From: an uncultured Candidatus Saccharibacteria bacterium
Lineage (GTDB): Bacteria > Patescibacteriota > Saccharimonadia > Saccharimonadales > Saccharimonadaceae
Direction of reading: 5' to 3'
DNA length: 64,000 nucleotides
Assembly: GCA_947304155.1 (NCBI GenBank)
Contig: CAMZAD010000001.1
Location: 62,001 to 126,000 of the forward strand
Positions 1-64,000 of the stretch are shown here, piece by piece. Position 1 is the stretch's first letter; every line of letters starts with the position of its first letter. The notes below the pieces were generated by a model, which saw nothing but the letters and a program-made list of their open reading frames with translations, ran no database searches and had not been told where the DNA came from. Made by a program: the position numbers and the translations under genes.

Positions 1-708
1 GAAGACCCAATTGACGTGTTTAATGCCGTAGCAAAGAGTGATCCAAATAACTTCTATGATGCTACCGAGGATGACCCTAATCCAAAGATTAATCCAGATT
101 CAAAATTAGGAAAATGGGCTATGGCTTGTGCTGCACGTGACTCTCAGTTTGGCTTGGTTGATAGTAACGTTATTAATGCCGTACAATTAATAAATACTGG
201 AAATACTACACTTGATGCGGTTGTGAGCGGCGGTGTTAGCTTGGTTCCGTTTGTTGGTGACGCAGTGGATATTTATAACGCCGCAAAGGAAGGATCTGTC
301 CTTGATTGGGCTACTGGTGAAAACTGTGTAAAAGAAGAGTATAAGTACTATTCAAGATACTCTGAAGACCAACGCTTGATGGAATCTGCTGGTGTTATCA
401 AACAGTCTGCAGTCACTGCACTTTTGAATGATTACTACGACAAGAACCCAATTGATGATTCATATGAAGGTACAATCGCTAGATATTCTGGTATGACTAA
501 AGATGAAGTCACTGAGGTGCTTGCTGCGATTGACTATGTGCAATTTATAGCTGAATATGAACCAAAGGGTTATGGTCCAGAACTTCCAATTGAAGAACCA
601 AGTAATTATATTTTTGAAAGTAATGAGGTGGTTGCGTATAACAGTCCGATCATCCTAAATAAGAGTAGTGAATTTGCCGATATAAGAAATAGAACACTAA
701 TTGTCTAG
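1..708 (+). CDS. C-terminal part of a large hypothetical protein (5' end outside window)
   Basis: The frame is open from base 1, so this is the last ~235 residues of a longer protein. The GTG at 16 is only an internal codon. It is acidic and soluble-looking apart from a hydrophobic stretch (about residues 65-85 counted from the GTG at 16) with the pattern VPFVGDAVD. That pattern resembles the short pre-toxin motif (P..GD..D) found ahead of C-terminal domains in polymorphic toxins. This is a resemblance only. The tail (last ~100 residues) is Tyr/Glu-rich and matches no family I recognise. It ends just before a strong bidirectional terminator shared with the convergent lipoprotein gene. Confidence 0.7.
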   Translation, partial: EDPIDVFNAVAKSDPNNFYDATEDDPNPKINPDSKLGKWAMACAARDSQFGLVDSNVINAVQLINTGNTTLDAVVSGGVSLVPFVGDAVDIYNAAKEGSVLDWATGENCVKEEYKYYSRYSEDQRLMESAGVIKQSAVTALLNDYYDKNPIDDSYEGTIARYSGMTKDEVTEVLAAIDYVQFIAEYEPKGYGPELPIEEPSNYIFESNEVVAYNSPIILNKSSEFADIRNRTLIV

Positions 709-713
709 GTATG

Positions 714-746
714 AAAAAAGGATGCTTTTTATAAGCATCCTTTTTA
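714..746. terminator. Bidirectional intrinsic terminator
   Basis: Perfect 13-bp inverted repeat (715-727 with 733-745) with GC-rich core GGATGC/GCATCC, an A-tract on one side and a T-tract on the other. It sits between convergent genes ending at 708 (+) and 759 (-) and can serve both. Confidence 0.9.
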
Positions 747-758
747 AGGAGGGGGTAG

Positions 759-1484
759 TTAATATCTCTCGATTTTTTCTTCGAATTTGATATTGGCGTT
801 GTCAAGCTCGTTTCTTAGCGCTTCACTTGGCGTATCATTTTTTACGGCCTTAATAGCTGTATTGATAGCCAATTCAACAGCTGATAGGTTGAGACTAGTT
901 AGAGCTAAGCCATCATTATTTACTGTTATAGGAGTTTTTCCTGATACATCAATAATGTGGAAATCGTAGCTGTGACTAGTCTTGTACTGTTCTGCAGCGC
1001 AAACATCATACAGGTAAATCGTGTATGACGCTATCGTAATGCCCCAGGTCGCACCGTCGTCTGAACCGTACATAACACAGTACTGGTCAATAGCTCCGTT
1101 GTTATCCGTATCCTGTTCGAAGAGCCGATACGGATTAGTGCTTTCAAGGTATTCCTTGAGGTCAAAGGAATTATTTTCATAATCCCAATATGACGTGAAT
1201 ACCTTGCTGTTGACTACTTCGCCGTTCTCATCGACGTAGGCTCCAGAAGCGGTATATACAGGCTCGGACGTACTAACGGTATTATTGCCGTCGTCAGTCG
1301 AAGTCGGCATAACTTCTGTTGCAATTTCGGATTCCTGGGTTTCGATTCCCTGAGTGGGAATCGAGGTCTCATCTATCGTAACCTCCGCAATAGGAGGATT
1401 CTTCTTTCCGCAACCGGTAAGGGTAGCGGAGAGAGCGATAATAACAACAACAGTTACAAAGAAAGATCTATTCATTTTCTTCAT
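759..1484 (-). CDS. Putative secreted lipoprotein of unknown function
   Basis: 241 residues. A basic N-terminus and hydrophobic segment end in the lipobox LTGC, so Cys25 is the likely lipidation site and the protein is anchored to the outer face of the membrane. Residues ~30-80 are a Thr/Ser/Glu-rich linker. The remainder is a mixed alpha/beta domain with an acidic DTDNNGAIDQ stretch that looks like a calcium-binding loop. The start is fixed by AAGGAGGG 9 nt upstream of the ATG and by a consensus promoter at 1531-1559. It appears monocistronic, with terminators on both sides. No family is recognised. Confidence 0.8.
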   Translation of the reverse strand: MKKMNRSFFVTVVVIIALSATLTGCGKKNPPIAEVTIDETSIPTQGIETQESEIATEVMPTSTDDGNNTVSTSEPVYTASGAYVDENGEVVNSKVFTSYWDYENNSFDLKEYLESTNPYRLFEQDTDNNGAIDQYCVMYGSDDGATWGITIASYTIYLYDVCAAEQYKTSHSYDFHIIDVSGKTPITVNNDGLALTSLNLSAVELAINTAIKAVKNDTPSEALRNELDNANIKFEEKIERY

Positions 1485-1530
1485 ATCTTATTCCCTCCTT
1501 TTTAGTGTACTACCCCCTTGGTTGATTCTT

Positions 1531-1559
1531 ATTATACCACAAAATGCTTGAAAATGCAA
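1531..1559 (-). promoter_or_regulatory. Promoter of the lipoprotein gene
   Basis: On the minus strand, TTGCAT (1554-1559), a 17-nt spacer and TATAAT (1531-1536). The transcription start would lie ~40 nt before the ATG, leaving room for the Shine-Dalgarno site. Confidence 0.8.
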
Positions 1560-1610
1560 GTGGTTATCGTATTTTTGGTAAAATTACCCCTGTAAAATTG
1601 AATAAACTAA

Positions 1611-1640
1611 AAAGAAAAAAGGACGCTTAAAGAGGCGTCC
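1611..1640 (-). terminator. Intrinsic terminator of the 32-residue membrane peptide gene
   Basis: Stem GGACGC/GCGTCC (1621-1626 with 1635-1640), followed on the minus strand by a long T-rich run. Confidence 0.85.
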
Positions 1641-1668
1641 CAAAATAAAAGAATAATTAGAAATCTGT

Positions 1669-1767
1669 CTACATGGCGATTAAGCCAGCGACAAGGATAA
1701 TAAGAGAAACGATGTAAACTAGTGGATCTTCTTTAAATCTTTTAATGATTTTTTTGACACACTTCAT
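1669..1767 (-). CDS. Small single-pass membrane peptide (32 aa)
   Basis: A longer reading frame begins at 1857, but the ATG at 1767 is preceded by AAGGAGGAG at ideal distance, giving a 32-residue peptide. It has a basic, amphipathic N-terminus (KKIIKRFKEDP) and one C-terminal hydrophobic helix (IVSLIILVAGLIAM). It has its own promoter (1826-1853) and terminator (1611-1640), so it is a genuine independent unit. Function unknown; a small membrane regulator or a type I toxin-like peptide are possibilities. No antisense RNA gene is evident. Confidence 0.65.
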   Translation of the reverse strand: MKCVKKIIKRFKEDPLVYIVSLIILVAGLIAM

Positions 1768-1825
1768 TTTTTCTCCTCCTTTAAGGTGCAAGTTTTTGCC
1801 TGGAAGTTTTTGGCAAGATTTTCTA

Positions 1826-1853
1826 ATTATACTATAAAACATAAAAAATACAA
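1826..1853 (-). promoter_or_regulatory. Promoter of the 32-aa peptide gene, overlapping the gltX terminator
   Basis: Minus strand TTGTAT (1848-1853), 16-nt spacer, TATAAT (1826-1831). The -35 lies inside the downstream arm of the gltX terminator hairpin (1846-1879). Confidence 0.75.
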
Positions 1854-1880
1854 GCACTTTGACGCGGGTGCTTGTATTTT
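1843..1880. terminator. Terminator of gltX (bidirectional hairpin)
   Basis: Perfect 12-bp repeat AAATACAAGCAC / GTGCTTGTATTT (1846-1857 with 1868-1879), flanked by A and T runs on both sides. Confidence 0.85.
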
Positions 1881-1941
1881 AAATGAATTCGTCGAAATGA
1901 AGTGGTTTTTGTTGACTTCCTAGATGTTGACCCCTGATTAA

Positions 1942-3417
1942 TTAGTCGTGCACAAGAGCGGTACGAACTGCGTTAAGACGATGTAAGACCTTATCGCGAC
2001 CAAGGACAGACAAGGTTTGGTGTAATGCTGGTGAGAATGGCGCGAACGAGACGGCGATGCGGACCAGGCTAAAGTATTCAGCTGGTTTCTTCCCTGATTT
2101 TGCGAGCAAATCATTAAGCTCAGTTTGGAGATTCTCTTCAGACCAATCTTCGATATCATTTAATCGTTCAATCGTCATGGTTAAGAGGTCGACAAGTTCG
2201 CTTTCAGAGAGCTTCTTTAAGAACTTATTCTCCGTAATGAGCGATAAATCAACCTTAGGGTCGACAAAGAAGTAGTTGGTCATGGTTTTGAGATCGGAAA
2301 GGGTCTTCAAACGGTCATAAATGATTGATAAGACCTTCAACTTGTACTCATCAGTCTCAGAATCGGCAGATTCTGGCCAGAAGCCAGCTGTGCGCTTGTA
2401 GAGCTCGTCAAAGCCCTGCTCAGTGGCGATTTTGCGAATCCATTGGCCGTTATACCAATAAATCTTCACTTCATCAAAGCGGGCGCCAGAATTTTGGATG
2501 CGGTCGATTGAGAAGGCTTTGATTAAGTCTTCTTTAGAGTAGATTTCCTGTTCGGTGCCGTCGTTCCAACCGAGGCAAGCGAGGTAGTTAAGAAGCGCCT
2601 CTGGCAAGACGCCGTCGTCACGGTATTCGGTTACGGATTTTGCGCCATCGCGTTTGCCAAGCTTCTTATTTCCTGTCGGGGCGAGAATGTGTGGCAAGCT
2701 CAGGAATAGAGGGTGCTCAATTCCGAGAGCTTCGTAGAGCGCGAGGTAATTTGGTGTACTAGAAAGGTATTCTACGCCACGTGCGATGTGGGTAATGCCC
2801 ATTTCAGCATCATCAACGATGTGTGCGAAGTTATAGGTTGGCAAGCCGTCACGCTTAATTAAGATAATGTCATCGCAGACTTCTGGGCCAGTCTTCATGT
2901 CACCCATCACTTCGTCGTGCCATTCATAAGATTTTGGCTCAGCTTTAAAGCGAAGAGGCACGCCCTCGGTCCAGAGGGCTAAGTTTTCTTCTGGAGTTTT
3001 GTCGGCATTAGCTGGGCGGTGGTTGTGGTAAAGATAAGGCACTTTTGCGTCGTTATCAGCTTTGCGGTAAGAATCAATCACCTCTGGCGCGGTGTCGTCA
3101 GCATAGGCACGGCCGGCCAAAATTAACTTTTTAGCCCACTCGTGGTAGTGTTCTTTTCTTTCAGTTTGGAAGTATGGGCCATTTTCGCCACCGGCGTCTG
3201 GGCCTTCGTCCCATTCAAGTCCGAGCCACTTCAAAGTGTCTTTAATTAGATCAGTTGCACCCTCAACATAGCGAGCCTGGTCGGTATCCTCAATACGCAA
3301 AATGAAGGTGCCGCCATTCTGGCGCGCGATAAGATATGGATAAATCGCACTACGGACGTTGCCGATGTGGATGTAGCCGGTTGGGCTTGGTGCAAAACGT
3401 GTTCTAACTTCTTTCAT
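1942..3417 (-). CDS. gltX: Glutamate--tRNA ligase (GluRS)
   Basis: Class I aminoacyl-tRNA synthetase of ~491 residues, normal for bacterial GluRS. The Rossmann-fold N-terminus has FAPSPTGYIHIGN (HIGH motif as HIGN). The second signature, KMSKS, appears as KLGKRDG near residue 255, followed by the helical anticodon-binding domain. I chose the ATG at 3417 rather than 3432: a TATAAT box (3424-3429) ends exactly 6 nt before it, so the mRNA is probably leaderless. If GlnRS is absent, as is common in small bacterial genomes, this enzyme may also charge tRNA-Gln with Glu for amidation by GatCAB. That is inference; neither is in view. Confidence 0.96.
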   Translation of the reverse strand: MKEVRTRFAPSPTGYIHIGNVRSAIYPYLIARQNGGTFILRIEDTDQARYVEGATDLIKDTLKWLGLEWDEGPDAGGENGPYFQTERKEHYHEWAKKLILAGRAYADDTAPEVIDSYRKADNDAKVPYLYHNHRPANADKTPEENLALWTEGVPLRFKAEPKSYEWHDEVMGDMKTGPEVCDDIILIKRDGLPTYNFAHIVDDAEMGITHIARGVEYLSSTPNYLALYEALGIEHPLFLSLPHILAPTGNKKLGKRDGAKSVTEYRDDGVLPEALLNYLACLGWNDGTEQEIYSKEDLIKAFSIDRIQNSGARFDEVKIYWYNGQWIRKIATEQGFDELYKRTAGFWPESADSETDEYKLKVLSIIYDRLKTLSDLKTMTNYFFVDPKVDLSLITENKFLKKLSESELVDLLTMTIERLNDIEDWSEENLQTELNDLLAKSGKKPAEYFSLVRIAVSFAPFSPALHQTLSVLGRDKVLHRLNAVRTALVHD

Positions 3418-3423
3418 AAATAT

Positions 3424-3451
3424 ATTATACAATAAAATATCCCCTATTCAA
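3424..3451 (-). promoter_or_regulatory. Leaderless promoter of gltX nested in the upstream terminator
   Basis: Minus strand TTGAAT (3446-3451), 16-nt spacer, TATAAT (3424-3429), 6 nt, ATG. The -35 hexamer is within the 7-nt loop of the terminator hairpin at 3432-3464. Confidence 0.75.
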
Positions 3452-3464
3452 GGGGATATTTTAT
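3432..3464 (-). terminator. Terminator of the gene at 3483-4760
   Basis: Perfect 13-bp stem ATAAAATATCCCC / GGGGATATTTTAT with a 7-nt loop. It is symmetric and also carries promoter elements of gltX. Confidence 0.85.
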
Positions 3465-3482
3465 TGTGTGAGTTAGCAGTGT

Positions 3483-4760
3483 TTATAGAGATGTGGCAAT
3501 ATTCTTGATTTGTGCTTCGGTTAGAGTATTTGGCTTTGCAGTAAGTTTAAAGAGGATGCCGTTATTTACCCAAGATGCGTTGCTATATGAAATATAAATT
3601 GTTAGGCCTTGCTCGCGGACGATATTGTAATGTGAACCGTAGGCGGATTTGACATAGTTATTCTGAAGGGCATTGCTATCCCATGAGCTCTTCTCTTCTG
3701 AGATTGAGAAGGTTTTACCTTCGTTGTTGTTAAAGTCGATAATGACAGAATTCCTGTTGTCGGTATAAACGCCGGTAAGGCTGAAGCCGCGTGGAACATA
3801 ATTTGGATAAGTTGCTTCAATGCCGGTTTGGATTGCGGCGACCTTAACTGAGATATCAGGGAGGTTAATGCGAACGATCATTGCGAGAGCGAGCATACAA
3901 GCGCTTGAAGCGGCGAGGGCGAGAATAATTCTCTTTCCACGGTGCTTCTTGAAATGGCGAACTTCTTTCTTAGCTTTCTTATCAGCTTCTTTGCTTTCGG
4001 CCATTTCAGCTGCGATGATTTTTTCAGCCATGGATTCGTTACCCATGCTCATCATGACGGTCTGTTTTGAAGCTTTTTTGGCCATCATTGCTTCACGTTT
4101 TTTCGCCATAGCAGCTTCACGTTTCGCCATCATTGCCTCACGCTTTGCTATCATAGCTTCGCGTTTCATGCTCTTCTTGGACTTCATATTCTTGACGATT
4201 TCTTCGCGTTCTTCCATTTCGGACATAGCGCGAGCGATTGCAGCGTCTTTAAGTTCTCTTGATGAAGCGGCGTTCATAGCGGCGCCAGAGGCTGCTTTTT
4301 TACGAGCTTCGAAGAATGCTTTATATGGATTTTCAGCAGGTGGCAAATCTGGTGTATCAGCAATTCTTCTTGGAGCTGGAGTTAATGTTGCTGCTTTCTC
4401 GGCTGGCATTTCAGCTTTTGTGGCTGAACTGGCACCTGAAGCGGCTTTAATGTGTCCAATTTTTGAAGAGTAGTTATATTCTGAAGCGCGAGCATAAGAA
4501 ACGGCTTTTCTAGTTTGAATCTTTGGTGTAGAAATTTCAGCTGCTTTAGCTTTTGCGGCTTTTTCTGAGGATTCTTCAATCATGATTTTAGCTGGAGCTT
4601 TAGCAGACTCGGCGGCCATAGCTTCAGCAGGTTGTTCATCATTAATTAAGATTTTCGTAGGGCGTTTGACGTAACGGCGATTAAGAGTCGAAGAACGCTC
4701 AACTCCACGATGAGTTGAGGTACTATTAAAATTAATTTTGACTAGATTAGTTTTTTCCAT
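3483..4760 (-). CDS. Lys/Met/Ala-rich single-pass membrane protein with DUF4367-like C-terminal domain
   Basis: 425 residues. Residues 1-270 are low-complexity, rich in Ala, Lys, Glu and Met, with tandem KREAMMAK-type repeats around 195-225 that predict a long basic helix in the cytoplasm. A transmembrane helix lies at ~275-297. The C-terminal ~125 residues (starting near YPNYVPRGFSL) resemble the extracytoplasmic DUF4367 fold by pattern. Topology should be N-in, C-out. The start ATG at 4760 has a GGAG site. Function unknown. The basic helix could contact nucleic acid or acidic partners (inference). Confidence 0.75.
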   Translation of the reverse strand: MEKTNLVKINFNSTSTHRGVERSSTLNRRYVKRPTKILINDEQPAEAMAAESAKAPAKIMIEESSEKAAKAKAAEISTPKIQTRKAVSYARASEYNYSSKIGHIKAASGASSATKAEMPAEKAATLTPAPRRIADTPDLPPAENPYKAFFEARKKAASGAAMNAASSRELKDAAIARAMSEMEEREEIVKNMKSKKSMKREAMIAKREAMMAKREAAMAKKREAMMAKKASKQTVMMSMGNESMAEKIIAAEMAESKEADKKAKKEVRHFKKHRGKRIILALAASSACMLALAMIVRINLPDISVKVAAIQTGIEATYPNYVPRGFSLTGVYTDNRNSVIIDFNNNEGKTFSISEEKSSWDSNALQNNYVKSAYGSHYNIVREQGLTIYISYSNASWVNNGILFKLTAKPNTLTEAQIKNIATSL

Positions 4761-4830
4761 TTTCTCCAGACCCTACTATAAAAGCTTAAACTTATTATAA
4801 ACTATAGCGCAATGAAAAAGCAAGTGGTTT

Positions 4831-6354
4831 TTAGAGTTTTTCTCTCATGAGCACAGCTTTAAAATCTGGACTGGATTTGAAGTAGTAAAGGTATTTGCCG
4901 TTGCTTGAAATAAAGGCATCGTAATCGTTCAAGGCATTATCTACAACAAGTGTGCGAACGTTGGTGCCGTCAAAATCCCAAGCGAGCAAGTTGCCGGTTT
5001 CTTTGTCGGCGCGATACATGATGTGTGATTCCAAGAAGCGCGTCTTTTCGTCCTCGTAATCATATTCATGGTAAAGCTCAAGTTCAGTGTCATAAACCAT
5101 CACTTTAGTACCAGTGCGGAAGACAATGAATTCTTTGTTTGCTGAAACCATGGCACTGGTTGGGTTGGTAGTAGTATCAGCCTCGACAACTAGCTCCATT
5201 GATTTAATATTGCCACCGTTTGCAGGGTAATCATCTCCGCGGTATGAGTAAATGCGGTTGTTAACGGTGAATACGATGTAATTTTTGCTGTTAAAACGAG
5301 TAAGCGCAAAAGTGGTGTTGTCTTTTTTATCCAAGGTTTTGACGATACTAGATTTTTTGTCGCCATCACGTAAAATCTCGATAGTTTTCTTTCCTTTGTC
5401 GTTGGCATTAGTGAGATAAACGAGATGTGTGTCGCGGCGCACGAACTTTGAAATATTATTTAGAATTGGCGAGGAGACGGACTTATTGTTTAAATCAATA
5501 CGTATAAGTTCGTCTTTGGCGAGAATTAAAACTTTGTCGCCAGCGTTGTCGTCAAAATCAATGTCGGTGATGATTTTAGCATCGTTTGAGGAAGCCTTTG
5601 AAACGACGGTTTTGGAATTCTTCTCGTATTTTTGGTAAGTACTAGTAATATTGACGTTTTCAGATTCGTCACGAATACTCAAAACTACCCATTGGCTGTC
5701 AATATAAGCATTGCTATTTTTGTCAGGTTTTTCGTTGACAAAATGAACTAGAAATTTAGTGTTGTTGCGATTCCATTTAACTTCATCAATTTTAAAATTA
5801 ACTTCATCGCCCTCGACACCGCTAAGCAGTTTTTTGATGCTGATATGTGTGGTGCGTGGAGCAGCATTGAAGTTGGTTGCAAGATAAATATCACCGGTTT
5901 TATCGACTGAATAAAATGCGATATTACGATCTGGCGAAACATAGAAATAATTTAATTCAGGATAGGAATCAACGACTTCTTTCTCGCGATTTTGCTTAAA
6001 GAGTCTTGGATATTCGAGGCGTAGCAACCATCCCGGAGTGATTTTGACGGTCTTTTCCCAATGCTCATAGCCGTCCTTTTGAATGACAACTTTATGTTCA
6101 CCGCCAGACAAGAGCCTCTGAAAATTAGTAAGGCTTCGTTCTCTCTTTTCATCAATAAAAACCATCGCGTCGGTTGGGTTAGTTTTGAATGAAATGAGGC
6201 CATTTTGTTCAATTGTAAAATCGGTAGTATTTACAGTCCAACCGGCCACTGCTGCAACCAACACGAAGACGATGGCTACAACTGAAAGAGCCATGATTAA
6301 ATCGGTGATTAAAACTTTGATTGCGCGCTTGCGTCTGATTTCTTCAATATCCAT
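4831..6354 (-). CDS. Membrane-anchored PEGA-domain protein with beta-propeller-like ectodomain
   Basis: 507 residues. A short cytoplasmic tail (MDIEEIRRKRA) and one transmembrane helix (~15-40) precede a PEGA domain (~50-110, with TNPTDAMVFIDE and GGEHKVVIQKDGYE). About 350 residues of repeated short beta strands follow, suggesting a WD40/TolB-like propeller outside the cell. PEGA domains occur in surface proteins. The ATG lies 1 nt after the stop of the sortase gene (TAG-A-ATG), so the two are translationally coupled and probably act together at the surface. Confidence 0.85.
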   Translation of the reverse strand: MDIEEIRRKRAIKVLITDLIMALSVVAIVFVLVAAVAGWTVNTTDFTIEQNGLISFKTNPTDAMVFIDEKRERSLTNFQRLLSGGEHKVVIQKDGYEHWEKTVKITPGWLLRLEYPRLFKQNREKEVVDSYPELNYFYVSPDRNIAFYSVDKTGDIYLATNFNAAPRTTHISIKKLLSGVEGDEVNFKIDEVKWNRNNTKFLVHFVNEKPDKNSNAYIDSQWVVLSIRDESENVNITSTYQKYEKNSKTVVSKASSNDAKIITDIDFDDNAGDKVLILAKDELIRIDLNNKSVSSPILNNISKFVRRDTHLVYLTNANDKGKKTIEILRDGDKKSSIVKTLDKKDNTTFALTRFNSKNYIVFTVNNRIYSYRGDDYPANGGNIKSMELVVEADTTTNPTSAMVSANKEFIVFRTGTKVMVYDTELELYHEYDYEDEKTRFLESHIMYRADKETGNLLAWDFDGTNVRTLVVDNALNDYDAFISSNGKYLYYFKSSPDFKAVLMREKL

Positions 6355-6355
6355 T

Positions 6356-7693
6356 CTATTGTCCTGTTAGGAAGTCCCACACATTTTCAAAGAAGGTCTT
6401 TTCGTTTTGCGGCATAGTATCAACGCTATTTATTGTAGTTGATTCAGCTGGTTCACTATTTGCAACGGCTGGATTAATTTGGTCAGCATGAATTAACAAA
6501 CGATAACGTGAAGTACCAAGTGGCCAACAAGTGACGAGAGTTAAGACTGGTTTGTCGCCAGTATAGACGAGCGATTCGGTGTCATTTGGATTAACCGTAT
6601 CGCGCCCCACCATTCTATAAGTATAACGCACTTTATTATAATCGATGTAAATCAAGTCACCTTCAACTAGGCGTTCAAGGCCTGAGAAAATGAATTTATA
6701 TTGGTTTGAGCTGTAAACATCACCAGCAGAGTGACCAGTAATGACAGTGTTACCAACTTGGCCCGGGAAAGCGTCGGCGCCCGGAATCATGAAGTGCGCA
6801 ACGCCGTGCATCATTGCATTATTGACGGTTTTGGTGTCATTACTGATACCAAAATGAACTGGCACGTCAATGTTGAGTTTTGGAATAATGAGTTTATTAG
6901 TTTCGCTAACTGGAGTAGTGACAGTTGGATCAATGGCTGAGATTTCGCCGCTATCGGTAGAGTTACCTGGCGCGATGTAAGCCATGATTGGCGCAAAAAT
7001 CATACGGTTGTATTGCAAGAACAAAACGAATAGCGTTACAAAGACGCCAATGAAAATTGGAATAAATTTGCGATGACGTTTTTTGATTTTGAAACGGGAG
7101 TTGGCTTTTTCTTGAATGGTTTGGCGCAAAGTTTTTTCAACTGCCTCGGTATTAGTTGTGCCGGCGTTTAGATTATCAGCGCCAAGACGTTCGTCGTCAT
7201 TTTTCTGACGCTCATATTTAAGTTTAGTGGTTTCGATATATTGTTTTGCAGCTTTAGTGTAGTAGTCATTGTAATATTTTTGGTAATAACTTTGCCAGGC
7301 GGTGTGGTATTGCTGTAAATCTTGTTTGCTCATCGCCATGTTGATTGAAGCGCTTTTATACTGGGCTTGTTGGCCAGCAGGATAAGCGTTTGGCTGAACT
7401 TGTTGGGCTGATTGCTGCGATACTTGATTAATCTGCTGTTCTCTGAAGGTTTGAGAAAGTTGCATGGTTTGGTAAACGCCAGCATCTTGCTCCTTCTTTG
7501 TATCACTAGCTGAAGAATAAATCGCCTGAGGCTGTGAGTAAATCGGTGAAGCGGTGGAATCTGCCATCTGTTTTGCTTGGTATGAAAAAGTAGGGCTTGA
7601 AGAATAAGCCGACAGGACTTTTTTACGCGCTATCTCAGCAGCGGTTGCACGCTGACGCGCATCAGAAGATAGCCCACCGTTTTCGGAATCCAT
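6356..7693 (-). CDS. Sortase family transpeptidase with long N-terminal cytoplasmic region
   Basis: 445 residues from the ATG at 7693. Residues 1-210 are Gln/Tyr/Ser-rich and disordered-looking, followed by a basic patch and a transmembrane helix (~FIPIFIGVFVTLFVLFL). The sortase domain has the catalytic triad: His in ITGHSAG, Cys in TLVTCWP and Arg in TSRYRLL. The enzyme would cleave sorting signals and attach proteins to peptidoglycan or to each other; no LPXTG-type substrate is in the window. TATAAT at 7700-7705 ends 6 nt before the ATG (leaderless). It is first in a two-gene operon with the PEGA protein. Confidence 0.93.
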   Translation of the reverse strand: MDSENGGLSSDARQRATAAEIARKKVLSAYSSSPTFSYQAKQMADSTASPIYSQPQAIYSSASDTKKEQDAGVYQTMQLSQTFREQQINQVSQQSAQQVQPNAYPAGQQAQYKSASINMAMSKQDLQQYHTAWQSYYQKYYNDYYTKAAKQYIETTKLKYERQKNDDERLGADNLNAGTTNTEAVEKTLRQTIQEKANSRFKIKKRHRKFIPIFIGVFVTLFVLFLQYNRMIFAPIMAYIAPGNSTDSGEISAIDPTVTTPVSETNKLIIPKLNIDVPVHFGISNDTKTVNNAMMHGVAHFMIPGADAFPGQVGNTVITGHSAGDVYSSNQYKFIFSGLERLVEGDLIYIDYNKVRYTYRMVGRDTVNPNDTESLVYTGDKPVLTLVTCWPLGTSRYRLLIHADQINPAVANSEPAESTTINSVDTMPQNEKTFFENVWDFLTGQ

Positions 7694-7699
7694 ATGTAT

Positions 7700-7741
7700 A
7701 TTATAGCATATAAGATAATAAAAGCAGAAACATGATATAAT
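7700..7741. promoter_or_regulatory. Divergent pair of leaderless -10 boxes
   Basis: TATAAT at 7700-7705 (minus, for the sortase, ATG at 7693) and TATAAT at 7736-7741 (plus, ATG at 7748). Both have exactly 6 nt between box and start codon, within one 54-bp divergent spacer. Confidence 0.8.
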
Positions 7742-7747
7742 GATTTT

Positions 7748-8227
7748 ATGGAAGAACACATGCCAAAAGCAGATAAAAATCGCGCACGAACTCGCTCGAA
7801 GTTTCCACGCATTTTACCTATGCTTTTAGTGGCAGCTGGTGTGATAATTTTTATAACTTGCTTCGCGTTTAGTTTTGCAACTTATTATGACTATCAACAT
7901 AATTCTGGTAATGAGACGGTTGAGGAAGTCGAAGCTAAGTTGGATGAGCTTTATGATGAATACCAAAAAGTGAAAGACAGCGCGGATGGACTTGATTTAA
8001 ATGATCAGATGGACGAGAGAGTGCGAGAATATAATGGCAAGCTCTTTTCAATTTCAAATGAAATTAATGAGCTAAATATTAAGCGCAAGATGAAGACTGA
8101 AGGCGTTTCGCGTGATGATTCCGAGTATCAATTTAAGAAACATTATCAAGCTGCATTTTGTGGCGGCATGATTCTTGTAATTGCAATTTTAGCTGCAGTT
8201 GTGATAAAAATGCGATCCTCACTTTAA
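7748..8227 (+). CDS. Membrane protein with TM-coiled coil-TM layout
   Basis: 159 residues. A basic N-terminus is followed by TM1 (~24-47), a ~70-residue charged helical hairpin rich in Glu/Asp/Lys (VEEVEAKLDELYDEYQKVK onward), then TM2 (~133-153). Both termini are probably cytoplasmic and the coil lies outside. It is similar in size and design to the protein at 9157-9681, with little visible sequence identity. It has a leaderless start with TATAAT 6 nt upstream. Unknown function. Confidence 0.75.
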   Translation: MEEHMPKADKNRARTRSKFPRILPMLLVAAGVIIFITCFAFSFATYYDYQHNSGNETVEEVEAKLDELYDEYQKVKDSADGLDLNDQMDERVREYNGKLFSISNEINELNIKRKMKTEGVSRDDSEYQFKKHYQAAFCGGMILVIAILAAVVIKMRSSL

Positions 8228-8244
8228 AAATAGAATTTTTATGA

Positions 8245-8250
8245 TATAAT
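8245..8250 (+). promoter_or_regulatory. -10 box of tRNA-Leu
   Basis: TATAAT ends 9 nt before the mature 5' end of the tRNA. Confidence 0.65.
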
Positions 8251-8259
8251 ACATCTATT

Positions 8260-8346
8260 GGGCGAATGGCGGAATTGGTAGACGCGCCAGACTCAAAATC
8301 TAGTGACAGCAATGTCGTGTGGGTTCGATTCCCACTTCGCCCACCA
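8260..8346 (+). tRNA. tRNA-Leu (anticodon CAA)
   Basis: Class II tRNA with 7-bp acceptor GGGCGAA/TTCGCCC, D arm GCG/CGC, anticodon loop CTCAAAA (CAA, reads UUG), long variable arm GACA/TGTC, T arm GTGGG-TTCGATT-CCCAC, discriminator A and encoded CCA (8344-8346). The anticodon stem has one C-A mismatch (position 28 against 42). The CCA is also the first three bases of the cruciform stem that follows. Confidence 0.95.
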
Positions 8347-8432
8347 CCGAATCGAAGAAAGCCAAAGGCTTTCTTATTTTTATTTCTAAGAAATAAAAAT
8401 ATATTTTCTAAAAGAAAATATCGATTCGGTGG
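8344..8432 (+). repeat. Perfectly packed four-way-junction inverted-repeat element after tRNA-Leu
   Basis: An outer 12-bp stem CCACCGAATCGA (8344-8355) / TCGATTCGGTGG (8421-8432) encloses three hairpins with no spacer bases. H1 is 8356-8363/8367-8374 (AGAAAGCC, loop AAA). H2 is 8375-8386/8390-8401 (12 bp, loop TAA). H3 is 8402-8409/8413-8420 (TATTTTCT, loop AAA). H1 followed by its T-rich tail can terminate the tRNA transcript. The regularity exceeds what a terminator needs. Confidence 0.85.
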
Positions 8433-8485
8433 AAAGACGGCCAAGCGATACATAAGCGAAGCGTTGTTGGAGCGGCCGGCTTACC
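8429..8485 (+). repeat. Structured motif GGCCAAGCG...TGGAGCGGCC (related to element at 56073-56177)
   Basis: GGCC at 8439-8442 can pair with GGCC at 8474-8477, and the flanking GGT..AAG pairs with CTT.ACC. An imperfect hairpin (8451-8469) fills the centre. Blocks AAGAC, GGCCAAGCG and TGGAGCGGCC recur in the same order on the minus strand of 56073-56177. Confidence 0.6.
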
Positions 8486-8504
8486 AGTATTTGTTGTTGT
8501 ATAA

Positions 8505-8532
8505 TTGACAAAACACATAAGTATTGTATAAT
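8505..8532 (+). promoter_or_regulatory. Consensus promoter of the orphan gene at 8621
   Basis: TTGACA (8505-8510), 16-nt spacer, TATAAT (8527-8532). It predicts a leader of ~80 nt, unlike the leaderless neighbours. Confidence 0.85.
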
Positions 8533-8620
8533 ATAAATTATAACCTGTTACGGTCTATAGTATATTTAAATTTCAGAAGAATTGTGCTGTCTTTCAAACA
8601 TTTTAAAAAGGAGGGTAAAA

Positions 8621-9061
8621 ATGGTTAAAAAAATTAAGAATGGCATGACGATGAAGGATGTTGTTATTGCTATGAGCGAAGGTAATCCCGGTGCCGCGTC
8701 GGTTATTATGAGCATGTTGCGAGACCCCATAACTTTGCCTTATGTTAGTATGCTGGATGATATGGATATTCGTGGAGCAAAGATTTATATGTTATATAAC
8801 GATTGTAGCCAACGTAATCTAGCAAAGTTTAAGAGAACCTTGGAATTGCTTCGCTCAGGTGGTTTTACACAGGAACAAATCCACTTAAATCTTGACCCAG
8901 CTGCTTATGCGACACCTTATGTTGATGACTCTATTGAAATGGATGGAGTTCCGCCTTATGGCGAAGAATTTGATATGACGCATCCTAAATGGGATGAGTG
9001 GTCTAAGGTTCAAAAAGAGTCTTTTTATCGTCGTTTTTCTTCCGAGAAAAACCGCTCTTAG
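8621..9061 (+). CDS. Hypothetical soluble protein (orphan)
   Basis: 146 residues from the ATG at 8621, set by AAAAAGGAGGG just upstream; an upstream in-frame start at 8582 lacks such a site. The basic N-terminus (MVKKIKNGMTMKD) is followed by a mostly helical domain, with a Pro/Asp/Glu-rich C-terminal third. No transmembrane or signal sequence. It has its own consensus promoter and a terminator whose loop contains the stop codon, so it is monocistronic. I do not recognise the family. Confidence 0.75.
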   Translation: MVKKIKNGMTMKDVVIAMSEGNPGAASVIMSMLRDPITLPYVSMLDDMDIRGAKIYMLYNDCSQRNLAKFKRTLELLRSGGFTQEQIHLNLDPAAYATPYVDDSIEMDGVPPYGEEFDMTHPKWDEWSKVQKESFYRRFSSEKNRS

Positions 9062-9072
9062 AGCGGTTTTTT
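9047..9072 (+). terminator. Intrinsic terminator overlapping the stop codon of the orphan gene
   Basis: Stem AAAAACCGCTC / GAGCGGTTTTT around loop TTA, followed by a T-run. The stop codon lies within the loop. Confidence 0.9.
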
Positions 9073-9156
9073 CATGGGTGAAAAAACTATTATTTCTTCC
9101 TTTTTTCGTGTCATTTTTAACTTCTGTATTATATAGTTTTTATGGTATAATGAGAA

Positions 9157-9681
9157 GTGAATTTTGGAGGAAATGTGAAGAAAGAATCTAAGTCAAAAAA
9201 ATCAAAAAATAGTGACAAAAAAATGACGCAAATTCAGCTGGTTTTTTTGGTGGCAGGACTGCTTGTCGGCTTGTTTTTAATGGGGCTTGGAATCTATAAA
9301 AACATTAATTCTGATTACAATATGATGAAACTTCGCACGGCAGAGGAAGTCCGTCCGGAAGTTGATGCAAAACGCGAAGATTTGAAAAAGATTCGTACTG
9401 AGCGTGACGCGGAATATGAAGCGTCTGGAAACTCAGCAAAATATCAAGAATTAAACAGTAAATTTATGCATACTGAAAGTGAACTTTTAGACCTTGAAGC
9501 AGAACTATTTAGCGTTACAAGTGGCGAAGCAGAAAAGATGCGAAAGAATACTAACGCAACGACTACGAGTTATATTATTGCTGGTGCAGTGGTTTGTGCT
9601 TTGACGGTTGCAACTTTTGGTTTCGTACAATCAAAAACTGGCAAAAAAGAAAATAAAATTCTGTCAATGAAAGAGGACTAA
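9157..9681 (+). CDS. TM-coiled coil-TM protein coupled to the P-type ATPase
   Basis: Up to 174 residues. A Lys/Ser-rich cytoplasmic tail, TM1 (~30-48), a charged coiled coil (~55-115) and TM2 (~138-157). The start is uncertain: GTG at 9157 lies 5 nt after a TATAAT box (leaderless reading), while GTG at 9175 has GGAGG 4 nt upstream. The stop is 1 nt before the GTG of the P-type ATPase, so it is co-translated and may be a small accessory subunit of the pump (inference). Design resembles the protein at 7748-8227. Confidence 0.75.
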   Translation: MNFGGNVKKESKSKKSKNSDKKMTQIQLVFLVAGLLVGLFLMGLGIYKNINSDYNMMKLRTAEEVRPEVDAKREDLKKIRTERDAEYEASGNSAKYQELNSKFMHTESELLDLEAELFSVTSGEAEKMRKNTNATTTSYIIAGAVVCALTVATFGFVQSKTGKKENKILSMKED

Positions 9682-9682
9682 C

Positions 9683-12052
9683 GTGGAATATAAAGGTTTA
9701 ACTAGCCAGGAAGTTGCTGAGCGAAAACGCGCTGGGCTTGCAAACACGGCGGTGATTGCGCCAAGCAAAAGTGTGAAAGAAATTATTTTTAGTAATGTGT
9801 TCACATACTTCAACTTTGTGTTTTTGGTTTTGGCTTTAGTTTTGATTTCGGTTGGTTCGTTTCGTGATTTGACATTTTTGCCAGTGATTATTTCAAACTC
9901 TTTGATTGGTATTTTGCAGGAGCTTCGCGCAAAAAGTGTGCTTGATAAATTGACGGTTTTGCATGCACCAAGAGCGCGTGTTGTGCGCAATAGTAAAAAG
10001 GCTGTAATTCCGGTTGAAGAACTAGTTCTAGACGATATTGTGACTTTTAAAACTGGTGATCAGATTCCAGCTGATGCAAGGGTCTTAAGTGGTGAAGTTG
10101 CAGTGAATGAATCTTTGCTTACTGGCGAAGCAGACGAGATTATCAAACATCGTGATGATGAACTTTTGTCTGGTAGTTTTGTGGTTTATGGTGAATGCTA
10201 TGCGTGCCTTACGAAAGTTGGTGCAGATTCATATGCTTCACAGCTTACGTTAAAAGCGAAGGCAATTCGCGTAGGTGAGCAGTCCGAAATTATTCGTTCA
10301 CTTAATGCTTTTGTGAAGTTGGCAGGTATCGCAATTATTCCAATTGGACTTTTGCTTTTCTTCCAGCAATTCTTGTTCACGCATGCGCCAGCACAAGTTG
10401 CAGTACGTTCAATGGCTGCGGCTGTGATTGGTATGATTCCAGAAGGTTTATTCTTGCTCGCTTCTGTAACACTTGTTCTTTCGGCGATGCGTCTTGCAAA
10501 GAATAAAGTTTTGCTTCATGACATGAAGAGCATCGAAACATTGGCACGCGTGGATGTGCTTTGTGTTGATAAGACTGGCACAATCACGGGCGAAAAAATG
10601 GATGTGATTGATACAATTTATTTGGTTGAAAATGAAGAACATAAGAAATTGCTTCCAGCTTTGATTGGCGAAGTAGTGTCAAATCTTGCGGCCGATAATG
10701 CTACTATGGCAGCACTAAAAAGTGAATTTAAACGCTCACGTGCATTTAGGCAGGATGAGTATGCTGGACTGGTTGGCACGCTTGGGTTTTCTTCAAAATA
10801 TAAATATTCTGGTGTGCAATTTGAGAAAGCAGCTTTTGTAATTGGCGCGCCGGAATTGGTGTTGCGTGATGATTATGAACTTGTTAGAAAACAAGTTGAA
10901 AAATTCTCTCGCAAGGGTTATCGTGTATTGGTCTTCGGTAGATATAATAGTCGTTTGATGGAACGCGAAGGTGACGCGCCAAAACCTTTGACTGCAAAAG
11001 TAATTCCATATGCTTTGATTGTGCTTCAAAATGAAATCCGCGATACAGCAGTTGAAACGTTCAAGTATTTTGCTGAGCAGGGTGTGGAAGTAAAAGTGAT
11101 TTCTGGTGATAATCCGGTCACTGTTTCAGAAGTGGCAAAGCAGGCTGGCATTATTAATGCTGATAAATATGTTGATGCAACTAAGCTTGGTTCTGGCAAA
11201 GACTTCAAAGATGCAGTGCTAAGTTGTGCGGTGTTTGGTCGTGTAACACCAAACCAAAAACGTCGCATTATCAATACTTTGAAAAAGGCTGGAAGGACTG
11301 TAGCGATGGTTGGTGATGGCGTGAACGATGTATTGGCGCTAAAAGACGCCGATTGTTCCGTGGCGATGGCTTCTGGTTCTGATGCAGCGGTTCAGGCTTC
11401 ACAACTCGTGCTGTTAGAGTCGGATTTTTCGAAAATGCCATCAGTCGTGCGTGAAGGTCGCCGTGTGGTGAATAACTTGCAACGTTCTGGTTCCCTCTTT
11501 ATCGTGAAAAATATTTTCTCATTTATTACGGCTTTAATTGCGATTTTGTTTGCAGCAAAATATCCACTTAGCCCAACTCAAGTTTCACTAGTAACTATGT
11601 TTACAATCGGTGTGCCAAGCTTTCTCTTAGCCCAAATTCCAGGTGAAGGTTTAATTCGTGGCAACTTTATGAAGAATGTGATTTTCTCTGCCGTGCCGGC
11701 TGCACTAACAAACATTTGTCTCGTGGCAATAACCAGTTTTGTTGGTAACGAAATCATGCACCTTGATCGTAATGTTGTCTCGACAATCTGCGTCTTCGTT
11801 TGGGCGGTAGTTGGCTTCATCTATATTATTCGTTTGTGCAAACCATTTGACCTTTGGAAGAGTTTAACTTTAACTATCTGTGTGGCTGGCATGCTATTCT
11901 GTTGCTTCTTCCTAAAGTGGCTATTCAATCTCGAAGAAGTTTTACCAGCAATCTCGTTTGCCTTATTTGCTGGAGCATCAGCCATAGCACTTCCATTAAT
12001 GTTAGTCGCAGAAAAAATTACCAAATTTGGCAGAAAGAAATTAAAACTTTAA
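9683..12052 (+). CDS. P-type cation-transporting ATPase (CtpE-like)
   Basis: 789 residues, GTG start. The actuator domain has TGE in LLTGEADEI. The phosphorylation motif DKTGTITGE is near residue 295. The hinge motif is GDGVNDVLALKDA. About ten membrane helices are predicted, with PEG in M4 (MIPEGLFLLAS). There are no N-terminal heavy-metal-binding domains or CPC motif, which argues against a copper pump. PEG(L/I) in M4 is typical of the CtpE-like group, linked to calcium in mycobacteria, so Ca2+ or another divalent ion is plausible but not proven. Translationally coupled to the upstream coiled-coil protein. Confidence 0.92.
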   Translation: MEYKGLTSQEVAERKRAGLANTAVIAPSKSVKEIIFSNVFTYFNFVFLVLALVLISVGSFRDLTFLPVIISNSLIGILQELRAKSVLDKLTVLHAPRARVVRNSKKAVIPVEELVLDDIVTFKTGDQIPADARVLSGEVAVNESLLTGEADEIIKHRDDELLSGSFVVYGECYACLTKVGADSYASQLTLKAKAIRVGEQSEIIRSLNAFVKLAGIAIIPIGLLLFFQQFLFTHAPAQVAVRSMAAAVIGMIPEGLFLLASVTLVLSAMRLAKNKVLLHDMKSIETLARVDVLCVDKTGTITGEKMDVIDTIYLVENEEHKKLLPALIGEVVSNLAADNATMAALKSEFKRSRAFRQDEYAGLVGTLGFSSKYKYSGVQFEKAAFVIGAPELVLRDDYELVRKQVEKFSRKGYRVLVFGRYNSRLMEREGDAPKPLTAKVIPYALIVLQNEIRDTAVETFKYFAEQGVEVKVISGDNPVTVSEVAKQAGIINADKYVDATKLGSGKDFKDAVLSCAVFGRVTPNQKRRIINTLKKAGRTVAMVGDGVNDVLALKDADCSVAMASGSDAAVQASQLVLLESDFSKMPSVVREGRRVVNNLQRSGSLFIVKNIFSFITALIAILFAAKYPLSPTQVSLVTMFTIGVPSFLLAQIPGEGLIRGNFMKNVIFSAVPAALTNICLVAITSFVGNEIMHLDRNVVSTICVFVWAVVGFIYIIRLCKPFDLWKSLTLTICVAGMLFCCFFLKWLFNLEEVLPAISFALFAGASAIALPLMLVAEKITKFGRKKLKL

Positions 12053-12053
12053 A

Positions 12054-13301
12054 CTATTTCTTCAAGGCCTTCTCGTAAACCGCGAGAAGGTTTTTGATTT
12101 GAGTGGATTGCAAGACCTGCTTGCGATTCTTAAAGCAGGCTTTGCTCATAGTCTCAATTAATTCTGGTTCGCTTAGAATCTTAAGAATAAGCTCCGCCAT
12201 TTTCTTTGAAGTCTCGTCTTTGGCGCGCATACCGCCGCTTGGTAGGATGACTTTATCCATGTCTTTATCGCAATAAATTACAGGAAGACCAGTGGCGCTA
12301 GCCTCAAGAATAGTTAGACCCTGGGTATCAAAGCCATAGGAATTAATAATTGATAAATGTTGATCTTCGAGAGCCTTCAAAACTTCGCTATGAGAAACTG
12401 CGCCACGGAAAGTAGCGTTTTTGCTAAGCCCATTTTCTAAGACGAATTTTCTGGCGGCCTCAAAATCATTGCCAGTTCCAAGTGCGGTGAAATGGAAATT
12501 ACCACCTTTGTCTTTGACGATTTTTAGGGCCTCTAAAAATGGCATGATGCGCTTTTCTTTTGATAAGCGGCTAGTCCAAATAATGCGTAGGGGCTCATTA
12601 GAGCCGCGCTGGAGCTTTCTAACTTTCCATTCAATTGTGTTTACTACATCGTCTGGAACGCCGTTGGAAACGGCTGTAATTGGCTTGTAGACGCCATAAT
12701 GCCTGAGCTTGGTAGCAAAATGTTCGCTTGGCGTAATAACTTGGTCTGCACAGTTAGCTTCGCGCACCATTAGTTCCCACATATTGCGGGTTGCAACGGT
12801 TGGAGCAAGGTAGGTATCAGTTTTAATTTTGACGGATTTAGTAAGGTTTTTGAGGTAGTGCTTGTGAATCTTATTTAAACTAAAACCAGCAATGGTTTTG
12901 AATGGATGTGGCACGTTAACGGCAATTGCCATATCTTCACGACCATGCATGGTCTGAACGAGCGGAAGATTGAATTTTTTAGCAAGCAAAATTGCAGCAA
13001 TGCTGGCGCCAGCTTCATAGTGGGCGTGAATCAAATCAAAATCATTTGCAAAGTTTGGATATTTTTCAGTCACAAAATTAACAACAGTTTTTGGCCATTT
13101 AGCAGTTGGAGCCCCACCAGCTTTAATCCATTTTGCGGTTGGCAAAATTACGACACTTTTGTCTTTTGATGGCTTAAAACCTGGACAAAAAACGGTAACT
13201 TCATGTCCGAGTTTTTCAAGCTCTTTTTTTTGGGCTGAGATTGATGACGGAATTCCGCCAGCAACCTCAAGAAACAAGTCAGTAAAGACGGCAATGCGCA
13301 T
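12054..13301 (-). CDS. Glycosyltransferase family 4 (GT-B fold)
   Basis: 415 residues. The N-terminal half is Rossmann-like with an acceptor-side Gly motif (VAGGIPSSI). The C-terminal half has the donor-nucleotide site with the E-x7-E pattern (ILEASATGLPVIYCD). It probably transfers a sugar to a lipid or surface glycan; no substrate can be assigned. Its ATG overlaps the stop of the DUF2207 gene (TAATG), so the two are coupled. It overlaps the terminator of the convergent ATPase gene at its 3' end. Confidence 0.9.
   Translation of the reverse strand: MRIAVFTDLFLEVAGGIPSSISAQKKELEKLGHEVTVFCPGFKPSKDKSVVILPTAKWIKAGGAPTAKWPKTVVNFVTEKYPNFANDFDLIHAHYEAGASIAAILLAKKFNLPLVQTMHGREDMAIAVNVPHPFKTIAGFSLNKIHKHYLKNLTKSVKIKTDTYLAPTVATRNMWELMVREANCADQVITPSEHFATKLRHYGVYKPITAVSNGVPDDVVNTIEWKVRKLQRGSNEPLRIIWTSRLSKEKRIMPFLEALKIVKDKGGNFHFTALGTGNDFEAARKFVLENGLSKNATFRGAVSHSEVLKALEDQHLSIINSYGFDTQGLTILEASATGLPVIYCDKDMDKVILPSGGMRAKDETSKKMAELILKILSEPELIETMSKACFKNRKQVLQSTQIKNLLAVYEKALKK
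12068..12096 (+). terminator. Terminator of the P-type ATPase gene, inside the convergent glycosyltransferase gene
   Basis: CCTTCTCG (12068-12075) / CGAGAAGG (12083-12090) followed by TTTTTG. It lies in the last codons of the minus-strand gene ending at 12054. Confidence 0.75.
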
Positions 13302-15952
13302 TACCAGCCGCCTCCGCCGCCGCCACCTCCGCCCCCACCGGAGAAGCCACCGCCTCCGCCGCCGGAGTGGCCAGAGCTACCAGACCAACCACCACCGCTG
13401 CTTGGGGCTGATGGTGAAGATACAGCGCTACGCATGACTGAGCTTGCAATGGCATAGGTGAAACCAGCGTTATACCAATCTGGTGCAGGTGCGCTTGCTT
13501 CAACATAGTATTTACTAAGTTCTTTCATCCAGCTTTTTTCAAGGCCAAAGAGCGCAGCGTATGGCAAGAGTTTTTCGTGGAGTTTAACGATTCCCTCTGG
13601 TGAGGTATCGACGGTGTTGACGCTTTGAAGGAACTTAATGCGATCGGCTTCGGCCATCTTGATGTAAAGATGTAAGCCTTCGGCGTAGTTTGAAATTTCA
13701 AGACCTTTTTCGGTGCGTTTTTTAACAATATCAACAAGTGATGCGATGTATGGCAACATAATGAAGACGAAGAGTGCGATACCGATAGCAATTGGAATTA
13801 GGAATTGGCCGTCAAAGACTGAGTATGGTGAGAAGTTGGTGATTTCGCAGAAGAGTGCAAAGATTTCTTCATAGGCAGATAGGGCGATAAAGATGATGCC
13901 TATGATAAAGAAGACGAGGAGAAGGGTTAGTAATTCTTTGCCAAGGGACTTTACAGTGGTCTTTTTCTTTGGTTCAAGACAACCAGCAGTTTCGGCAAAT
14001 TCAGTGGTGTGTTTAGTGTAATTTGAGAATGCAGCGCTAAGTGAACTACTATAAGCGTGAGCTTGCAAACTAATTTCTGAGTTCAAGGAAACACTACTAC
14101 CGCCATTCAAAATTCTTAGCAAGTCTTCTTGCTCTTTTGAAAGTCCATCAAGGCTAACAACTTTAGCTTTCCAGTTGTAGCCACCAAATAGCTTCTTAGT
14201 GCCTTTTATGAGCTCAATTTTCTTACCGACAATTAACTCAAGCATGGTTGCAACTTTATTGTTGCGAGTTGGTTTGGCGTAAACTGCAGCGAGTTGCGCG
14301 ACGGTGAAATCTGGATGTGGAACGTATTGAGCAATAACTGGAAGATTCTTCTTGAAGGCAAGTTTCTGGCGGGTTGATTTAGTGTAGGTTTTGAAGTAGA
14401 AGATGATGCAGATAAATGCGAGGAAAGCGATAACGGCGCAGAAAATCCAAACACAAAGACTGTTGTGATTTTCTGGTGGAATCACGAAGGTATTTGGCTT
14501 GAAGAAGAGTGAAACGCCAAGCATGCTGTATGAAGACATGTTGGTAACCTTAGCCATAAAACCGTCATCCGTTTTCTTTATTTCACATTGGCGATTAACT
14601 GTTTTACCATCTTTAGATTTATAAGTGACACATTCAGCGCCAGTTTTCTCATCGAGTTGAGATAACAAAGATTTATCAACGTGGTAGTAGGCGGTGATGC
14701 TATCATAGGTGCCATTTAAAGTGAGTGAGCGGGATTGCCAATAGGTTGATTGTCTAGTTTCTTCGTCTAGTACAATGTTTTTAATATCATATTCAAAGAT
14801 AATATGATGCGTATCATGAAGATACTCATAGCCACTCTTTGAATTTGTTAGTGCAACTTGGAAATATCCGTCTTCTTTCTCTACTATGGGTTTAATTTCT
14901 TGGCCATCAAAAGTGGCTTTTACGTCAATAGTGTCTTGCTTTTCTGTAGTATAACGGGTGCCATTTCTGTCGACAAATGGAATGTTAACAGTTAAAGCTT
15001 GCTCAATGTTGAGAGTTGGGAAGGTTGCCGTTACGTCTTCTTTGACATGCATATTAATGACGCCATCAACATCTTTTGTGATGTAATAGTGATTTTCAAC
15101 TGAATCATAAGTTAGTTTTTTGGTAAAGACATTCTTTGGAACATTAAAAGTGTTGGCATCAAAGTTTGCAACGAAAGTGAGGTTTTCGCCACTATATAAG
15201 TGGTCAGTGTGGAAGCTAATACCATCCGCAATATCGGTAATAGAACAACGATTTTGGTTGCTGCTTCCCTGGCGACCGACGTAACACCAAGCGGCAAGTT
15301 TATCTTTCGTTTCGTTGTTGCTATGAATAGTGGATTTGTCTTTATATGTACTGCTTGAAGAAGACTTTAATTCACTCTTAACGTGGCTTCTAATTGATTG
15401 ATCGATATGAAGGTTGACGGTTGCGTTCTCGAAGGTTTGGCTCCAGCCGGTACCATTTGAATCCCAGTAAAGCTCTTGATATGGTTCGGTGCTATAGAAT
15501 GAAGAGCTAAAGTCGGTGATTACGCGGATGAATTTATATTTGAGTTTGTAGGTTTGTTCTCCTTTGACATAAACGTCAGCATCACCAATGCGAACTTTAA
15601 AATAGTCATCGCCAGTATAAACTGAATATGGCTCAGTGGCGCCATTTCTGGTAACTTCAATTTTGAAATTTGAGAGGTCTTCGACGGTTAAGTTTGAGTC
15701 GTTCTGATTCAAAAATGGAATCATGCGTTCGATACCGTGGTTCTGATTTTTGTTTGGGAAGACTGCAACAAAAGTTTCTTCAACGGACATTTCAGAAACA
15801 CCAGAACTGTTTTTACTGAGGTAAAAATCAACAGTATAATCTTTGAATTTGAAATCATTGGCATTAGCTGCATAGGTGTTGCCAGTAAAAATTAAACAAA
15901 GATTAGTGGCGAAAAGTATACTTGCAAGAAAAAGAGATTTTAAACGTTTCAT
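13301..15952 (-). CDS. DUF2207 family membrane protein
   Basis: 883 residues. Signal peptide (1-28), then a large extracellular beta-rich region (~30-505) with paired repeats. A transmembrane helix lies near 510-530, a cytoplasmic domain follows, a two-TM segment sits at ~680-750, and the tail is very Gly-rich (GGGGGGFSGGGG...W). This order and the poly-Gly tail are typical of DUF2207 proteins, which are widespread and uncharacterised. A TAAAAT box (15959-15964) ends 6 nt before the ATG, suggesting a leaderless start. Coupled to the glycosyltransferase downstream. Confidence 0.9.
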   Translation of the reverse strand: MKRLKSLFLASILFATNLCLIFTGNTYAANANDFKFKDYTVDFYLSKNSSGVSEMSVEETFVAVFPNKNQNHGIERMIPFLNQNDSNLTVEDLSNFKIEVTRNGATEPYSVYTGDDYFKVRIGDADVYVKGEQTYKLKYKFIRVITDFSSSFYSTEPYQELYWDSNGTGWSQTFENATVNLHIDQSIRSHVKSELKSSSSSTYKDKSTIHSNNETKDKLAAWCYVGRQGSSNQNRCSITDIADGISFHTDHLYSGENLTFVANFDANTFNVPKNVFTKKLTYDSVENHYYITKDVDGVINMHVKEDVTATFPTLNIEQALTVNIPFVDRNGTRYTTEKQDTIDVKATFDGQEIKPIVEKEDGYFQVALTNSKSGYEYLHDTHHIIFEYDIKNIVLDEETRQSTYWQSRSLTLNGTYDSITAYYHVDKSLLSQLDEKTGAECVTYKSKDGKTVNRQCEIKKTDDGFMAKVTNMSSYSMLGVSLFFKPNTFVIPPENHNSLCVWIFCAVIAFLAFICIIFYFKTYTKSTRQKLAFKKNLPVIAQYVPHPDFTVAQLAAVYAKPTRNNKVATMLELIVGKKIELIKGTKKLFGGYNWKAKVVSLDGLSKEQEDLLRILNGGSSVSLNSEISLQAHAYSSSLSAAFSNYTKHTTEFAETAGCLEPKKKTTVKSLGKELLTLLLVFFIIGIIFIALSAYEEIFALFCEITNFSPYSVFDGQFLIPIAIGIALFVFIMLPYIASLVDIVKKRTEKGLEISNYAEGLHLYIKMAEADRIKFLQSVNTVDTSPEGIVKLHEKLLPYAALFGLEKSWMKELSKYYVEASAPAPDWYNAGFTYAIASSVMRSAVSSPSAPSSGGGWSGSSGHSGGGGGGFSGGGGGGGGGGGW

Positions 15953-15977
15953 ATTTTTATTTTACCATAGATTAATA

Positions 15978-16928
15978 CTAGTTTTCGCTAGATTCAGTGT
16001 CGCTTAAGGCTTCGCCGATGGCGGCTTTGATTGCGTTGACGCTTTGTTGTAATTTGATTTCTTCTTTTTCGTTGAGTGTGATTTCAAGACGGCGAACTAG
16101 ACCGTTGCGACCAATGACTGACGGGAAGCCGTAGTAACAATCTGTGAAATCGTCGTAAGTTGAGGCTGGCATGATGCGTTGTTCATCATACAAAATGTTA
16201 TTGATGATGTCAGTTACGCAAGCGCCGATGCCGTAATAGGTTGCGCCTTTGCGGTCAATAATTTGGTAAGCTTCTTTTTTAGTGTATTGTTCAATTTCGT
16301 CTTGTTCTTGTGGGGTGAAAATACGGGAAAGTGGCATGCCGCCAAGAGTTGCAGTGCTCCAAAGTGAGAATTCAGTGTCGCCATGTTCACCAACTTGGTA
16401 GGCGTTGACGGACTTTGGCGAAACGCCAAGGCGTTTTGAAATTTGGAAAGTGAGACGAGCAGAATCAAGCACAGTGCCGGAACCAATCACGCGTTCACTT
16501 GGAAGTCCAGAATACTCCTTAACAAGATAAGTCATGACATCAAGTGGATTGGAAACAACGATGAAAATACCATCAAAACCAGTTGCCATGATTGGCTCAA
16601 CGATACTCTTAATAATGCCAGCATTTTTCTTCAAAAGATCCATGCGAGTTTCACCGCCTTTGGCCTGTGGAATGCCGGCAGTAATGACGATAATATCACA
16701 ATCTTTGGCGTCAGATTCATAAGTACCAGTGTGAATATTAATGTAGTTTTGGCCGACAGCAAGTGTGTCGTTTAAATCCATAGCTTCGCCTTCAGCGTCG
16801 TCCATATTAATATCGGTAAGAACTAATTCGTTGACAGCTGTACGTTGTGAAACGATTGAAAAACCAATACTCGCGCCAACGTTGCCAGTACCAACAATCA
16901 TGACTTTATTTGTGATATCTTTTTGCAT
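15978..16928 (-). CDS. ldh: L-lactate dehydrogenase
   Basis: 316 residues. NAD-binding GTGNVGASIGF at the N-terminus. The substrate loop reads AGIPQAKGGETRMDL, with Gln at the position that separates lactate (Gln) from malate (Arg) enzymes; the loop is one residue longer than usual. The active-site segment GEHGDTEFSLWS contains the catalytic His. It reduces pyruvate to lactate and regenerates NAD+, fitting a fermentative cell that also has acetate kinase. The leader carries an AAAGGAAA site and TATAAT lies ~35 nt upstream. Not coupled to neighbours. Confidence 0.94.
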   Translation of the reverse strand: MQKDITNKVMIVGTGNVGASIGFSIVSQRTAVNELVLTDINMDDAEGEAMDLNDTLAVGQNYINIHTGTYESDAKDCDIIVITAGIPQAKGGETRMDLLKKNAGIIKSIVEPIMATGFDGIFIVVSNPLDVMTYLVKEYSGLPSERVIGSGTVLDSARLTFQISKRLGVSPKSVNAYQVGEHGDTEFSLWSTATLGGMPLSRIFTPQEQDEIEQYTKKEAYQIIDRKGATYYGIGACVTDIINNILYDEQRIMPASTYDDFTDCYYGFPSVIGRNGLVRRLEITLNEKEEIKLQQSVNAIKAAIGEALSDTESSEN

Positions 16929-16979
16929 GTTGTTTCCTTTTTATTTTTGCATATGCTTTTTTATATTATAGCATATTTT

Positions 16980-17780
16980 TTAAAGATTGCGATTTCTTTG
17001 GTCCCAGAAGATTGCACTGTGGGTTGCTTCAAGGGTTTTATTTGGATTCCAAAGGTTTAAAGCGGCGACTTTTGAAGCAAGAGTGCCAGCCCAAAGTGAA
17101 AGTGGAGTGTAGCTAGTGTGGCCAATCGGCGTGGTGATGACGGTGCCGTCTTTTGCGACGATAATTTTGTCTTGATGGAAAGTCAAAATCGTGACCGGGT
17201 AGCTTAGTGTGAATTTATGAAGTGTTTCTACGACTGGAAAAATTGGCGATGAAAGTAAAATCATTTTTGGATACATGACGCTACGGAAAAGCTTTTGAAG
17301 TTGCGCCATAGTAGCAACGAAAATTAATCCGCCTTTTTCAATGAAATCGTTGGCGTCTGGTGTAACTAGGTCAATCGTGTCGCGGGTTAGGACTATTCTG
17401 GATGTTGTGTTTTTTACAACATCTGCAATGGCGATTTCAGTTTTGGCATTCTTGGAAAAATCGCCAGAAAGAAAAGTGAGGTCGGCATCGTTTGCGGCGG
17501 TTTTTAAAATCATGTCTTTATCAAAAGAACCAGACTCGGTGCTTGGCGCAAAAGTAATACCTGGAACTGGAGGAATTTTGCCACGCAAAGCGTCTGGAAG
17601 AAGTAGGCGAACTTCTTTTAGATTTAGGCTATTTAAGAATTCTGTGTTTCGAATTTCGGTTGAAAAATTGTTAGAATTTCCGCCAATAACTTGCATGACG
17701 CCAGTTTTTTGTTCTGGAATATTCCAGAAAATATCCTCCGTGATAGGGTCGGCGGCTTTAATCCAATAATCTGCGTTCAT
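16980..17780 (-). CDS. Ribokinase-fold protein, resembles NAD(P)H-hydrate dehydratase domain
   Basis: 266 residues from the ATG at 17780; the longer frame to 17813 is rejected because AAAGGAGG sits just before 17780. A GGNSNNFST segment near the N-terminus and the C-terminal SLWAGTLASKVAAL helix recall the ATP/ADP-binding fold of NAD(P)HX dehydratase (YjeF C-domain). The classic GSGDVL-type signature is not evident, so activity is uncertain. The ATG overlaps the stop of the exonuclease gene (TAATG). Third gene of the smpB-xth operon. Confidence 0.55.
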   Translation of the reverse strand: MNADYWIKAADPITEDIFWNIPEQKTGVMQVIGGNSNNFSTEIRNTEFLNSLNLKEVRLLLPDALRGKIPPVPGITFAPSTESGSFDKDMILKTAANDADLTFLSGDFSKNAKTEIAIADVVKNTTSRIVLTRDTIDLVTPDANDFIEKGGLIFVATMAQLQKLFRSVMYPKMILLSSPIFPVVETLHKFTLSYPVTILTFHQDKIIVAKDGTVITTPIGHTSYTPLSLWAGTLASKVAALNLWNPNKTLEATHSAIFWDQRNRNL

Positions 17781-18580
17781 TAGTCCTCCTTTAATGTGAT
17801 TGATATTGGGCAATGATCAGAGCCTGTGATTTCTTCATAAATTTCGGCGTTTTCTAGTTTTGATTTCAGAGCGTTTGAAATAAAGAAATAATCAATGCGC
17901 CAGCCAACATTGTTGGCGCGGGCGTTGCCCCAATGTGACCACCAAGTATAGCGTCTAACCTCCGGATTTAGTTCACGAAAAGTATCAACTAAACCGTGAT
18001 TAATATAATTATCAATGCCAGTGCGTTCTTCAATCGTAAACCCAGCATTTTTGACATTATCTTTTGGACGGGCGAGGTCAATTTCAGTGTGTGCGGCGTT
18101 AAAATCACCACAAATTATCACTGGTTTTTCGGCTTCAAGTTTTTCAATATAAGAAAGCATGGTTGGGTCAAAACTTTTTTCGCGCAACTTCAAACGTTCA
18201 AGATTCTGTTTAGAGTTTGGAACGTAAATTGTAACGATGAAGAAGTCTTTTAATTCAAGTGTAAGAATGCGTCCTTCAGAAAGCGGGTCGCCAAACTCGT
18301 CGCTGTCGATTTTTAGTTCTGGAAATTTTTCAAAATCGCGAAAAGTGTTTAAAACTTCAATATTATTTTTGACGAAAATTGCAGTGCCAGCATAGCCAGG
18401 GCGTTTAGCGGAATTCCAATATTCAACATATTCTGGCGAATCAAATTCAGATTGTTCTTCTTTGGCTTTAGTTTCTTGGAGACAAAGAATATCAGGATTC
18501 TCGGACTCTAAAAATTTCTGAAAAGCACCCTTCTTTAAAACAGCGCGAATACCATTAACGTTCCAAGAATAGAGTTTCAT
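17780..18580 (-). CDS. xth: Exodeoxyribonuclease III / AP endonuclease
   Basis: 266 residues. The endonuclease/exonuclease/phosphatase fold has WNVNGIRA at the N-terminus, LQETK (metal-binding Glu), GDFNAAHTEIDLARP (catalytic Asp/Asn) and the C-terminal SDHCPI (catalytic His). It incises DNA at abasic sites in base-excision repair. Start and stop overlap both neighbours by one base (TAATG on each side), giving a tight smpB-xth-kinase-fold operon. Confidence 0.95.
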   Translation of the reverse strand: MKLYSWNVNGIRAVLKKGAFQKFLESENPDILCLQETKAKEEQSEFDSPEYVEYWNSAKRPGYAGTAIFVKNNIEVLNTFRDFEKFPELKIDSDEFGDPLSEGRILTLELKDFFIVTIYVPNSKQNLERLKLREKSFDPTMLSYIEKLEAEKPVIICGDFNAAHTEIDLARPKDNVKNAGFTIEERTGIDNYINHGLVDTFRELNPEVRRYTWWSHWGNARANNVGWRIDYFFISNALKSKLENAEIYEEITGSDHCPISITLKED

Positions 18581-19017
18581 TAAAACATTCTCCTGCGACT
18601 TTCGCGGTCTAAATCTTTGGATTTAATTGACGCGCGCTTGTCGTATTTCTTTTTACCTTCAGCGATTGCAATATCAAGTTTAATGTAGCGGCTGCCACCA
18701 TAGAGTTTGGTTGGAACAATGGTCATGCCATCTTGCTTCGCACGCTCCAAAGAATGGATTTGTTTCTTAGTTGCGAGTAGTTTGAGATTTCTGGCGGTTT
18801 CTGGACCGAGCGTAAGGTTGTTAAGCCAAAGTTCGCCGTTTCTGAGTGTTACGAATGAGCCTTTGAGCTGGACGTGGTGGTCGCGAATTAAGCGGACTTC
18901 AGGGCCAGAAAGGGCGATTCCACATTTAATTTCTTCGCCGAGTTTATAATCAAAACTAGCACGGCGGTTGACCGTGACGGTTGAAGCTGGCTTTTTCTTT
19001 TTTCCCTGTTTGCTCAT
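18580..19017 (-). CDS. smpB: SsrA-binding protein SmpB
   Basis: 145 residues, standard size. N-terminal basic tail, OB-fold core (FDYKLGEEIKCGIALSGPEVRLIRD, YIKLDIAIAEGKKKYDKR) and a C-terminal basic helix (SKDLDRESRRRMF) that enters the decoding centre. It delivers tmRNA to stalled ribosomes. No ssrA gene was found in the window. Divergent from the glycosyltransferase at 19054; heads the operon with xth. Confidence 0.96.
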   Translation of the reverse strand: MSKQGKKKKPASTVTVNRRASFDYKLGEEIKCGIALSGPEVRLIRDHHVQLKGSFVTLRNGELWLNNLTLGPETARNLKLLATKKQIHSLERAKQDGMTIVPTKLYGGSRYIKLDIAIAEGKKKYDKRASIKSKDLDRESRRRMF

Positions 19018-19038
19018 GATGTGTAATCTTAAATGTGT

Positions 19039-19044
19039 TATAAT
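19039..19044 (+). promoter_or_regulatory. -10 box for the glycosyltransferase at 19054
   Basis: TATAAT with 9 nt to the ATG, so the leader is at most a few bases. Confidence 0.6.
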
Positions 19045-19053
19045 TATTATAGC

Positions 19054-20331
19054 ATGAAAATCGCAATCGCTTCAGATATCTATTACCCAATGATTAATGG
19101 TGTGGCTGTTTTTGCACATAATCTTGCTAATGGTTTGGCAAAGGCTGGGCATGAAGTAATTGTGATTTGTCCGTCTTTTGATGGTAAATTTGGAATTGAG
19201 GTTGATAAGGAGACTGGCGTAAAAACCGTGCATCTTACTTCAGCTCGTTTCTTGTTCTACCCTGACCAGATTAATGAGGTGCCTGAAGAAAAAACCGTGT
19301 TTGGTCTCCCTATGCCAAGGCTAACTTATAAGAATGGCATTTGGTGGTCCGTGAATCCGTGGGAAGAAGTGCGAAATATTTTGGATGATTTTAAGCCAGA
19401 TGTGGTGCATCTTCAGACTGCTGAGACAATTGCGCTAGCTGTGATGAAATATGTGAAGAAGAATAAAATTCCACTTGTCACAACTGGACATGCTTACCCA
19501 GATAATATTACTGGTCAATTTAAGATTCTAAAACCAAAACTAATCAAGAAGCCAGTTGATGCGATTTTGCGCGTCTATATGGCGAGCTTTTTGAAGCATG
19601 CTGAATATGCTACGATGCCAACGGAAATGGCGATTGGTGACTTGGTGCCAAAGAATCGTAAACATTTTCAGGTGACGGTTGAAGCATTATCTAATGGTGT
19701 AGATTTGTCTGAATTTTATCCAAAGAAACCAGATTTAAAAGTGCTGAAAAAATATGGTTTGGAGCCTGGTAAAAAACGTGTGAATTATATTGGGCGTGTC
19801 GATCCAGAAAAAAGTATTTCGTATGTCGTGGAGGCATTTGCTAAGGCATTAAAAAAGGTTCCTGATGCGGAGCTGGTAGTAGTCGGTGATGGTATTGATT
19901 TGCCACATCTAAAATCTTTGGCTGAGGAACTTGGAATTTCTGATTCTGTGAAGTTCTTAGGTAAAATCGTAGCGCCAGAACTAGTGGAGATTTATCGCGC
20001 CGGTACTTTGTTTGCAACTGCTTCCGAGACTGAAACGCAAGGTATTGTTCTAATTGAGGCAGCAGCTACGGGCTTGCCATTAATTGCAGTTGATAAGGGT
20101 GCCGTTTCGGAACTTTGTCAGAATAAAAAGAATGGTGAGCTTTGTAAGCCAGGTGGCGATATTGATGGTATCGCAAAAGCAATGGTGAAGATTTTGACGA
20201 ATGATGATTTGCGCGAAAAGTATTCGAAGGCCTCAATTGAAATTTCAAAGAATCACGATTTGAAACACACAATTAAACGCTTTGAAGAAATTTACATAGA
20301 AGCAATTGAACTAAAACATAAGAAAAAATAG
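19054..20331 (+). CDS. Glycosyltransferase family 4 (GT-B fold)
   Basis: 425 residues from the ATG at 19054; an upstream in-frame start at 19033 is within the promoter. N-terminal MIASDIYYPMINGVAVFAHNL-type Gly motif, GRVDPEKSISYVVEAF in the donor domain, and ETQGIVLIEAAATGLPLIAVD near the C-terminus (E-x7-E). Similar in class to the protein at 12054-13301 but clearly diverged. Its N-terminal style resembles diacylglycerol or phosphatidylinositol glycosyltransferases, so a glycolipid role is plausible (inference). Confidence 0.9.
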   Translation: MKIAIASDIYYPMINGVAVFAHNLANGLAKAGHEVIVICPSFDGKFGIEVDKETGVKTVHLTSARFLFYPDQINEVPEEKTVFGLPMPRLTYKNGIWWSVNPWEEVRNILDDFKPDVVHLQTAETIALAVMKYVKKNKIPLVTTGHAYPDNITGQFKILKPKLIKKPVDAILRVYMASFLKHAEYATMPTEMAIGDLVPKNRKHFQVTVEALSNGVDLSEFYPKKPDLKVLKKYGLEPGKKRVNYIGRVDPEKSISYVVEAFAKALKKVPDAELVVVGDGIDLPHLKSLAEELGISDSVKFLGKIVAPELVEIYRAGTLFATASETETQGIVLIEAAATGLPLIAVDKGAVSELCQNKKNGELCKPGGDIDGIAKAMVKILTNDDLREKYSKASIEISKNHDLKHTIKRFEEIYIEAIELKHKKK

Positions 20332-20354
20332 CCCGGAATCTCGGGGCTATTTTT
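20325..20354 (+). terminator. Terminator overlapping the stop of the glycosyltransferase
   Basis: AAAATAGCCC (20325-20334) / GGGCTATTTT (20344-20353), followed by T. The stop codon TAG lies in the stem. Confidence 0.85.
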
Positions 20355-20359
20355 GATAC

Positions 20360-20390
20360 AAAAAAGGCCCGCGAGTTGCGGAACCTTTTG
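20360..20390 (-). terminator. Terminator of the small gene at 20393
   Basis: Minus strand AAAAGG..CCGC / GCGG..CCTTTTT with a T-run. Confidence 0.75.
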
Positions 20391-20392
20391 AA

Positions 20393-20644
20393 CTAGATTG
20401 CCGAGGCTCTCCACGACAAATCTTGTGAATCGAAAGTTAAACGATATGTTTCCCTTCCGGCCACAACGTCGAAAATGTGTTTTGCGCTACTTCCAACAAA
20501 GCGGATTTGTGTTTTTAGAAGTTCGGTGACTTCTATTTCCTCTTCGCCACGACGCTTAAAAGTAAGCGGTTGGCAAGGGGTCATTTCATAGCCAAAAAGG
20601 GCCATGACTTCGACGCGTTCTTCATTATTGTTATTGATTTTCAT
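20393..20644 (-). CDS. Small hypothetical protein (83 aa)
   Basis: Start at the ATG at 20644, 7 nt after AGGAG; the TTG two codons earlier is rejected. The protein is soluble with a beta-rich pattern (RYTF, IRFVGSSAKHIFDVVAGRETYRLTF) and no motif I recognise. It is transcribed alone from a TATAAT at 20785-20790 with a ~135-nt structured leader, and has its own terminator. Confidence 0.65.
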   Translation of the reverse strand: MKINNNNEERVEVMALFGYEMTPCQPLTFKRRGEEEIEVTELLKTQIRFVGSSAKHIFDVVAGRETYRLTFDSQDLSWRASAI

Positions 20645-20790
20645 AGACAACTCCTAAAATTATTTAATTAGAAGTCATTTATGCGAGCCTGATTTATTGG
20701 CTCCTGGCGACAAGTATAAATGACGATACAAGCCGCTTAAATCTTTTTTCTAGCTCAGTGACCGAGGTATGAGCTGACACCCTCATTATA
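20645..20790 (-). promoter_or_regulatory. Promoter and long structured 5' leader of the 83-aa protein gene
   Basis: TATAAT at 20785-20790 (minus). The leader contains hairpin AGCTCA/TGAGCT (20752-20757 with 20770-20775). It also has a two-part stem GTCATTTAT/ATAAATGAC (20674-20682 with 20716-20724) enclosing GAGCC/GGCTC (20685-20689 with 20699-20703). The second structure lies ~20 nt before the Shine-Dalgarno site. Confidence 0.6.
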
Positions 20791-20809
20791 ACACGAAGTT
20801 TGAAAATAT

Positions 20810-21760
20810 TTACGCTTTTTTGAAATCGTCTAAAACTTGGCGAAGTTCGGCGGTGGTTTTGCAGTCCATTAATTTGACACGTAAATCTGAGGCGCCGTCA
20901 AATGAGTTGATGTAGACCTTAAAGAAATGCTTGAGTGGCTCGTATGGGTAATGAATTTTGGCAGCACGCTCATCGTAAAGGTCGAGGTGGTAATAGAATA
21001 AGTTGAGTAATTCTTCTTTGGTCGGTTCGTGGTCGGTGAAACAAAATGGGTTGGCAAAAACGCCGCGACCAATCATAAATCCGTCAATTTCTGGATATTT
21101 TTCGGACAACTCTTTTACCATCTTCTTGTCTTTGATATCTCCATTGATGATGAGTTTGGTTTCTGGCGAAATTTCGTTGCGCATTTTAATAAGTTCTGGA
21201 ATGAGTTCATAGTGGGCAGCAACTTTGCTCATTTCTTTACGGGTGCGAAGGTGGACGGTCAAAGCAGCAAGATGGTGGTTTAAAAGAAATGGAATCCAAG
21301 TTTTATATTCTTCAATATAAGTGAAGCCGAGGCGGGTTTTGACGGAGACTGGAAGGTTGGTGTTTTCGCGAGCATGTTTAATACATTCTGAAGCGAGTTC
21401 TGGAGTGCGAATCATAGCGGCGCCACCACCAGCTTTGTTGACGTGGCGGTCTGGGCAACCAAAGTTTAAATCCAGGCCAGCAAAGCCAAGGCCTTCAAGC
21501 TCGCGGGCGAGCATGGCGAAATGCTCTGGGTTTTTGCCCCAAATTTGCGCAATAATTGGTTTGTCCTCTGGTTTTACCTCAAGGCGTTCTAAAGCATCGT
21601 GTCGGCCACGTTCAGAAGCGAAGCTTGAAACGTTGGTAAATTCGGTATAAAAAAGATCTGGGCGGCCAGCTTTTGCTACTACGCCACGAAAAACTACATC
21701 TGTCACGCCTTCCATTGGCGCGAGAATTGTAAAAGGTTTTGGTAGTTCATTCCAAATCAT
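20810..21760 (-). CDS. dus: tRNA-dihydrouridine synthase
   Basis: 316 residues. TIM-barrel FMN enzyme with APMEGVTDVVFR at the N-terminus, LNFGCPDRHVNKAGGGAAMI with the catalytic Cys (~residue 96), VKTRLG, INGDI and GRGVFANP phosphate-binding segments, and a helical C-terminal tRNA-binding domain. It reduces uridine to dihydrouridine in the D loop of tRNAs. TATAAT (21767-21772) ends 6 nt before the ATG, a leaderless start. Monocistronic, followed by unrelated genes. Confidence 0.95.
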   Translation of the reverse strand: MIWNELPKPFTILAPMEGVTDVVFRGVVAKAGRPDLFYTEFTNVSSFASERGRHDALERLEVKPEDKPIIAQIWGKNPEHFAMLARELEGLGFAGLDLNFGCPDRHVNKAGGGAAMIRTPELASECIKHARENTNLPVSVKTRLGFTYIEEYKTWIPFLLNHHLAALTVHLRTRKEMSKVAAHYELIPELIKMRNEISPETKLIINGDIKDKKMVKELSEKYPEIDGFMIGRGVFANPFCFTDHEPTKEELLNLFYYHLDLYDERAAKIHYPYEPLKHFFKVYINSFDGASDLRVKLMDCKTTAELRQVLDDFKKA

Positions 21761-21787
21761 TTATATATTATAACATTTTTTCAAGAA

Positions 21788-21832
21788 AATAAAAATGGGC
21801 GGCAAGAAGTGATAGCCGCCACATTTTTATAA
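21788..21832. terminator. Strong terminator hairpin 5' of dus, 3' of the zinc-ribbon gene
   Basis: ATAAAAATG-GGCGGC pairs with GCCGCC-A-CATTTTTAT (one bulged A), with A/T flanks. It would end transcription from the minus-strand gene at 21912 before the dus promoter. Confidence 0.8.
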
Positions 21833-21911
21833 GGTACTACTAGTAAAAGAAGGGGGGAATTTCGCCTCCGACCATTAATTAGGTGGAGCTCTCTATAAGT
21901 TGTAAACATTA

Positions 21912-22103
21912 CTACTGTACCTTACCGGTACCATTGCAATGATCACATTTACATGGAGAACTCAATGGTGGATGGATTTTTCCAGTCCCTCCGCAGCGAG
22001 GGCAAGTCTTTTGGTACCCGAAGTGATAGCCACGACAGCTACATTTATTCATTTCTTCTTCGGTATTGTAAGGCTTACCGCAGTACGGACATGACCACGT
22101 CAT
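21912..22103 (-). CDS. Small zinc-ribbon protein with DnaJ-type CxxCxGxG repeats
   Basis: 63 residues with 10 Cys. CPYC followed by CSC forms one zinc knuckle; CPRCGGTG and CDHCNGTG match the CxxCxGxG repeats of the DnaJ zinc-binding domain. AAAGGAGGTG lies 9 nt before the ATG and TATAAT ~40 nt upstream, so this is a real, separately transcribed gene. The J-protein in this window (31742) lacks its zinc finger; a link is speculative. Confidence 0.75.
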   Translation of the reverse strand: MTWSCPYCGKPYNTEEEMNKCSCRGYHFGYQKTCPRCGGTGKIHPPLSSPCKCDHCNGTGKVQ

Positions 22104-22177
22104 TCATATTCACCTCCTTTGTAGAATGATGGTGGAACTGATTGTTATTATAACACAATATTTTATTTTTGCAATAG

Positions 22178-25100
22178 TTATTCGCTACGAATTTGAGTTT
22201 TTTTAACTAAATCGCAGAAATCCTTAATATCCTTGATTTTTCTAGTAGTATCTGGGTAGACAGCAAGTGGTGAATCCTCGTCGATGAAATCGAGCATTTG
22301 GATATGGTTATAGACGGCAGTGATTAAATCGCGGGCGTCTTTGTCGCTTTCGTCGGTGAATTCATAGACTTTATCAAAGACGAGATCGTTAGAAGTTCCC
22401 TCGAGTTCATTTGTGATAACGTCTCTGGTATTTGGTGAGACGAAGAGAATGTGAGCACGGGCGACTTTGTATTTGCTATAAGTTGGTGAATTGTTAAGCA
22501 AAAGTTTGTAGAATTCGAGCTGTAAGGCATATTTATAAAGTGTTGGGTGTGATTCCCATTTTTCTTTATGGAATCCACCGGTCTTGAAATCGTAAATCTC
22601 GATGGTTTTATTCTGCTCGTCGATATTAATGTGGTCAATTTTACCGGTGAGTGGAATATTGCCGAGCATTGGGTATTCGCGGCTGAGGTTGACTTCGGCT
22701 TTGGCAACTTTGCCATCGGATGGAGTGAGAATTTCGCGGAAGGCCTTAAGGCTTTCTTTGACACTGATTTCACCACGAGCAAGCACGTCAGCCTTGGTGG
22801 CGTCATCTAAATCAAGTTTCTCGACTTCGGATTTAAAGAATTCAAGCGCTGCTTCGTCGGAAAGTTTATTGTTAGTGGTCTCCTCAAAGACGGCGTGGAT
22901 TAGGGTACCAAAAACCATGCTATTATCAGCTGGTTCCCTTGGGCCGTCGATAACGTAGCGTTCGTAGAAGGTAATTGGACCAGCGTAGGCGATGTCAATG
23001 AAGGTTGTGAGCGCGGTGGCATTGAAGCGATAATTCTCAACTTTCTTACGTAAGATTGGTAAGAGTTCTGGAGTTGGGCTGAGATAATTTGCCATCCAGT
23101 GTTTCTTAATATTCTCGCGTTTTTCGTCTTCCGGAAGTTCTTCGTAGTGTTCCACGATGTTTGAATCGAGAAGTAGAGGCGAACGGACGTCATTTTCGGA
23201 TTCTTCATATTCTTGGAGATATTGAAGACGCTTTGGCGATTTGCCGGCAAAGTCTTGCTTTGAATTAGTCATAACTAAAGTTTTCTTGGCGCGGGTGATG
23301 GCGACGAAGAAGAGTCTCAAACACTCGTCTTCGGTGTGGCCAGTGTGGCGGATACTTTGGAGGTTTAGTGGGAGAGTGAGCTTGTTGTTATTCCCTTTGC
23401 TGTTACCCCAAGATAAGTCATCGACGGCAATCATGAAAACATGCTTGTATTCAAGGCCTTTAGATTTGTGAGCGGTGATGATTTGGACGGAGTTGGTTGA
23501 ATCTTGATACGGCGAGGTATTAAGAATTGCTTCGCCGGCAGCTTCATAATCGTCAAGGAAGTTAATAAAGTCGGCAAGGCGTGGCTTCTCGGCAGTGACG
23601 TGACTTCTAATGTGTTCACGCAGGACCGAGAGGTTTTCGTAAAGGTTGTAGGTTTTAAAGCTAGTCTTGTTGTCGCCAGTGTAGAATTTGATGAAGTTAG
23701 ATTGGTAAACGATTGGTGTCTCGGAATTTGGAACTAGGATTTCAAATGGCGTGGTGCCAACGAGATAATCAATGAAGAGCTCAAGCGGAGTGTTGTAACT
23801 TTTAGCGACGAGTTCAGCTAAGAAATAGGCGACTTTTTGAATGTTCTCGTTAGTGGAGTTCTTGAGGTATTCAAGTGCGCCGCGAGTATCACCATAGTAG
23901 CTTTGCATAGAAGTGATGGCTTCAATGGCTGGAATTTGGAAGAATGGAAAAGTTAAGATTTCAAGCAAACGATAAGCTGGATTTTTGCCGCTTGCGAGTT
24001 CATAAATGAAGCGGCAGAGCGTGGTAATTTGCATAATATGCTCGTCTTCAAGGACATTTTCACGCTTCTCGTAGGCAATATTGATGTTGTCGTAGGATTT
24101 TAGATATGGCAAAAGGTCGGTGACATATTTGTGCTTTTGAGTGATTACAGCGATGTCGCTTTGTTTCTCGCCGGCGAGGACAAGTTTGTTGACTTCGCTA
24201 GCAACCCAAGCGTATTCGGCGTCGGCGGCCTTGAATTCATGTCGTTTAATGTGGGTCTTCCCTGGTTGTTCGCCAGCTAAGATTTCGTCATTACGGACTG
24301 AAGTAAGTGTTTTAGTGAAGCCACGTTTTTTGGCGAAGCTACCTTCGATTTGGTCGCCAATCTTGCGTGAAAAGTCAAGAATTTCAGAGATTGAGCGGTA
24401 GTTTTCGGTAAGTTCAACTACTTTTGCATTGTATTCATTTTGGAAATCGTAGAGATTTGAAGCGTTGGCGCCTTGGAACTCGAAGATTGCCTGGTCATCA
24501 TCGCCCACGGCCATGATATCCGGTTTTTCTGGGTCAGCAACTAAGCGGATGAGTTCAAATTGAGATGGGTTAGTATCCTGGAACTCATCAAGTAGGATAT
24601 AGCGATAGCGCTCTTGAAGGGTGAAACGGAAGCCATCGTCGGTTTTTAGAATACGGACGGCTTGTTCAATCATGTCTGAGAAGTCAAAAAGCTTGTTTTC
24701 TTCAAGATAGGCTTCATATTTTGCATAGACATTAGCAAGGCTGAGTAATTTCTTGTTTGAGATGTAGTTTTTGAAGCGATAGTTGTTGTTCTTATCTTTC
24801 TCAAAGAGACTATTGCGCCAACTAGTAAGGAGGCTAACGGAAGGTTTTTCGGCAGCGTCAAGTTTTTCAAAGACGTCGTTTAGCGAGAGGAGGAAGTTGT
24901 TGGCTTCTTTTTGAATCTTCCCGGTAATTGGAGTACTGGATGTGAATTCGGCGATGACGGCGCCAACTCTGGTATAAATTTCTCTAGCATCGTTGACTGG
25001 CATGCGAGCTTGGACTTCTTTAAGAATTTCGGAGACACGAGGATTCATTTTTTCGGTGTCGGCAATGTTGGTTTCGGCGATTAGTTTTAAGTCTTCAGCG

Positions 25101-25555
25101 GTCAATCTGGCAGATTTTGCTTCGGCGATAGTCGAAATAATATCTTTAACTTCGTTGGTCTTTAAAATATCTGTGACTGGAAGCTCACTAATGATATTGT
25201 TGATGATTTTATACTGCGTGACTTGGTCGATTGGTTCGTCGAGATTGCGATCAAAATTTTCAGCGTAGTTTTTATATTGCGCGAGAATATCTGAGCCGAA
25301 TGCGTGGTAAGTGTGAATGTTAACGCCGCTGGCGGTTGGGCCAACGATTTTAAGTAAGCGTTCACGCATGTTTGAAGCGCCAGCTTCGGTGAAGGTTAGA
25401 CAGAGGATGTTTTCTGGGTTAGCGTCGGTGTTTTCTAGAATGAATTTTACTTTTTCAGACAAAAGCTGGGTTTTGCCGGTGCCTGGACCTGCCAAAACTA
25501 GGAGTGGCCCATTTAAATATTCGATTGCTTCTTGTTGTCTCGCGTTTGGTTTCAT
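22178..25555 (-). CDS. UvrD/PcrA-type superfamily 1 helicase fused to a PD-(D/E)XK nuclease
   Basis: 1125 residues from the ATG at 25555, much longer than PcrA (~720). Walker A is AGPGTGKTQ (~26), Walker B is LLDEFQDTNPSQ, motif III is GDDDQAIFEFQGA, and motif V/VI is ITAHKSKGLEYKHVF and FFVAITRAKK. The last ~250 residues form a RecB/AddB-type nuclease: GKIDHI (metal Asp) and IEIYDFKTG (D-x-K). It is an AddA-like helicase-nuclease for double-strand end processing, here as one polypeptide; no Chi-recognition partner is adjacent. TATAAT (25562-25567) ends 6 nt before the ATG. Confidence 0.93.
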   Translation of the reverse strand: MKPNARQQEAIEYLNGPLLVLAGPGTGKTQLLSEKVKFILENTDANPENILCLTFTEAGASNMRERLLKIVGPTASGVNIHTYHAFGSDILAQYKNYAENFDRNLDEPIDQVTQYKIINNIISELPVTDILKTNEVKDIISTIAEAKSARLTAEDLKLIAETNIADTEKMNPRVSEILKEVQARMPVNDAREIYTRVGAVIAEFTSSTPITGKIQKEANNFLLSLNDVFEKLDAAEKPSVSLLTSWRNSLFEKDKNNNYRFKNYISNKKLLSLANVYAKYEAYLEENKLFDFSDMIEQAVRILKTDDGFRFTLQERYRYILLDEFQDTNPSQFELIRLVADPEKPDIMAVGDDDQAIFEFQGANASNLYDFQNEYNAKVVELTENYRSISEILDFSRKIGDQIEGSFAKKRGFTKTLTSVRNDEILAGEQPGKTHIKRHEFKAADAEYAWVASEVNKLVLAGEKQSDIAVITQKHKYVTDLLPYLKSYDNINIAYEKRENVLEDEHIMQITTLCRFIYELASGKNPAYRLLEILTFPFFQIPAIEAITSMQSYYGDTRGALEYLKNSTNENIQKVAYFLAELVAKSYNTPLELFIDYLVGTTPFEILVPNSETPIVYQSNFIKFYTGDNKTSFKTYNLYENLSVLREHIRSHVTAEKPRLADFINFLDDYEAAGEAILNTSPYQDSTNSVQIITAHKSKGLEYKHVFMIAVDDLSWGNSKGNNNKLTLPLNLQSIRHTGHTEDECLRLFFVAITRAKKTLVMTNSKQDFAGKSPKRLQYLQEYEESENDVRSPLLLDSNIVEHYEELPEDEKRENIKKHWMANYLSPTPELLPILRKKVENYRFNATALTTFIDIAYAGPITFYERYVIDGPREPADNSMVFGTLIHAVFEETTNNKLSDEAALEFFKSEVEKLDLDDATKADVLARGEISVKESLKAFREILTPSDGKVAKAEVNLSREYPMLGNIPLTGKIDHINIDEQNKTIEIYDFKTGGFHKEKWESHPTLYKYALQLEFYKLLLNNSPTYSKYKVARAHILFVSPNTRDVITNELEGTSNDLVFDKVYEFTDESDKDARDLITAVYNHIQMLDFIDEDSPLAVYPDTTRKIKDIKDFCDLVKKTQIRSE

Positions 25556-25605
25556 AAGATAATTATACAACAAAAAACACCTCGAAGCTGAGGTGCTTAG
25601 TGAGC

Positions 25606-26418
25606 TTAGCGATGAATAATGAGTGAGACGATACGGTCTAGGACTGGGGTGTTTTCTGGTTTTACGAAGCTTGGGTTGTTCTTAATTTGGATTGCTGTGA
25701 AGATGCCTTCGGTGGTTTTAAGTTGCGCTTGGCCCTTTAGGAATTTCACGCCAAGGTCTGGTTCCTTTTTAAGTCTAGTGCCGAATTCGTAGTTGCGTGA
25801 AGCGGTTGAGGCGCAAGTAATTACGAGGTCTCTTAAGCCACAAGATAATTCAACGGTTTTTGGATCACAGTTGTTAGCGGCGAGGATGGCGCGCATTTCA
25901 TCAAGAGCAGAGTTGATGAAGTCGTCAAAATCGCGAGTGCCGTAGGTAAGTCCCCAATAGCCGGAACCGATGGCGTAGACATTTTTGAGTGAGCCGCAGA
26001 TAAGACTGCCAAGTTTGTCGTTAGTGTGGTCAAAAGTGAGCCAAGAGGTTTGAAAAAGTTGGTCGATAAATGGAGCAGTCGAAGTTAAGACGGATGGCTT
26101 TTTATTGACGAGGTCGGCTGCAAATGCGCCGCCAGATAAAACCATGAAATAATTTCCGAAAGCTTTGAATGAAGCGTCGGAAATGAAGCCTTTGCTAGCT
26201 AAAATTAGAGGTTTGTCGTGAGGGAGGAAAAGTAGAAGTTTTGGAGCGGCAGTAGACGGAACACAAAGAATGTTGACTTCAGCAAAATCTATGGCTTGGG
26301 TAAGGCCTTGTTCAGGATAAACTTTTGGGTCGTAATAAGTGATAGTGTGACCATTATCTCTTAAAATTTCACCAAGTGCGGAGCCAAAAGCGCCGGCGCC
26401 ATAAATCGTGATTTTCAT
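25606..26418 (-). CDS. gpsA: Glycerol-3-phosphate dehydrogenase [NAD(P)+]
   Basis: 270 residues from the ATG at 26418; the longer frame overlaps the upstream gene and is rejected. N-terminal ITIYGAGAFGSALGEIL nucleotide-binding fold, SKGF in the catalytic core, a SLKNVYAIGSGYWGL active-site Lys region and a helical C-domain. It is ~60 residues shorter than typical GpsA (~330), so it is a compact form. It makes sn-glycerol-3-phosphate for phospholipids. TATAAT (26425-26430) ends 6 nt before the ATG. Confidence 0.85.
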   Translation of the reverse strand: MKITIYGAGAFGSALGEILRDNGHTITYYDPKVYPEQGLTQAIDFAEVNILCVPSTAAPKLLLFLPHDKPLILASKGFISDASFKAFGNYFMVLSGGAFAADLVNKKPSVLTSTAPFIDQLFQTSWLTFDHTNDKLGSLICGSLKNVYAIGSGYWGLTYGTRDFDDFINSALDEMRAILAANNCDPKTVELSCGLRDLVITCASTASRNYEFGTRLKKEPDLGVKFLKGQAQLKTTEGIFTAIQIKNNPSFVKPENTPVLDRIVSLIIHR

Positions 26419-26455
26419 GCCTATATTATAGCATAAGCTTGATAAAAATGGTGGT

Positions 26456-27670
26456 TTAGAAAGAGATTGAGATAAGTGATTCGATGTGTGGGGTGTGTGG
26501 GAAGAAGTTAAAAGCTTCGAGGCTATCAATTTTTGCGCCATTTTCGACGAGTTTTTCGACATCGCGAACTTGGGTGATTGGGTTACATGAAAGATAAACG
26601 ATTTTCTTTGGCTTGACTTCGATTAGACGTTCAATTAATTTGTTGTCGCAGCCGGCGCGTGGTGGGTCAAGAATGACGACACTATCTGGAGTGATATAGT
26701 CGAGGACTTCTTCGGATTTTGCTAAGACTGGAGTGGTGTTTGGAAGATCTTTGGTATTTTCGACGAGCTCCATGTAGGCGGATTTGTCGACTTCAACTAG
26801 AGTAAGGTCTTTTTCGCGTGCAACGGTAAGACCGATTGTACCAACACCTGAGTATAAGTCAACAACTTTTTCGACGCTTGAACTGTCGACGATTTCCTTA
26901 ATGCGTTTCAAAGCGTCTTCGTAAACTGGGAGATTGATTTGAAAGAAACCGTTGGCTGAATATGAGTATTTTTGGCCGAGTAAGGTGTCTTCGAGTTTTT
27001 TGAAGGCTGGGTGTGGTTTGCCATTTTCGAATAAACCGCCAGAAACTTCGCCATCTTGGTTGGCGCGAAGCAAGAGTGATTGATATTTTCTGGCTTCTTC
27101 GTGCTTGGCATTTAACTCGTCGACGATTTCGTTGGCTTTTTGCCAGATGGCTGGAAGTTCTAGGCTAGAGGTCTTGATTGGAATTTTTTGATGAGAGCCG
27201 CGAGCGTGAACTGCGAGTTTGATTTTCTCTTCGGCTAGGTCGTAGTAGAGCGCGTATTCCATTTTGTTGCGGTAAAAATAGGTTTTTGCGCTTTGGTGAA
27301 AATTAATGTCAGTGTTTACGAGATTGCGATAGAGTTCTTTGATAATGGAGGTTTTTAACTCGGCTTCGTATTCGTCGGTCATGATCTGCCAAGGTGAAGT
27401 TGATAGGAATTGTTCATCTTTTGGAGTGATGCGAGCTGGATTTTCATTTTGGATTTTTTCAGCAATTGCTTCCTCAAAGTGAGCTGTTCTTTTGATGACT
27501 TTGTATTCTAAGATTTCTTCGCCTGGTAAGGCATTCCAAAAAAAGACCTTCATGCCGGCCTTTTCGCCGGTTTTAATTGTGCCAATTCCCTGGCCGGTTG
27601 GGGTGATGCGGTCGATTTTAATTGGCTCTTCGGCAACAACAACTTCAGATAAACGTTTATTTCTTCTCAT
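26456..27670 (-). CDS. TrmA/RlmD-family RNA (uracil-5-)-methyltransferase
   Basis: 404 residues. An N-terminal TRAM-like domain (~residues 10-65: IKIDRITPTGQGIG) is followed by a mid domain without the four Fe-S cysteines of E. coli RlmD. The C-terminal SAM fold has DLYSGVGTIGL, DPPRAGCD and the catalytic YLSCNP. It probably methylates U in 23S rRNA or U54 in tRNA; sequence alone does not decide. TATAAT (27678-27683) ends 7 nt before the ATG. Confidence 0.9.
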   Translation of the reverse strand: MRRNKRLSEVVVAEEPIKIDRITPTGQGIGTIKTGEKAGMKVFFWNALPGEEILEYKVIKRTAHFEEAIAEKIQNENPARITPKDEQFLSTSPWQIMTDEYEAELKTSIIKELYRNLVNTDINFHQSAKTYFYRNKMEYALYYDLAEEKIKLAVHARGSHQKIPIKTSSLELPAIWQKANEIVDELNAKHEEARKYQSLLLRANQDGEVSGGLFENGKPHPAFKKLEDTLLGQKYSYSANGFFQINLPVYEDALKRIKEIVDSSSVEKVVDLYSGVGTIGLTVAREKDLTLVEVDKSAYMELVENTKDLPNTTPVLAKSEEVLDYITPDSVVILDPPRAGCDNKLIERLIEVKPKKIVYLSCNPITQVRDVEKLVENGAKIDSLEAFNFFPHTPHIESLISISF

Positions 27671-27867
27671 TTTTAATATTATAACATATTTTTCCAGGTG
27701 GTAAAATGCAAAAATGGACGGCTCTGTATCTGTTAATCCTGTCCAGATTTGCAGAATTCATTATATTTTGCAATGTTTTTATGATTTGTCAAGAGTATAG
27801 AAATAATTCTTCTCTGTTTTTAAAATTTGATTTGCATTTTTTCGGCATTCCTGTATAGTGACGGCGC
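27671..27867 (+). other. 197-bp spacer with a possible leaderless 28-codon ORF
   Basis: Between the methyltransferase and comEC. TAAAAT (27702-27707) stands exactly 6 nt before an ATG (27714) that opens a 28-codon frame ending at 27800. The peptide has no recognisable feature and no terminator follows, so it may be fortuitous. TTGCAT ... TATAGT near 27831-27859 is the likely comEC promoter. Confidence 0.3.
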
Positions 27868-28911
27868 ATGAAAAAAGTTTTTGAACTGTTTTTGGCATTA
27901 GTGATTGTCGTTGCGGTATTTTTGGATATTTGTTTTCCGAAGAAAGATGAGACAAAAGATGAATTACTGCTTGAAGATCTGAGGGGTAATTTTTCAAAAC
28001 AACTTACTACTTTTATTCCTGGCGAGATGGCTGGACTTGGGCTTGGTTACCTGCTTGGCGAAAAGGATGAAATGCCAGAGAATGTGAAGAATGAAGTAAA
28101 AGTGGTTGGTATGGCACATATTGTAGTGGTGTCTGGCACACATCTTGGAATTATTTTGTCCTTTGCACGTCGGATTTTCAAGAATGTCTCGCGGCTTCTC
28201 ACGGTTTATTTTTCGGTTTTTCTTTTGGTGTTTTATGTTATGCTGGTTGGTGTTTCGCCATCACTGGTTCGTGCTTCTTTTGTTTCGGTTTTCGGGCTGA
28301 TCGGTTGGTATTTTGGAAGAATTATTTCTCCTACAAGGATGGTACTTTTGACGCTTTCGTTTTGTCTGATAATTAATCCATATTTCTTGTCTAATCTAAG
28401 TTTTCAATTATCAATGTTAGCTTATAGTGGAATTATTCTATTTTTGCCGCGGATGATTCGGTATTTTTATGGTCGAGATAGACCTGGGTTTATCGCGTCA
28501 ACCATCCTTGCTACACTTGCAGCGATGATTTCCTGTCTGCCAATTCAGCTATATTATTTTGGCACATTTAATGTGCTGACATTTGTGGCGAATCTAATAA
28601 TCTTGCCGACAATTCCGATTGTGATGTTGACTTGCTTTTTGACGGGCGTTTTCGGACTGATTGGGTTAAAACTCTTTGCAGGGTTATTTGGTGGTGTGTC
28701 GGGTTTAATACTGGATTTTCACGCAGGAGTAATTCATTTCTTAGCGGATAAAACTGAATTCTTGTTGGAGTTTCCAAAGAAACAATCAGTATTTCTTATT
28801 TTATATATAGTTGTTGTCATGGCGATAGTTTTTCTTCAAGTGAAAGACGAGCTGAAGCGAAAAAGAAGAATAAAAGAGTGGCAGAATTTGGAGCAGAAAA
28901 AGTTGTTCTAA
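27868..28911 (+). CDS. comEC: ComEC/Rec2-like DNA-uptake channel, competence domain only
   Basis: 347 residues against 700-800 for full ComEC. One N-terminal helix, then the Competence domain with VVVSGTHLGIILSF, SPSLVRASFVSVFGLIGW and a series of ~7 membrane helices, ending in a basic tail. Both the N-terminal OB-like DUF4131 region and the C-terminal metallo-beta-lactamase domain are missing, with no frameshift remnant downstream. It would form the inner-membrane pore for single-stranded DNA. Start chosen at the ATG 8 nt after TATAGT. Confidence 0.88.
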   Translation: MKKVFELFLALVIVVAVFLDICFPKKDETKDELLLEDLRGNFSKQLTTFIPGEMAGLGLGYLLGEKDEMPENVKNEVKVVGMAHIVVVSGTHLGIILSFARRIFKNVSRLLTVYFSVFLLVFYVMLVGVSPSLVRASFVSVFGLIGWYFGRIISPTRMVLLTLSFCLIINPYFLSNLSFQLSMLAYSGIILFLPRMIRYFYGRDRPGFIASTILATLAAMISCLPIQLYYFGTFNVLTFVANLIILPTIPIVMLTCFLTGVFGLIGLKLFAGLFGGVSGLILDFHAGVIHFLADKTEFLLEFPKKQSVFLILYIVVVMAIVFLQVKDELKRKRRIKEWQNLEQKKLF

Positions 28912-28943
28912 AAAAGAAACCAGACTTTTAATCTGGTTTCTTA
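28911..28943. terminator. Bidirectional terminator between comEC and rimK
   Basis: Perfect 11-bp stem AAGAAACCAGA / TCTGGTTTCTT with a 7-nt loop in a convergent spacer. Confidence 0.9.
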
Positions 28944-28952
28944 GAAAATTGA

Positions 28953-29861
28953 TTAAGCGCCAACGCGGTCTTTGCTGTTCTTTCTGGTTGCGTTGTGCTC
29001 AATATATTCAATAATTGGAGCTGCAACGTTACGGCCAGTGACGCGTTCGATACCAAATCCTGGTGAAGCGTTAACTTCAAGGATTAATGGACCACGTTTT
29101 GAACGCATCATGTCGACGCCGGCGATATGAAGACCCATAGCCTTAGCTGCGCGGACTGCAATTTTCTTCTCGGTGTCAGTAAGCTTGATAGAGATGCCTT
29201 CACCACCTTTATGAAGGTTAGAACGAAAGTCGTCATTAAGGGATTTTCTTTGCATTGAAGCGACAACTTTCGAGCCAACGACAAAGGCACGAATGTCTGT
29301 ACCAGCTGATTCTTTGATATATTCTTGAAGAAGAATGTTGGTGCCATCTTCGTTGTAAAGGTAGAAAGCCTGAAGTGCTGATTTTGCAGCTTTCTTAGTG
29401 TCAGCAAGCACGACGCCGTTGCCGTGGGTGCCAGTAGCAAGCTTAATAATCACTGGGACGCCAATGTGATCAAGTAACATGTCGATATCGGCAGTGTTGC
29501 GTGATACGAAAGTTTTTGGTGTATCAATACCAGTCTTGGTCAAAATCTGGGCTGCACGTAGTTTGTCGCGGGCACGAGTAATGGCGATTGAACTAGAAGT
29601 AGTCCAAATACCTTGCATTTCGAATTGGCGCACGATTGCACAACCATAGCGGGTCATGTTGTTTGAGATACGTGGTAAGATTGCGTCGTATGAGCCAAGT
29701 TTTTTACCGTTATAAAAAACATCAGGGTGTTTTTCGTCAAGCGAAATATAACAGTTCTTATATTTGATAACTTCTACTTTGTGACCACGAGCCTCAGCTT
29801 CTTCAACGAGACGCTTGGTTGAGTAGTTGCCGTTTCCGTTAGATAAGATAGCGATTTTCAT
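28953..29861 (-). CDS. rimK: RimK-family alpha-L-glutamate ligase (ATP-grasp)
   Basis: 302 residues. N-terminal RimK pre-ATP-grasp domain, then ATP-grasp with the GVPVIIKLATGTHGNGVVLAD lid, EYIKESAGTDIRAFVVG and the metal-binding ILEVNASPGFGIE. The family adds glutamates to the C-terminus of ribosomal protein uS6 or makes related peptide bonds. Two bases separate it from the stop of the upstream aspartic-protease gene, the known partner of RimK in the uS6 modification system. uS6 itself is not in the window. Confidence 0.92.
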   Translation of the reverse strand: MKIAILSNGNGNYSTKRLVEEAEARGHKVEVIKYKNCYISLDEKHPDVFYNGKKLGSYDAILPRISNNMTRYGCAIVRQFEMQGIWTTSSSIAITRARDKLRAAQILTKTGIDTPKTFVSRNTADIDMLLDHIGVPVIIKLATGTHGNGVVLADTKKAAKSALQAFYLYNEDGTNILLQEYIKESAGTDIRAFVVGSKVVASMQRKSLNDDFRSNLHKGGEGISIKLTDTEKKIAVRAAKAMGLHIAGVDMMRSKRGPLILEVNASPGFGIERVTGRNVAAPIIEYIEHNATRKNSKDRVGA

Positions 29862-29863
29862 AA

Positions 29864-30403
29864 TTAATTTTCCTGTTTTCTTTCAATATATTTCTGATGG
29901 AATTTATAAGGGTCTTCTGATAATTTTTGGTTGAGTGCTTCTGCTCTTTTACCTTTATTAGTGTTATAAGCTGCGTTGTTTTGCGATACGTCTACCAGGA
30001 ACTTGCCTGAGATAGTCTTTCTTCCTACTAGAATTGGGTAGGCGTTCCGACTGCGGTCTGCTAGTGTCATGTTGACATCAAGCGTTTGTTCCTTGATTCT
30101 TAGTTTAAATTTAGTACGATACCTGATTTGTTCGTTACCGTTACTACTTTTAATGATAGAGACGGTATATTTTTTGCGTTCAAGTATCTTACCATCATAA
30201 TAAGAGCATTTACTTGAAAATAGCTTAAAAGTTAGCGTTCCGTCTTCTCTGACAGCTACATCTGAAACCCAAATTGATGACGAATCGGCGCCAGTATCAA
30301 CTTTGGCTGGGATATTATCGTAATCATCAACAGAAATATACTCGGTACTACCAATAATATCGAGTTTCTTGGGGTCAATAATCTTTTTTGACTGTGCAGC
30401 CAT
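29864..30403 (-). CDS. rimB: RimB-like retropepsin-type protease (ATP-dependent zinc protease family)
   Basis: 179 residues. Retropepsin fold signature VDTGADSSSIWV with the single catalytic Asp (~residue 38), and ADRSRNAYPILVGRKTI, the paired flap/LVGR region. Such proteins act as homodimers. In Pseudomonas the RimB protease trims the poly-Glu tail made by RimK. Adjacent, same-strand order rimB-rimK supports this role. TATAAT (30412-30417) ends 8 nt before the ATG. Confidence 0.85.
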   Translation of the reverse strand: MAAQSKKIIDPKKLDIIGSTEYISVDDYDNIPAKVDTGADSSSIWVSDVAVREDGTLTFKLFSSKCSYYDGKILERKKYTVSIIKSSNGNEQIRYRTKFKLRIKEQTLDVNMTLADRSRNAYPILVGRKTISGKFLVDVSQNNAAYNTNKGKRAEALNQKLSEDPYKFHQKYIERKQEN

Positions 30404-30482
30404 ATACTTCTATTATATCATAAAACGTGGTAAAAAGCAATAACGCGATGGTTTTTGAGACGAAAATAACAGGGGTGACAAC

Positions 30483-30507
30483 AAAAAACGCCCAAGTTTT
30501 TGGGCGA
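30483..30507 (-). terminator. Terminator of the 72-aa protein gene
   Basis: CGCCCAA / TTGGGCG stem (30489-30495 with 30500-30506), followed on the minus strand by a T6 run. Confidence 0.85.
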
Positions 30508-30544
30508 TCTTTGCTAGTTTGCAGAAATTCGCGAGTTTGCGGGA

Positions 30545-30763
30545 TTAAATTGCTTCAATGTAACTTACAACGCCACCGCTGTTGTAGTCTTCGACGACTA
30601 GTTTATTGCTAAGTTCGGCATTGCGGATTTTGTATCTTGCGACGCCAGAACTGTCTCGGACAACCATGTATGAGCCGTACCCATCCTCAATCGTCATGTC
30701 TTGACCGAGCCCGTTATATAGAAACACTCCGTTGCGGAGCAATGCTTCTCTAATGGTACCCAT
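30545..30763 (-). CDS. Small hypothetical protein (72 aa)
   Basis: ATG at 30763 with GGAGG at short spacing. Soluble, beta-rich (YGSYMVVRDSSGVARYKIRNAELSNKLVV), no known motif. It has its own terminator, and a leader with a TACACT -10-like box. Another monocistronic orphan with a Shine-Dalgarno start. Confidence 0.6.
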   Translation of the reverse strand: MGTIREALLRNGVFLYNGLGQDMTIEDGYGSYMVVRDSSGVARYKIRNAELSNKLVVEDYNSGGVVSYIEAI

Positions 30764-30823
30764 AATTCCTCCAGTTATTTTTTAGAGTGTAGCACGGTTC
30801 AAAATAAAATAAAAGTGATTATG

Positions 30824-31189
30824 TTAAATACCTAAAGATTGGTCAGACAAAGGGATGTCATCGAACACGGAATCAATATCATTGAGTTGCTCGATTGTCT
30901 TATTTAAATTAGTGAGATATTCATCAATAGTTTTAGTGGTGATTTCGCCGCTATCCGGGAGAGAGTATCCATTGGCCTGTTTTTTAGCTTCATTTTCCTT
31001 TTCATCTGGCAAAAAGCCTGGGCGTGAGCGATCAAGATAAATATCGCCACTTTCATGATAAATCGTGAGCGAAGCAACACTAGTAACGAAGGCTGCAACA
31101 ATAGTAATAACACCGAGAATCAAAAGATTTCGACCGCCACGATTTTGGGTCTTTTTTGCTTCAATTTCGATATTTTCAGTATCTTCCAT
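30824..31189 (-). CDS. Single-pass membrane protein
   Basis: 121 residues. Acidic-to-basic cytoplasmic tail, one transmembrane helix (~22-46) and an extracellular acidic helical region. Its ATG overlaps the stop of the upstream secreted protein (TAATG), so the pair is coupled and both products sit at the outer face of the membrane. Family not recognised. Confidence 0.7.
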   Translation of the reverse strand: MEDTENIEIEAKKTQNRGGRNLLILGVITIVAAFVTSVASLTIYHESGDIYLDRSRPGFLPDEKENEAKKQANGYSLPDSGEITTKTIDEYLTNLNKTIEQLNDIDSVFDDIPLSDQSLGI

Positions 31190-31713
31190 TATTTCTCCCT
31201 AAAGCTTGTTCTAAGCAAGGCGACTTTTTCGATATGCTTGTTAATGATGTTGCTAATTTTCTCAGTAGAGTCCAACACAACCTTGCGAGCGTTGCGGGTT
31301 GCTATGAGATGATTGTAGAAATCTTGAGGATTGTTGTGGCAATCGGCGACAAGTAAACTTTCGAGTTGTTGGCTGTAAATAATAAAGCTACGGTTAAATG
31401 ATTCCCTTGCTTCGGCGAAGTTATTCTGGATGTCGTTAAGGTCGGCATCAAAACGATTGTTCTTAACAAGGCGAACATTTAACGGAGTAATGTATTGATT
31501 AACAATAGTCTGATATGAAGTGCCGAGCGCTACGCGAGTTTTTGAGTCGGTGCGTTGAAGTTTTTTAAGTGAATCGCGAATTGAATCGCAGTTCGTGATG
31601 ATATTGTCGGATTTTTCCTGAGACAAGGTGTTGTCGTCAGCAAAAACGTTGGCACTAGAAAATAGACAAAAGATAGACAAGGCGGCGATATAGAGAATAA
31701 TCTTCTTTAGCAT
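31189..31713 (-). CDS. Secreted helical protein with signal peptide
   Basis: 174 residues. N-terminal signal peptide cleaved near Ala-Asn-Val-Phe-Ala-Asp (~residue 25), then an all-helical domain with two Cys (in NCDSIRDSL and ADCHNNP) that may form a disulfide outside the cell. TATAAT (31720-31725) ends 6 nt before the ATG. Co-translated with the membrane protein at 30824. Function unknown. Confidence 0.7.
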   Translation of the reverse strand: MLKKIILYIAALSIFCLFSSANVFADDNTLSQEKSDNIITNCDSIRDSLKKLQRTDSKTRVALGTSYQTIVNQYITPLNVRLVKNNRFDADLNDIQNNFAEARESFNRSFIIYSQQLESLLVADCHNNPQDFYNHLIATRNARKVVLDSTEKISNIINKHIEKVALLRTSFREK

Positions 31714-31741
31714 AAGATAATTATATCACGCCAAAGATAAT

Positions 31742-32644
31742 TTAACCGAAGAAACCGCGTTTTTTAGATGAGCTGTTTTTGAATTCTTCAAGAAGTTCTT
31801 TTTGACGCTTTGAAAGTTTAGTTGGGGTGTCGACAATAACGGAGACGATGTGTGGACCGCGGTCGCCATCGGCGCGGATTGGAACGCCATGGCCGCTGAG
31901 TTTGAATGGTGTGCCAGATTGGGTGCCGGCAGGAACTTTCATAGTAACTGGACCGTCGATAGTTTCGACGTCAATTTCGCAACCAAGAGCGGCGTCAATC
32001 ATTGAAATATGTTGTTCAGAAAGAATAATGCGGCCTTCGCGAGTGAGAGTCTTGTGTGGTCTGACGCGAACTTGGATATACAAATCGCCGGGAGTGCCAT
32101 CGGTTGATGGAGCGGCGCCACCACGGCCATTCAAACGAATACGCATTCCATCTTCGATACCAGCAGGAACTTTAAGTTTAATGTTCGATCCATCAACTGA
32201 GACGGTTTTTGTGGTACCAAAAACAGCTTCTTTAAAGTCAATCGTGATTGAGGTTTGGAGATCGGCACCACGGTTTCTGCGGCGGCCAAAGCCACCACCG
32301 AACATACCGCCAAGGATGTCTTCAAGGTCGATATCCATGCCACCGAAATTGAAGGTTTGGCTATAGGAGCCATTGCCGAATGGGTTGCCACCGCCAAAAG
32401 GATTTCCGCCGCCGCCATTGCCGCCAAGTCCAGCTTTGCCGAATTGGTCATAGCGAGCGCGTTTTTGTTTATCTGAGAGCACTTCGTGTGCTTCATTCAC
32501 TTCTTTGAATTTTTTCTCTGCTTCTTTGTCGCCAGGATTGCGGTCTGGATGATATTTCATAGCAAGCTTACGATAAGCCTTTTTGATTTCGTCATCTGAT
32601 GCGTCTTTCTTGACGCCAAGAATTTCATAATAATCATCTGCCAT
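31742..32644 (-). CDS. J-domain co-chaperone without zinc finger (DnaJ/CbpA type)
   Basis: 300 residues from the ATG at 32644. J domain (1-68) with the HPD motif in [10 protein letters not shown], Gly/Phe-rich linker (~75-125), then two beta-barrel client-binding domains ([14 protein letters not shown] and [14 protein letters not shown]). The four CxxCxGxG repeats of class A DnaJ are absent, making it a class B/CbpA-type J protein. It stimulates DnaK. It is governed by a CIRCE operator at its promoter, so heat-shock repression by HrcA is expected. Confidence 0.93.
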
Positions 32645-32651
32645 GCTATAC

Positions 32652-32689
32652 ATTATAGTGCTTTGGCACTCAAAATACAAGAGTGCTAA
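32652..32689 (-). promoter_or_regulatory. CIRCE heat-shock operator overlapping the dnaJ-like promoter
   Basis: Inverted repeat TTAGCACTC-N9-GAGTGC(C)AA on the minus strand (32663-32689), one mismatch from the CIRCE consensus. The 9-nt spacer contains the -35 hexamer TTGTAT (32675-32680). With a 17-nt spacer the -10 TATAAT is at 32652-32657, 7 nt before the ATG. Repressor binding would block RNA polymerase. Confidence 0.92.
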
Positions 32690-32764
32690 AATATCTCCGA
32701 AGAGTCCGTTAAAAATAATAGTTTTTTATGTTATAATATAGTCAATAATAATTTAGGAGTTACA

Positions 32765-33967
32765 ATGAAAAACGATCGCCTGATTCTGATCACGAATCCT
32801 GGAAGTTCTTCACGTAAATATGCCCTTTATAAAGGTTCTGAACTAGTTTGTTCTCTTCACTTTGAGTTTGAGGGCAAAGGTATTATCTGTACCATTACTC
32901 GTGCAGACGGATCAAAAAAGAAAATTAAAACTGACTTTAAGGCTCTTACTTCAACCGTTGCAAATATCGAAGAGATTTTGACAGCTGAAGGTTACCTTGG
33001 TGGTATGACTAAACTCGATGCTATTTTGGCTCGCGTGGCTGCACCTGGTGAGTATTTCTCACATGACCACATCGTTGATGAAGAATGTTTGAAACAACTT
33101 GAAGAAGCAAAGAAAAAAGCTCCACTTCACGTTCCAGTAGTTGCTGGCGAAATCGAGCACTTCACTAAGTCATTCAAAGGCACTCCAATTCTTCAAATTT
33201 CAGATACCTCATTCCATACTTCACGCCCAGAGCTCATGAAGGCTTATGCAATTGATCAAGATATTGCTGAAAAATATGACATTAAGCGTTGGGGTTATCA
33301 TGGTCTTTCAGTTGGCTCAATAGTCAACTACATGAAGAGTGTAAACATTCTTCCTGAAAGATTGATTGTCTGCCACATTGGTTCTGGTTCTTCCCTTACC
33401 GCCGTTTATGAAGGTAAATCACATGATACAACTATGGGCTACACTCCACTTGATGGCTTAATGATGTCTACTCGCTGTGGTGCAATTGACCCAGCTGCTG
33501 CACTTGCTTTGAAACGTGCTCTTAACCTTAGCTCAGACGAAGCACTTGAGAAATATCTCAACAAACAATGCGGTCTTCTCGGTGTTTCTGGCCAAAGTGA
33601 TGATATGCGTGAGATTATCCGTCTTCGTGATGAAGGTGATAAGAAAGGCACATTTGCACACGCACTTTATGTCTATCGCATTCAATCTGCAATCGGTCAA
33701 ATGGCAGCTTCACTTGGTGGTGTTGATGCAATCGTCTTTACTGCAACTATTGGTGAACGTTCAGACGAAATCCGCCGCATGGTTTGCCAAAAGCTTTCAT
33801 ATCTTGGCTTCGCTCTTGATGAATCTAAGAATATTGGTGACATGCCTGAAAGACACACTAATATCGCTGCAGAAGGTAGCAAACCAGTTTACGTCATTCG
33901 CACTGATGAATTCGAACAAATGATTCGCCGTGCAAACGATCTTCTTGAAGATGGCGTAGAAGGCTAA
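32765..33967 (+). CDS. ackA: Acetate kinase
   Basis: 400 residues. ASKHA fold with NPGSSSRKYAL (phosphate 1 motif), RWGYHGLS (catalytic region), HIGSGSSLTAV and STRCGAIDP, and a C-terminal adenosine site. It converts acetyl phosphate and ADP to acetate and ATP. No phosphotransacetylase is adjacent. Unlike many neighbours it has a leader: TATAAT ~25 nt upstream and a TAGGAG site before the ATG. Divergent from the dnaJ-like gene. Confidence 0.96.
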   Translation: MKNDRLILITNPGSSSRKYALYKGSELVCSLHFEFEGKGIICTITRADGSKKKIKTDFKALTSTVANIEEILTAEGYLGGMTKLDAILARVAAPGEYFSHDHIVDEECLKQLEEAKKKAPLHVPVVAGEIEHFTKSFKGTPILQISDTSFHTSRPELMKAYAIDQDIAEKYDIKRWGYHGLSVGSIVNYMKSVNILPERLIVCHIGSGSSLTAVYEGKSHDTTMGYTPLDGLMMSTRCGAIDPAAALALKRALNLSSDEALEKYLNKQCGLLGVSGQSDDMREIIRLRDEGDKKGTFAHALYVYRIQSAIGQMAASLGGVDAIVFTATIGERSDEIRRMVCQKLSYLGFALDESKNIGDMPERHTNIAAEGSKPVYVIRTDEFEQMIRRANDLLEDGVEG

Positions 33968-33976
33968 TAAAAACAG

Positions 33977-34083
33977 AAAACACCTTTGTTCATAGTCTCC
34001 GACTTGCTCGTCTAAATCAGTGATTTAGACCTCACAAATCGGTATGGGGATAAAACCCAAGACTATGAGACAAAGGTGTTTTT
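33977..34083. terminator. Compound terminator A: long stem with conserved multi-helix head
   Basis: Stem 33977-33997 with 34061-34082: 21 bp with one bulged G, T-rich on both sides (bidirectional). The head (33998-34060) holds a helix CCGA.TTG/CAA.TCGG, a 9-bp hairpin GTCTAAATC/GATTTAGAC and a small GGG/CCC hairpin with loop GATAAAA. On the minus strand the head aligns with that of element B (34118-34223). Confidence 0.8.
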
Positions 34084-34117
34084 GTTTTGAGGTATTAGTA
34101 TTCTAATAATAAAAAAT

Positions 34118-34223
34118 GATTGCCTTTAACTAGTAGCCTTAGGGTTGAATCCCCGTACCGATTCACGAGCTCCGAATCTTTAGATGAGGAGGAGTGAGTC
34201 GAGGCTACTAGTAAAGTGCAATC
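34118..34223. terminator. Compound terminator B: homologous head to element A, opposite orientation
   Basis: Stem 34118-34139 with 34202-34223: 21 bp, two single bulges, T6 runs on both flanks. The head (34140-34201) has GGG-TTGAAT-CCC, helix CGATTCAC/GTGAGTCG enclosing CTCC/GGAG. Blocks GGGTT, ATCCCC, TACCGATT and GAG match the minus strand of element A. Confidence 0.8.
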
Positions 34224-34238
34224 TTTTTTATTGGCTAA

Positions 34239-35549
34239 TTATTCATAGCGCAAAGCTTCAATTGGGTCTTTTCTTGCAGCTTTGAGTGCAGGGGCGGTAC
34301 CAGCAATGAATGAGATGAACATGATAAGAAGGATAACTGGAATGACGGTTGCTGGGCTGAATTGGACGAGCTCGAAGGTCGGGAAGCTTTCGAGAATCAT
34401 ACCTTCACCATGTAAGACGGCGTTAATAATTGTTCCGATAATCATTGAAACAACAGTACCGAAGATTGACCCCCAGAAGCCAAGTGCGATTGCTTCACAG
34501 CTAAAGCTAAAGAAGATTTTGAGTCTGCTCATACCGAGAGCCTTCATGAGGCCAATTTCCTTGGTACGTTCTTGGACTGACATGAGTAAGGTATTGATGA
34601 TACCAATTGAAGCGGCGACGAGGGCGATACCACCAAAGATATTAAGGACGGTGACCATGACGTCGAGGAAGCTCTTGATTGAACCTGCTTCGTCTTCAAC
34701 TGACATAGCAGTGAGGCCGAGCTCTTTGAGTTGTTCCTTAATCTCATCGATTTTGTCTGGGTCAACTTCGGCGACAGCTTGATAATATTCGCTAGCGCTA
34801 GAGGCTGGGAGACCTGCGACATTGATTTCGTGGATTTTATTCCAGAGAGTTAAGTTTGTGCGTGGGCCGGAAATAGCGAGGATACCAGGAGCTTGGACAC
34901 CAGTGACAGTCACGGTTAAGAGAGTTTGGCAATCCTTGCGGTTTTCTGAGGTGTAGCACTTAAGAGTGCTTGGAACGGCGATGGTGATTTTTTCGCCAAC
35001 TACGTCGTCGAGATTCTCATAGCCGAGAGCCTTGGCATAAGCATCGGTAAGGGCGATTTGGTATTCGCTAGAGTTGATTTCTGGAGCTTTGCCGGAAGCC
35101 ATATCGAGGTTAATGCCATCAACGATAAGGTTGAAAGTAGCGCGATAACGTTTGCTGGTTTTGGGACCGGTGACATAATCTACTGAAGCGTCTGCGAGTG
35201 GCTCAAGTGATTTGACACCATCAATTTTGCGGCCAGCTTCAATCTGTTCAGGTTTAATATAAAACGAGTTATTTCTAGAATCCTTGTCGTCGGTGTATTC
35301 TTGGACGTTGCTAGCGTTGAGCATCGACATCATGCTTTCCATAGCTTCAGTTTGGGTCATTTCAAGATAACCTTCGCCGCCGATTGAGCTGAGTTGCTTA
35401 TCTATGAAGTTGTTAACACCAGCACTAATAGCAGTATTCAAGATGATAGTGAAGCTACCAACGAAGATTGCAAGGATAGTCAAAGCGCTACGAACTTTGT
35501 TTCTAAGTAAGTTGGTGTTTGCGGTTTTAATGATATCTCTAGTTCTCAT
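34239..35549 (-). CDS. MacB/FtsX-type ABC transporter permease
   Basis: 436 residues. TM1 near residue 25-45, a ~220-residue extracellular MacB periplasmic-core-like domain, then three C-terminal helices (FtsX domain) with SVQERTKEIGLMKALGMSR between them. Typical MacB-like topology. These pairs act in mechanotransmission: lipoprotein, peptide or toxin export rather than classic transport. The ATG directly abuts the stop of the ATPase gene (TAAATG). Its 3' end faces ackA, with two compound terminators between. Confidence 0.92.
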   Translation of the reverse strand: MRTRDIIKTANTNLLRNKVRSALTILAIFVGSFTIILNTAISAGVNNFIDKQLSSIGGEGYLEMTQTEAMESMMSMLNASNVQEYTDDKDSRNNSFYIKPEQIEAGRKIDGVKSLEPLADASVDYVTGPKTSKRYRATFNLIVDGINLDMASGKAPEINSSEYQIALTDAYAKALGYENLDDVVGEKITIAVPSTLKCYTSENRKDCQTLLTVTVTGVQAPGILAISGPRTNLTLWNKIHEINVAGLPASSASEYYQAVAEVDPDKIDEIKEQLKELGLTAMSVEDEAGSIKSFLDVMVTVLNIFGGIALVAASIGIINTLLMSVQERTKEIGLMKALGMSRLKIFFSFSCEAIALGFWGSIFGTVVSMIIGTIINAVLHGEGMILESFPTFELVQFSPATVIPVILLIMFISFIAGTAPALKAARKDPIEALRYE

Positions 35550-36344
35550 TTATTTATCCTCCTTGTCGCCTTCTTTGATTGAAGCATTCCTGAGAGTACG
35601 GGCAGTGCTGGCGGTTTCTTTGACGAGCTCACCGTCGGAGATACGGATTTGACGGCCACAGAGTGCGGCGAGATCTTCATCGTGGGTGACGATAATAAGA
35701 GTGACGCCTTTTTCTTTATTTAGCCCAAAGAGAAGGTCGATAATCTTTTTGCCAGTGCCGGAATCGAGGTTGCCGGTTGGCTCATCAGCAAAGATAACTT
35801 TTGGGTTATTAACGATGGCACGAGCAATACAAACACGTTGTTTTTGACCACCGGAAAGATTATTGGCTTTGTTCTTTGCCTTGTTTTCAAGGTCAACGAT
35901 GTCGAGGGCTTCAAGTGCGCGTTTCTTGCGAGTTCTGCCTCTGACGCCACTAATCTTAAGTGGAAGAATGACGTTTTCAAGCACGCTGTCGTTGCTATTC
36001 ATGAAGAATTGCTGGAAGACGAAGCCGAAGTACTCATTGCGTAAGTGATTTAGCTTCTTTCCCTTTAGTTTTGATGCATCGGTACCAAGGATTCTAACTG
36101 AACCGCTAGTTGGTTTATCGAGTAATGCCATGAGGTGCATTAAGGTCGACTTACCAGAACCAGATTTACCAATAATAGCAACAGTTTCTCCTGGATAAAT
36201 GCTGAGATTAATATCGTTTAATGCTTTAAAAGCGGTGGATTTTTTGCCATAAGTTTTCGATAGGTTCTTAACTTCGATTACCGGTTTAACGTCGGTCTTC
36301 GCGGTTTTTGAACCATCAGAAATTGAACGTTTATTTTTTACCAT
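35550..36344 (-). CDS. ABC transporter ATP-binding protein (MacB/LolD type)
   Basis: 264 residues. Walker A GKSGSGKST, Q-loop VFQQFFM, signature LSGGQKQRVCIARAI, Walker B VIFADEPTGNLDSGT, switch His in VTHDED. The DEPTGNLD sequence is typical of the MacB/LolD/FtsE group. Partner of the permease immediately downstream. TATAAT (36351-36356) ends 6 nt before the ATG, a leaderless start. Confidence 0.95.
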   Translation of the reverse strand: MVKNKRSISDGSKTAKTDVKPVIEVKNLSKTYGKKSTAFKALNDINLSIYPGETVAIIGKSGSGKSTLMHLMALLDKPTSGSVRILGTDASKLKGKKLNHLRNEYFGFVFQQFFMNSNDSVLENVILPLKISGVRGRTRKKRALEALDIVDLENKAKNKANNLSGGQKQRVCIARAIVNNPKVIFADEPTGNLDSGTGKKIIDLLFGLNKEKGVTLIIVTHDEDLAALCGRQIRISDGELVKETASTARTLRNASIKEGDKEDK

Positions 36345-36368
36345 GTGATAATTATATCACGATAGGAA

Positions 36369-37571
36369 CTATTTCTTCAAAAGCTCAAGGGCTTTGTCGA
36401 GTTGTGGGTCAATGCTCTTGTTGATTTGCTCGTAAGTGCGTTCAACTTCAATGTCTGGCTTGATACCAACCTTGTTGATACTGGTGCCTTTTGGTGTGTA
36501 CCAGTGTGCAGTAGTGACTTTAAGAGTGTCTGAACCAATTGGAATCATTTGCTGGACGACACCTTTACCAAATGAGGTTTCGCCAACGATGGTAGCTTTG
36601 TTGTAATCTTTGAGAGCGCCGGCAACAATTTCTGAGGCAGAAGCAGTGCCGTTGTTAATCAAAATGACGGTCTTAGTATCTTTAAGAATTGCGGCGCCAC
36701 GAGGTGCGACAGTCGTGGAGTCGGTAATACCCTTAGATTTTTGAACTAAGACGGTTTCACCATCAATCCAGAGGCCAAGCATAGTGCTGGCTGCATCAAC
36801 GTAGCCGCCGCCGTTGCTTCTAAGGTCAATTACAACGCCTGTAATTCCCTTGTTTTTAGCTTCGGTAGCAAGTTTTTTGACGAGTGTGCCAGTGTCTTTT
36901 GCGAAGCGATAAACGCTGATGATTGCGGTTTTTCCATTATAAGTAATGTCAGCAGAAACGTTGTTTAGTTTTTCGCGGACAAGATTAAAATCAATTTTCT
37001 TATTGTCGCGAGCGACGGTAAGTTTAACTTTAGTGCCAGCTTCGCCAGTTAATTTTTGTGCAATAAAGTCGGCGTCTTTGTCCCAGACTTCAACGTCGTC
37101 AACAGCATAGATAATATCGCCGGCAAGAACACCAGCTTTTCTAGCAGGGTTGTCTGGCAAGGTGCGGAGGACACGAACGTAGCCATCGCGTTTTGCCATA
37201 GAAATACCGACGCCAGCAGTCTTCATATCGCCGCTAAGTGAGGCGTTGAAATCGCTGGTTTCTTCAGAGTTCATATAAACAGTATATTGGTCGCCAACGG
37301 CATCGACTAGGCCCTTTTTAGCGCCCTCAATTAGGTCTTCTTTTGAGAAATCGCCATCATAGTAGGTTTTAAGGACGCTGTAAACGCGGTTGACGCTAGA
37401 AAGGTCAATTGAATCAGATGAACCGTTACCAAAGCCAAGGTATGGGCCGAATTGGCTAGCGACGCTTTCCCAGTTCAGGCCAATGAAGAATCCGACAAAA
37501 AGAGTAATAATTGTACAAACAACGGTAGTTCCGAGTGTTACGGTAGTAATTTTCTTATTCTGAGTGCTCAT
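36369..37571 (-). CDS. ctpA: Carboxy-terminal processing protease (S41 family)
   Basis: 400 residues. Membrane anchor (~12-35), N-terminal helices, PDZ domain (~115-195: GVGISMAKRDGYVRV), and S41 catalytic core with DLRSNGGGYVDAA, the nucleophile in NNGTASASEIVAGAL (Ser) and the Lys in GKGVVQ. It acts outside the membrane on envelope proteins; in other bacteria it controls peptidoglycan hydrolases, and here a CHAP hydrolase gene is adjacent. TAAAAT (37578-37583) ends 6 nt before the ATG. Confidence 0.95.
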   Translation of the reverse strand: MSTQNKKITTVTLGTTVVCTIITLFVGFFIGLNWESVASQFGPYLGFGNGSSDSIDLSSVNRVYSVLKTYYDGDFSKEDLIEGAKKGLVDAVGDQYTVYMNSEETSDFNASLSGDMKTAGVGISMAKRDGYVRVLRTLPDNPARKAGVLAGDIIYAVDDVEVWDKDADFIAQKLTGEAGTKVKLTVARDNKKIDFNLVREKLNNVSADITYNGKTAIISVYRFAKDTGTLVKKLATEAKNKGITGVVIDLRSNGGGYVDAASTMLGLWIDGETVLVQKSKGITDSTTVAPRGAAILKDTKTVILINNGTASASEIVAGALKDYNKATIVGETSFGKGVVQQMIPIGSDTLKVTTAHWYTPKGTSINKVGIKPDIEVERTYEQINKSIDPQLDKALELLKK

Positions 37572-37600
37572 TCTTATATTTTAGCACTTCCTGAGCAAGT

Positions 37601-38731
37601 TTAGAAGTGGATGAACCAAAGTCCAGAAGTTGAGACGCCGATGCGATAACCGAAGTCACCTGGTTTACCGGAAGCTGATGAATAGGCGTTGTTATATTCT
37701 GAGACGTTGATGGTGCCGTTTCTGTTGATTGATTCAACCCACATGGCGTGACCATAGGCACCGCCAGTTGAGATTGCAACTGAGCCAGCTTCAGGATTGT
37801 GGTCTACGCGGAAACCAAGGCGTCTTGCAGAATTTGGCCAGTTTTTTGCGTCACCCCAAGCTGAGATACGGTAGCCATAGCGTTCGTAGACTTTCCAGCC
37901 AGTGTATGAGACACATTGGCAGACGTAACCACCGTAGAAACCATATTGAAGGTTGTCACGTGGACAGGCATTGCGTTTTGGATAGGTATTTGAGCCGTCG
38001 CCAACTACACCACTGCTATTGAGGCGGCGAATTTCTTCGGCGATTTCATTCTCTTTAACTTTACGGGCAGCGGCAGCAGCAGATGAATATGCTTTTGCGT
38101 TTGATTTGTACTGTCTGACTAATTCTTCTTCGCGACGCTTGGTTTCTTCAATTGCTTTTTGTTGAAGTTCTTCGTCGGCAATGATGCGGTCAATTTCTTT
38201 TTTCTGTTTTTCGAGGTCTTCCTTTAAGGCTTTAATAGTTTGAACTGAAATACTGATTTGAGTCTTTGCAGTTTCAACGCGTGATTGTTTTTCAGCAAAG
38301 TCAGAAAGCGAGCTACTGCTTGCAAGAATCATAATTGCGTCAGTTTCGCCTTCAAAGTGAACGTCGGCAAGCATTTTAGCGAGAGCGGTGCGTTGGAGAT
38401 CAAGTTTTGCGGTATTAAATTCAATTTCAGCTTTAAGGTCAGCAGCTTTGGCACGGTTTGCAATAATGCGTGCTTCGTATAATTTAATCTCTTGTTTCAA
38501 GCGTTCGATTTCACCGTTTAAGGTATTAGCTGCAGCGGCAGCGTTATTGGCTTTTTCGGTAGCTTCCTTTTCGGCAGCTTCAGCCTCTTTACAACGATCG
38601 GTTACGCAATATGAGGTTGCACTAGTGCTTTCGGTAGTTGTGAAAAGATGTGAGCCACTAAAAATTAAGGTAAATGCAAGAATAAAGAGTAGAAGTGAAC
38701 GTTTTTTTGAGTTTGATTTTTTAGTTTTCAT
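37601..38731 (-). CDS. PcsB-like secreted peptidoglycan hydrolase (coiled coil + CHAP)
   Basis: 376 residues. Signal peptide (1-35), a long coiled coil (~45-240) and a C-terminal CHAP domain with catalytic Cys in GGYVCQCVSYTGW and His in AYGHAMWVE. The coil-CHAP layout matches PcsB/RipC-type hydrolases that are held inactive and activated by FtsEX. The ftsE-ftsX operon lies immediately upstream, which supports that pairing. TAGGAGT precedes the ATG. Confidence 0.9.
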   Translation of the reverse strand: MKTKKSNSKKRSLLLFILAFTLIFSGSHLFTTTESTSATSYCVTDRCKEAEAAEKEATEKANNAAAAANTLNGEIERLKQEIKLYEARIIANRAKAADLKAEIEFNTAKLDLQRTALAKMLADVHFEGETDAIMILASSSSLSDFAEKQSRVETAKTQISISVQTIKALKEDLEKQKKEIDRIIADEELQQKAIEETKRREEELVRQYKSNAKAYSSAAAAARKVKENEIAEEIRRLNSSGVVGDGSNTYPKRNACPRDNLQYGFYGGYVCQCVSYTGWKVYERYGYRISAWGDAKNWPNSARRLGFRVDHNPEAGSVAISTGGAYGHAMWVESINRNGTINVSEYNNAYSSASGKPGDFGYRIGVSTSGLWFIHF

Positions 38732-38784
38732 CTGGAAAATACTCCTACCATAAGATTAGCATAAGCGGAGTGAGAAATCAAGTT

Positions 38785-39810
38785 TTAGACGCGTTTTAAA
38801 TATTTATGAACGGCGAGACGTGAAGAAATGAGCGTGACAACCATGCCGGTGCCGACGAGTGCGAGGAATACGAGAACGATATTGAGTGGTTCAGCGAGGA
38901 AGGTGTCAATGCTTCCGACGGCAATATCATAGCTTTTTAGTTGTGGCTCGGCGAGATTGAAAATGAGGATGCCAAGGCCGCCAGCAAAGAGGCCAGCGAG
39001 AATACCCGATGCCATTGCTTCAACTAGGAATGGGCCGCGGATAAAGAAATTGTCTGCGCCAACAAGTTTTTCCATGTAGATTTCTTCGGCGCGTGAGTAG
39101 ATTGCCATACGAATAGTGTTGAAAATAACGAGGATTGAGATAACTAGGAAGAGACCACAAAGTGCAATGCCGCCTTTAGTAGCGATGTTAGCCCAGCTAG
39201 TAATCGTGCTAATTGCAAGGTCGTTTGAGTTATATGTTGGTTCCCTTTCGGTATCGAGGTTAGCAACGAAGAGCTCATCTTCTGCAACGATTTTCTTGAT
39301 GCTAGAAAGTTCTTCGGCGTGATGAACCTTAATGCGCATAGTAGCTTGAAGCTGTTTTAAGAAGGTCTCTTTCATGAGGCCATCTTCATCGTCTTCAAGA
39401 GCAATAAGAAGAGCTTTATTGTCTGAGCTTTTTGCCTCTTCAAGGAATTTTTCGTATTCTTCTTCGCTAGTCGAATATGAAAGCTGTTTGACGTTACTAT
39501 CGGCCAACATTGTAACGGACATCTTTGACAAAACGTCAGCTGAAGTGCCTGGCTTAAAGAAAATTGTGATGTCAATTTTGTCTCGCATCACTTCGGCAGT
39601 ATTGGAAAGAACTAGGCTGGCGATGATGGTTGCGAAAAGCAAAACGAGCGTCAAAGTTGTGACGATGGTTGCGGTAATTGAAAGCCAGATATTACGGAAG
39701 AAACCGATGAAACCATAGCGGAAAATACGGCGAAGAGAGCGGAAGAAGTGTCTGCCGCTAGACTTTTGAATGGATTTTAGGCGTGATTTTGATTCGTCTT
39801 TTTGTTTCAT
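38785..39810 (-). CDS. ftsX: Cell division protein FtsX
   Basis: 341 residues. Basic cytoplasmic N-terminus, TM1 (~38-65), extracellular loop (~70-215) that would contact the hydrolase, then three helices of the FtsX domain with the MRMAIYSRAEEIYMEKLVGA-type coupling region between. Its ATG overlaps the ftsE stop (CAATGA). It relays ATP-driven movement from FtsE to septal peptidoglycan hydrolases. Confidence 0.94.
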   Translation of the reverse strand: MKQKDESKSRLKSIQKSSGRHFFRSLRRIFRYGFIGFFRNIWLSITATIVTTLTLVLLFATIIASLVLSNTAEVMRDKIDITIFFKPGTSADVLSKMSVTMLADSNVKQLSYSTSEEEYEKFLEEAKSSDNKALLIALEDDEDGLMKETFLKQLQATMRIKVHHAEELSSIKKIVAEDELFVANLDTEREPTYNSNDLAISTITSWANIATKGGIALCGLFLVISILVIFNTIRMAIYSRAEEIYMEKLVGADNFFIRGPFLVEAMASGILAGLFAGGLGILIFNLAEPQLKSYDIAVGSIDTFLAEPLNIVLVFLALVGTGMVVTLISSRLAVHKYLKRV

Positions 39811-40604
39811 TGTATTTTCCTCTTAGAAGTTTTTGCTGGTTTCTTTTCTTCTTTGATGAGGTATGAATTCGGGTGTAAGTGACCAGGTTGTGGTAAAGAA
39901 ATACCATCGTTGTCACCATCAAGACGATAGATGCCATGGCTCTTTTGGTCGCTAATAATCTTACCGTCACGGAGCGTAATCACACGCTTTTTGAGGTGGT
40001 TTACAGCTTCGGCGTCATGGGTTGTGACAAGAACGGTTGTGCCATAGTCATTGATTTTCTGAAGCAAATCAAGAATTTCATGGCCGGTCTGGACGTCAAG
40101 GTTACCAGTAGGCTCATCGGCGATGAGAATTTTTGGCTGGCGGGCAACGGCACGAGCGATTGAAACACGTTGGCGTTCACCACCGGAAATATTTGCTGGG
40201 AATTTATAAGCTTTGTCAGAAAGTTCAACGAGTTCAAGCACCTTTGGTACGGTGCGTTCGATTTCGCGATTGCTCATACCAGCAATTTCAAGTGCAAAAG
40301 CAACGTTTTCGTAAACAGTGCGGGTTGGAAGAAGCTTGAAATCCTGGAAGACGGTGCCGATGCGGCGGCGATAATGTGGGATATGACGTTTTTTAACGTA
40401 ATCAAGGTCAATACCACCAATAATAATCTTGCCAGAATCAGGAGTTTCCTCCTTTGTAATCATTTTAATAAGAGTGGACTTGCCAGCGCCAGATTTACCG
40501 ATGAGAAAAACAAATTCGTTTGCTTCAATATGAAGTGAAACGTTATCAAGAGCTGGTCTTTTATCACCAGGATAATCTTTGGTCACATGATCAAACAATA
40601 TCAT
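39807..40604 (-). CDS. ftsE: Cell division ATP-binding protein FtsE
   Basis: 265 residues. Walker A GKSGAGKST, Q-loop VFQDFKLLP (typical FtsE), signature ISGGERQRVSIARAV, Walker B ILIADEPTGNLD, His switch TTHDAE. A C-terminal extension of ~40 residues beyond the usual FtsE is Pro/Lys-rich. TATTAT (40611-40616) ends 6 nt before the ATG. Overlaps ftsX. Confidence 0.95.
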   Translation of the reverse strand: MILFDHVTKDYPGDKRPALDNVSLHIEANEFVFLIGKSGAGKSTLIKMITKEETPDSGKIIIGGIDLDYVKKRHIPHYRRRIGTVFQDFKLLPTRTVYENVAFALEIAGMSNREIERTVPKVLELVELSDKAYKFPANISGGERQRVSIARAVARQPKILIADEPTGNLDVQTGHEILDLLQKINDYGTTVLVTTHDAEAVNHLKKRVITLRDGKIISDQKSHGIYRLDGDNDGISLPQPGHLHPNSYLIKEEKKPAKTSKRKIQ

Positions 40605-40641
40605 ATGATAATAATAACATAAGCACGATCAAAAATCAAAA

Positions 40642-41724
40642 CTATTCGCCAATGGAATTTTCAAGAAATGCGTCGATAAAACCTTGAATTTTGCCATCAA
40701 GAACAGCGTCGGCATCGGTTTCTTCATATTTGGTGCGAGTGTCTTTGACGAGCTTATATGGCTGGAGTACGTAGTTTCTAATTTGCTGGCCCCACTTTGC
40801 AGATTCGCCGGCACGGAGTTCGCCTAAGGTCTCGGCTTGTTGTTCGATTTTCATTTGGGCGAGTTTTGCTTTTAAGATTTCCATAGCAGTGTCTTTGTTG
40901 GCGTGTTGACTGCGCTCGTTTTGAATTGCCACAACAATGCCAGTTGGAAGGTGGGTGATACGGACGGCAGAGTCGGTAGTGTTGACGCCCTGGCCACCAT
41001 GACCTGAAGCGTGGTAAACATCAATTCTGAGGTCTTTTTCATCAATCTCAATATCGTTGTCGCCGTCCATGACTGGCAAAACTTCAACGAGCGAGAAAGA
41101 AGTTTGGCGTAAATTATCGGCGTTGAATGGACTGAGGCGAACGAGGCGATGGACGCCATGTTCTGATTTAAGGTTGCCGTAGGCGTTAGTGCCATTAATT
41201 TCGTAAACGGCGGTTTTGATTCCGGCCTCTTCGCCTGCTTGGCGCTCAATTAGTTTAGCTTCAAAATCATTTCTTTCGAAAAAGCGGAGATACATGCGTT
41301 CAAGAATTCCAGCCCAGTCCATAGCTTCGGTGCCACCGACTCCAGCGGTGATGCGAAGGATAACATTTTTACTATCAAACTCACCAGTGAAGCGGAGTGC
41401 GCGTTTTAATTCATCAAAGTTTTCATACATCGCATCAAGTTGTGCATTAATTTCCTCTTCAAGATCGGCATCTTCAAAACCTAAGAGGTCATTTAAGTCG
41501 TCAACTTGAGTTCTTAGCATTTGCCAAGGATGAACTTCGTTTGAAAGATGTGAAAGCTTTTGGTTTTTATCTTTGGCGGCTTCTGGGTCTTTCCAGAGTT
41601 CAGGATTTGCTACTTCCCTTTCAAGATTCTCAACTTCTGCAATTTTTTCGTCAATTTTCAGTTTTGCCCAGGCGTCAAAAAGGGCGTTTTTTAGACTCTC
41701 CAGTCGTTTTTTGATTTCGTTCAT
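40642..41724 (-). CDS. prfB: Peptide chain release factor 2
   Basis: 360 residues. Stop-codon recognition tripeptide SPF (in VRLSPFNADN), the GGQ loop in [17 protein letters not shown], and the RF2 coiled N-domain. The reading frame is continuous; the programmed +1 frameshift site common near codon 25 in other bacteria is absent. RF2 presence shows UGA is a stop codon. TATAAT lies 9 nt before the ATG. Confidence 0.96.
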   Translation of the reverse strand: MNEIKKRLESLKNALFDAWAKLKIDEKIAEVENLEREVANPELWKDPEAAKDKNQKLSHLSNEVHPWQMLRTQVDDLNDLLGFEDADLEEEINAQLDAMYENFDELKRALRFTGEFDSKNVILRITAGVGGTEAMDWAGILERMYLRFFERNDFEAKLIERQAGEEAGIKTAVYEINGTNAYGNLKSEHGVHRLVRLSPFNADNLRQTSFSLVEVLPVMDGDNDIEIDEKDLRIDVYHASGHGGQGVNTTDSAVRITHLPTGIVVAIQNERSQHANKDTAMEILKAKLAQMKIEQQAETLGELRAGESAKWGQQIRNYVLQPYKLVKDTRTKYEETDADAVLDGKIQGFIDAFLENSIGE

Positions 41725-41734
41725 AACTTTTTGA

Positions 41735-42325
41735 TTATATCACATAAAGATAGACTAGGGTGGCTATCACGGCTAAGATTGTGAAAGTGAGAATGCTGCG
41801 GATTTTGAATTTATTGTGTTTGCTGACGGCGATATAAAGGATGACGCCGCCGGCGATTTTGACGAGGATTTCTGGGGTGAGTTGGAAGTGATTGAGTGAG
41901 GTAATAACTTTATCAAGGCCATCACCAGTGAAAATGGCTGGTACGAGGCTGGAACCGGTGTATTTAATCCATTTGGTACCAGCTTTTGCATAGTAGGCAG
42001 CCGCGCCAGTAACTGCGCCGGCAATGAGGCCGATAATCAAGAAGTGTGCGAATTTTTCTGGGAAGGTGAAGGCGCCGTTGTTTTTGACGACTTCAGACAA
42101 GAGATACGTGAAACAACAAACGAGGAGGAAGAAGATTGAGATAATAATTGATTCTTTGAGTTTGTAACGATATGGGAGTCTGAAGCTGATTAAGAAAGCT
42201 GGGAGAAGCCAGACGATTTTAGTCGCGACGATGAATTGATAGTTTGACGGAAGGAAGCGCTCGGCGATATGGGTGGCGACGCCAACAAGGATGCCGATTG
42301 CGATTGCCATGAAAAACTTTCTCAT
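41735..42325 (-). CDS. Multi-pass membrane protein of unknown function
   Basis: 196 residues with about six hydrophobic helices and short basic loops; no signature motif. The order (N-terminal helix, FLPS turn, PYRYKLKE loop) gives no family. TAAAAT (42332-42337) ends 6 nt before the ATG. It ends 11 nt before prfB begins on the same strand, so they may be co-transcribed, though prfB has its own -10. Confidence 0.7.
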   Translation of the reverse strand: MRKFFMAIAIGILVGVATHIAERFLPSNYQFIVATKIVWLLPAFLISFRLPYRYKLKESIIISIFFLLVCCFTYLLSEVVKNNGAFTFPEKFAHFLIIGLIAGAVTGAAAYYAKAGTKWIKYTGSSLVPAIFTGDGLDKVITSLNHFQLTPEILVKIAGGVILYIAVSKHNKFKIRSILTFTILAVIATLVYLYVI

Positions 42326-42436
42326 AACCTTATTTTAGCATAAAAATTTTAGGTTATTCTTTGCTAAAAAGGTCGTGGTTAGGCATGTTATAATTAGTTA
42401 GAGATAGTTTAGTGATAAATACGCGGAAAGGACAAA

Positions 42437-43927
42437 ATGTCTAACGGAGAAAGTCTGTCGAATAATGAAGTAAGTGACGTCGATAAATGGGATTTACTCA
42501 TAGAGCAAGAATCCCAGCCAGAAGAGTTGCCTACTCCAGAGCAGAAGAAGTCTGAATTAACTTTTGAAAAAGTCTCGGAACTTTCTACTGATGAATATCT
42601 TGAGCTATGGCGCCATCTAAATCCTTTTTACGTTACACATGTTACTAGACAAGGTGTTCGTGACCATTCTGGAATGATTTATCATTCTGCTGGCCTTGGA
42701 GCTTTTTCAAGCGGCATGAAGGCAATGCTAAAAGATGGAAAGGTTTTGCGTACGAAAGCTGGAGCCAACTATGGTTTAATGCCGGGCTTCACGGAAGATG
42801 ACGTTGCACGCGCGCTTGACATAATGATTGGCCAAGAATCAGAATTGCTTACGGGCTTAGCTCCCGAAGAAGTGGTGGGTATGCTACCAACAAGTATGAC
42901 TTTTGCATCGACAGAGCCATGGTCGGATCAGCAGGCGGTTCATTTTGGTCAACTTACGGTTCTTGATGATTTTTACGGTGCAGAATCTGGAAATGAAACA
43001 TTTTGCATCTTCCCTACCGATGTAATTGCTTCGCAGTGTCAGTTTGGCGGGCATATACATAGTTTGACTACGGCACAGGTTCACACTGAACGTAAATGGA
43101 ACGATATGTTTGTTTGGCCGGAAGATGGCAAAATCCCGCTAGATGCTGGCTTCGTCTTTTTGCCAAATTCTCAGATGGTAGATAAAAAAACTGGTTCAAA
43201 GTATTTGCTCCAAGAGCAAGTTACGGAAACTGGCGAAGTGGTATTTATGCCAGCAAAAGATGAAGAAAGAATTAGTCGTTTTAAAGCATGGGTTGAAGGC
43301 CTTACAGAAGAATCTTCTGAAGTTGTAGCCATTAGACAACACGGTGATAACTCATTAATGAAGCAAAAATTACGTGAGATTGGGGTTCCTGAACATTGTA
43401 TTGATAGCTTAGCGAGTTTTGGAAGTGAATATACTATACTGATGTTTATTGAAAAACGACACTTTGGTAATGTGTGGGGGGAGCAAGCGGAAAGCATGAC
43501 TCCAGAAGAAAAAACAGATTATTCGGTTCGTGCACTTCTTGAAAGTAGAAATGCTGATTTGAAGGAGGCTGAAGACGTAATACCTGCTCGAGAATTTTGG
43601 GAGCATCATTTTGCCGAACATCCAGAAGAAAGGCCAAAGCATGTGGTTTATTATGACGGAGATCCGTCGGAGGCCGTTAGAGAATTTCTTATTGGACATG
43701 GTATTGCTGAGCAAGAAAGGCCTCATTTTAGTCGAGCTTATCTTAGTCCCGATAGTCAAAAAGAGATTACTGGACCTGGTGATTCATCTGAGCGCGATGG
43801 CGAAATGCTGGGGTTTGATGGTCATTATGTTAAAGTGCCTGAGGAAAACGAGCAGATGTGCTCGGAACACAAACGTTTTAATGAATTAGCTCTAAAGATT
43901 TTGCGCGAAAGACAAAATAAGCAATAA
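42437..43927 (+). CDS. Large soluble hypothetical protein (orphan)
   Basis: 496 residues, acidic, no transmembrane or signal sequence. Middle segments have well-formed secondary structure: FYVTHVTRQGVRDHSGMIYHSAG near residue 65-87 and QCQFGGHIHSLTTAQVH near 190-210. The His-containing FYVTHVTR resembles the first strand of ADP-ribosyltransferase-like folds (Y/L-x-H-x-T), a weak similarity. It has AAAGGAC upstream of the ATG and a leader, and is flanked by convergent or divergent genes, so it is monocistronic. Family not recognised. Confidence 0.75.
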   Translation: MSNGESLSNNEVSDVDKWDLLIEQESQPEELPTPEQKKSELTFEKVSELSTDEYLELWRHLNPFYVTHVTRQGVRDHSGMIYHSAGLGAFSSGMKAMLKDGKVLRTKAGANYGLMPGFTEDDVARALDIMIGQESELLTGLAPEEVVGMLPTSMTFASTEPWSDQQAVHFGQLTVLDDFYGAESGNETFCIFPTDVIASQCQFGGHIHSLTTAQVHTERKWNDMFVWPEDGKIPLDAGFVFLPNSQMVDKKTGSKYLLQEQVTETGEVVFMPAKDEERISRFKAWVEGLTEESSEVVAIRQHGDNSLMKQKLREIGVPEHCIDSLASFGSEYTILMFIEKRHFGNVWGEQAESMTPEEKTDYSVRALLESRNADLKEAEDVIPAREFWEHHFAEHPEERPKHVVYYDGDPSEAVREFLIGHGIAEQERPHFSRAYLSPDSQKEITGPGDSSERDGEMLGFDGHYVKVPEENEQMCSEHKRFNELALKILRERQNKQ

Positions 43928-43930
43928 AAT

Positions 43931-43978
43931 ACCAAACCAAAAAAATATAGCCCTACGGGGCATATTTTCTTGGTTTGG
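43931..43978. terminator. Two-level terminator abutting tRNA-Gln
   Basis: AAACCAA (43934-43940) / TTGGTTT (43970-43976) outer helix, with ATAT-A-GCCC / GGGC-ATAT inner hairpin and loop TACG. On the minus strand the outer arm begins in the CCA end of tRNA-Gln. Confidence 0.8.
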
Positions 43979-44050
43979 CTGGACCTGCAGGATTCGAACC
44001 TGCGAATGACGGGACCAAAACCCGTTGCCTTACCACTTGGCGAAGGTCCA
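43976..44050 (-). tRNA. tRNA-Gln (anticodon UUG)
   Basis: Acceptor TGGACCT/AGGTCCA, D arm with AAGTGGTAAGG, anticodon stem ACGGG/CCCGT with loop TTTTGGT (anticodon TTG), T arm GCAGG-TTCGAAT-CCTGC, discriminator G and encoded CCA. TAAAAT -10 box about 10 nt upstream of the 5' end. Confidence 0.96.
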
Positions 44051-44094
44051 ACGTGATTTTTATTTTACCATAAAAATCCGAATTTGACTAGTGT

Positions 44095-45543
44095 TTAGCT
44101 TTCGCTACTGAAAAAGTCTTTGAAGAAGGCCTGACAATCCGCTTCTTTTTTATAATCGAAGTTTGAAGCTGGAACCTCAAACGGTAAATCGGCGTAGAGT
44201 GGCTGATAAAGAGTGGCTTCTGGCAAAGCTGGCTGATTCTTATTAAACAAAGTATCAAGCACACCACGTTCTTCGGTTTTTGGAACGAGAACTGGCGCAA
44301 CTTTCATGCGGTGATGGTATGCGTAGCGGAGCTCGTCAAAAGAGCCGACACATTCAAATGGTTTCATTGAGCCTTCAATGCCGAGTAAGCCACGGAAGGT
44401 TTCGGTGAGACTTGGCTTTGCTAGTAAATCGGTGTCGCTAAAGAGTGCTTGGAGCGATTGTGGTGGTAAGAATGGGCAGAATAATAGGTAGCTGTTGGCG
44501 CATTTTGCACAGTTGCCACACCAGCTGAGTTGGCTGTTATTGGTAGCTTGTTTGTAGTTTGCTTGGTTACATGAGCTGAAGCTATAGCCATATCTCTGCC
44601 AGCATTTTTGAACGAATAATTCAGCAATACGAAGTTCGGTGTATTTGCGGATTGGCGAGCCGACATGAATGTCTTCAGAAATATAACGCTTAACATAGTC
44701 GGCAAATTGCAATTCTGCTTCCCAGGTCTTAGACCATTGGTGATTGATTGCCATATCACCAATATAGGCGGCAGGTTCGGCACCTTCTTGCCCGATAGCG
44801 GTAACGACGACGTTTTGGTTATTCAAAATAGCTTGGATTACGGCGAGCGCAGCGTTGATATATGTTACTGGAACATGGCCATTTAGGCCACCACTTTCTT
44901 TTAAGTGCTCAAGATCGATGCTGCGGGTTGCGACGCTAGCGTATTTGTGTAAATCTTGTTCAAATAGTTGGTCAATAACAGCAGGGTGCTCGTTATTTTG
45001 GCCAGCTGAAACATACCATGGTGTAAAATCTTTGCCTTGTTCGGCGAGCATGGTTGCGACGAGTAATGAATCTTTACCACCAGATTGAAGACAGAGGATG
45101 CCATCACCTTTATATGGCAATGCTGATTCGGCTGCAAAGCCGGCAGCTGGATAAAAATGCGCCAAATTGTTGCGGACTAGGCCGTTTTCAAATGCGAATT
45201 GTGAAAGGCCTTCTTGGAAGACATTGTTGAAGAATTCGGCTTGGAAAACATCGAGCTTTTTTGGAACATGGACAAAAGGAGTTGGGTGAGCTTTGTAGTA
45301 GCTTGTGCCAATCAACATGAATGCTAGGAACATTGCGTGGTCTAGAATCTTATTAAGATCTTTGTCATCCAAGGCATTAAAACGTTTGCCTTCGGCAGCT
45401 TTTGGATGTGGCGCAAAACGAATTTTTTCGGTAAAGATAATGTTGTCAATTCCCTGGTAAACAAAAACCCCAGTCAAACTTGGCTTATCAAAATAATAGC
45501 TTAAGAACTTAAAGATATATTCGTTTTGTGGTTTTTGGTCCAT
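44095..45543 (-). CDS. murL: UDP-MurNAc-L-Ala-L-Glu epimerase (MurL)
   Basis: 482 residues. The PP-loop-like motif LQSGGKDSLLVATML (~150-165) and the Cys cluster WCGNCAKCANSYLLFCPF (~345-362) match my recollection of the MurL family. MurL uses ATP to epimerise the terminal L-Glu of UDP-MurNAc-L-Ala-L-Glu to D-Glu. The gene lies directly after a MurD-type ligase (7-bp gap), the arrangement described for murD2-murL in Xanthomonas. This would supply D-Glu peptidoglycan without a glutamate racemase. The assignment rests on motif style plus context. Confidence 0.8.
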   Translation of the reverse strand: MDQKPQNEYIFKFLSYYFDKPSLTGVFVYQGIDNIIFTEKIRFAPHPKAAEGKRFNALDDKDLNKILDHAMFLAFMLIGTSYYKAHPTPFVHVPKKLDVFQAEFFNNVFQEGLSQFAFENGLVRNNLAHFYPAAGFAAESALPYKGDGILCLQSGGKDSLLVATMLAEQGKDFTPWYVSAGQNNEHPAVIDQLFEQDLHKYASVATRSIDLEHLKESGGLNGHVPVTYINAALAVIQAILNNQNVVVTAIGQEGAEPAAYIGDMAINHQWSKTWEAELQFADYVKRYISEDIHVGSPIRKYTELRIAELFVQKCWQRYGYSFSSCNQANYKQATNNSQLSWCGNCAKCANSYLLFCPFLPPQSLQALFSDTDLLAKPSLTETFRGLLGIEGSMKPFECVGSFDELRYAYHHRMKVAPVLVPKTEERGVLDTLFNKNQPALPEATLYQPLYADLPFEVPASNFDYKKEADCQAFFKDFFSSES

Positions 45544-45550
45544 ATAATCC

Positions 45551-46906
45551 TTATTTTAAGTTATTTACAATTTCTTGATATTGTCTTCCGCGGTCTTCGA
45601 AATTTTTAAACATATCGAAGCTTGCAGCGCCAGGACTCATGAGTACGATTGGTTTTTTGACTTCTTCGCCAGTTTTGGCGTGTTCGGTGCAAGGAATGCA
45701 GAGGTCAAAGTTTGACTCTTCGTCGCTGTAGATTTTTTCGGCAAGTTCTTTTGCGGCAAGTACAGCTTCTTCAAGTGTGTCTTTAATGATGTATTTTTCT
45801 GGGTCTTCCCCTTCGGCAAGCATAAATCTAGTTTCACCAATTAGGATGATTTTCTTGAGATTTTTAGCACTAAAGAAACGTTCTTTGATTGGTGCTAGGT
45901 CAAGGCCACGATTTTTCCCGCCGGCAATTAGAATTACAGGATTGTTTTCAAATGCAGCAATAGCAACGTCGGTAGCTGGAAAAGCTGATGAATAATTATC
46001 GTCATAGTATTTTACGCCGTTTAATTCGCGAACAAATTGAATGCGATGTGGAAGGCCTTGGAAATTTGTGACACCTTCTTTCATGGCTTCAAAAACGTTG
46101 TCGTCGTTTAGTAATGAATTAATGTCGGTTTTGAAATATGCGGCAATAGCAGCGATGGCAGCTTCAAGATTTTCCTTGTTGTGGTCGCCAGGAATTTGAA
46201 GGCAATTCAAGAGCTCTACGACGCGTTCGGTTTGGGCGATTGGGTAAACACTTTTTGTACCTTTTGATTCATTGCCAATTAAAACTGAAACTGGATTTTT
46301 TGAATAATAAACACAATAATCGTCTTCGGTTTGATGCAGAGCGATGTTGGTTTTTGCGAGAATATAATCATTTAAATCTTTGTGGCGATCGAGATGGTCT
46401 TCGCCAACGCGCAATACGACGGCTACGTTTGGAGATTTTTTGAGGTCCCAAAGTTGGAAGCTGCTCATTTCAAAAACTACAACGTCATCTTCGCTAATTT
46501 CATCAAGAACGCTGATGCTTGGCGTGCCAATGTTGCCAACGAGGTGGACTTTGCGTGAAGGCCAATCTGAATGGTCGATAATTTTTTGTAAGATAGTAGT
46601 AATAAGTGAACAAGTAGTTCCCTTGCCTTTAGTGCCGGTAACGCCAATTATTTTAGCTTTGCAATTATCAAAGAAATATTTGGTCATTGAAGTCCAATTT
46701 TCCGAGTTGCCACGGCATTCTTCATCCATGACGAATTGTGGATGGACGGATGGGCTACGGAAGACCATGTCATAGTCTTCAAGTTTAAAAGAAGGAATAT
46801 CGCTATCTTTAAAATTATCAAAAATCTGGACGTGGTGTCCTTTGTTTACGAAGTATTCTTTTACTGCGGTACCTTCAACGCCACCGCCGAGAACTGCGAT
46901 ATTCAT
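45551..46906 (-). CDS. murD: MurD-type UDP-N-acetylmuramoyl-L-alanine--glutamate ligase (probably MurD2, L-Glu)
   Basis: 451 residues. Three Mur-ligase domains: N-terminal UDP-binding (AVLGGGVEGTAVKEYF), ATP-binding with GVTGTKGKGTTCSL and a FEMSSFQL metal motif, and a C-terminal domain with YYDDNYSSAFPATDVAIAAF. The partner murL epimerase next to it suggests the ligase adds L-Glu (MurD2 activity) rather than D-Glu; sequence alone does not prove that. TATAAT (46913-46918) ends 6 nt before the ATG. Confidence 0.9.
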   Translation of the reverse strand: MNIAVLGGGVEGTAVKEYFVNKGHHVQIFDNFKDSDIPSFKLEDYDMVFRSPSVHPQFVMDEECRGNSENWTSMTKYFFDNCKAKIIGVTGTKGKGTTCSLITTILQKIIDHSDWPSRKVHLVGNIGTPSISVLDEISEDDVVVFEMSSFQLWDLKKSPNVAVVLRVGEDHLDRHKDLNDYILAKTNIALHQTEDDYCVYYSKNPVSVLIGNESKGTKSVYPIAQTERVVELLNCLQIPGDHNKENLEAAIAAIAAYFKTDINSLLNDDNVFEAMKEGVTNFQGLPHRIQFVRELNGVKYYDDNYSSAFPATDVAIAAFENNPVILIAGGKNRGLDLAPIKERFFSAKNLKKIILIGETRFMLAEGEDPEKYIIKDTLEEAVLAAKELAEKIYSDEESNFDLCIPCTEHAKTGEEVKKPIVLMSPGAASFDMFKNFEDRGRQYQEIVNNLK

Positions 46907-46930
46907 GAATCTATTATACCACTTATGGCG

Positions 46931-48202
46931 CTAGAATTTTAATCTATCTTCAAGTGAGTTGACGAGGGCTTTTTCGCATGAGCCGACTGCAACAAAGGCC
47001 TTAATGCCAGAACCGGCAAATTCGCGTGCAAGTTCAACAATAGTTGGTTTATCAATTTTTGAAATAATATTTGGAATGTTGTCGTAGTAATTATAAGTGT
47101 CGTTTGAGAAATAATTATACGAATAATAATCAACAATTTGGTTGACGGTTTGCGCGCCCATTTGGTAGCGACCAAGCAAATAAGTTTTTGCTGCTTCAAT
47201 TTCTTCGTCGGAAATTTCGCCATTTAAAACCTTGGTCATTTCGCGTTGAATGAGGTCAAATAAATCTTCGGCAGAATCTTCGTTAACTTCACCATCAAAA
47301 TCCCAGCTAGTGTAGTTGAGTGATAAGGAAGTGCTTGAGCCCATGCCATAAACAAGTCCGCGACGTCTAGCTTCGCCAAAGATTTTTGAACTCATAGTGC
47401 CACATAAAATGTGGTTTAGAGCGGTCATAGCATAAGTTTCTGGGATGCTAATGTAGCGAGGTGTGACTAATGAAAAACCGAAAGTAAGATTGTTGGCGTC
47501 TTTTCGTCGGATTAAGACGGCTTTTGAAGAGTGCAATTCATCTTTTGGCGGCTCAAAACGTTGTCCCTCTTTAAGCTCCCATTCTTCAAGATTTTTAATA
47601 ATCTCCTTTTTACGATGCTTAATTTTTCCAGCAATCACAAAACGCATATTTTTGGCGGTGTGAGTACGACGATAGTGTTCGCGTACGTCCTTTACTTCAA
47701 TGTTTGGTAAAGTATTGATGCGTTCACGCAAACTTGGCACATCTTCGCCGATTGCTTGTTGCAAGCGTGGCCAGAGTAAACGTGGATAATCGTTCATGTA
47801 GCCAGTTAATTCTGAGCGGACGTTTCCCTTCTCGCTTTTTAGTTCTTCTTCACTGAATTTTGGTGAAGTAATGGCGATACGTTTTAGGTTTAAAATTCTT
47901 TCCCATTCAAAATCAGCACATTCAGTTTCATAGCAAACTGAAAAATCTGAAGTCCAAGCATTGTGATAAGCGCCGTTTTTAGTGAAATCTGATTCATATT
48001 CTTGCTCGTCTTTATATTTTGAGTTAGCACCAAAACTAAGGTGCTCGACGACGTGAGCAATTTCTGCGACTTCTGGGCTTTTAGCATAGCGCATACCACC
48101 ACGGAAGTGAACTCTTGTGCACATAACGGACGCAGCTGGGATGTCAATCAAAAGTCCCTTTGCGCCGTTTTTCAGCTCAATCTCTTCAATGCTATGTTTC
48201 AT
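46931..48202 (-). CDS. M16 family zinc metallopeptidase
   Basis: 423 residues. The inverted zinc motif HVVEH (~residue 47-51) and the distal metal-binding Glu in EELKSEKGNVRSEL are present, so it looks catalytically competent. There are two M16 half-domains; the length fits a single-chain bacterial M16B subunit. It may degrade peptides or process small substrates. It starts 9 nt after the secA stop, so it is probably co-transcribed with secA. Confidence 0.9.
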   Translation of the reverse strand: MKHSIEEIELKNGAKGLLIDIPAASVMCTRVHFRGGMRYAKSPEVAEIAHVVEHLSFGANSKYKDEQEYESDFTKNGAYHNAWTSDFSVCYETECADFEWERILNLKRIAITSPKFSEEELKSEKGNVRSELTGYMNDYPRLLWPRLQQAIGEDVPSLRERINTLPNIEVKDVREHYRRTHTAKNMRFVIAGKIKHRKKEIIKNLEEWELKEGQRFEPPKDELHSSKAVLIRRKDANNLTFGFSLVTPRYISIPETYAMTALNHILCGTMSSKIFGEARRRGLVYGMGSSTSLSLNYTSWDFDGEVNEDSAEDLFDLIQREMTKVLNGEISDEEIEAAKTYLLGRYQMGAQTVNQIVDYYSYNYFSNDTYNYYDNIPNIISKIDKPTIVELAREFAGSGIKAFVAVGSCEKALVNSLEDRLKF

Positions 48203-48211
48203 AAAATGGAT

Positions 48212-51016
48212 TTAGCGGCGGCCTTTTTTCTTATTTTGGCGCTGTTTTTTCTTAGATTTTCTAGCTGCATTGCGCTTAGCGTTGGCAGTTTTATTCTTGC
48301 TGGTTTTGGTACTAGATTTAAATTCATCATCAATATTTTCGACGCCACTAGAAATTTCATTAACACCTTTTTCGGTTGAACCTTCAGCCATCTTGGTGAG
48401 TTCTGATTCATATTCTTCACCATCGGTGAGGTCTGCTTGATTTGCTTCGCGGATATTAAGGCTAAGGAGAAGCTTCAAGACCTCTTCACGGAGATTCTTT
48501 TGAAGGTTATCAAAGAGTTTTTGCGAATCTGAGCGATATTCAACTAATGGGTCACGTTGACCGTATGAACGCCAGTGGATACCTTCGCGAAGGTGTTGCA
48601 TGTTCTCAAGGTGTTGCATCCAGAGTGCATCAAGAACTTTGAGATAAACTTCACGTTCAACTTTACGCATGATATCTGAGCCGAACTCAGCTTCTTTCAT
48701 GGCATAGGCTTCTTTGATTGCAGTGAGAGCGAGCTTTGCGCGATCTTTTTCTTTGCGCATCTTGCCGATTTCAGAAATCAAATCTTCATCAAAGTCGAAG
48801 ACTGACTTAAATTCTTTAACGAAGTTCTTGTTGACGCGTGAGCTAAAGATGGTTAAATCGTTAGCACAGTCTTTCATGAGACGTTGAATTTCAGAGAAGA
48901 TGTCTTCGCCTTCAAGAATCTTGCGGCGCATGAGATAAACGACGCGGCGATGGCGGTTAATGACGTTATCATATTGGACCACGTTTTTGCGGGAGTCGAA
49001 GTTGAAGCCTTCAATACGTTTCTGAGCGGCTTCAAGCGTCTTTGTGACTGAGCGATTTTGAATTGGAGTGGTTTCATCAACGCCAAGACGTTGCATCAAG
49101 AATGCAATACGGTCGCCTTGGAAAATGCGCATAAGGTCATCTTCACAAGAGACGAAGAATTGGGTAACACCTGGATCACCTTGACGGCCACCACGACCAC
49201 GGAGCTGGTTATCAACGCGGCGTGAATCGTGACGTTCAGAGCCAATTACGACGAGACCGCCGAGCTGTTTGACGCCCTTGCCGAGCTTAATATCGGTACC
49301 ACGACCAGCCATGTTAGTAGCGAGTGTAATAGCACCTTTTTCACCAGCTTTAGCGACGATTGCAGCCTCACGTTCGTTGTTTTTAGCGTTCAAAATTTCA
49401 TATGGAAGACCAGCTTTGTCGAGGTAAGAAGCAATTTTTTCGTTTTTAACGATTGAAGCTGAACCAATCAAAACTGGTTGGCCTTTTTCGTGATATTTCT
49501 TAACCTCCTCAACGATTGCACGGAGCTTGCCGTCTTCAGTGCGGAAGATAAGGTCGTCTTTATCGACACGAGCGATTGGGCGGTTAGGTGGAATTTGAAT
49601 TACATCGAGTGAGTAGATTTGCTGGAACTCTTCAGCTTCGGTGAATGCGGTACCGGTCATACCAGAAAGTTTCTTGTAAAGACGGAAGAAGTTCTGGAAT
49701 GAAATAGTTGCGAGAGTCATTGACTCTTCTTTAACAGTAACACCTTCTTTTGCTTCGATAGCTTGGTGGAGACCTTCGTTGTAGCGACGGCCATGCATGA
49801 GACGACCAGTGTGTTCATCAACGATGATAACTTCGCCAGAATTTGTCACGACATAGTCTTTATCGCGTTTAAAGACGACTTCAGCGCGAAGGGCTTGGTC
49901 AAGATGATAAATTAAACGGGTGTTTTCTGCGGAATAAAGATTGTCTACGCCAAGGATGGCCTGGACTTTGTTAATACCGGCATCAGTCAAAGTGACGGAG
50001 CGGCGTTTTTCATCCAAAACATAGTCGTTAGAGTCGAGTTTTGAAACGATTTTTGCGAATTGGTAGTAAGAATCTGGGTTATCTTCAGCTGGAGCAGAAA
50101 TGATAAGTGGAGTACGAGCTTCATCAATCAAGATTGAGTCGACCTCATCTACGATAGCGAAGTTAAGTTCGCGTTGACGGAGGTATTTAACTTCGTTTAC
50201 CATGTTGTCGCGGAGGTAGTCGAAACCGAATTCGTTGTTAGTACCATAAGTAACATCGGCAGCGTAAGCTTCCTTACGAGTACATGGTTTCAAATGACGG
50301 AAGCGCTCATCTTCGTGTTCTTCGTTAATGTAATTTTTATCATAGATAAAGCTTGCTTCAGCGATAATGACACCGACTGTCATGCCGAGGAAGTCGAAAA
50401 CTGGACCGTTCCAGCCGGCATCACGTTGTGCGAGGTAATCGTTTACGGTGACGACATGCACACCTTTGCCAGTTAAAGCATTGAGATATGATGGCAAAAG
50501 TGCAACCAAAGTTTTACCTTCACCAGTCTTCATTTCGGCAACGTTGCCTTCGTGAAGCGCAATACCACCAATCAACTGAACGTCGAAGTGGCGCATTTTA
50601 AGGATACGATTAGTGGCTTCGCGAACGATTGCGAATGCATCAGCAAGAACCTGATCTAGAACTTTGTCGCTAGATTTGACTTTGAGATTTTTCTTTGGAA
50701 CTTTAGATTTTTTACCTGATTTTTTAGACTTGACGCTTTCAGCGACAGTTTTATTGGTCTCGATTTTGGTGAGTTTTGTGATTTTCTTACGGAGAACCTC
50801 AGTTTGAGCTGCGAGTTCCTTGTTGGTCATTTTTTGATACTTAGGCTCGAGCTTGTTGATTTCTGCTACTTTTTTAGCGTAGCGCACCAAAGTTTTCTTT
50901 TGGGCATCGCCAAAAATACCTTGAAGAATCTTTGTCATCAAAGTTTTATCAGCAAGTTTATCAGTTGGTTTTTTCTCTTTTTTAGCCTTAATAGGCTTTA
51001 CTTTTTCTTTCGACAT
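48212..51016 (-). CDS. secA: Preprotein translocase ATPase SecA
   Basis: 934 residues from the ATG at 51016 (GGAGG 11 nt upstream; TTG at 51034 rejected). Walker A MKTGEGKT, DEAD-like VDEVDSILIDEARTPL, and the helicase domain with MAGRGTDIKL. Compared with typical SecA there is a ~40-residue Lys-rich insertion (~80-115: VKSKKSGKKSKVPKK) in the first nucleotide-binding domain. The C-terminus is a basic KKKQRQNKKKGRR tail without the CxCx8CH zinc site. It drives Sec-dependent export of the signal-peptide proteins seen here. Confidence 0.96.
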   Translation of the reverse strand: MSKEKVKPIKAKKEKKPTDKLADKTLMTKILQGIFGDAQKKTLVRYAKKVAEINKLEPKYQKMTNKELAAQTEVLRKKITKLTKIETNKTVAESVKSKKSGKKSKVPKKNLKVKSSDKVLDQVLADAFAIVREATNRILKMRHFDVQLIGGIALHEGNVAEMKTGEGKTLVALLPSYLNALTGKGVHVVTVNDYLAQRDAGWNGPVFDFLGMTVGVIIAEASFIYDKNYINEEHEDERFRHLKPCTRKEAYAADVTYGTNNEFGFDYLRDNMVNEVKYLRQRELNFAIVDEVDSILIDEARTPLIISAPAEDNPDSYYQFAKIVSKLDSNDYVLDEKRRSVTLTDAGINKVQAILGVDNLYSAENTRLIYHLDQALRAEVVFKRDKDYVVTNSGEVIIVDEHTGRLMHGRRYNEGLHQAIEAKEGVTVKEESMTLATISFQNFFRLYKKLSGMTGTAFTEAEEFQQIYSLDVIQIPPNRPIARVDKDDLIFRTEDGKLRAIVEEVKKYHEKGQPVLIGSASIVKNEKIASYLDKAGLPYEILNAKNNEREAAIVAKAGEKGAITLATNMAGRGTDIKLGKGVKQLGGLVVIGSERHDSRRVDNQLRGRGGRQGDPGVTQFFVSCEDDLMRIFQGDRIAFLMQRLGVDETTPIQNRSVTKTLEAAQKRIEGFNFDSRKNVVQYDNVINRHRRVVYLMRRKILEGEDIFSEIQRLMKDCANDLTIFSSRVNKNFVKEFKSVFDFDEDLISEIGKMRKEKDRAKLALTAIKEAYAMKEAEFGSDIMRKVEREVYLKVLDALWMQHLENMQHLREGIHWRSYGQRDPLVEYRSDSQKLFDNLQKNLREEVLKLLLSLNIREANQADLTDGEEYESELTKMAEGSTEKGVNEISSGVENIDDEFKSSTKTSKNKTANAKRNAARKSKKKQRQNKKKGRR

Positions 51017-51092
51017 CTCAGTCAAAACCTCCAAAATCAGGTAATATTATTCTTATTCTATCACGGTCCACTCTTAAAATAAAGAGAGAAAA

Positions 51093-51452
51093 CTATTTGT
51101 TATGCTTTAAGAAGCCGAATGGGCTCTTGCGAAGATGTGGGTTTGACTCAATCTTGAAACGACGGATTTGGCCGGTCAATTTTGCTTCAATAATATCAAC
51201 GCCAGCGAAGATATTTGAACATTCGTCCTTAGCAGAAATTACTTTACCACCAGGAATTTCCATGTTGATAGAAATTTCATATTTGTTGCCATGAGTACGG
51301 TTTACTTCGGTCACAACGATTTTTGCAACAACATCTTTTTTGTTGCCGCGTGGAAGGTAGCGGTCAAGTTTGCCAATGCGCTTGATTGCATATTTCTTGA
51401 AATCTTCTTCGATTTTATAATTACTGCCGCTAATATCAATTTTTTCAATCAT
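51093..51452 (-). CDS. hpf: Ribosome hibernation-promoting factor (HPF/RaiA family, short form)
   Basis: 119 residues. Beta-alpha fold with EDFKKYAIKRIGKLDRYLP, the conserved DECSNIFAGVDIIEAKLTGQIRRFK helix and a basic tail. It binds the decoding centre of idle 30S subunits. The C-terminal dimerisation domain of long HPF is absent. It has its own TATAAT and AAGGAGC site in the 33-bp gap after serS, so it can be expressed separately. Confidence 0.92.
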   Translation of the reverse strand: MIEKIDISGSNYKIEEDFKKYAIKRIGKLDRYLPRGNKKDVVAKIVVTEVNRTHGNKYEISINMEIPGGKVISAKDECSNIFAGVDIIEAKLTGQIRRFKIESNPHLRKSPFGFLKHNK

Positions 51453-51484
51453 ATTGCTCCTTTTTTCTATTATAACATGAGTGA

Positions 51485-52732
51485 TTAAAGTTCGTCTTTT
51501 CCGCCGAGGTAAGGCTTCAAAACTTCAGGTACAATAAATCTTCCGTCTTCAGTTGCGTAGTTTTCAATGAGAGCAACCATGGTGCGTGCAAGTGAAATTG
51601 CGGTGCCGTTTAATGTGTGAACGAATTCAACGGTGCCATCTTTGCGGCGAACGCGACAGTTAACGGCGCGAGCTTGGAAGTCAGTACAGTTAGAACATGA
51701 AGTAAGCTCTTGATATTTCTGGTTGACTGGGCTCCAATACTCAAGGTCATATTTCTTAGCGGCTGGAGCACCAAGGTCACCAGCTGCAATATTGATGATG
51801 TGATATGGGATACCAATCTCTTGCCAGATTTCTTCCTCAATTCCGAGGATTTTTTCGTGGATTTCTTTTGATTGTTCTGGTAAACAGAATGCATACATTT
51901 CAAGTTTGTTGAATTGGTGGACGCGGAAGAGACCACGAGTGTATTTGCCGTAGGCGCCAGCTTCCTTTCTGAAACAAGCAGAATAACCGGCGTAGAACTT
52001 TGGCAGGTCTTTTTCGTCGATGATTTCATCCATATGATAGCCAGTGATTGGCATTTCAGCGGTTGCAATCATAGCGAGATCTTCGCCTTCAATGTAGTAT
52101 TCATCAGATTGATCTGAAGTGCGTGGGTTGAAGCCACAGCCTTCGAGTACGCGGCTTGATACCATGTCTGGCACGGTCATATAGGTGAAGCCGTGTTCAG
52201 TGACTTTCTTGATACCAAATTGAAGTAAAGCGTTCTCAATTAAGGCAAGGTCACCTTTTAGGTAATAGAATTTTGCACCAGCAACTTTTGCGCCGCGCTC
52301 AAAATCGAGCCAGCCGCGGTTGGTTGCGTAATCCAAATGGTCGACGCCACTCTTTTTTGGCTCGCCCCATTTTTTAATTTCAACAGAACATTCTTCGCCA
52401 CCAAGTGGAACATCTTCGAAGATGATGTTTGGCACAGATTTAAGAGTGGCTTTAAGAGTATTTTCGAGCTCTTCGAGTTTCTTTTCTTCAACGGCGAGTT
52501 TTTCCTTGATTTCCTTGCCGCGTTTGATGAGTTCGTCTGATGGTTTGCCGCCTTTCATTTTTGCAGCAGTTTCGTTACGCTCTTTTCTTAAATCTTCAAC
52601 GTCTTTAAGAAGAGCTTTGCGCTCGTCATCGACTTTCAACATGGCGTCGATATCGATGTTTTTGTAACCTTTTTCGGTAGTTGATTTTTTAACTAAGTCT
52701 AAATTTTGTCTAATGAAATTAATATCTAACAT
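51485..52732 (-). CDS. serS: Serine--tRNA ligase
   Basis: 415 residues. N-terminal antiparallel coiled coil (~25-105) that grips the long arm of tRNA-Ser, then class II core: motif 2 FRKEAGAYGKYTRGLFRVHQF and motif 3 NGTAISLARTMVALIENY. AAGGAGGA precedes the ATG. Part of a proS-lysS-serS cluster. Confidence 0.96.
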   Translation of the reverse strand: MLDINFIRQNLDLVKKSTTEKGYKNIDIDAMLKVDDERKALLKDVEDLRKERNETAAKMKGGKPSDELIKRGKEIKEKLAVEEKKLEELENTLKATLKSVPNIIFEDVPLGGEECSVEIKKWGEPKKSGVDHLDYATNRGWLDFERGAKVAGAKFYYLKGDLALIENALLQFGIKKVTEHGFTYMTVPDMVSSRVLEGCGFNPRTSDQSDEYYIEGEDLAMIATAEMPITGYHMDEIIDEKDLPKFYAGYSACFRKEAGAYGKYTRGLFRVHQFNKLEMYAFCLPEQSKEIHEKILGIEEEIWQEIGIPYHIINIAAGDLGAPAAKKYDLEYWSPVNQKYQELTSCSNCTDFQARAVNCRVRRKDGTVEFVHTLNGTAISLARTMVALIENYATEDGRFIVPEVLKPYLGGKDEL

Positions 52733-52755
52733 GAATCCTCCTTATATGATTATTT

Positions 52756-54261
52756 TTATTCTGATATTTCGTCGGAATCGGAGGCATCCTTGGCGGTTTT
52801 CTCTGAGTTGTCGCGACGTTTCATAAGTGGGAATGGTACACCCTCACGTCCAGAGACTCCTTCAAGAAGCCAGAAATTACGTTCACTATTGCCCCAACCA
52901 CAAGCTGGTGGCATGCCATACTCAAGCATTTCAACAAAATCTTCATCAAGCATTTGAGCTTCGTCGTCGCCGGCGTCACGCATAGCTTGTTGTTCTTTGA
53001 AGCGGTTCAATTGATCAAGTGGGTCATTAAGTTCTGAGTAGCCGTTTCCCATTTCTGTTCCGGCAATAATTGGATGGAAGCGTTGGGTAACGAGTGGATT
53101 TTCTGGAACAACTTTTGCGAGTGGGCTAAGGCTCAAAGGCTCTTCGATTAACCAGTATGGACCAGCGGAAGTGCGGCGAATAAGTTTCCAAACACTGTCG
53201 ATTAAGTGGCTGGTTGTAGCATCTTCTTTAAATTCGGTGTTATTTTCTCTTAAAATGCGTTTAAGTTGTTCACGATCTGGATTAAAGACGTCAACATCGT
53301 ATTTTTCTTTGAGGAGGTCAGCGTATTTAATGCGTGGCCATTCTTGGTCGAGGTTGATTTTAAAACCACCAACGTTAAATTGCAAAGTTCCCCAGGTTTC
53401 TTTAGCGACATATTTAATCATGTCTTCATAAAGTTTCATGCCATCTTCATAATCTTCATAAGCAGCGTAAGATTCGAATGCGATATGTTCTGGTAAATGT
53501 TCATCATCTACACCTTCGTTGCGGAAGCGGACGCCTATGTCATAGACTCTTTCAAAGCCACCGCCAAGAAGACGTTTCAATGGCAATTCATGAGAAATGC
53601 GAAGGTACAAATCTTCGTCGTAAGCGTTAATGTGGGTAACAAATGGAGTTGCGTCAGCACCACCAGTAGTGTGTTCCAAGACTGGGACGTTTATTTCAAT
53701 AAAGCCATGTGCGTTCATGAAATCACGGGTTGCTTGCCAGAATTTGCTGCGGCGAACCATGCGGTCGCGGACTTCTGGGTTGACGTTCATATCGACGTAG
53801 CGGCGGCGATAGCGTTCTTCCTTGTTGGTGAAACCATCACGGCCAGGAAGTGGGCGAAGTGATTTGGTAAGAAGTCTAACTTCGTTAGCAAAAATTGAAA
53901 TTTCGCCAGTTTGGCTTTTACCGATTTTGCCGGTTGCTTCAATGAAGTCACCAGTGTCGAGTAATTTAATCTGACGAGTTGCGAGATAGCCTGGTTTTGC
54001 TTCACCTTCATCTTTCATGAAAATCTGAATTTCGCCAAAGTAATCACGAATTTTAATAAAGGCAAGTTTGCCAAATGAGCGGATTGCGGTGATGCGGCCA
54101 GCGAGAGTAACTTCTTTGTCGTTGAAACCATCAAAATTATTAATGACATCGCCAATTTTTTCGCTGCGATTTGACTTTGCAGGATATGGATTAATGCCTA
54201 AATCCTTAATCTCTTGCAATTTGCGGAGACGTTCGTTTCTATAATCTTCAAGTGTTGCCAT
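52756..54261 (-). CDS. lysS: Lysine--tRNA ligase (class II)
   Basis: 501 residues. N-terminal OB-fold anticodon-binding domain (~55-150), motif 1, motif 2 FRNEGVDDEHLPEHIAFESY and motif 3 GNGYSELNDPLDQLNRF. The C-terminal ~25 residues are an extra charged tail (KRRDNSEKTAKDASDSDEISE). The GGAGGAAT Shine-Dalgarno site lies within the last codons of proS; gap of one base. Confidence 0.96.
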   Translation of the reverse strand: MATLEDYRNERLRKLQEIKDLGINPYPAKSNRSEKIGDVINNFDGFNDKEVTLAGRITAIRSFGKLAFIKIRDYFGEIQIFMKDEGEAKPGYLATRQIKLLDTGDFIEATGKIGKSQTGEISIFANEVRLLTKSLRPLPGRDGFTNKEERYRRRYVDMNVNPEVRDRMVRRSKFWQATRDFMNAHGFIEINVPVLEHTTGGADATPFVTHINAYDEDLYLRISHELPLKRLLGGGFERVYDIGVRFRNEGVDDEHLPEHIAFESYAAYEDYEDGMKLYEDMIKYVAKETWGTLQFNVGGFKINLDQEWPRIKYADLLKEKYDVDVFNPDREQLKRILRENNTEFKEDATTSHLIDSVWKLIRRTSAGPYWLIEEPLSLSPLAKVVPENPLVTQRFHPIIAGTEMGNGYSELNDPLDQLNRFKEQQAMRDAGDDEAQMLDEDFVEMLEYGMPPACGWGNSERNFWLLEGVSGREGVPFPLMKRRDNSEKTAKDASDSDEISE

Positions 54262-54262
54262 A

Positions 54263-55492
54263 TTATTCCTCCACCTTTAAATCGACTAATTTAACAGTTT
54301 TAACTTCACCAGTTTTGCGGTTTGTAATCTCGGCTGAATCTTCTGCTAAGGTTTTGTCGGAAATAACCACGCGATAAGGGATACCCATAAGTTCGGCGTC
54401 GGCAAATTTTTGGCCAGGACGAGCGTCGCGGTCATCCAAGATGATGTTTGCTGGATTCTTATCATGAAGTTCTTTTGCGATTTGCTCACCTTTTTTGCCG
54501 ATACCAATGATGTAGTATTTGTATGGAGCAATTTCTTCTGGCCAGACAAGACCTTTGTCATCGGCATATTTTTCAACGACTACGCCCATGACGCGGGAAA
54601 TACCAATGCCGTAGCAGCCCATGAAGACAGTTTTTCTTTCGCCGTTTTTATCGTTAAATACGAGGTCAAGTGGCTCGCTGAATTTGTATTTTAGTGAGAA
54701 AATGTTACCAACTTCTGCAGCGGTAGTGCTTTCTAATTCTTCGCGTTTGACGCCAAGGTCTGCTAAGACTTCATCGTTTAATACTTCTTCATTTAAGACG
54801 ACTGAGCGATCTTTGTTGAAATAAACAGTGTCTTCTCCAACTGGGAGGAAGGTTTGGAATTCGTGTGAGTATTTTGAGAAGGCGCCACCAGATGCGAAGC
54901 ATTTGTAAGTGCAGTCGCCGAGTCCAAGGCGATCAAAGATACGATAGTAAGCCTGGGTAGCTTTTTCGTAGAATTCGTTGTGTGATTCTTCGTCAGCACA
55001 GAAGCTGTAAAGGTCTTTCATTAAGAATTCGCGGGTTCTTAAAATGCCAGATTTGGCACGAAGTTCATTCCTGAATTTAGTTTGGAATTGATAAACGTAA
55101 ACTGGGAGATCCTTATAAGAGCTAATATATTTTTTAAGCATGTTAGTGATTGGCTCTTCGTGGGTTGGAGCGAGACCAAGTTGTCCGCCAGCGGCGAGGT
55201 CGGTTTTGAACCAGACATCCATAACCTTGTCGTCCCAACGATTAGTCTTTTGCCATGGCTCTGGATTTTGAAGAGCAGTCATTTGGACTTCTTCGCAGCC
55301 GATTTTGTTAAGTTCTTCGCGAACTACGTTTTCGATATTCTTGAGGACCTTAAGACCAAGTGGGAGATAGGTGTAGACTCCAGCCATCTCTTTATTGATG
55401 TAGCCAGCGCGAATCAAAAGCTCGGCATTTCTGGCGGTTTCTTCTTTTCCAACTTCGCGGAAAGTCTTGACGAATGTGTTAGATAATTTCAT
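54263..55492 (-). CDS. proS: Proline--tRNA ligase, short form without editing domain
   Basis: 409 residues against ~570 for the usual bacterial enzyme. Motif 1 LPLGLKVLKNIENVVREE, motif 2 FRNELRAKSGILRTREFLMKDLYSF, motif 3 GCYGIGISRVMGVVVE and a C-terminal anticodon-binding domain. The YbaK-like INS editing domain between motifs 2 and 3 is missing, so mischarged Ala-tRNA-Pro must be tolerated or cleared elsewhere. First gene of the cluster with lysS and serS; TATAAT ~40 nt upstream. Confidence 0.95.
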   Translation of the reverse strand: MKLSNTFVKTFREVGKEETARNAELLIRAGYINKEMAGVYTYLPLGLKVLKNIENVVREELNKIGCEEVQMTALQNPEPWQKTNRWDDKVMDVWFKTDLAAGGQLGLAPTHEEPITNMLKKYISSYKDLPVYVYQFQTKFRNELRAKSGILRTREFLMKDLYSFCADEESHNEFYEKATQAYYRIFDRLGLGDCTYKCFASGGAFSKYSHEFQTFLPVGEDTVYFNKDRSVVLNEEVLNDEVLADLGVKREELESTTAAEVGNIFSLKYKFSEPLDLVFNDKNGERKTVFMGCYGIGISRVMGVVVEKYADDKGLVWPEEIAPYKYYIIGIGKKGEQIAKELHDKNPANIILDDRDARPGQKFADAELMGIPYRVVISDKTLAEDSAEITNRKTGEVKTVKLVDLKVEE

Positions 55493-55580
55493 ATTTTTGA
55501 ACCCAGTTTGTTTAACGTTATATTTATGAAAATTATATCATATAAGGGGTTAAAAGAATAGGGGTAGAGTGAATTTTATA

Positions 55581-55609
55581 TTGACATTTTAAATAGACTA
55601 CGATATTTT
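55581..55609 (+). promoter_or_regulatory. Promoter of greA
   Basis: TTGACA (55581-55586), 17-nt spacer, TATTTT (55604-55609), 9 nt to the ATG: a very short or absent leader. Confidence 0.7.
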
Positions 55610-55618
55610 AGAAATGTT

Positions 55619-56065
55619 ATGAAAAAAACAGTTAGTTTAACCAAGGATGGGAAGGCGGAACTTGAGGCTGAACTTAAAAGCCTAATCGCTCAACGTCCTG
55701 CAATTGCCGATAGAATTGCTACGGCTCGTGCTTTCGGTGATTTGTCTGAAAATGAAGAATATAGCTCTGCTCGTGCGGAACAAAAACAAGTTGAAAATCG
55801 CATTTTGGAAATCGAAGATATTTTGAAATCAGCTACAATTATTCGTGCTGCTTCACATGATAAAGTTGCGATGGGTGCAACTGTAACCGTTTCAATCAAC
55901 GGCAAGAATAGCACTTATTCTATCGTTGGTGCAGTTGAAGCTGACCCACTCAACGGTCGTATCTCTGATGTTTCACCAATTGGTAAAGCATTGATGGGCA
56001 AGAAAGTTGATGCAGAGTTCGAACTTCCAAACGGTAATAAAGGTAAAATTATTAGTATCGAGTAA
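55619..56065 (+). CDS. greA: Transcription elongation factor GreA
   Basis: 148 residues, slightly shorter than the usual 158. N-terminal coiled coil with the acidic tip GDLSENEEYSSAR that enters the RNA polymerase secondary channel, and a C-terminal FKBP-like domain ending in SPIGKALMGKKVDAEFELPNG. It rescues backtracked polymerase by stimulating RNA cleavage. The gene is followed by structured element 56073-56177. Confidence 0.95.
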   Translation: MKKTVSLTKDGKAELEAELKSLIAQRPAIADRIATARAFGDLSENEEYSSARAEQKQVENRILEIEDILKSATIIRAASHDKVAMGATVTVSINGKNSTYSIVGAVEADPLNGRISDVSPIGKALMGKKVDAEFELPNGNKGKIISIE

Positions 56066-56072
56066 TCCCGCA

Positions 56073-56177
56073 AATCACTAGTTTTGTGTGGCCGCTCCAT
56101 AAAAAATATTCCTAAAACTTCGGAATATTTTTTATAGGCCGCTTGGCCAAGTCTTACACCACGTAAAACTAGCGATT
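56073..56177. terminator. Compound terminator E after greA, related to 8429-8485
   Basis: The outer stem of 19 positions (56073-56091 with 56159-56177; one mismatch, two G-U on the plus strand) encloses a 14-bp A/T hairpin (56099-56112 with 56122-56135) and GGCC-GCTT-GGCC (56137-56148). On the minus strand, blocks AAGAC, GGCCAAGCG and TGGAGCGGCC match the motif after tRNA-Leu. Confidence 0.75.
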
Positions 56178-56222
56178 CACGTGTTTATCTGGTATAATAA
56201 TCTTAATTTAATAGGAGTTTCT

Positions 56223-56765
56223 ATGTTCGATTCTAAAGAATATCGCAAAGCTATGGAAGCTGTGATTGAGCGTTTCAAAGGTGAGATGCAAAAAGTCCGT
56301 ACTGGTCGTGCTCATCCGGATATGCTTGGTGGCGTTAAAGTTGAAGCTTATGGCCAATATATGCCACTAAATCAAGTTGCTAACGTAACAGCTGCTGATG
56401 CTACAATGTTGCTTATTACCCCTTATGATCCATTAACTATTGCTAAGATTTCAGCTGCAATTCGTGCAGATCAAACTCTTGGTCTTAATCCAGCTGATGA
56501 TGGCCGTTTGATTAGGGTTCCAGTTCCACCACTTACCGAGGAACGTCGTCGTGAAATCGTTAAGACTGCTTCAGGAAAAGTTGAAGAGTGTAAAGTTGCT
56601 CTTAGAAATGTTCGTGAAGATGCTCGCAAGGAGCTTAAAGGTGCTGAACTTCCAGAAGACACTAAGAAGCGTGGCGAAAAAGAAATTGACGACATGACTA
56701 AGGAATTTAGCGATAAGATTGACGCTTTGTTTAAAGAAAAAGAAGCAGAGATTATGAAAATCTAA
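56223..56765 (+). CDS. frr: Ribosome recycling factor
   Basis: 180 residues from the ATG at 56223 (TAGGAG upstream); the earlier frame start lies in the promoter. Two-domain L-shaped RRF with KVRTGRAHPDML, LLITPYDPLTIAKISAAI, LTEERRREIVK and a long C-terminal helix. It splits post-termination ribosomes with EF-G. Transcribed from TATAAT ~30 nt upstream. Confidence 0.97.
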   Translation: MFDSKEYRKAMEAVIERFKGEMQKVRTGRAHPDMLGGVKVEAYGQYMPLNQVANVTAADATMLLITPYDPLTIAKISAAIRADQTLGLNPADDGRLIRVPVPPLTEERRREIVKTASGKVEECKVALRNVREDARKELKGAELPEDTKKRGEKEIDDMTKEFSDKIDALFKEKEAEIMKI

Positions 56766-56766
56766 T

Positions 56767-56794
56767 AAAAATAGCCCTGCGGGGCTATTTTTTG
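56767..56794. terminator. Bidirectional terminator after frr
   Basis: AAAATAGCCC / GGGCTATTTT with loop TGCG (56771-56777 with 56782-56788) in a convergent spacer. Same core as terminators at 20325 and 43931. Confidence 0.9.
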
Positions 56795-56798
56795 TGGT

Positions 56799-57551
56799 TT
56801 AGCATCCGGCCATGCCGATAATATAAACCAAGAAGAAGGCGATGCCATTCTTAATCATATGGGTTAGAATTCCGGCATAAATCGTGCCAGTTATTTCCCT
56901 TTCAAGACAGATAATTGCACTCATGAAACCGACTACGATGGCAACATTCCATTGACCGTGCATAAAGCCAAAGAATATGGAAGTAATCAGCATGGCTGGG
57001 AAGAAACTAAGATTCTTTCTGAGTTTACCATAAAGCCAGCCACGGAATGCGAGTTCTTCGGCGATTGGTACAATGACAACTAATGTTATGAAAACGAAAA
57101 CGCGGTCAGTTGAGGAGAGAAATTTATCAATACCGAGGTCCTGACATTGATTCATGTCAACAATATTCGAAATTAGGCTTGAGACGACACTTGTAAGTAA
57201 GATCGTAATAACAAACCCGAGAATTGAAAGTCCGATATCAGTGAAAGTTGGGAGTTCCGTAAGACCAAGCTCTTCGCGAGAGGTTTTCCATCGCTTTTGA
57301 ATTCGAGGTGGGAGAAGAATTAAAACTGCAATCCATGTAGCATGATGTAATAGATTAAAAACGAACATCTTATAGAAAGGTGTATTGAATTTTTGTCCGC
57401 CAAGAATCCAAATCATTGGATAGCCAATAATGTATTCTAGTGCAATGTAGGCTATAAAAGCAAAAACAACCATTAACGCGGCGAGACCGAGTTTTTTTAG
57501 GACTGGAAGAATTTTCTTCTTGAAGTTTTTCTTGGACTTTTCGTTTTTCAT
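56799..57551 (-). CDS. CPBP family intramembrane metalloprotease
   Basis: 250 residues, ~7 helices. The CAAX-protease-like motif EELAFRGWLYG (Glu-Glu plus Arg) and a later HGQWN and H-x-x-x-N helix (THMIKNGIAFF) supply the metal ligands. It overlaps the end of rseP (ATG inside the last codons), so two intramembrane proteases are co-expressed. Confidence 0.9.
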   Translation of the reverse strand: MKNEKSKKNFKKKILPVLKKLGLAALMVVFAFIAYIALEYIIGYPMIWILGGQKFNTPFYKMFVFNLLHHATWIAVLILLPPRIQKRWKTSREELGLTELPTFTDIGLSILGFVITILLTSVVSSLISNIVDMNQCQDLGIDKFLSSTDRVFVFITLVVIVPIAEELAFRGWLYGKLRKNLSFFPAMLITSIFFGFMHGQWNVAIVVGFMSAIICLEREITGTIYAGILTHMIKNGIAFFLVYIIGMAGC

Positions 57552-58954
57552 CTTAAAATTTTAAAGATATCCAGTATTGTGATTACAGCTGCGAGTGCAA
57601 GTAAGACCATGAAGGCGCGGCTAACAATTTTGTTTTCGGTTTCTGGAGTGAGTGGGCGTTTCAAAGCACGGTAAATTGCGATTAGGAGCCAACGGCCACC
57701 ATCAAGAGCTGGGATTGGCAAAACGTTCATACAGGCAAGTGAAACTGAAATCATGGCAGCGAGGAAGAGGATATTTACAAGGCCAGTATCGGCGAAAGCT
57801 GGGAAAATTACACCAATAATTCCGACTGGGCCAGTGACAGAATCACCTACCATTTGGATTTTAGCTTGGCCGCCACTGCGGACAGTTTCATCGGCATTGA
57901 ATTGATCAACAATACCAGAGAAAAGATTAGCAAAGAGCATTCCAATTCCGCGATAAGTCTCTCCGGTAAGTTGGACAGTGTTAACGAGGCCAACAATTGG
58001 AGCAGACCAAGTTGAACGATAACGAGTCTGGCCATTTTGGGTCATAGTGATACCAAGAAGATATTCAGCATCAGTGTTATTGAGGGTTGCGTCAATTGTT
58101 CTTTCGGATTCAACTTTGCGGCTTGGGCATGGTGCTTTGTCGCAGTCATAAATTACTTCTTCAGTGCGGCGAACCTTATAAGTTACGGTTTGCCCGGCGT
58201 GAGCGCGGTTAAAGCTGGTAAGTGCAGATGAAGTTTCAATTTTTGTGACGTCATCTTCATGGCGTGCTTCAAGCAGGACATCGTCTTTTTGAAGTTTCGC
58301 TTTTTCGGCTGGTGAGTCTTTTATAACTTCATGAATAACAATTGAGCTAGTACTAATTGTTTCGGTATCATTTGCGAAGTGGAATTGATTTTCAAAGAAT
58401 TCTGGAGTGCCGAGCCAAGCTAAAACAGTAAAAATGACGAAGGCAAGGAGCCAGTTAAATGTAACGCCGGCGAAGAGGATTTTAGTCTTTGACCAAAAAC
58501 TTGATGCACCAAAAGTGCCAGGACGAGTGTCGATATTGGTTTCGCCATCCATAGCACAGAAACCGCCAATTGGAAGATAATTTAAGCTGAAAACGAGATA
58601 TTCTTGTTTTTTCGGGATAAATTCCCCGTCGTCAGTTTCTTCATACCATTCGTCTTTTGGTAACGGAATCCAGATCCATTTTTTCTTGTTTCTGGTCTGT
58701 TTTTTAAGACGTCTTTCGGCTTTTCTAGTGATTCTTTTAGTGATTACATCATTTAGTTTGAAGCGCTTGCAATATTTTGCGGCTTCTTTGACTGGGACAT
58801 GGAGCCAAGTCTTTGCTTTTGGTGGAAAGCCAATGCCAAATTCATTAACTTTTACACCATTTCGTTTGGCGACAATGAAGTGACCGAATTCGTGGATTGT
58901 GACAACTAGGGTAAGGATTAAAATTCCTAGGATAACACCAAAAACTATATTCAT
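57548..58954 (-). CDS. rseP: RseP-like site-2 protease (M50)
   Basis: 468 residues. Zinc motif HEFGH (~residue 21-25) in TM1, central PDZ domain (~210-275: VIKDSPAEKAKLQKDDVLLEARHED), and C-terminal LPIPALDGGRW with the third metal ligand. It is longer than usual because of a basic insertion (KKQTRNKKKWIWIPLPKDEW, ~85-120) between TM1 and the next helix. TATAAT (58961-58966) ends 6 nt before the ATG. Confidence 0.94.
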   Translation of the reverse strand: MNIVFGVILGILILTLVVTIHEFGHFIVAKRNGVKVNEFGIGFPPKAKTWLHVPVKEAAKYCKRFKLNDVITKRITRKAERRLKKQTRNKKKWIWIPLPKDEWYEETDDGEFIPKKQEYLVFSLNYLPIGGFCAMDGETNIDTRPGTFGASSFWSKTKILFAGVTFNWLLAFVIFTVLAWLGTPEFFENQFHFANDTETISTSSIVIHEVIKDSPAEKAKLQKDDVLLEARHEDDVTKIETSSALTSFNRAHAGQTVTYKVRRTEEVIYDCDKAPCPSRKVESERTIDATLNNTDAEYLLGITMTQNGQTRYRSTWSAPIVGLVNTVQLTGETYRGIGMLFANLFSGIVDQFNADETVRSGGQAKIQMVGDSVTGPVGIIGVIFPAFADTGLVNILFLAAMISVSLACMNVLPIPALDGGRWLLIAIYRALKRPLTPETENKIVSRAFMVLLALAAVITILDIFKILR

Positions 58955-58994
58955 AAGGATATTATAACACGCGTAAGTTAGGCATAGAATAAAA

Positions 58995-59131
58995 AATAAT
59001 CACTATTTTGGACGTCCCGGAGGTTATGACCGAGGAACAGCGCCGTTCACCCATGACGACCACCCCGTGGGCCGTGGAAAGCCCGTCAGGGCTTATGGGA
59101 TGAACGGACGCGTGTCCAAAAAGTGATTATT
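58995..59131. terminator. Compound terminator C after tsf with GC-rich multi-branched head
   Basis: Outer 18-bp stem with a single bulged A (58995-59013 with 59114-59131), A/T-rich with T runs outside. Inside, CCGTTCA-CCCAT (59043-59054) pairs with ATGGG-A-TGAACGG (59095-59107), enclosing AAGCCC/GGGCTT and CCAC/GTGG hairpins as read on the minus strand. The head is far richer in GC than its surroundings. Confidence 0.75.
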
Positions 59132-59136
59132 TATTA

Positions 59137-59727
59137 TTATTCGGTTACGCCGAGTTCAATGCGTTTGAATTGCTTAACGGTGATGTTTTCACCAGTCTTT
59201 GCAATGTTGTCTTTGATGAAGTCTGCAACAGTCTTGGTATCATCAAGAATGTATGGTTGGCTCATGAGAACTTTGTCAGCGAAAGCTTTTTTCATTTGGC
59301 CACCAAGGATTTGTTCCTTCATATTTTCTGGGCCTTTGAAGTTTTCTGAAAGTTCTTTCATTTTTGCTTCTTTTGCTTCTTCAGGAATGTCTTCTTCAGA
59401 AACGTAAAGTGGTGCCATTGATGCAACTTGCATTGCAATTTTATGAGCGAGGTCTTTGAATTCATCGGTTTTTGCTACGAATGAAGTTTCACAGTTGACT
59501 TCGACGATTGCAGCGATACGGCCATCGTGAACATATGAATCAACGAGACCTTCGCGAGTTTCACGGTCACCACGCTTTTCAGCTTTGGTGAGACCTTTTT
59601 TGCGCATAGCTTCGAGAGCTTTGTCAAAATCGCCATTTGCTTCAACGAGAGCGTTTTTAGCATCGGTAAGACCAACGCCAGAAAGTTCTTTAAGTTTTTT
59701 GATAGTAGCAATATCAATATTTGCCAT
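59137..59727 (-). CDS. tsf: Elongation factor Ts
   Basis: 196 residues, the short form. N-terminal UBA-like domain (IATIKKLKELSGVGLTDAKNALVEANGD) and the TDEFKDLAHKIAMQVA core motif that displaces Mg2+ and GDP from EF-Tu. One dimerisation subdomain is reduced. AGGAGG precedes the ATG. Second gene of rpsB-tsf. Confidence 0.96.
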   Translation of the reverse strand: MANIDIATIKKLKELSGVGLTDAKNALVEANGDFDKALEAMRKKGLTKAEKRGDRETREGLVDSYVHDGRIAAIVEVNCETSFVAKTDEFKDLAHKIAMQVASMAPLYVSEEDIPEEAKEAKMKELSENFKGPENMKEQILGGQMKKAFADKVLMSQPYILDDTKTVADFIKDNIAKTGENITVKQFKRIELGVTE

Positions 59728-59742
59728 AATGCCTCCTAATAA

Positions 59743-60429
59743 TTATTTTCTACCAGCTTTTACAGCTTCTACGAAGTAATCAAGAATAAGTTTGATTGCT
59801 TTGATTGAGTCATCGTTTGCAGGGATGACGAAGTCAACGTCAGTTGGGTCAACGTTAGTGTCGCAGATTGCGATAACAGGAATGTTGAGTGATTTAGCTT
59901 CTTTGATTGCATTCTTGTCATCTGCTGCGTCAACTACGATAACAGCTGCAGGTTGTTCGTTCATTTCCTTGATGCCGCCGTAGCGTTCGTTCAAAACATC
60001 AATTTCCTCTTGGAATCTTTGGACTTCGAGCTTTGAATAGCGAGCTTCGAGTTCGCCGTTCTTCATGCGGCGTTCAAGATCTTTGAGTTTTTTGATTTGG
60101 CGGTTAACAGTTTCGACGTTAGTGAGAGTACCACCAACCCAACGAACTGTAACGTATGGCATTTCAACAGATTCAGCAGCAGCTTTGACGGCTTCTTTTG
60201 CTTGTTTTTTGGTGCCAACAAAGAGAACTTTTTTACCGCTTTTGACGATTTCAGTTACCTTTGCGAGTGATTTGTCGAGACCTTCAACGGTTTTCTCGAG
60301 GTTAATAATGTGTGCATCTTGGCGCTTGCTGTGGATGTAGCTAGCCATCTTTGGATGCCAACGGCTGGTCTTATGACCAAAGTGAGCTCCCGCTTCGAGG
60401 AGAGCCTTCATGTCAACATTAATAGACAT
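59743..60429 (-). CDS. rpsB: 30S ribosomal protein uS2
   Basis: 228 residues from the ATG at 60429 (AAAGGA upstream). LLEAGAHFGHKTSRWHPKM at the N-terminus, VLFVGTKKQAKEAV, RWVGGTLTN and IPVIAICDTNVDPTDVDFVIPANDD. Standard rpsB-tsf order. The leader contains a hairpin likely to be regulatory. Confidence 0.97.
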   Translation of the reverse strand: MSINVDMKALLEAGAHFGHKTSRWHPKMASYIHSKRQDAHIINLEKTVEGLDKSLAKVTEIVKSGKKVLFVGTKKQAKEAVKAAAESVEMPYVTVRWVGGTLTNVETVNRQIKKLKDLERRMKNGELEARYSKLEVQRFQEEIDVLNERYGGIKEMNEQPAAVIVVDAADDKNAIKEAKSLNIPVIAICDTNVDPTDVDFVIPANDDSIKAIKLILDYFVEAVKAGRK

Positions 60430-60445
60430 GTTTTCCTTTCCCTTC

Positions 60446-60511
60446 ACTTCACCTTTTCGTCAGGAAAACGCGGTGAAGTTGTTTCATTAAATTAATAACT
60501 TCTTTATTTTA
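60446..60511 (-). promoter_or_regulatory. rpsB promoter and leader hairpin
   Basis: TAAAAT at 60506-60511 (minus). The leader holds ACTTCACC/GGTGAAGT (60446-60453 with 60472-60479) continued by TTTTC/GAAAA with a CGC bulge: 13 bp directly before the AAAGGAAA site. S2 leaders are autoregulatory in other bacteria, and this could be one. Confidence 0.65.
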
Positions 60512-60547
60512 GCACTTTTTCTCTGTTTTTGCAAGGGTTTTGGCATT

Positions 60548-60573
60548 AAAAAGCGGCAGAACTTGCTGCCGCG
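60548..60573 (-). terminator. Terminator of the gene at 60588
   Basis: GCGGCAG / CTGCCGC stem with a T5 run on the minus strand. Confidence 0.88.
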
Positions 60574-60587
60574 TTTAACTAGACTGT

Positions 60588-61274
60588 TTATTTTAGTCTT
60601 TCCTTGAAGGATTTAAAAGTTTCTGGGGGGATTTGATCAATACTAATATTAAAACTACTGCTAAAAATCTTGTCTCTTTTTTCGTAGTCATTCTTAAACC
60701 TGCCACTAAAAGCCGCCTCAGGATAGACTTCTTCGTATTTTTTACGGATGGATTTTTGCCACTTAGCGTAGTCATGGCAATCCATATACTTGTCTTCCTC
60801 TTCCATCCGATGAAGCTCTTTAATTTGCTGGGTAATAAACTCTTGTTCGAACGCATCGTGCTCTGGCCCGGTGTTGAAATAATCACCACAATCACCATAA
60901 GAAAGCTTAATTTGGCGAAGGATGATTTGAGTAAGAAAACGTTCTTTTAAAGCTTCATCTTTTGAACTTTTGTAACAGTCCCAGACGGCGAATTTGTCAT
61001 TTGGATCCTGGCTAGATGGAGTGTAAAGACCACCCACGGCTAAATCGGTGAAGCACTTTAGGATTAATTCCTTAATCTCCATGGCGATTTGCTTTGGAAA
61101 GCCTAATGAATTGCAGGTTTTTACGAGTTCGGACGCAGATGTAATCCAGTTGTAATTACTCTTACTATCTGCTTTAACTCGTGCAAGTAAGCTTCTTGGT
61201 GTCATGATAGTGTATTCATTTGAATGCCACGGTTTCACTACAACGTATGGTATGAAATGATTTAGAAAGGCCAT
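60588..61274 (-). CDS. Hypothetical helical protein (orphan)
   Basis: 228 residues from the ATG at 61274. A GTG at 61289 is inside the GAGGAGGTG Shine-Dalgarno site, so the ATG 14 nt downstream of it is preferred. Mostly helical, rich in Lys/Glu/Asp/Tyr, with a few Cys; no signal or membrane segment. Leader of ~75 nt from TATAAT near 61347-61352, own terminator. Family not recognised. Confidence 0.68.
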   Translation of the reverse strand: MAFLNHFIPYVVVKPWHSNEYTIMTPRSLLARVKADSKSNYNWITSASELVKTCNSLGFPKQIAMEIKELILKCFTDLAVGGLYTPSSQDPNDKFAVWDCYKSSKDEALKERFLTQIILRQIKLSYGDCGDYFNTGPEHDAFEQEFITQQIKELHRMEEEDKYMDCHDYAKWQKSIRKKYEEVYPEAAFSGRFKNDYEKRDKIFSSSFNISIDQIPPETFKSFKERLK

Positions 61275-61360
61275 GACTAGTAAGTTCACCTCCTCATAAA
61301 TAAACAGTCTAGATAATTTACTAAGTCCCCCTTAAACTTATAAGAGGATTATAACGCATC

Positions 61361-61384
61361 AAAAAAGCCTCCGCAAGGGAGGCC
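61361..61384 (-). terminator. Terminator of the SPFH protein gene
   Basis: GCCTCC / GGAGGC stem, with T6 on the minus strand. Confidence 0.88.
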
Positions 61385-61391
61385 TTAATGG

Positions 61392-62135
61392 TTATTTCAA
61401 GTGTTTAGCAATGTCTGTGATGTCGTTTGGAAGAAGAATGACTGTCTTTTGTGATGGGTCGGTGCTGATTTTTTCAAGAGTTTGGAGGGTGCGGATTTGG
61501 AGACCACCTGGAGTCTTTGCGAGGAGGTCAGCAGCTTTTGCGACAGCATCAGCAGCGGCTTTTTCACCTTCGGCAGAAATGATGGCAGCGCGGCGTTCAC
61601 GTTCAGCTTCAGCTTGTTTTGCCATAGCACGTTTCATGTCTGGAGGAAGCTCGATGTTTTGAAGCTTAACGTTTTCAATATCAATTCCCCACTTGTCGGT
61701 TTGTTTGTCAACAATTTCTTTAATTTGGCTTGAGATTTCGTCGCGTTTTGAAAGGATTTCATCAAGTTCAAAGTTACCAGTGATGTCGCGAAGTGCGGTT
61801 TGAGCAAAGGTTGAAGTCGCGTATGAATAATTAGTAGTTTCAAGTACGGCTTTCTTTGGGTCAAGTACGCGATAATAGACCACGGCATCAACATTAACGG
61901 TGACGTTGTCCTTGGTGATAACTTCCTGTTTTGGGATATCCATTGGTGTAGTACGGACATCAACTTTCATCATATGGTCAATATATGGGATGATGAGGCG
62001 AAGACCTGGGTTCATAGTGCGGGTGTATTTACCGAGGCGAAGAACGATGCCACGTTCGTATTGATTAACAACGCGAATCCCCGGAAGGATGACAAAGATT
62101 AAGACAATTAGAACTATAACAAGAAAAATTTCCAT
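61392..62135 (-). CDS. SPFH/stomatin-like membrane protein (slipin)
   Basis: 247 residues. N-terminal hydrophobic anchor (~1-20), SPFH domain with NQYERGIVLRLGKYTRTMNPGL and MDIPKQEVITKDNVTVNVDAVVYYRV, and a helical C-terminal region (AEAERERRAAIISAEGEK) for ring assembly. Slipins organise membrane domains and often partner with an NfeD protein, which is not next to it here. Leader with AAGGAGTT and TATAAT upstream. Confidence 0.93.
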   Translation of the reverse strand: MEIFLVIVLIVLIFVILPGIRVVNQYERGIVLRLGKYTRTMNPGLRLIIPYIDHMMKVDVRTTPMDIPKQEVITKDNVTVNVDAVVYYRVLDPKKAVLETTNYSYATSTFAQTALRDITGNFELDEILSKRDEISSQIKEIVDKQTDKWGIDIENVKLQNIELPPDMKRAMAKQAEAERERRAAIISAEGEKAAADAVAKAADLLAKTPGGLQIRTLQTLEKISTDPSQKTVILLPNDITDIAKHLK

Positions 62136-62175
62136 ATAAACTCCTTATTTTTATTTATTATAACACGGTGGATAC

Positions 62176-62203
62176 AAAAAATCTCCCCGAAGGGAGATTT
62201 TTG
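62176..62203 (-). terminator. Terminator of the bL31 gene
   Basis: AAAAATCTCC / GGAGATTTTT stem (62177-62186 with 62193-62202). Confidence 0.88.
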
Positions 62204-62206
62204 AGA

Positions 62207-62542
62207 TTATTTATTCTCTTCTTTTTCAGCTTTTTTAGCAGCTTCTTTTTCTGCTTTGCGGGTTTTGCTTCCGAGTTGGCCTTTGAGGGCAGCAGCTTTT
62301 GCAGCGCGAGCTTTGAAGCGGTCAACGCGACCTTCAGTATCGATGATCTTCTCTTCACCAGTGAAGAATGGGTGTGATGCAGAAGAGATCTGAATCTTTA
62401 CGAGAGGATATTCGTTGCCATCAGTCCATTTGATAGTTTCATCACTTTTTGCAGTTGAGCGAGTGAGGAAAGAGAACTTTGCAGCTTCATCAGAAAAGAC
62501 TACGAAACGATAATCTTTTGGTTGTAATTCTTTTTTACTCAT
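62207..62542 (-). CDS. rpmE2: 50S ribosomal protein bL31 (type B-like) with Lys/Ala/Glu tail
   Basis: 111 residues from the ATG at 62542. YRFVVFSDEAAKFSFLTRSTA and ISSASHPFFTGEEKIIDTEGRVDRFKARA are the bL31 core; the zinc Cys residues of type A are absent. The C-terminal ~35 residues are a highly charged extension. TATAAT lies 11 nt before the ATG, with no Shine-Dalgarno site. Confidence 0.93.
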   Translation of the reverse strand: MSKKELQPKDYRFVVFSDEAAKFSFLTRSTAKSDETIKWTDGNEYPLVKIQISSASHPFFTGEEKIIDTEGRVDRFKARAAKAAALKGQLGSKTRKAEKEAAKKAEKEENK

Positions 62543-62586
62543 AATTGTGCTCAATTATATCAGATGGTATTGGTTTTGTAAAGAGT

Positions 62587-63372
62587 TTAATAAGTGAAGG
62601 CCAAAATGTAATTTTGCTGTTTTATGAGGTTAAACTCGTGGGCTTTGGTGTAGGCTATAATGTCGTCATGCTGTGAGATGTCGGCCTCTAAAATTAGGTA
62701 GCGGGTTTTGTTGTCTGACTTTTTTGTGACGATTTGGTTAATCAACTTTTTAATAAGTGCGAGGCCATTGTCGTCGGCATAGAGTGCGAGGGCTGGCTCA
62801 TGCTTGATTTCCTGTCCTAGCCAATCCCAATCTGGATTAACATATGGTAAGTTGGCGGTGATGATGGTTGGCAAAGTTGAAACATTTTCTAGAAGATCGG
62901 ACTTAAAGAAATTGACGTTCGCTTCTAGGGTTCTGTTATTCTCTTCTGCGACTCTTAAGGCTTCTTCGGAAATGTCGCAGGCAGAAACTTTTGCGTCTGA
63001 TTCGAGCGCGAGTGTAATTGGAATACAGCCAGAGCCAGTGCCAATATCGAGTATGTCGGCAGCGGGTTCGGTTTTTAGAATGTCGAGAGCGATGGAAATG
63101 ATATCTTCGGTTTCGGTGCGTGGAATTAGAACGTTTGGCGTGACGTGAAAATCGCGGCCATAAAATTCCCTTTTTCCAGTTAAGTATGATAGCGGGGTGC
63201 CGGCGGCGCGTTTTTCTAGAAGTTGGTCAGCTGTTTCTGGGTTAAAATCTAAGTCGTCATGCGACACCAAAAAACTACGGTCCGTTTGATTTAGAACGTG
63301 AAGTAAAATCAATTCGGCGTCGAGCGGTGCGACTTTGGTCTTGGCAGTTTTAAGCCAGTCTGAGACTTTCAC
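62587..63372 (-). CDS. prmC: Release factor glutamine methyltransferase PrmC
   Basis: 261 residues, GTG start overlapping the prfA stop (TAGTG). N-terminal helical bundle, SAM-binding DILDIGTGSGCIPITLAL, and the catalytic NLPYVNPDW (N-x-PY type). It methylates the Gln of the GGQ motif in RF1 and RF2, both encoded in this window. Confidence 0.95.
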   Translation of the reverse strand: MKVSDWLKTAKTKVAPLDAELILLHVLNQTDRSFLVSHDDLDFNPETADQLLEKRAAGTPLSYLTGKREFYGRDFHVTPNVLIPRTETEDIISIALDILKTEPAADILDIGTGSGCIPITLALESDAKVSACDISEEALRVAEENNRTLEANVNFFKSDLLENVSTLPTIITANLPYVNPDWDWLGQEIKHEPALALYADDNGLALIKKLINQIVTKKSDNKTRYLILEADISQHDDIIAYTKAHEFNLIKQQNYILAFTY

Positions 63373-64000
63373 TATTTATTAGCTTCTTCTTTCATGAACT
63401 CACGTTCGTTCTTCTGGAGCTCAAGGATTATATCTTCAATATCACCATCCATTGCGGCGTTGACGTTTGAACGGTTATAGTGGATGCGATGGTCGGTGAT
63501 GCGATCTTGTGGAAAGTTATAAGTGCGGATTTTTTCAGAACGATCGCCAGTACCGATGAGGGATTTTCTAGCTTCAGAAGCATTCTTTTGATCTTCAAGT
63601 TTTTGCTTTTCGGCGAGGCGAGCACGAAGAACGGTCATTGCTTTGATGCGGTTTTGTTGTTGTGAACGTTCATCCTGCATTGCTACAACGATGCCAGTCG
63701 GAAGGTGGGTGATACGGACGGCAGAGTCGGTAGTGTTAACACCTTGGCCGCCATGGCCGCCGGAGCGATAAATATCAATACGTAAATCTTCTGGTTTGAT
63801 TTCAAACTCGGCTTCTTCAGCTTCTGGGAGTACTGCGACAGTTGCAGTTGAGGTATGGATGCGGCCTTGAGACTCGGTAACTGGGACGCGTTGGACGCGG
63901 TGGACGCCGCCTTCAAATTTAAGTTGGCCATATGGTCTTTCACCGGTGATGCGGACGATAACTTCCTTCATACCGCCAGCTTCATTTTCGTTTTGAGAAA
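63372..64000 (-). CDS. prfA: Peptide chain release factor 1 (N-terminal part outside window)
   Basis: The C-terminal ~209 residues; the frame is open to the window end, and the ATG at 63971 is internal. RF1 stop-recognition tripeptide PVT (in [14 protein letters not shown]), GGQ in [17 protein letters not shown], and [19 protein letters not shown]. Followed by the overlapping prmC gene. Confidence 0.97.

Follow-up and report, generated by a model that had tools for sequence, protein, structure and literature searches.

A family of folded units anchored at tRNA CCA ends in Saccharibacteria: candidate miniature mobile elements

The locus behind tRNA-Leu(CAA)

The stretch of DNA analysed here, referred to throughout as the window, comprises 64,000 nucleotides (C1:62001-126000) of the genome of a Saccharibacterium (G000) of 770,681 bases (0.77 Mb) in 11 contigs. 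An earlier note on this DNA had described a four-way junction directly behind a tRNA-Leu gene, with a 12-bp outer stem and three hairpins of 8, 12 and 8 bp, 3-nt loops and no spacer bases, and had placed its start in the tRNA CCA. Folding of positions 8344-8432 reproduced this structure exactly (40 bp in total, no spacer bases), and the tRNA boundaries given by ARAGORN (8260-8346) agree with a start in the CCA. RNAfold gave the junction an energy of -40.7 kcal/mol, whereas shuffled sequences averaged -10.9 (z -11.2) and none of 200 was as good; DNA parameters gave an identical fold on both strands. The junction accounts for the first two thirds of a longer conserved unit, of 143 nt, that ends at 8486 and has the following features:

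8260-8346 (+): tRNA-Leu, anticodon CAA, encoded CCA at 8344-8346; the anchor of the unit (ARAGORN, Rfam RF00005)
8344-8486 (+): complete unit, 143 nt, from CCA to ACCA, with four-way junction and conserved 3' hairpin (own-genome relatives, covariance models R1 and R2, covariation)
8344-8355 (+): outer stem (12 bp), 5' arm; its first 3 nt are the tRNA CCA (fold, double changes in the helix)
8356-8374 (+): hairpin 1, 8 bp, AAA loop; terminator-like with a T-rich tail (fold, terminator scoring)
8375-8401 (+): hairpin 2, 12 bp, TAA loop (fold)
8402-8420 (+): hairpin 3, 8 bp, TAA loop (fold)
8421-8432 (+): outer stem, 3' arm; its terminal TGG is able to pair with the tRNA CCA or with the terminal CCA of the unit (fold)
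8430-8486 (+): conserved 3' hairpin, the most conserved part of the family (alignment A5, pair counts, matches of model R2)
8444-8450 (+): conserved motif AGCGATA (alignment)
8467-8473 (+): conserved motif TTRGAGC, mostly TTAGAGC across the family (alignment)
8482-8486 (+): terminal TACCA, invariant in 25/25 aligned 3' domains (alignment)

In the window copy the 3' hairpin is built, in order, of TGG-A-AAG, a stem, an AA bulge, a GC-GAT/TGGA internal loop, a variable hairpin and CTT-A-CCA. Hairpin 1 (8355-8375) together with ATTTTTATTT has the form of an intrinsic terminator, a GC-containing hairpin followed by a T run. This match covers only one of the helices of the unit, and the earlier view that the junction exceeds a simple terminator holds, even though hairpin 1 with its T-rich tail still scores as one. 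Termination may be one side function of the unit, and would be plausible whether the unit is a mobile element or a tRNA trailer RNA (see below). At the gathering threshold Rfam returned only tRNA matches in the window and in 10 unit loci, and a permissive Rfam search around the unit gave chance-level matches only. The 3' part can be read as the peptide KRYISEALLERPAYQY; coding was rejected because the Val copy has an interrupted frame and Pfam returned no match, and no ORF is conserved across the unit copies. Just behind the unit lies a perfect sigma-70 consensus promoter (TTGACA-16-TATAAT; 8505-8532, + strand), which would serve a gene starting near 8621, and there is no separate terminator between the two. 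The other tRNA gene of the window, tRNA-Gln(TTG) at 43976-44050 (- strand), has a tail containing a long near-perfect hairpin that also closes on CCA (CCAAACCAA.../TTGGTTTGG).

A family of units at tRNA CCA ends

A search for the element elsewhere found relatives behind other tRNA genes, both in the same genome and in other genomes of the genus. By blastn, three further copies of 8344-8486 with 83-85% identity were identified in the own genome directly behind the Val(GAC), Ile(GAT) and Ala(CGC) tRNAs, and a fifth, diverged copy lies behind tRNA-Met. The genome thus has five units, at Leu, Val, Ile, Ala and Met tRNAs. Four of them are 72-85% alike, a likeness that does not extend into the downstream flanks. 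When 35 same-genus relatives were searched by blastn only the own copies matched, because the arms of the relatives' units have diverged beyond recognition by this method. Two covariance models were built, R1 from the four similar own-genome copies and R2 from the 3' domain alone of 25 units, the latter containing no tRNA information; E-values of these models are rough. Of 174 genomes of the genus, R1 identified units in 15, and R2 recovered the same 15 carriers with 1-5 places per genome, all of the inspected same-genus matches falling within tRNA tails. All genomes used, one for each species, are assemblies whose completeness is limited. In a phylum-wide sample of 379 genomes R2 matched only the own genome and, weakly, one sequence outside the genus (L084), which has no tRNA at the match and was judged probably a chance hit. 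Viral, phage and plasmid collections were searched without finding a convincing copy, the outcome being either no match or chance patterns, and no description of such elements was found in the open-access literature. In two variants (L040 and L035) a single 21-bp hairpin, or nested multi-arm structures of ~180 nt, stand in place of the junction.

The position of the units is exact. Twenty-three of the 24 complete units, spread over 12 anticodon types, start precisely at the CCA of a tRNA; in L032 that tRNA is truncated by the contig end. The exception, L030 of genome G027, has in place of a tRNA a 19-nt copy of the 3' end of tRNA-Glu, situated ~100 nt beyond that gene, and starts at the CCA of this copy. 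What marks the site seems to be ...CCA as an end sequence, and not a functional tRNA. On the minus strand of the same locus two units of ~80-85 nt lie behind tRNA-Glu and tRNA-Arg, their last ~19 nt repeating the 3' end of the respective tRNA, and a four-way unit is stacked behind one of them. Several units precede the tRNA's own terminator. All tRNAs of most same-genus genomes, and most tRNAs of the carriers, are without a unit. The idea that a CCA-closing helix stands behind every tRNA was dropped, such helices being found at 1/44 tRNAs in G140 and 9/46 in G149.

Shape is conserved while sequence is free

According to the earlier note, rapid and non-compensatory divergence of all arms would have spoken against the structure. 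What is observed is that the arms diverge strongly and complementarity stays. Among the four similar own-genome copies 10/56 pairs have changed on both sides, giving a covariation score of 0.170 against 0.083 in shuffles, and pairing collapses once the partners are slid. In the 3' domain 12/19 pairs show double changes (score 0.311 vs 0.114), and GGAA, GCGA, TT..AG and TACCA are invariant in the alignment; drawn as RNA, the family domain consists of UGG-A-AAG, a stem, an AA bulge, GC, a GAU-UAGA internal loop, a variable hairpin and CUU-A-CCA. Compensatory change beyond that of shuffles is thus present in both domains, although it is not specific to RNA, since DNA hairpins would show the same.

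The 24 complete units were also folded with a scoring in which G-T and A-C are equal, so that RNA energies are unable to create the result. Despite wide sequence differences the junction was recovered in all 24, the outer stem measuring 9-13 bp and each of the three hairpins 4-13 bp, with a total of 0-5 spacer and unpaired joint bases per unit (9 in L079); 54 of the 72 hairpin loops are of 3 nt. The 841 junction pairs comprise 827 Watson-Crick, 7 G-U, 3 A-C and 4 mismatched pairs, and the 453 pairs of the 3' domain include 4 G-U and 4 A-C, whereas 1380 pairs in tRNA stems of the same organisms include 95 G-U and 7 A-C (G-U in junctions vs tRNA stems: Fisher p ~3e-13). The units hence lack the G-U tolerance of RNA helices. 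Fast-changing RNA helices normally pass through G-U, and fast change without such intermediates points to DNA palindromes. This argument is suggestive rather than decisive, as other tRNA-tail hairpins taken as a control likewise show no RNA-type excess (78 G-U, 74 A-C), and we take the near absence of G-U to weigh mildly against selection as RNA. C(GNA)G triloops were considered as a DNA signature and rejected: in the units they favour the tRNA-sense strand (22 vs 5), and other tRNA-tail hairpins share this bias (31 vs 1).

Turnover and dispersal

The similarity of units follows the genome in which they reside (mean identity 0.69 vs 0.61; 0/5000 permutations). Units at the same tRNA type are no more alike than unrelated pairs (0.61; p = 0.37). 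Even between different species and different tRNAs units may be close, as in the case of the G087-Glu and G101-Ala units which are 80% alike. Gene conversion could underlie the likeness of units within a genome.

Differences in presence at orthologous sites were seen at tRNA-Ile(TAT) in the close relatives G149, G185 and G141, which share a neighbouring protein (78-100% identical) and a matching downstream flank. G149 has one unit at this site. G185 has a complete unit unlike that of G149, and behind it comes the 3' half of a G149-type unit with one base changed. G141 has no unit, and directly behind the tRNA is a 294-aa ORF with a C-terminal HNH endonuclease domain (L089:213-1094). In several arrays a complete unit adjoins the tRNA and truncated 3' domains, each ending in TACCA, lie beyond. 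In these comparisons units are gained, are lost and decay, which is the behaviour to be expected of a mobile element, although gene conversion could contribute and absence of a unit could also result from deletion between short direct repeats. The next gene behind the window copy was tried as a synteny marker and proved unusable, having only two distant homologues at unrelated loci.

tRNA tails carrying copies of the tRNA 3' end

For the own genome (39 tRNAs), G149 (46) and G140 (45), the last of which has no units, the sequence downstream of every detected tRNA was surveyed. In 26/130 cases at least 11 nt of the tRNA's own 3' end recur as an exact copy within 330 nt downstream, compared with 0.17% of 15,838 non-cognate pairs. 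The lengths of the copies cluster at 29 nt (4 cases), 21 nt (3), 18 nt (11) and 11 nt (5), and the 18-nt copies start right after tRNA position A58, a boundary also known from retroviral tRNA primer sites. Tails that bear a copy are usually bipartite: one hairpin resembles a terminator, and in the other the copied tRNA end forms the 3' strand. Between G149 and G141 such tails differ by whole units: at tRNA-Glu(CTC), G149 has a 78-nt unit ending in an 18-nt copy, placed between the CCA and the sequence that directly follows the CCA in G141, and the tRNA-Asp tails differ in the same way. The four-way-junction family is the variety of tail with the shortest shared end (ACCA), a property that makes it portable between tRNAs. 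At eight loci (L156, L165, L168, L191, L232, L233, L237 and L243) tRNA-end copies are preceded by a recurring hairpin motif, GA-[RC..GY]-AAA (GGAACTTCGTAAA, GAGCGTCCCAAGGGGCAAA). The copies so marked belong to two different tRNA positions, 48 and 66, as though both served a single element type.

Origin and possible movement of the units

On balance, and with a confidence barely above even, we read the units as miniature mobile elements, short and non-coding, that have specialised on the CCA ends of tRNA genes. The observations include the family itself, its fold, the anchoring at CCA, the dispersal over 12 anticodon types, the presence/absence differences and the truncated units downstream of complete ones. 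Several of our results lead to this reading: five dispersed units, four of them much alike and their flanks unlike, are found in a 0.77-Mb genome; 15 of 174 genomes of the genus are carriers, and the inspected same-genus R2 matches are confined to tRNA tails; similarity tracks the genome rather than the tRNA and extends across species (G087-Glu and G101-Ala); units differ at the tRNA-Ile(TAT) site and arrays run from complete to truncated; the L030 unit sits at a copy of a tRNA 3' end and not at a tRNA; and G-U pairs are scarce in the junctions, as expected of DNA palindromes rather than RNA. Among the roles proposed in the earlier note that of a recombination or resolution site comes closest, since units come and go at the ends of tRNA genes and have spread from one tRNA to another; an RNA processing guide or a protein-binding RNA would be possible roles as well.

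Such an element would insert at the CCA, starting at the tRNA ...CCA and ending in its own ...(C/T)TACCA, so that the tRNA would stay intact and a new ACCA would be left at the far end. The conserved 3' hairpin may be the recognised end, and pairing of TGG with CCA could position the unit on its target at insertion. The junction, free in sequence and conserved in structure, may act as folded single-stranded DNA during movement and/or afterwards insulate the tRNA transcript. The mobilising enzyme would probably act in trans or from an extrachromosomal element. Against mobility stands that the flanks and carrier genomes examined reveal no link between the units and a transposase or integrase. 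ORFs within 1.5 kb, inspected by eye, include no obvious recombinase; Y1_Tnp (PF01797) is absent from 14/15 carriers, the own genome among them; and the own genome has a single tyrosine recombinase gene (PF00589), presumably Xer. Tyrosine recombinases are mostly present at one per genome and their copy number does not separate carriers from non-carriers. Also against mobility is that the viral, phage and plasmid collections hold no convincing copy, and on the same searches an origin from such replicons was rejected.

The strong conservation of structure could also reflect an RNA function, and as the main alternative it is possible, if rather doubtful, that the units are functional trailer RNAs co-transcribed with the tRNA. 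Hairpin 1 and its U tract would then end transcription, the junction would shield the 3' side from exonucleases, the CCA would be hidden in the 12-bp helix until processing, and the 3' hairpin would imitate a tRNA acceptor end bound by a processing factor. The exact CCA position in 23/24 units, the covariation in both domains with invariant nucleotides in the 3' hairpin, the terminator score of hairpin 1 and the sense-strand bias of the triloops, shared with other tRNA-tail hairpins, all fit such a role, and where the tRNA's own terminator lies behind the unit read-through into it is plausible. However, most tRNAs of carriers and all tRNAs of most same-genus genomes do without a unit, G-U pairs are nearly absent, similarity tracks the genome and not the tRNA, and truncated and tandem copies occur.

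We consider it unlikely that the units are a by-product of DNA synthesis, in which template switching or slippage at the hairpin-prone 3' ends of tRNA genes, with no dedicated enzyme or function, would repeatedly copy tRNA-end sequence and yield perfect palindromes. The almost perfectly Watson-Crick arms and the excess of exact own-end copies (26/130 tRNAs) over non-cognate pairs are consistent with such a process, but exact AGCGATA, TTAGAGC and TACCA at unrelated tRNAs and in distant species would not be expected from slippage, and the copy lengths are clustered rather than random. tRNA 3' ends are classical targets of integrases, and units might accordingly be scars (attR-like ends) of cargo-less tyrosine-integrase elements once integrated there. 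The 11-29-nt direct repeats of tRNA ends in neighbouring tail types, and the HNH-endonuclease ORF that replaces the unit in G141, would agree with this. It is nevertheless very improbable, as the sequence shared with the tRNA is only ACCA (4-6 nt), too short for integrase overlap and core, the units do not look like decaying scars, being complete and conserved and present in multiple copies, and the own genome contains a single PF00589 gene.

The mobile-element reading can be widened. More speculatively, and with considerable doubt, the units may form a branch of a system of tRNA-anchored cassettes in Saccharibacteria, in which an enzyme would add short folded units at the CCA, the newest next to the tRNA, with most unit types ending in a templated copy of the tRNA's own 3' end. 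DNA insertion of this kind, polar and directed to tRNA ends, would be new, and might proceed via a folded single-stranded or reverse-transcribed intermediate. If the units are mobile, epibiotic bacteria with tiny genomes would have at their tRNA 3' ends a separate class of miniature elements, defined by shape and not by sequence, which spare the tRNA, build small arrays and turn over between species. The question of which enzyme reads a four-way junction and a CCA-ended hairpin would then be testable, and a route for site-specific insertion into the genetically hard-to-handle Saccharibacteria might be opened.

Relation to known systems

The REP/REPIN palindromes associated with RAYT (Y1) transposases resemble the units in being short non-coding extragenic palindromic repeats that are probably mobilised in trans, and CGTC-type REPs, like the units, have no known dedicated transposase (PMC3733652). 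REPs are single hairpins of 20-40 bp with high copy number and GTAG or CGTC tags (PMC3733652). In contrast the units are 143 nt long, combine a four-way junction with a second hairpin, and occur in 1-5 copies and only at tRNA CCA ends, and the own genome has no Y1 gene; a GTAG or CGTC tag is absent from the hairpin foot, the unit ends being CCA/TGG and TACCA.

MITEs and PATEs (palindrome-associated elements of IS200/IS605) are, like the units, non-autonomous, structured and dispersed; the units differ in that their site is fixed at the tRNA CCA and no matching autonomous element was found. Integron attC sites are folded imperfect hairpins with few conserved bases and a variable terminal structure, and their arrays grow at one anchored end. 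The units share the folded imperfect hairpin, the variable tip and the one-end-anchored arrays, but have no R-box pairing, no cassette genes and no integrase found nearby. In the rtT RNA of E. coli tyrT, repeats lie behind a tRNA gene and end or begin in a copy of the tRNA 3' end, an arrangement much like that of the units. The rtT repeats are confined to one tRNA operon, whereas the units stand at 12 anticodon types with a common fold and have only ACCA in common with the tRNA.

Follow-up and report, generated by a model that had tools for sequence, protein, structure and literature searches.

Two large hairpins between ackA and a permease gene

The window, that is the whole stretch of 64,000 nucleotides that was analysed, comes from an uncultured gut bacterium of the Candidatus Saccharibacteria. 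It contains ackA (32765-33967, plus strand) and, converging on it, an ABC permease gene (34239-35549, minus strand). The two products belong to the acetate kinase family and to the FtsX/MacB type of permease, respectively, in agreement with the gene names given in a preliminary description of the locus. Two elements of about 105 bases each lie head-on between these genes. Element A (33977-34083, minus strand) directly follows the 3′ end of ackA; its head, taken as the model match, covers 33994-34064 and its arms cover about 33970-33998 and 34060-34088. Element B (34118-34223, plus strand) directly adjoins the 3′ end of the permease gene, with its head at 34135-34206 and its arms at about 34112-34139 and 34202-34229. 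Both heads are antisense to the nearest gene. As read from the sequence, the 34 nt A/T-rich spacer (34084-34117) provides a T-run beyond A on the plus strand and a T-run beyond B on the minus strand.

Both elements were confirmed as long hairpins where the preliminary description had placed them, and both fold far better than their shuffles. The minus strand of A folds with -58.1 kcal/mol (z -10.1) and the plus strand of B with -53.5 kcal/mol (z -8.2). In each case an outer stem of about 21 bp, which contains a bulged base, carries a three-way-junction head. The short hairpin of the head reads GGGTT-N2-ATCCCC; its longer arm, CCGATT..GTCG, contains a GAG/GAG internal loop and has a tip that varies. 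A and B are palindromic on both strands. The fold of the head strand is 6-7 kcal/mol more stable than that of its complement and retains a U-G pair.

From their position and from the stem with its T-run, A and B are predicted to act as bidirectional terminators of ackA and the permease gene. A scan for simple terminators, which considered loops of 3-8 bases only, found none at A or B.

To follow the history of the locus, we compared its gene order among genomes. In genome G034 the permease gene, ackA and dnaJ are all on one strand, whereas in the window (31742-35549) ackA is inverted between the other two. Genomes G191 and G190 have the same inverted order as the window, and their convergent gap between ackA and the permease gene holds one simple terminator only. 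In G027, ackA is found elsewhere in the genome. A and B were probably gained in the lineage of the window species. The G191 terminator reads AATAAAAAATAACCCC-AAAT-CGGGGTTATTTTTTAT, and the base of B, AATAAAAAATGA.../...TCTTTTTTATT, is similar to it. B may thus have arisen from the ancestral terminator by insertion of a head at the tip; the similarity is suggestive only, since the sequences are A/T-rich.

Homologous heads private to one species

With A taken from the minus strand and B from the plus strand, the two heads can be aligned over about 63 nt with a local score of 31. The maximum was 25 in 2000 dinucleotide shuffles, and the opposite strand scored 12. Searched against the whole genome, each of the two finds its best non-self match in the other, with a score of 37-39 compared with 30 for the next. 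The homology of the heads in this orientation, as proposed in the preliminary description, therefore holds. The compensatory changes named there are also present, and five base pairs are changed on both sides; covariation from two sequences is weak alone, however, and 23 of 500 shuffles do equally well.

The stems had been described as sharing no sequence. This had to be corrected, as they show a weak likeness when aligned in register; CCTTT, TAG and CTT are common to both. In global alignments in register, only 27 of 2000 shuffles were not beaten by the 5′ arms and only 81 of 2000 by the 3′ arms. Since the arms are alike above most shuffles, A and B may be homologous over their full length.

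Such a likeness of the stems would also fit a purely local origin, in which an inverted duplication of one large bidirectional terminator was followed by divergence of the copies, whose fold was kept because both terminate transcription, with no mobile element involved. There are just two copies, adjacent and inverted, with T-runs past the stems on both strands, and G191 and G190 have a single simple terminator at the orthologous place. However, a local duplication does not explain the conservation of a complex head when a short loop would be enough, the greater likeness of the heads than of the stems, or the presence in the genus of other head families of similar design. We regard a local origin as possible, though rather unlikely.

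A covariance model (R1) was built from the two heads, which we call family W. In the 770,681-base genome of the window species it found A and B and no third copy. R1, whose search filters are able to lose weak matches, found no W head in 174 genomes of the genus, in 60 relatives, in 24 other families of the order (one genome each) or in the other 393 genomes of the same family. By this search, the W head is private to the species among the genomes compared. A further match in the same genome (L003), with two mismatches, was rejected as it has no hairpin and resembles coding sequence. A viral origin was considered and rejected as well: a 15-base pattern common to 94 viral contigs is a chance pattern, and R1 gave nothing convincing there. 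BLAST searches against phages and plasmids returned chance pieces only.

The preliminary description had allowed for a conserved RNA family, to be abandoned if related genomes held no further copies. As no further copies were found in the related genomes searched, a conserved RNA family is refuted by that criterion. The option of mobile hairpin insertions, offered in the same place, gained ground from the same design occurring genus-wide in families X and Y (see below). Rfam 15 gave no covariance-model match for A or B above the gathering score. Weak matches to eukaryotic microRNAs were far under their gathering scores.

The same design in two other head families

The other hairpin families came from an unbiased inverted-repeat scan. 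The scan revealed further large hairpins with complex heads at gene ends, both in the genome of the window species and in relatives. Two head families besides W were recognised among them, X and the lesser family Y. Family Y has a short form in the genome of the window species and a long form in G034, G190 and G027.

Family X was first noticed in copies from the genome of the window species, of which covariance search counts five. One of these lies in the window at 58988-59138 (minus strand, 151 nt; model match 59010-59117), between tsf and a gene for an RseP-like protease, and has the same design with a different head. The copy on L145 was found independently of the seed (nhmmer E 8.7e-14). 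A covariance model from four X heads (R2) was used with a threshold of E 0.01. It matched 147 of 170 genomes of the genus, and the genome richest in copies has at least 29. Across the class, matches occurred in 3 of 153 genera, all in one family, and this search serves as a negative control. The named records that match X are mostly ruminant-gut Candidatus Saccharibacteria.

In an alignment of X heads with 49 distinct rows, standard pairs make up 97.1% of pair cells, double changes occur at 14 of 19 pairs, and none of the shuffles does equally well. This alignment was fitted to the model and so leans in its favour; slid controls were far lower. Compared with the heads, the outer arms differ strongly between copies of one genome. 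The 11 X copies of G104 have heads that are on average 86% identical and outer 5′ arms that are 42% identical; for the 9 copies of G146 the values are 89% and 40%. The arms are self-complementary within a copy (local score 19.7), not between copies (6.8). Counting over 47 copies gave 28 cases of a bulged C on the 3′ arm. Homologous heads on unrelated stems, the pattern that the preliminary description noted for A and B, are thus real and occur generally across the genus.

A and B were compared with X and Y by the X head model and against shuffles. Their heads gave no alignment above chance, except that B scored 12-14 when set against short Y heads in reverse complement, with p from 0.003 or less to 0.01 in several dozen comparisons; we do not build on this. 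By folding, A and B resemble X in having a long stem, a short and a longer hairpin in the head and a location at gene ends, a likeness to which no statistic is attached. The link between A/B and X is one of architecture and position only, with no detectable sequence match. The possibility that A and B are diverged members of X or Y was tried and found no sequence support, as an apparent Y match (AGTCTTGGG...GTGAG) was lost against shuffles.

Several other hairpins were recorded on the way. In G027, the X-like heads at L230:16610-16769 and L233:12371-12494 are nearly identical except for a cleanly inserted module of about 31 nt, GAGCTTCGCTCACGCGTCCCAAGGGGCGAAC, which L230 has and L233 lacks. 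The same module occurs in other heads too, which makes these nested palindromic modules. In the genome of the window species, a short Y-type hairpin (L135:18073-18177) has a complete A/T-rich terminator hairpin inside its head. G034 has two more hairpins of 158-177 nt with other heads (L207:16352-16528 and L210:6857-7014). In the X heads L247-L276, two loops seem to change in step from copy to copy, as if they were of matched types: the one at the tip of the long hairpin (CTTC or CGTT/CGTC) and the one in the short hairpin (AGCA or CGTA).

Many X copies lie inside genes. Among 49 copies checked, 30 are within long open frames, and L268 was added on inspection; several reading frames and both orientations are represented. 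Host genes identified by NCBIfam are LepA, TruB, ObgE and MnmA. Further hosts, recognised from their sequence only, are Der, GatB, PyrG, ValRS, UvrB, UvrC, PheT and TatD. The genome of the window species itself has an X copy in frame within lepA (L145:19405-19476; G000:C2:59405-59476). In TruB, two conserved motifs are separated by 66 residues in five X-bearing orthologues and by more in three with an extra insert, compared with 44-46 residues in those orthologues without X that could be read. In MnmA, G146 carries an insert where G062 has none, with a net gain of 37 codons. At both the TruB and the MnmA site, one outer arm is similar to the unfilled orthologue, and the other comes close to its reverse complement (two sites read, no statistic). 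An intron or a translational bypass was considered for X and set aside, since the in-gene copies are open in frame and translation through them is simpler. A check for split genes at the copies outside open frames placed L268 alone in a gene, where it is also open.

Between species, the arms at the TruB site have 96.4% of cells paired and 12 double changes, a result equalled by 0 of 500 shuffles; the comparison uses seven sequences in one hand-placed block, and the eighth, which has an extra base, was left out. Over 1183 columns, the mismatches in X arms include 14 G-U compared with 23 A-C, so G-U is not preferred, and the X heads have 9 G-U among about 900 pairs. RNA structures normally tolerate G-U freely. 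The near-absence of G-U pairs therefore does not indicate selection for an RNA fold. In relation to the gene whose 3′ end faces the element, X is in the same orientation in 10 cases and in the opposite one in 8. The almost pure Watson-Crick pairing and the mixed orientation of X favour a palindromic element at the DNA level over a regulatory RNA. Pairing of this kind points to fold-back copying that perfects imperfect palindromes, or to recognition of a DNA hairpin.

For A and B themselves, a regulatory RNA would mean that the head works as a 3′ untranslated region RNA or as a released small RNA that binds a protein or ligand. The compensatory changes in the head are consistent with this, as are the better folding of the head strand and its U-G pair. 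However, the head is not conserved in any relative and has no Rfam match, both heads are antisense to the nearest gene, and the comparable families are mixed in orientation and nearly without G-U pairs. A regulatory RNA is therefore very unlikely. Least probable of all is a DNA recognition site, a folded strand or cruciform bound by a recombinase, nucleoid or replication protein in the manner of attC sites or single-strand origins: palindromy on both strands, the convergent location and, in comparable elements, Watson-Crick-only pairing with a recurrent bulged base on one arm would suit it, whereas comparable elements within many unrelated genes fit a site-specific role poorly and attC-type end boxes were not seen by eye in A or B.

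A proposed palindromic DNA element and its known counterparts

In the reading that we prefer, with a probability of about one half, A and B represent a palindromic DNA element that is private to the species and present in two inverted copies, and they serve as terminators of ackA and the permease gene. The evidence for it comes from the homology of A and B, from X, which is spread through the genus with covariation, and from the filled and unfilled sites in TruB and MnmA. It also comes from near-identical X heads on unrelated, self-complementary arms within one genome, from the roughly 30 of 49 X copies in frame, from the few G-U pairs and mixed orientation, and from the G191 and G190 gap with its simple terminator only. 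We count against it that A and B do not align to X or Y, that there are two copies only, that no movement between strains was observed, and that a search of 7 genomes for a Y1 transposase gave no match above the cut-off, with positive results in 10 of 14 control genomes.

On the palindromic-element reading, A and B would be an inverted dimer of the X-like design and, by position, putative bidirectional terminators. Such elements would insert as DNA and may be mobile. Their flanking arms would become and stay complementary, either because one arm is copied onto the other or because pairing is selected for. Between ackA and the permease gene, A and B would have replaced a simple bidirectional terminator in that role.

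A more specific proposal goes further and is unlikely, though worth stating. In this proposal, A and B belong to a so far unrecognised class of palindromic DNA elements in Saccharibacteria: it is chiefly the head that moves, and one host flank is copied as an inverted arm at insertion. The 20-25 bp stem of each copy would be partly host-built, such elements could sit in frame in essential genes, and the bulge that recurs on one arm would show where the element ends and the copied flank begins. If the arms do derive from the host, this would explain structured heads on unrelated terminator stems, and it would imply insertion or repair by fold-back copying, which as far as we know has not been described for REP or for Rickettsia palindromic elements.

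The A/B pair alone is of modest interest; the wider head/stem pattern that it exposed is of higher interest. Genomes of Patescibacteria are very small, yet this genus carries a dispersed palindromic repeat, in frame in housekeeping genes, with a compensating stem specific to each copy. A structured sequence between genes of these genomes is not necessarily a regulatory RNA. The peptides of about 20-40 residues that are inserted in TruB, LepA, ObgE and other proteins share one source. In the open-licence literature we found no description of such elements in Saccharibacteria, and conserved heads on self-complementary, copy-specific stems that enter housekeeping genes appear undescribed in the literature searched.

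Like intrinsic (rho-independent) terminators, A and B lie at gene 3′ ends and have a stem that contains G+C and, beyond it, a T-run; in A and B this holds on both strands. Intrinsic terminators have a short loop; A and B instead have a stem of about 21 bp and a structured head of about 70 nt.

REP and BIME sequences are extragenic palindromes at gene ends and are often inverted dimers (PMC3733652), which makes them the nearest counterpart of the A/B inverted dimer. However, REP units are 20-40 nt long and numerous, and their GTAG types are tied to a Y1 (RAYT) transposase. A and B are about 105 nt long and number two, and no Y1 transposase was found, so we do not assign them to the REP/RAYT system.

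The mobile GC clusters of yeast mitochondria are GC-rich palindromic modules that spread, merge and shuffle (PMC4478555), and the nested module of G027 (L230 compared with L233) is like them. They belong to another domain of life and are shorter, and copy-specific complementary arms are not known for them.

Rickettsia palindromic elements (RPE) are palindromes of about 100-150 nt in a bacterium with a reduced genome; they form several families and have many in-frame copies in unrelated genes (PMC10969869). In size, in the presence of several families and in the in-frame copies, RPE are the nearest known kind for X. In-frame copies are found in X, not in A and B, which are intergenic. Going by their description, RPE are conserved families that encode a conserved peptide, whereas X conserves the head only and has a stem specific to each copy.
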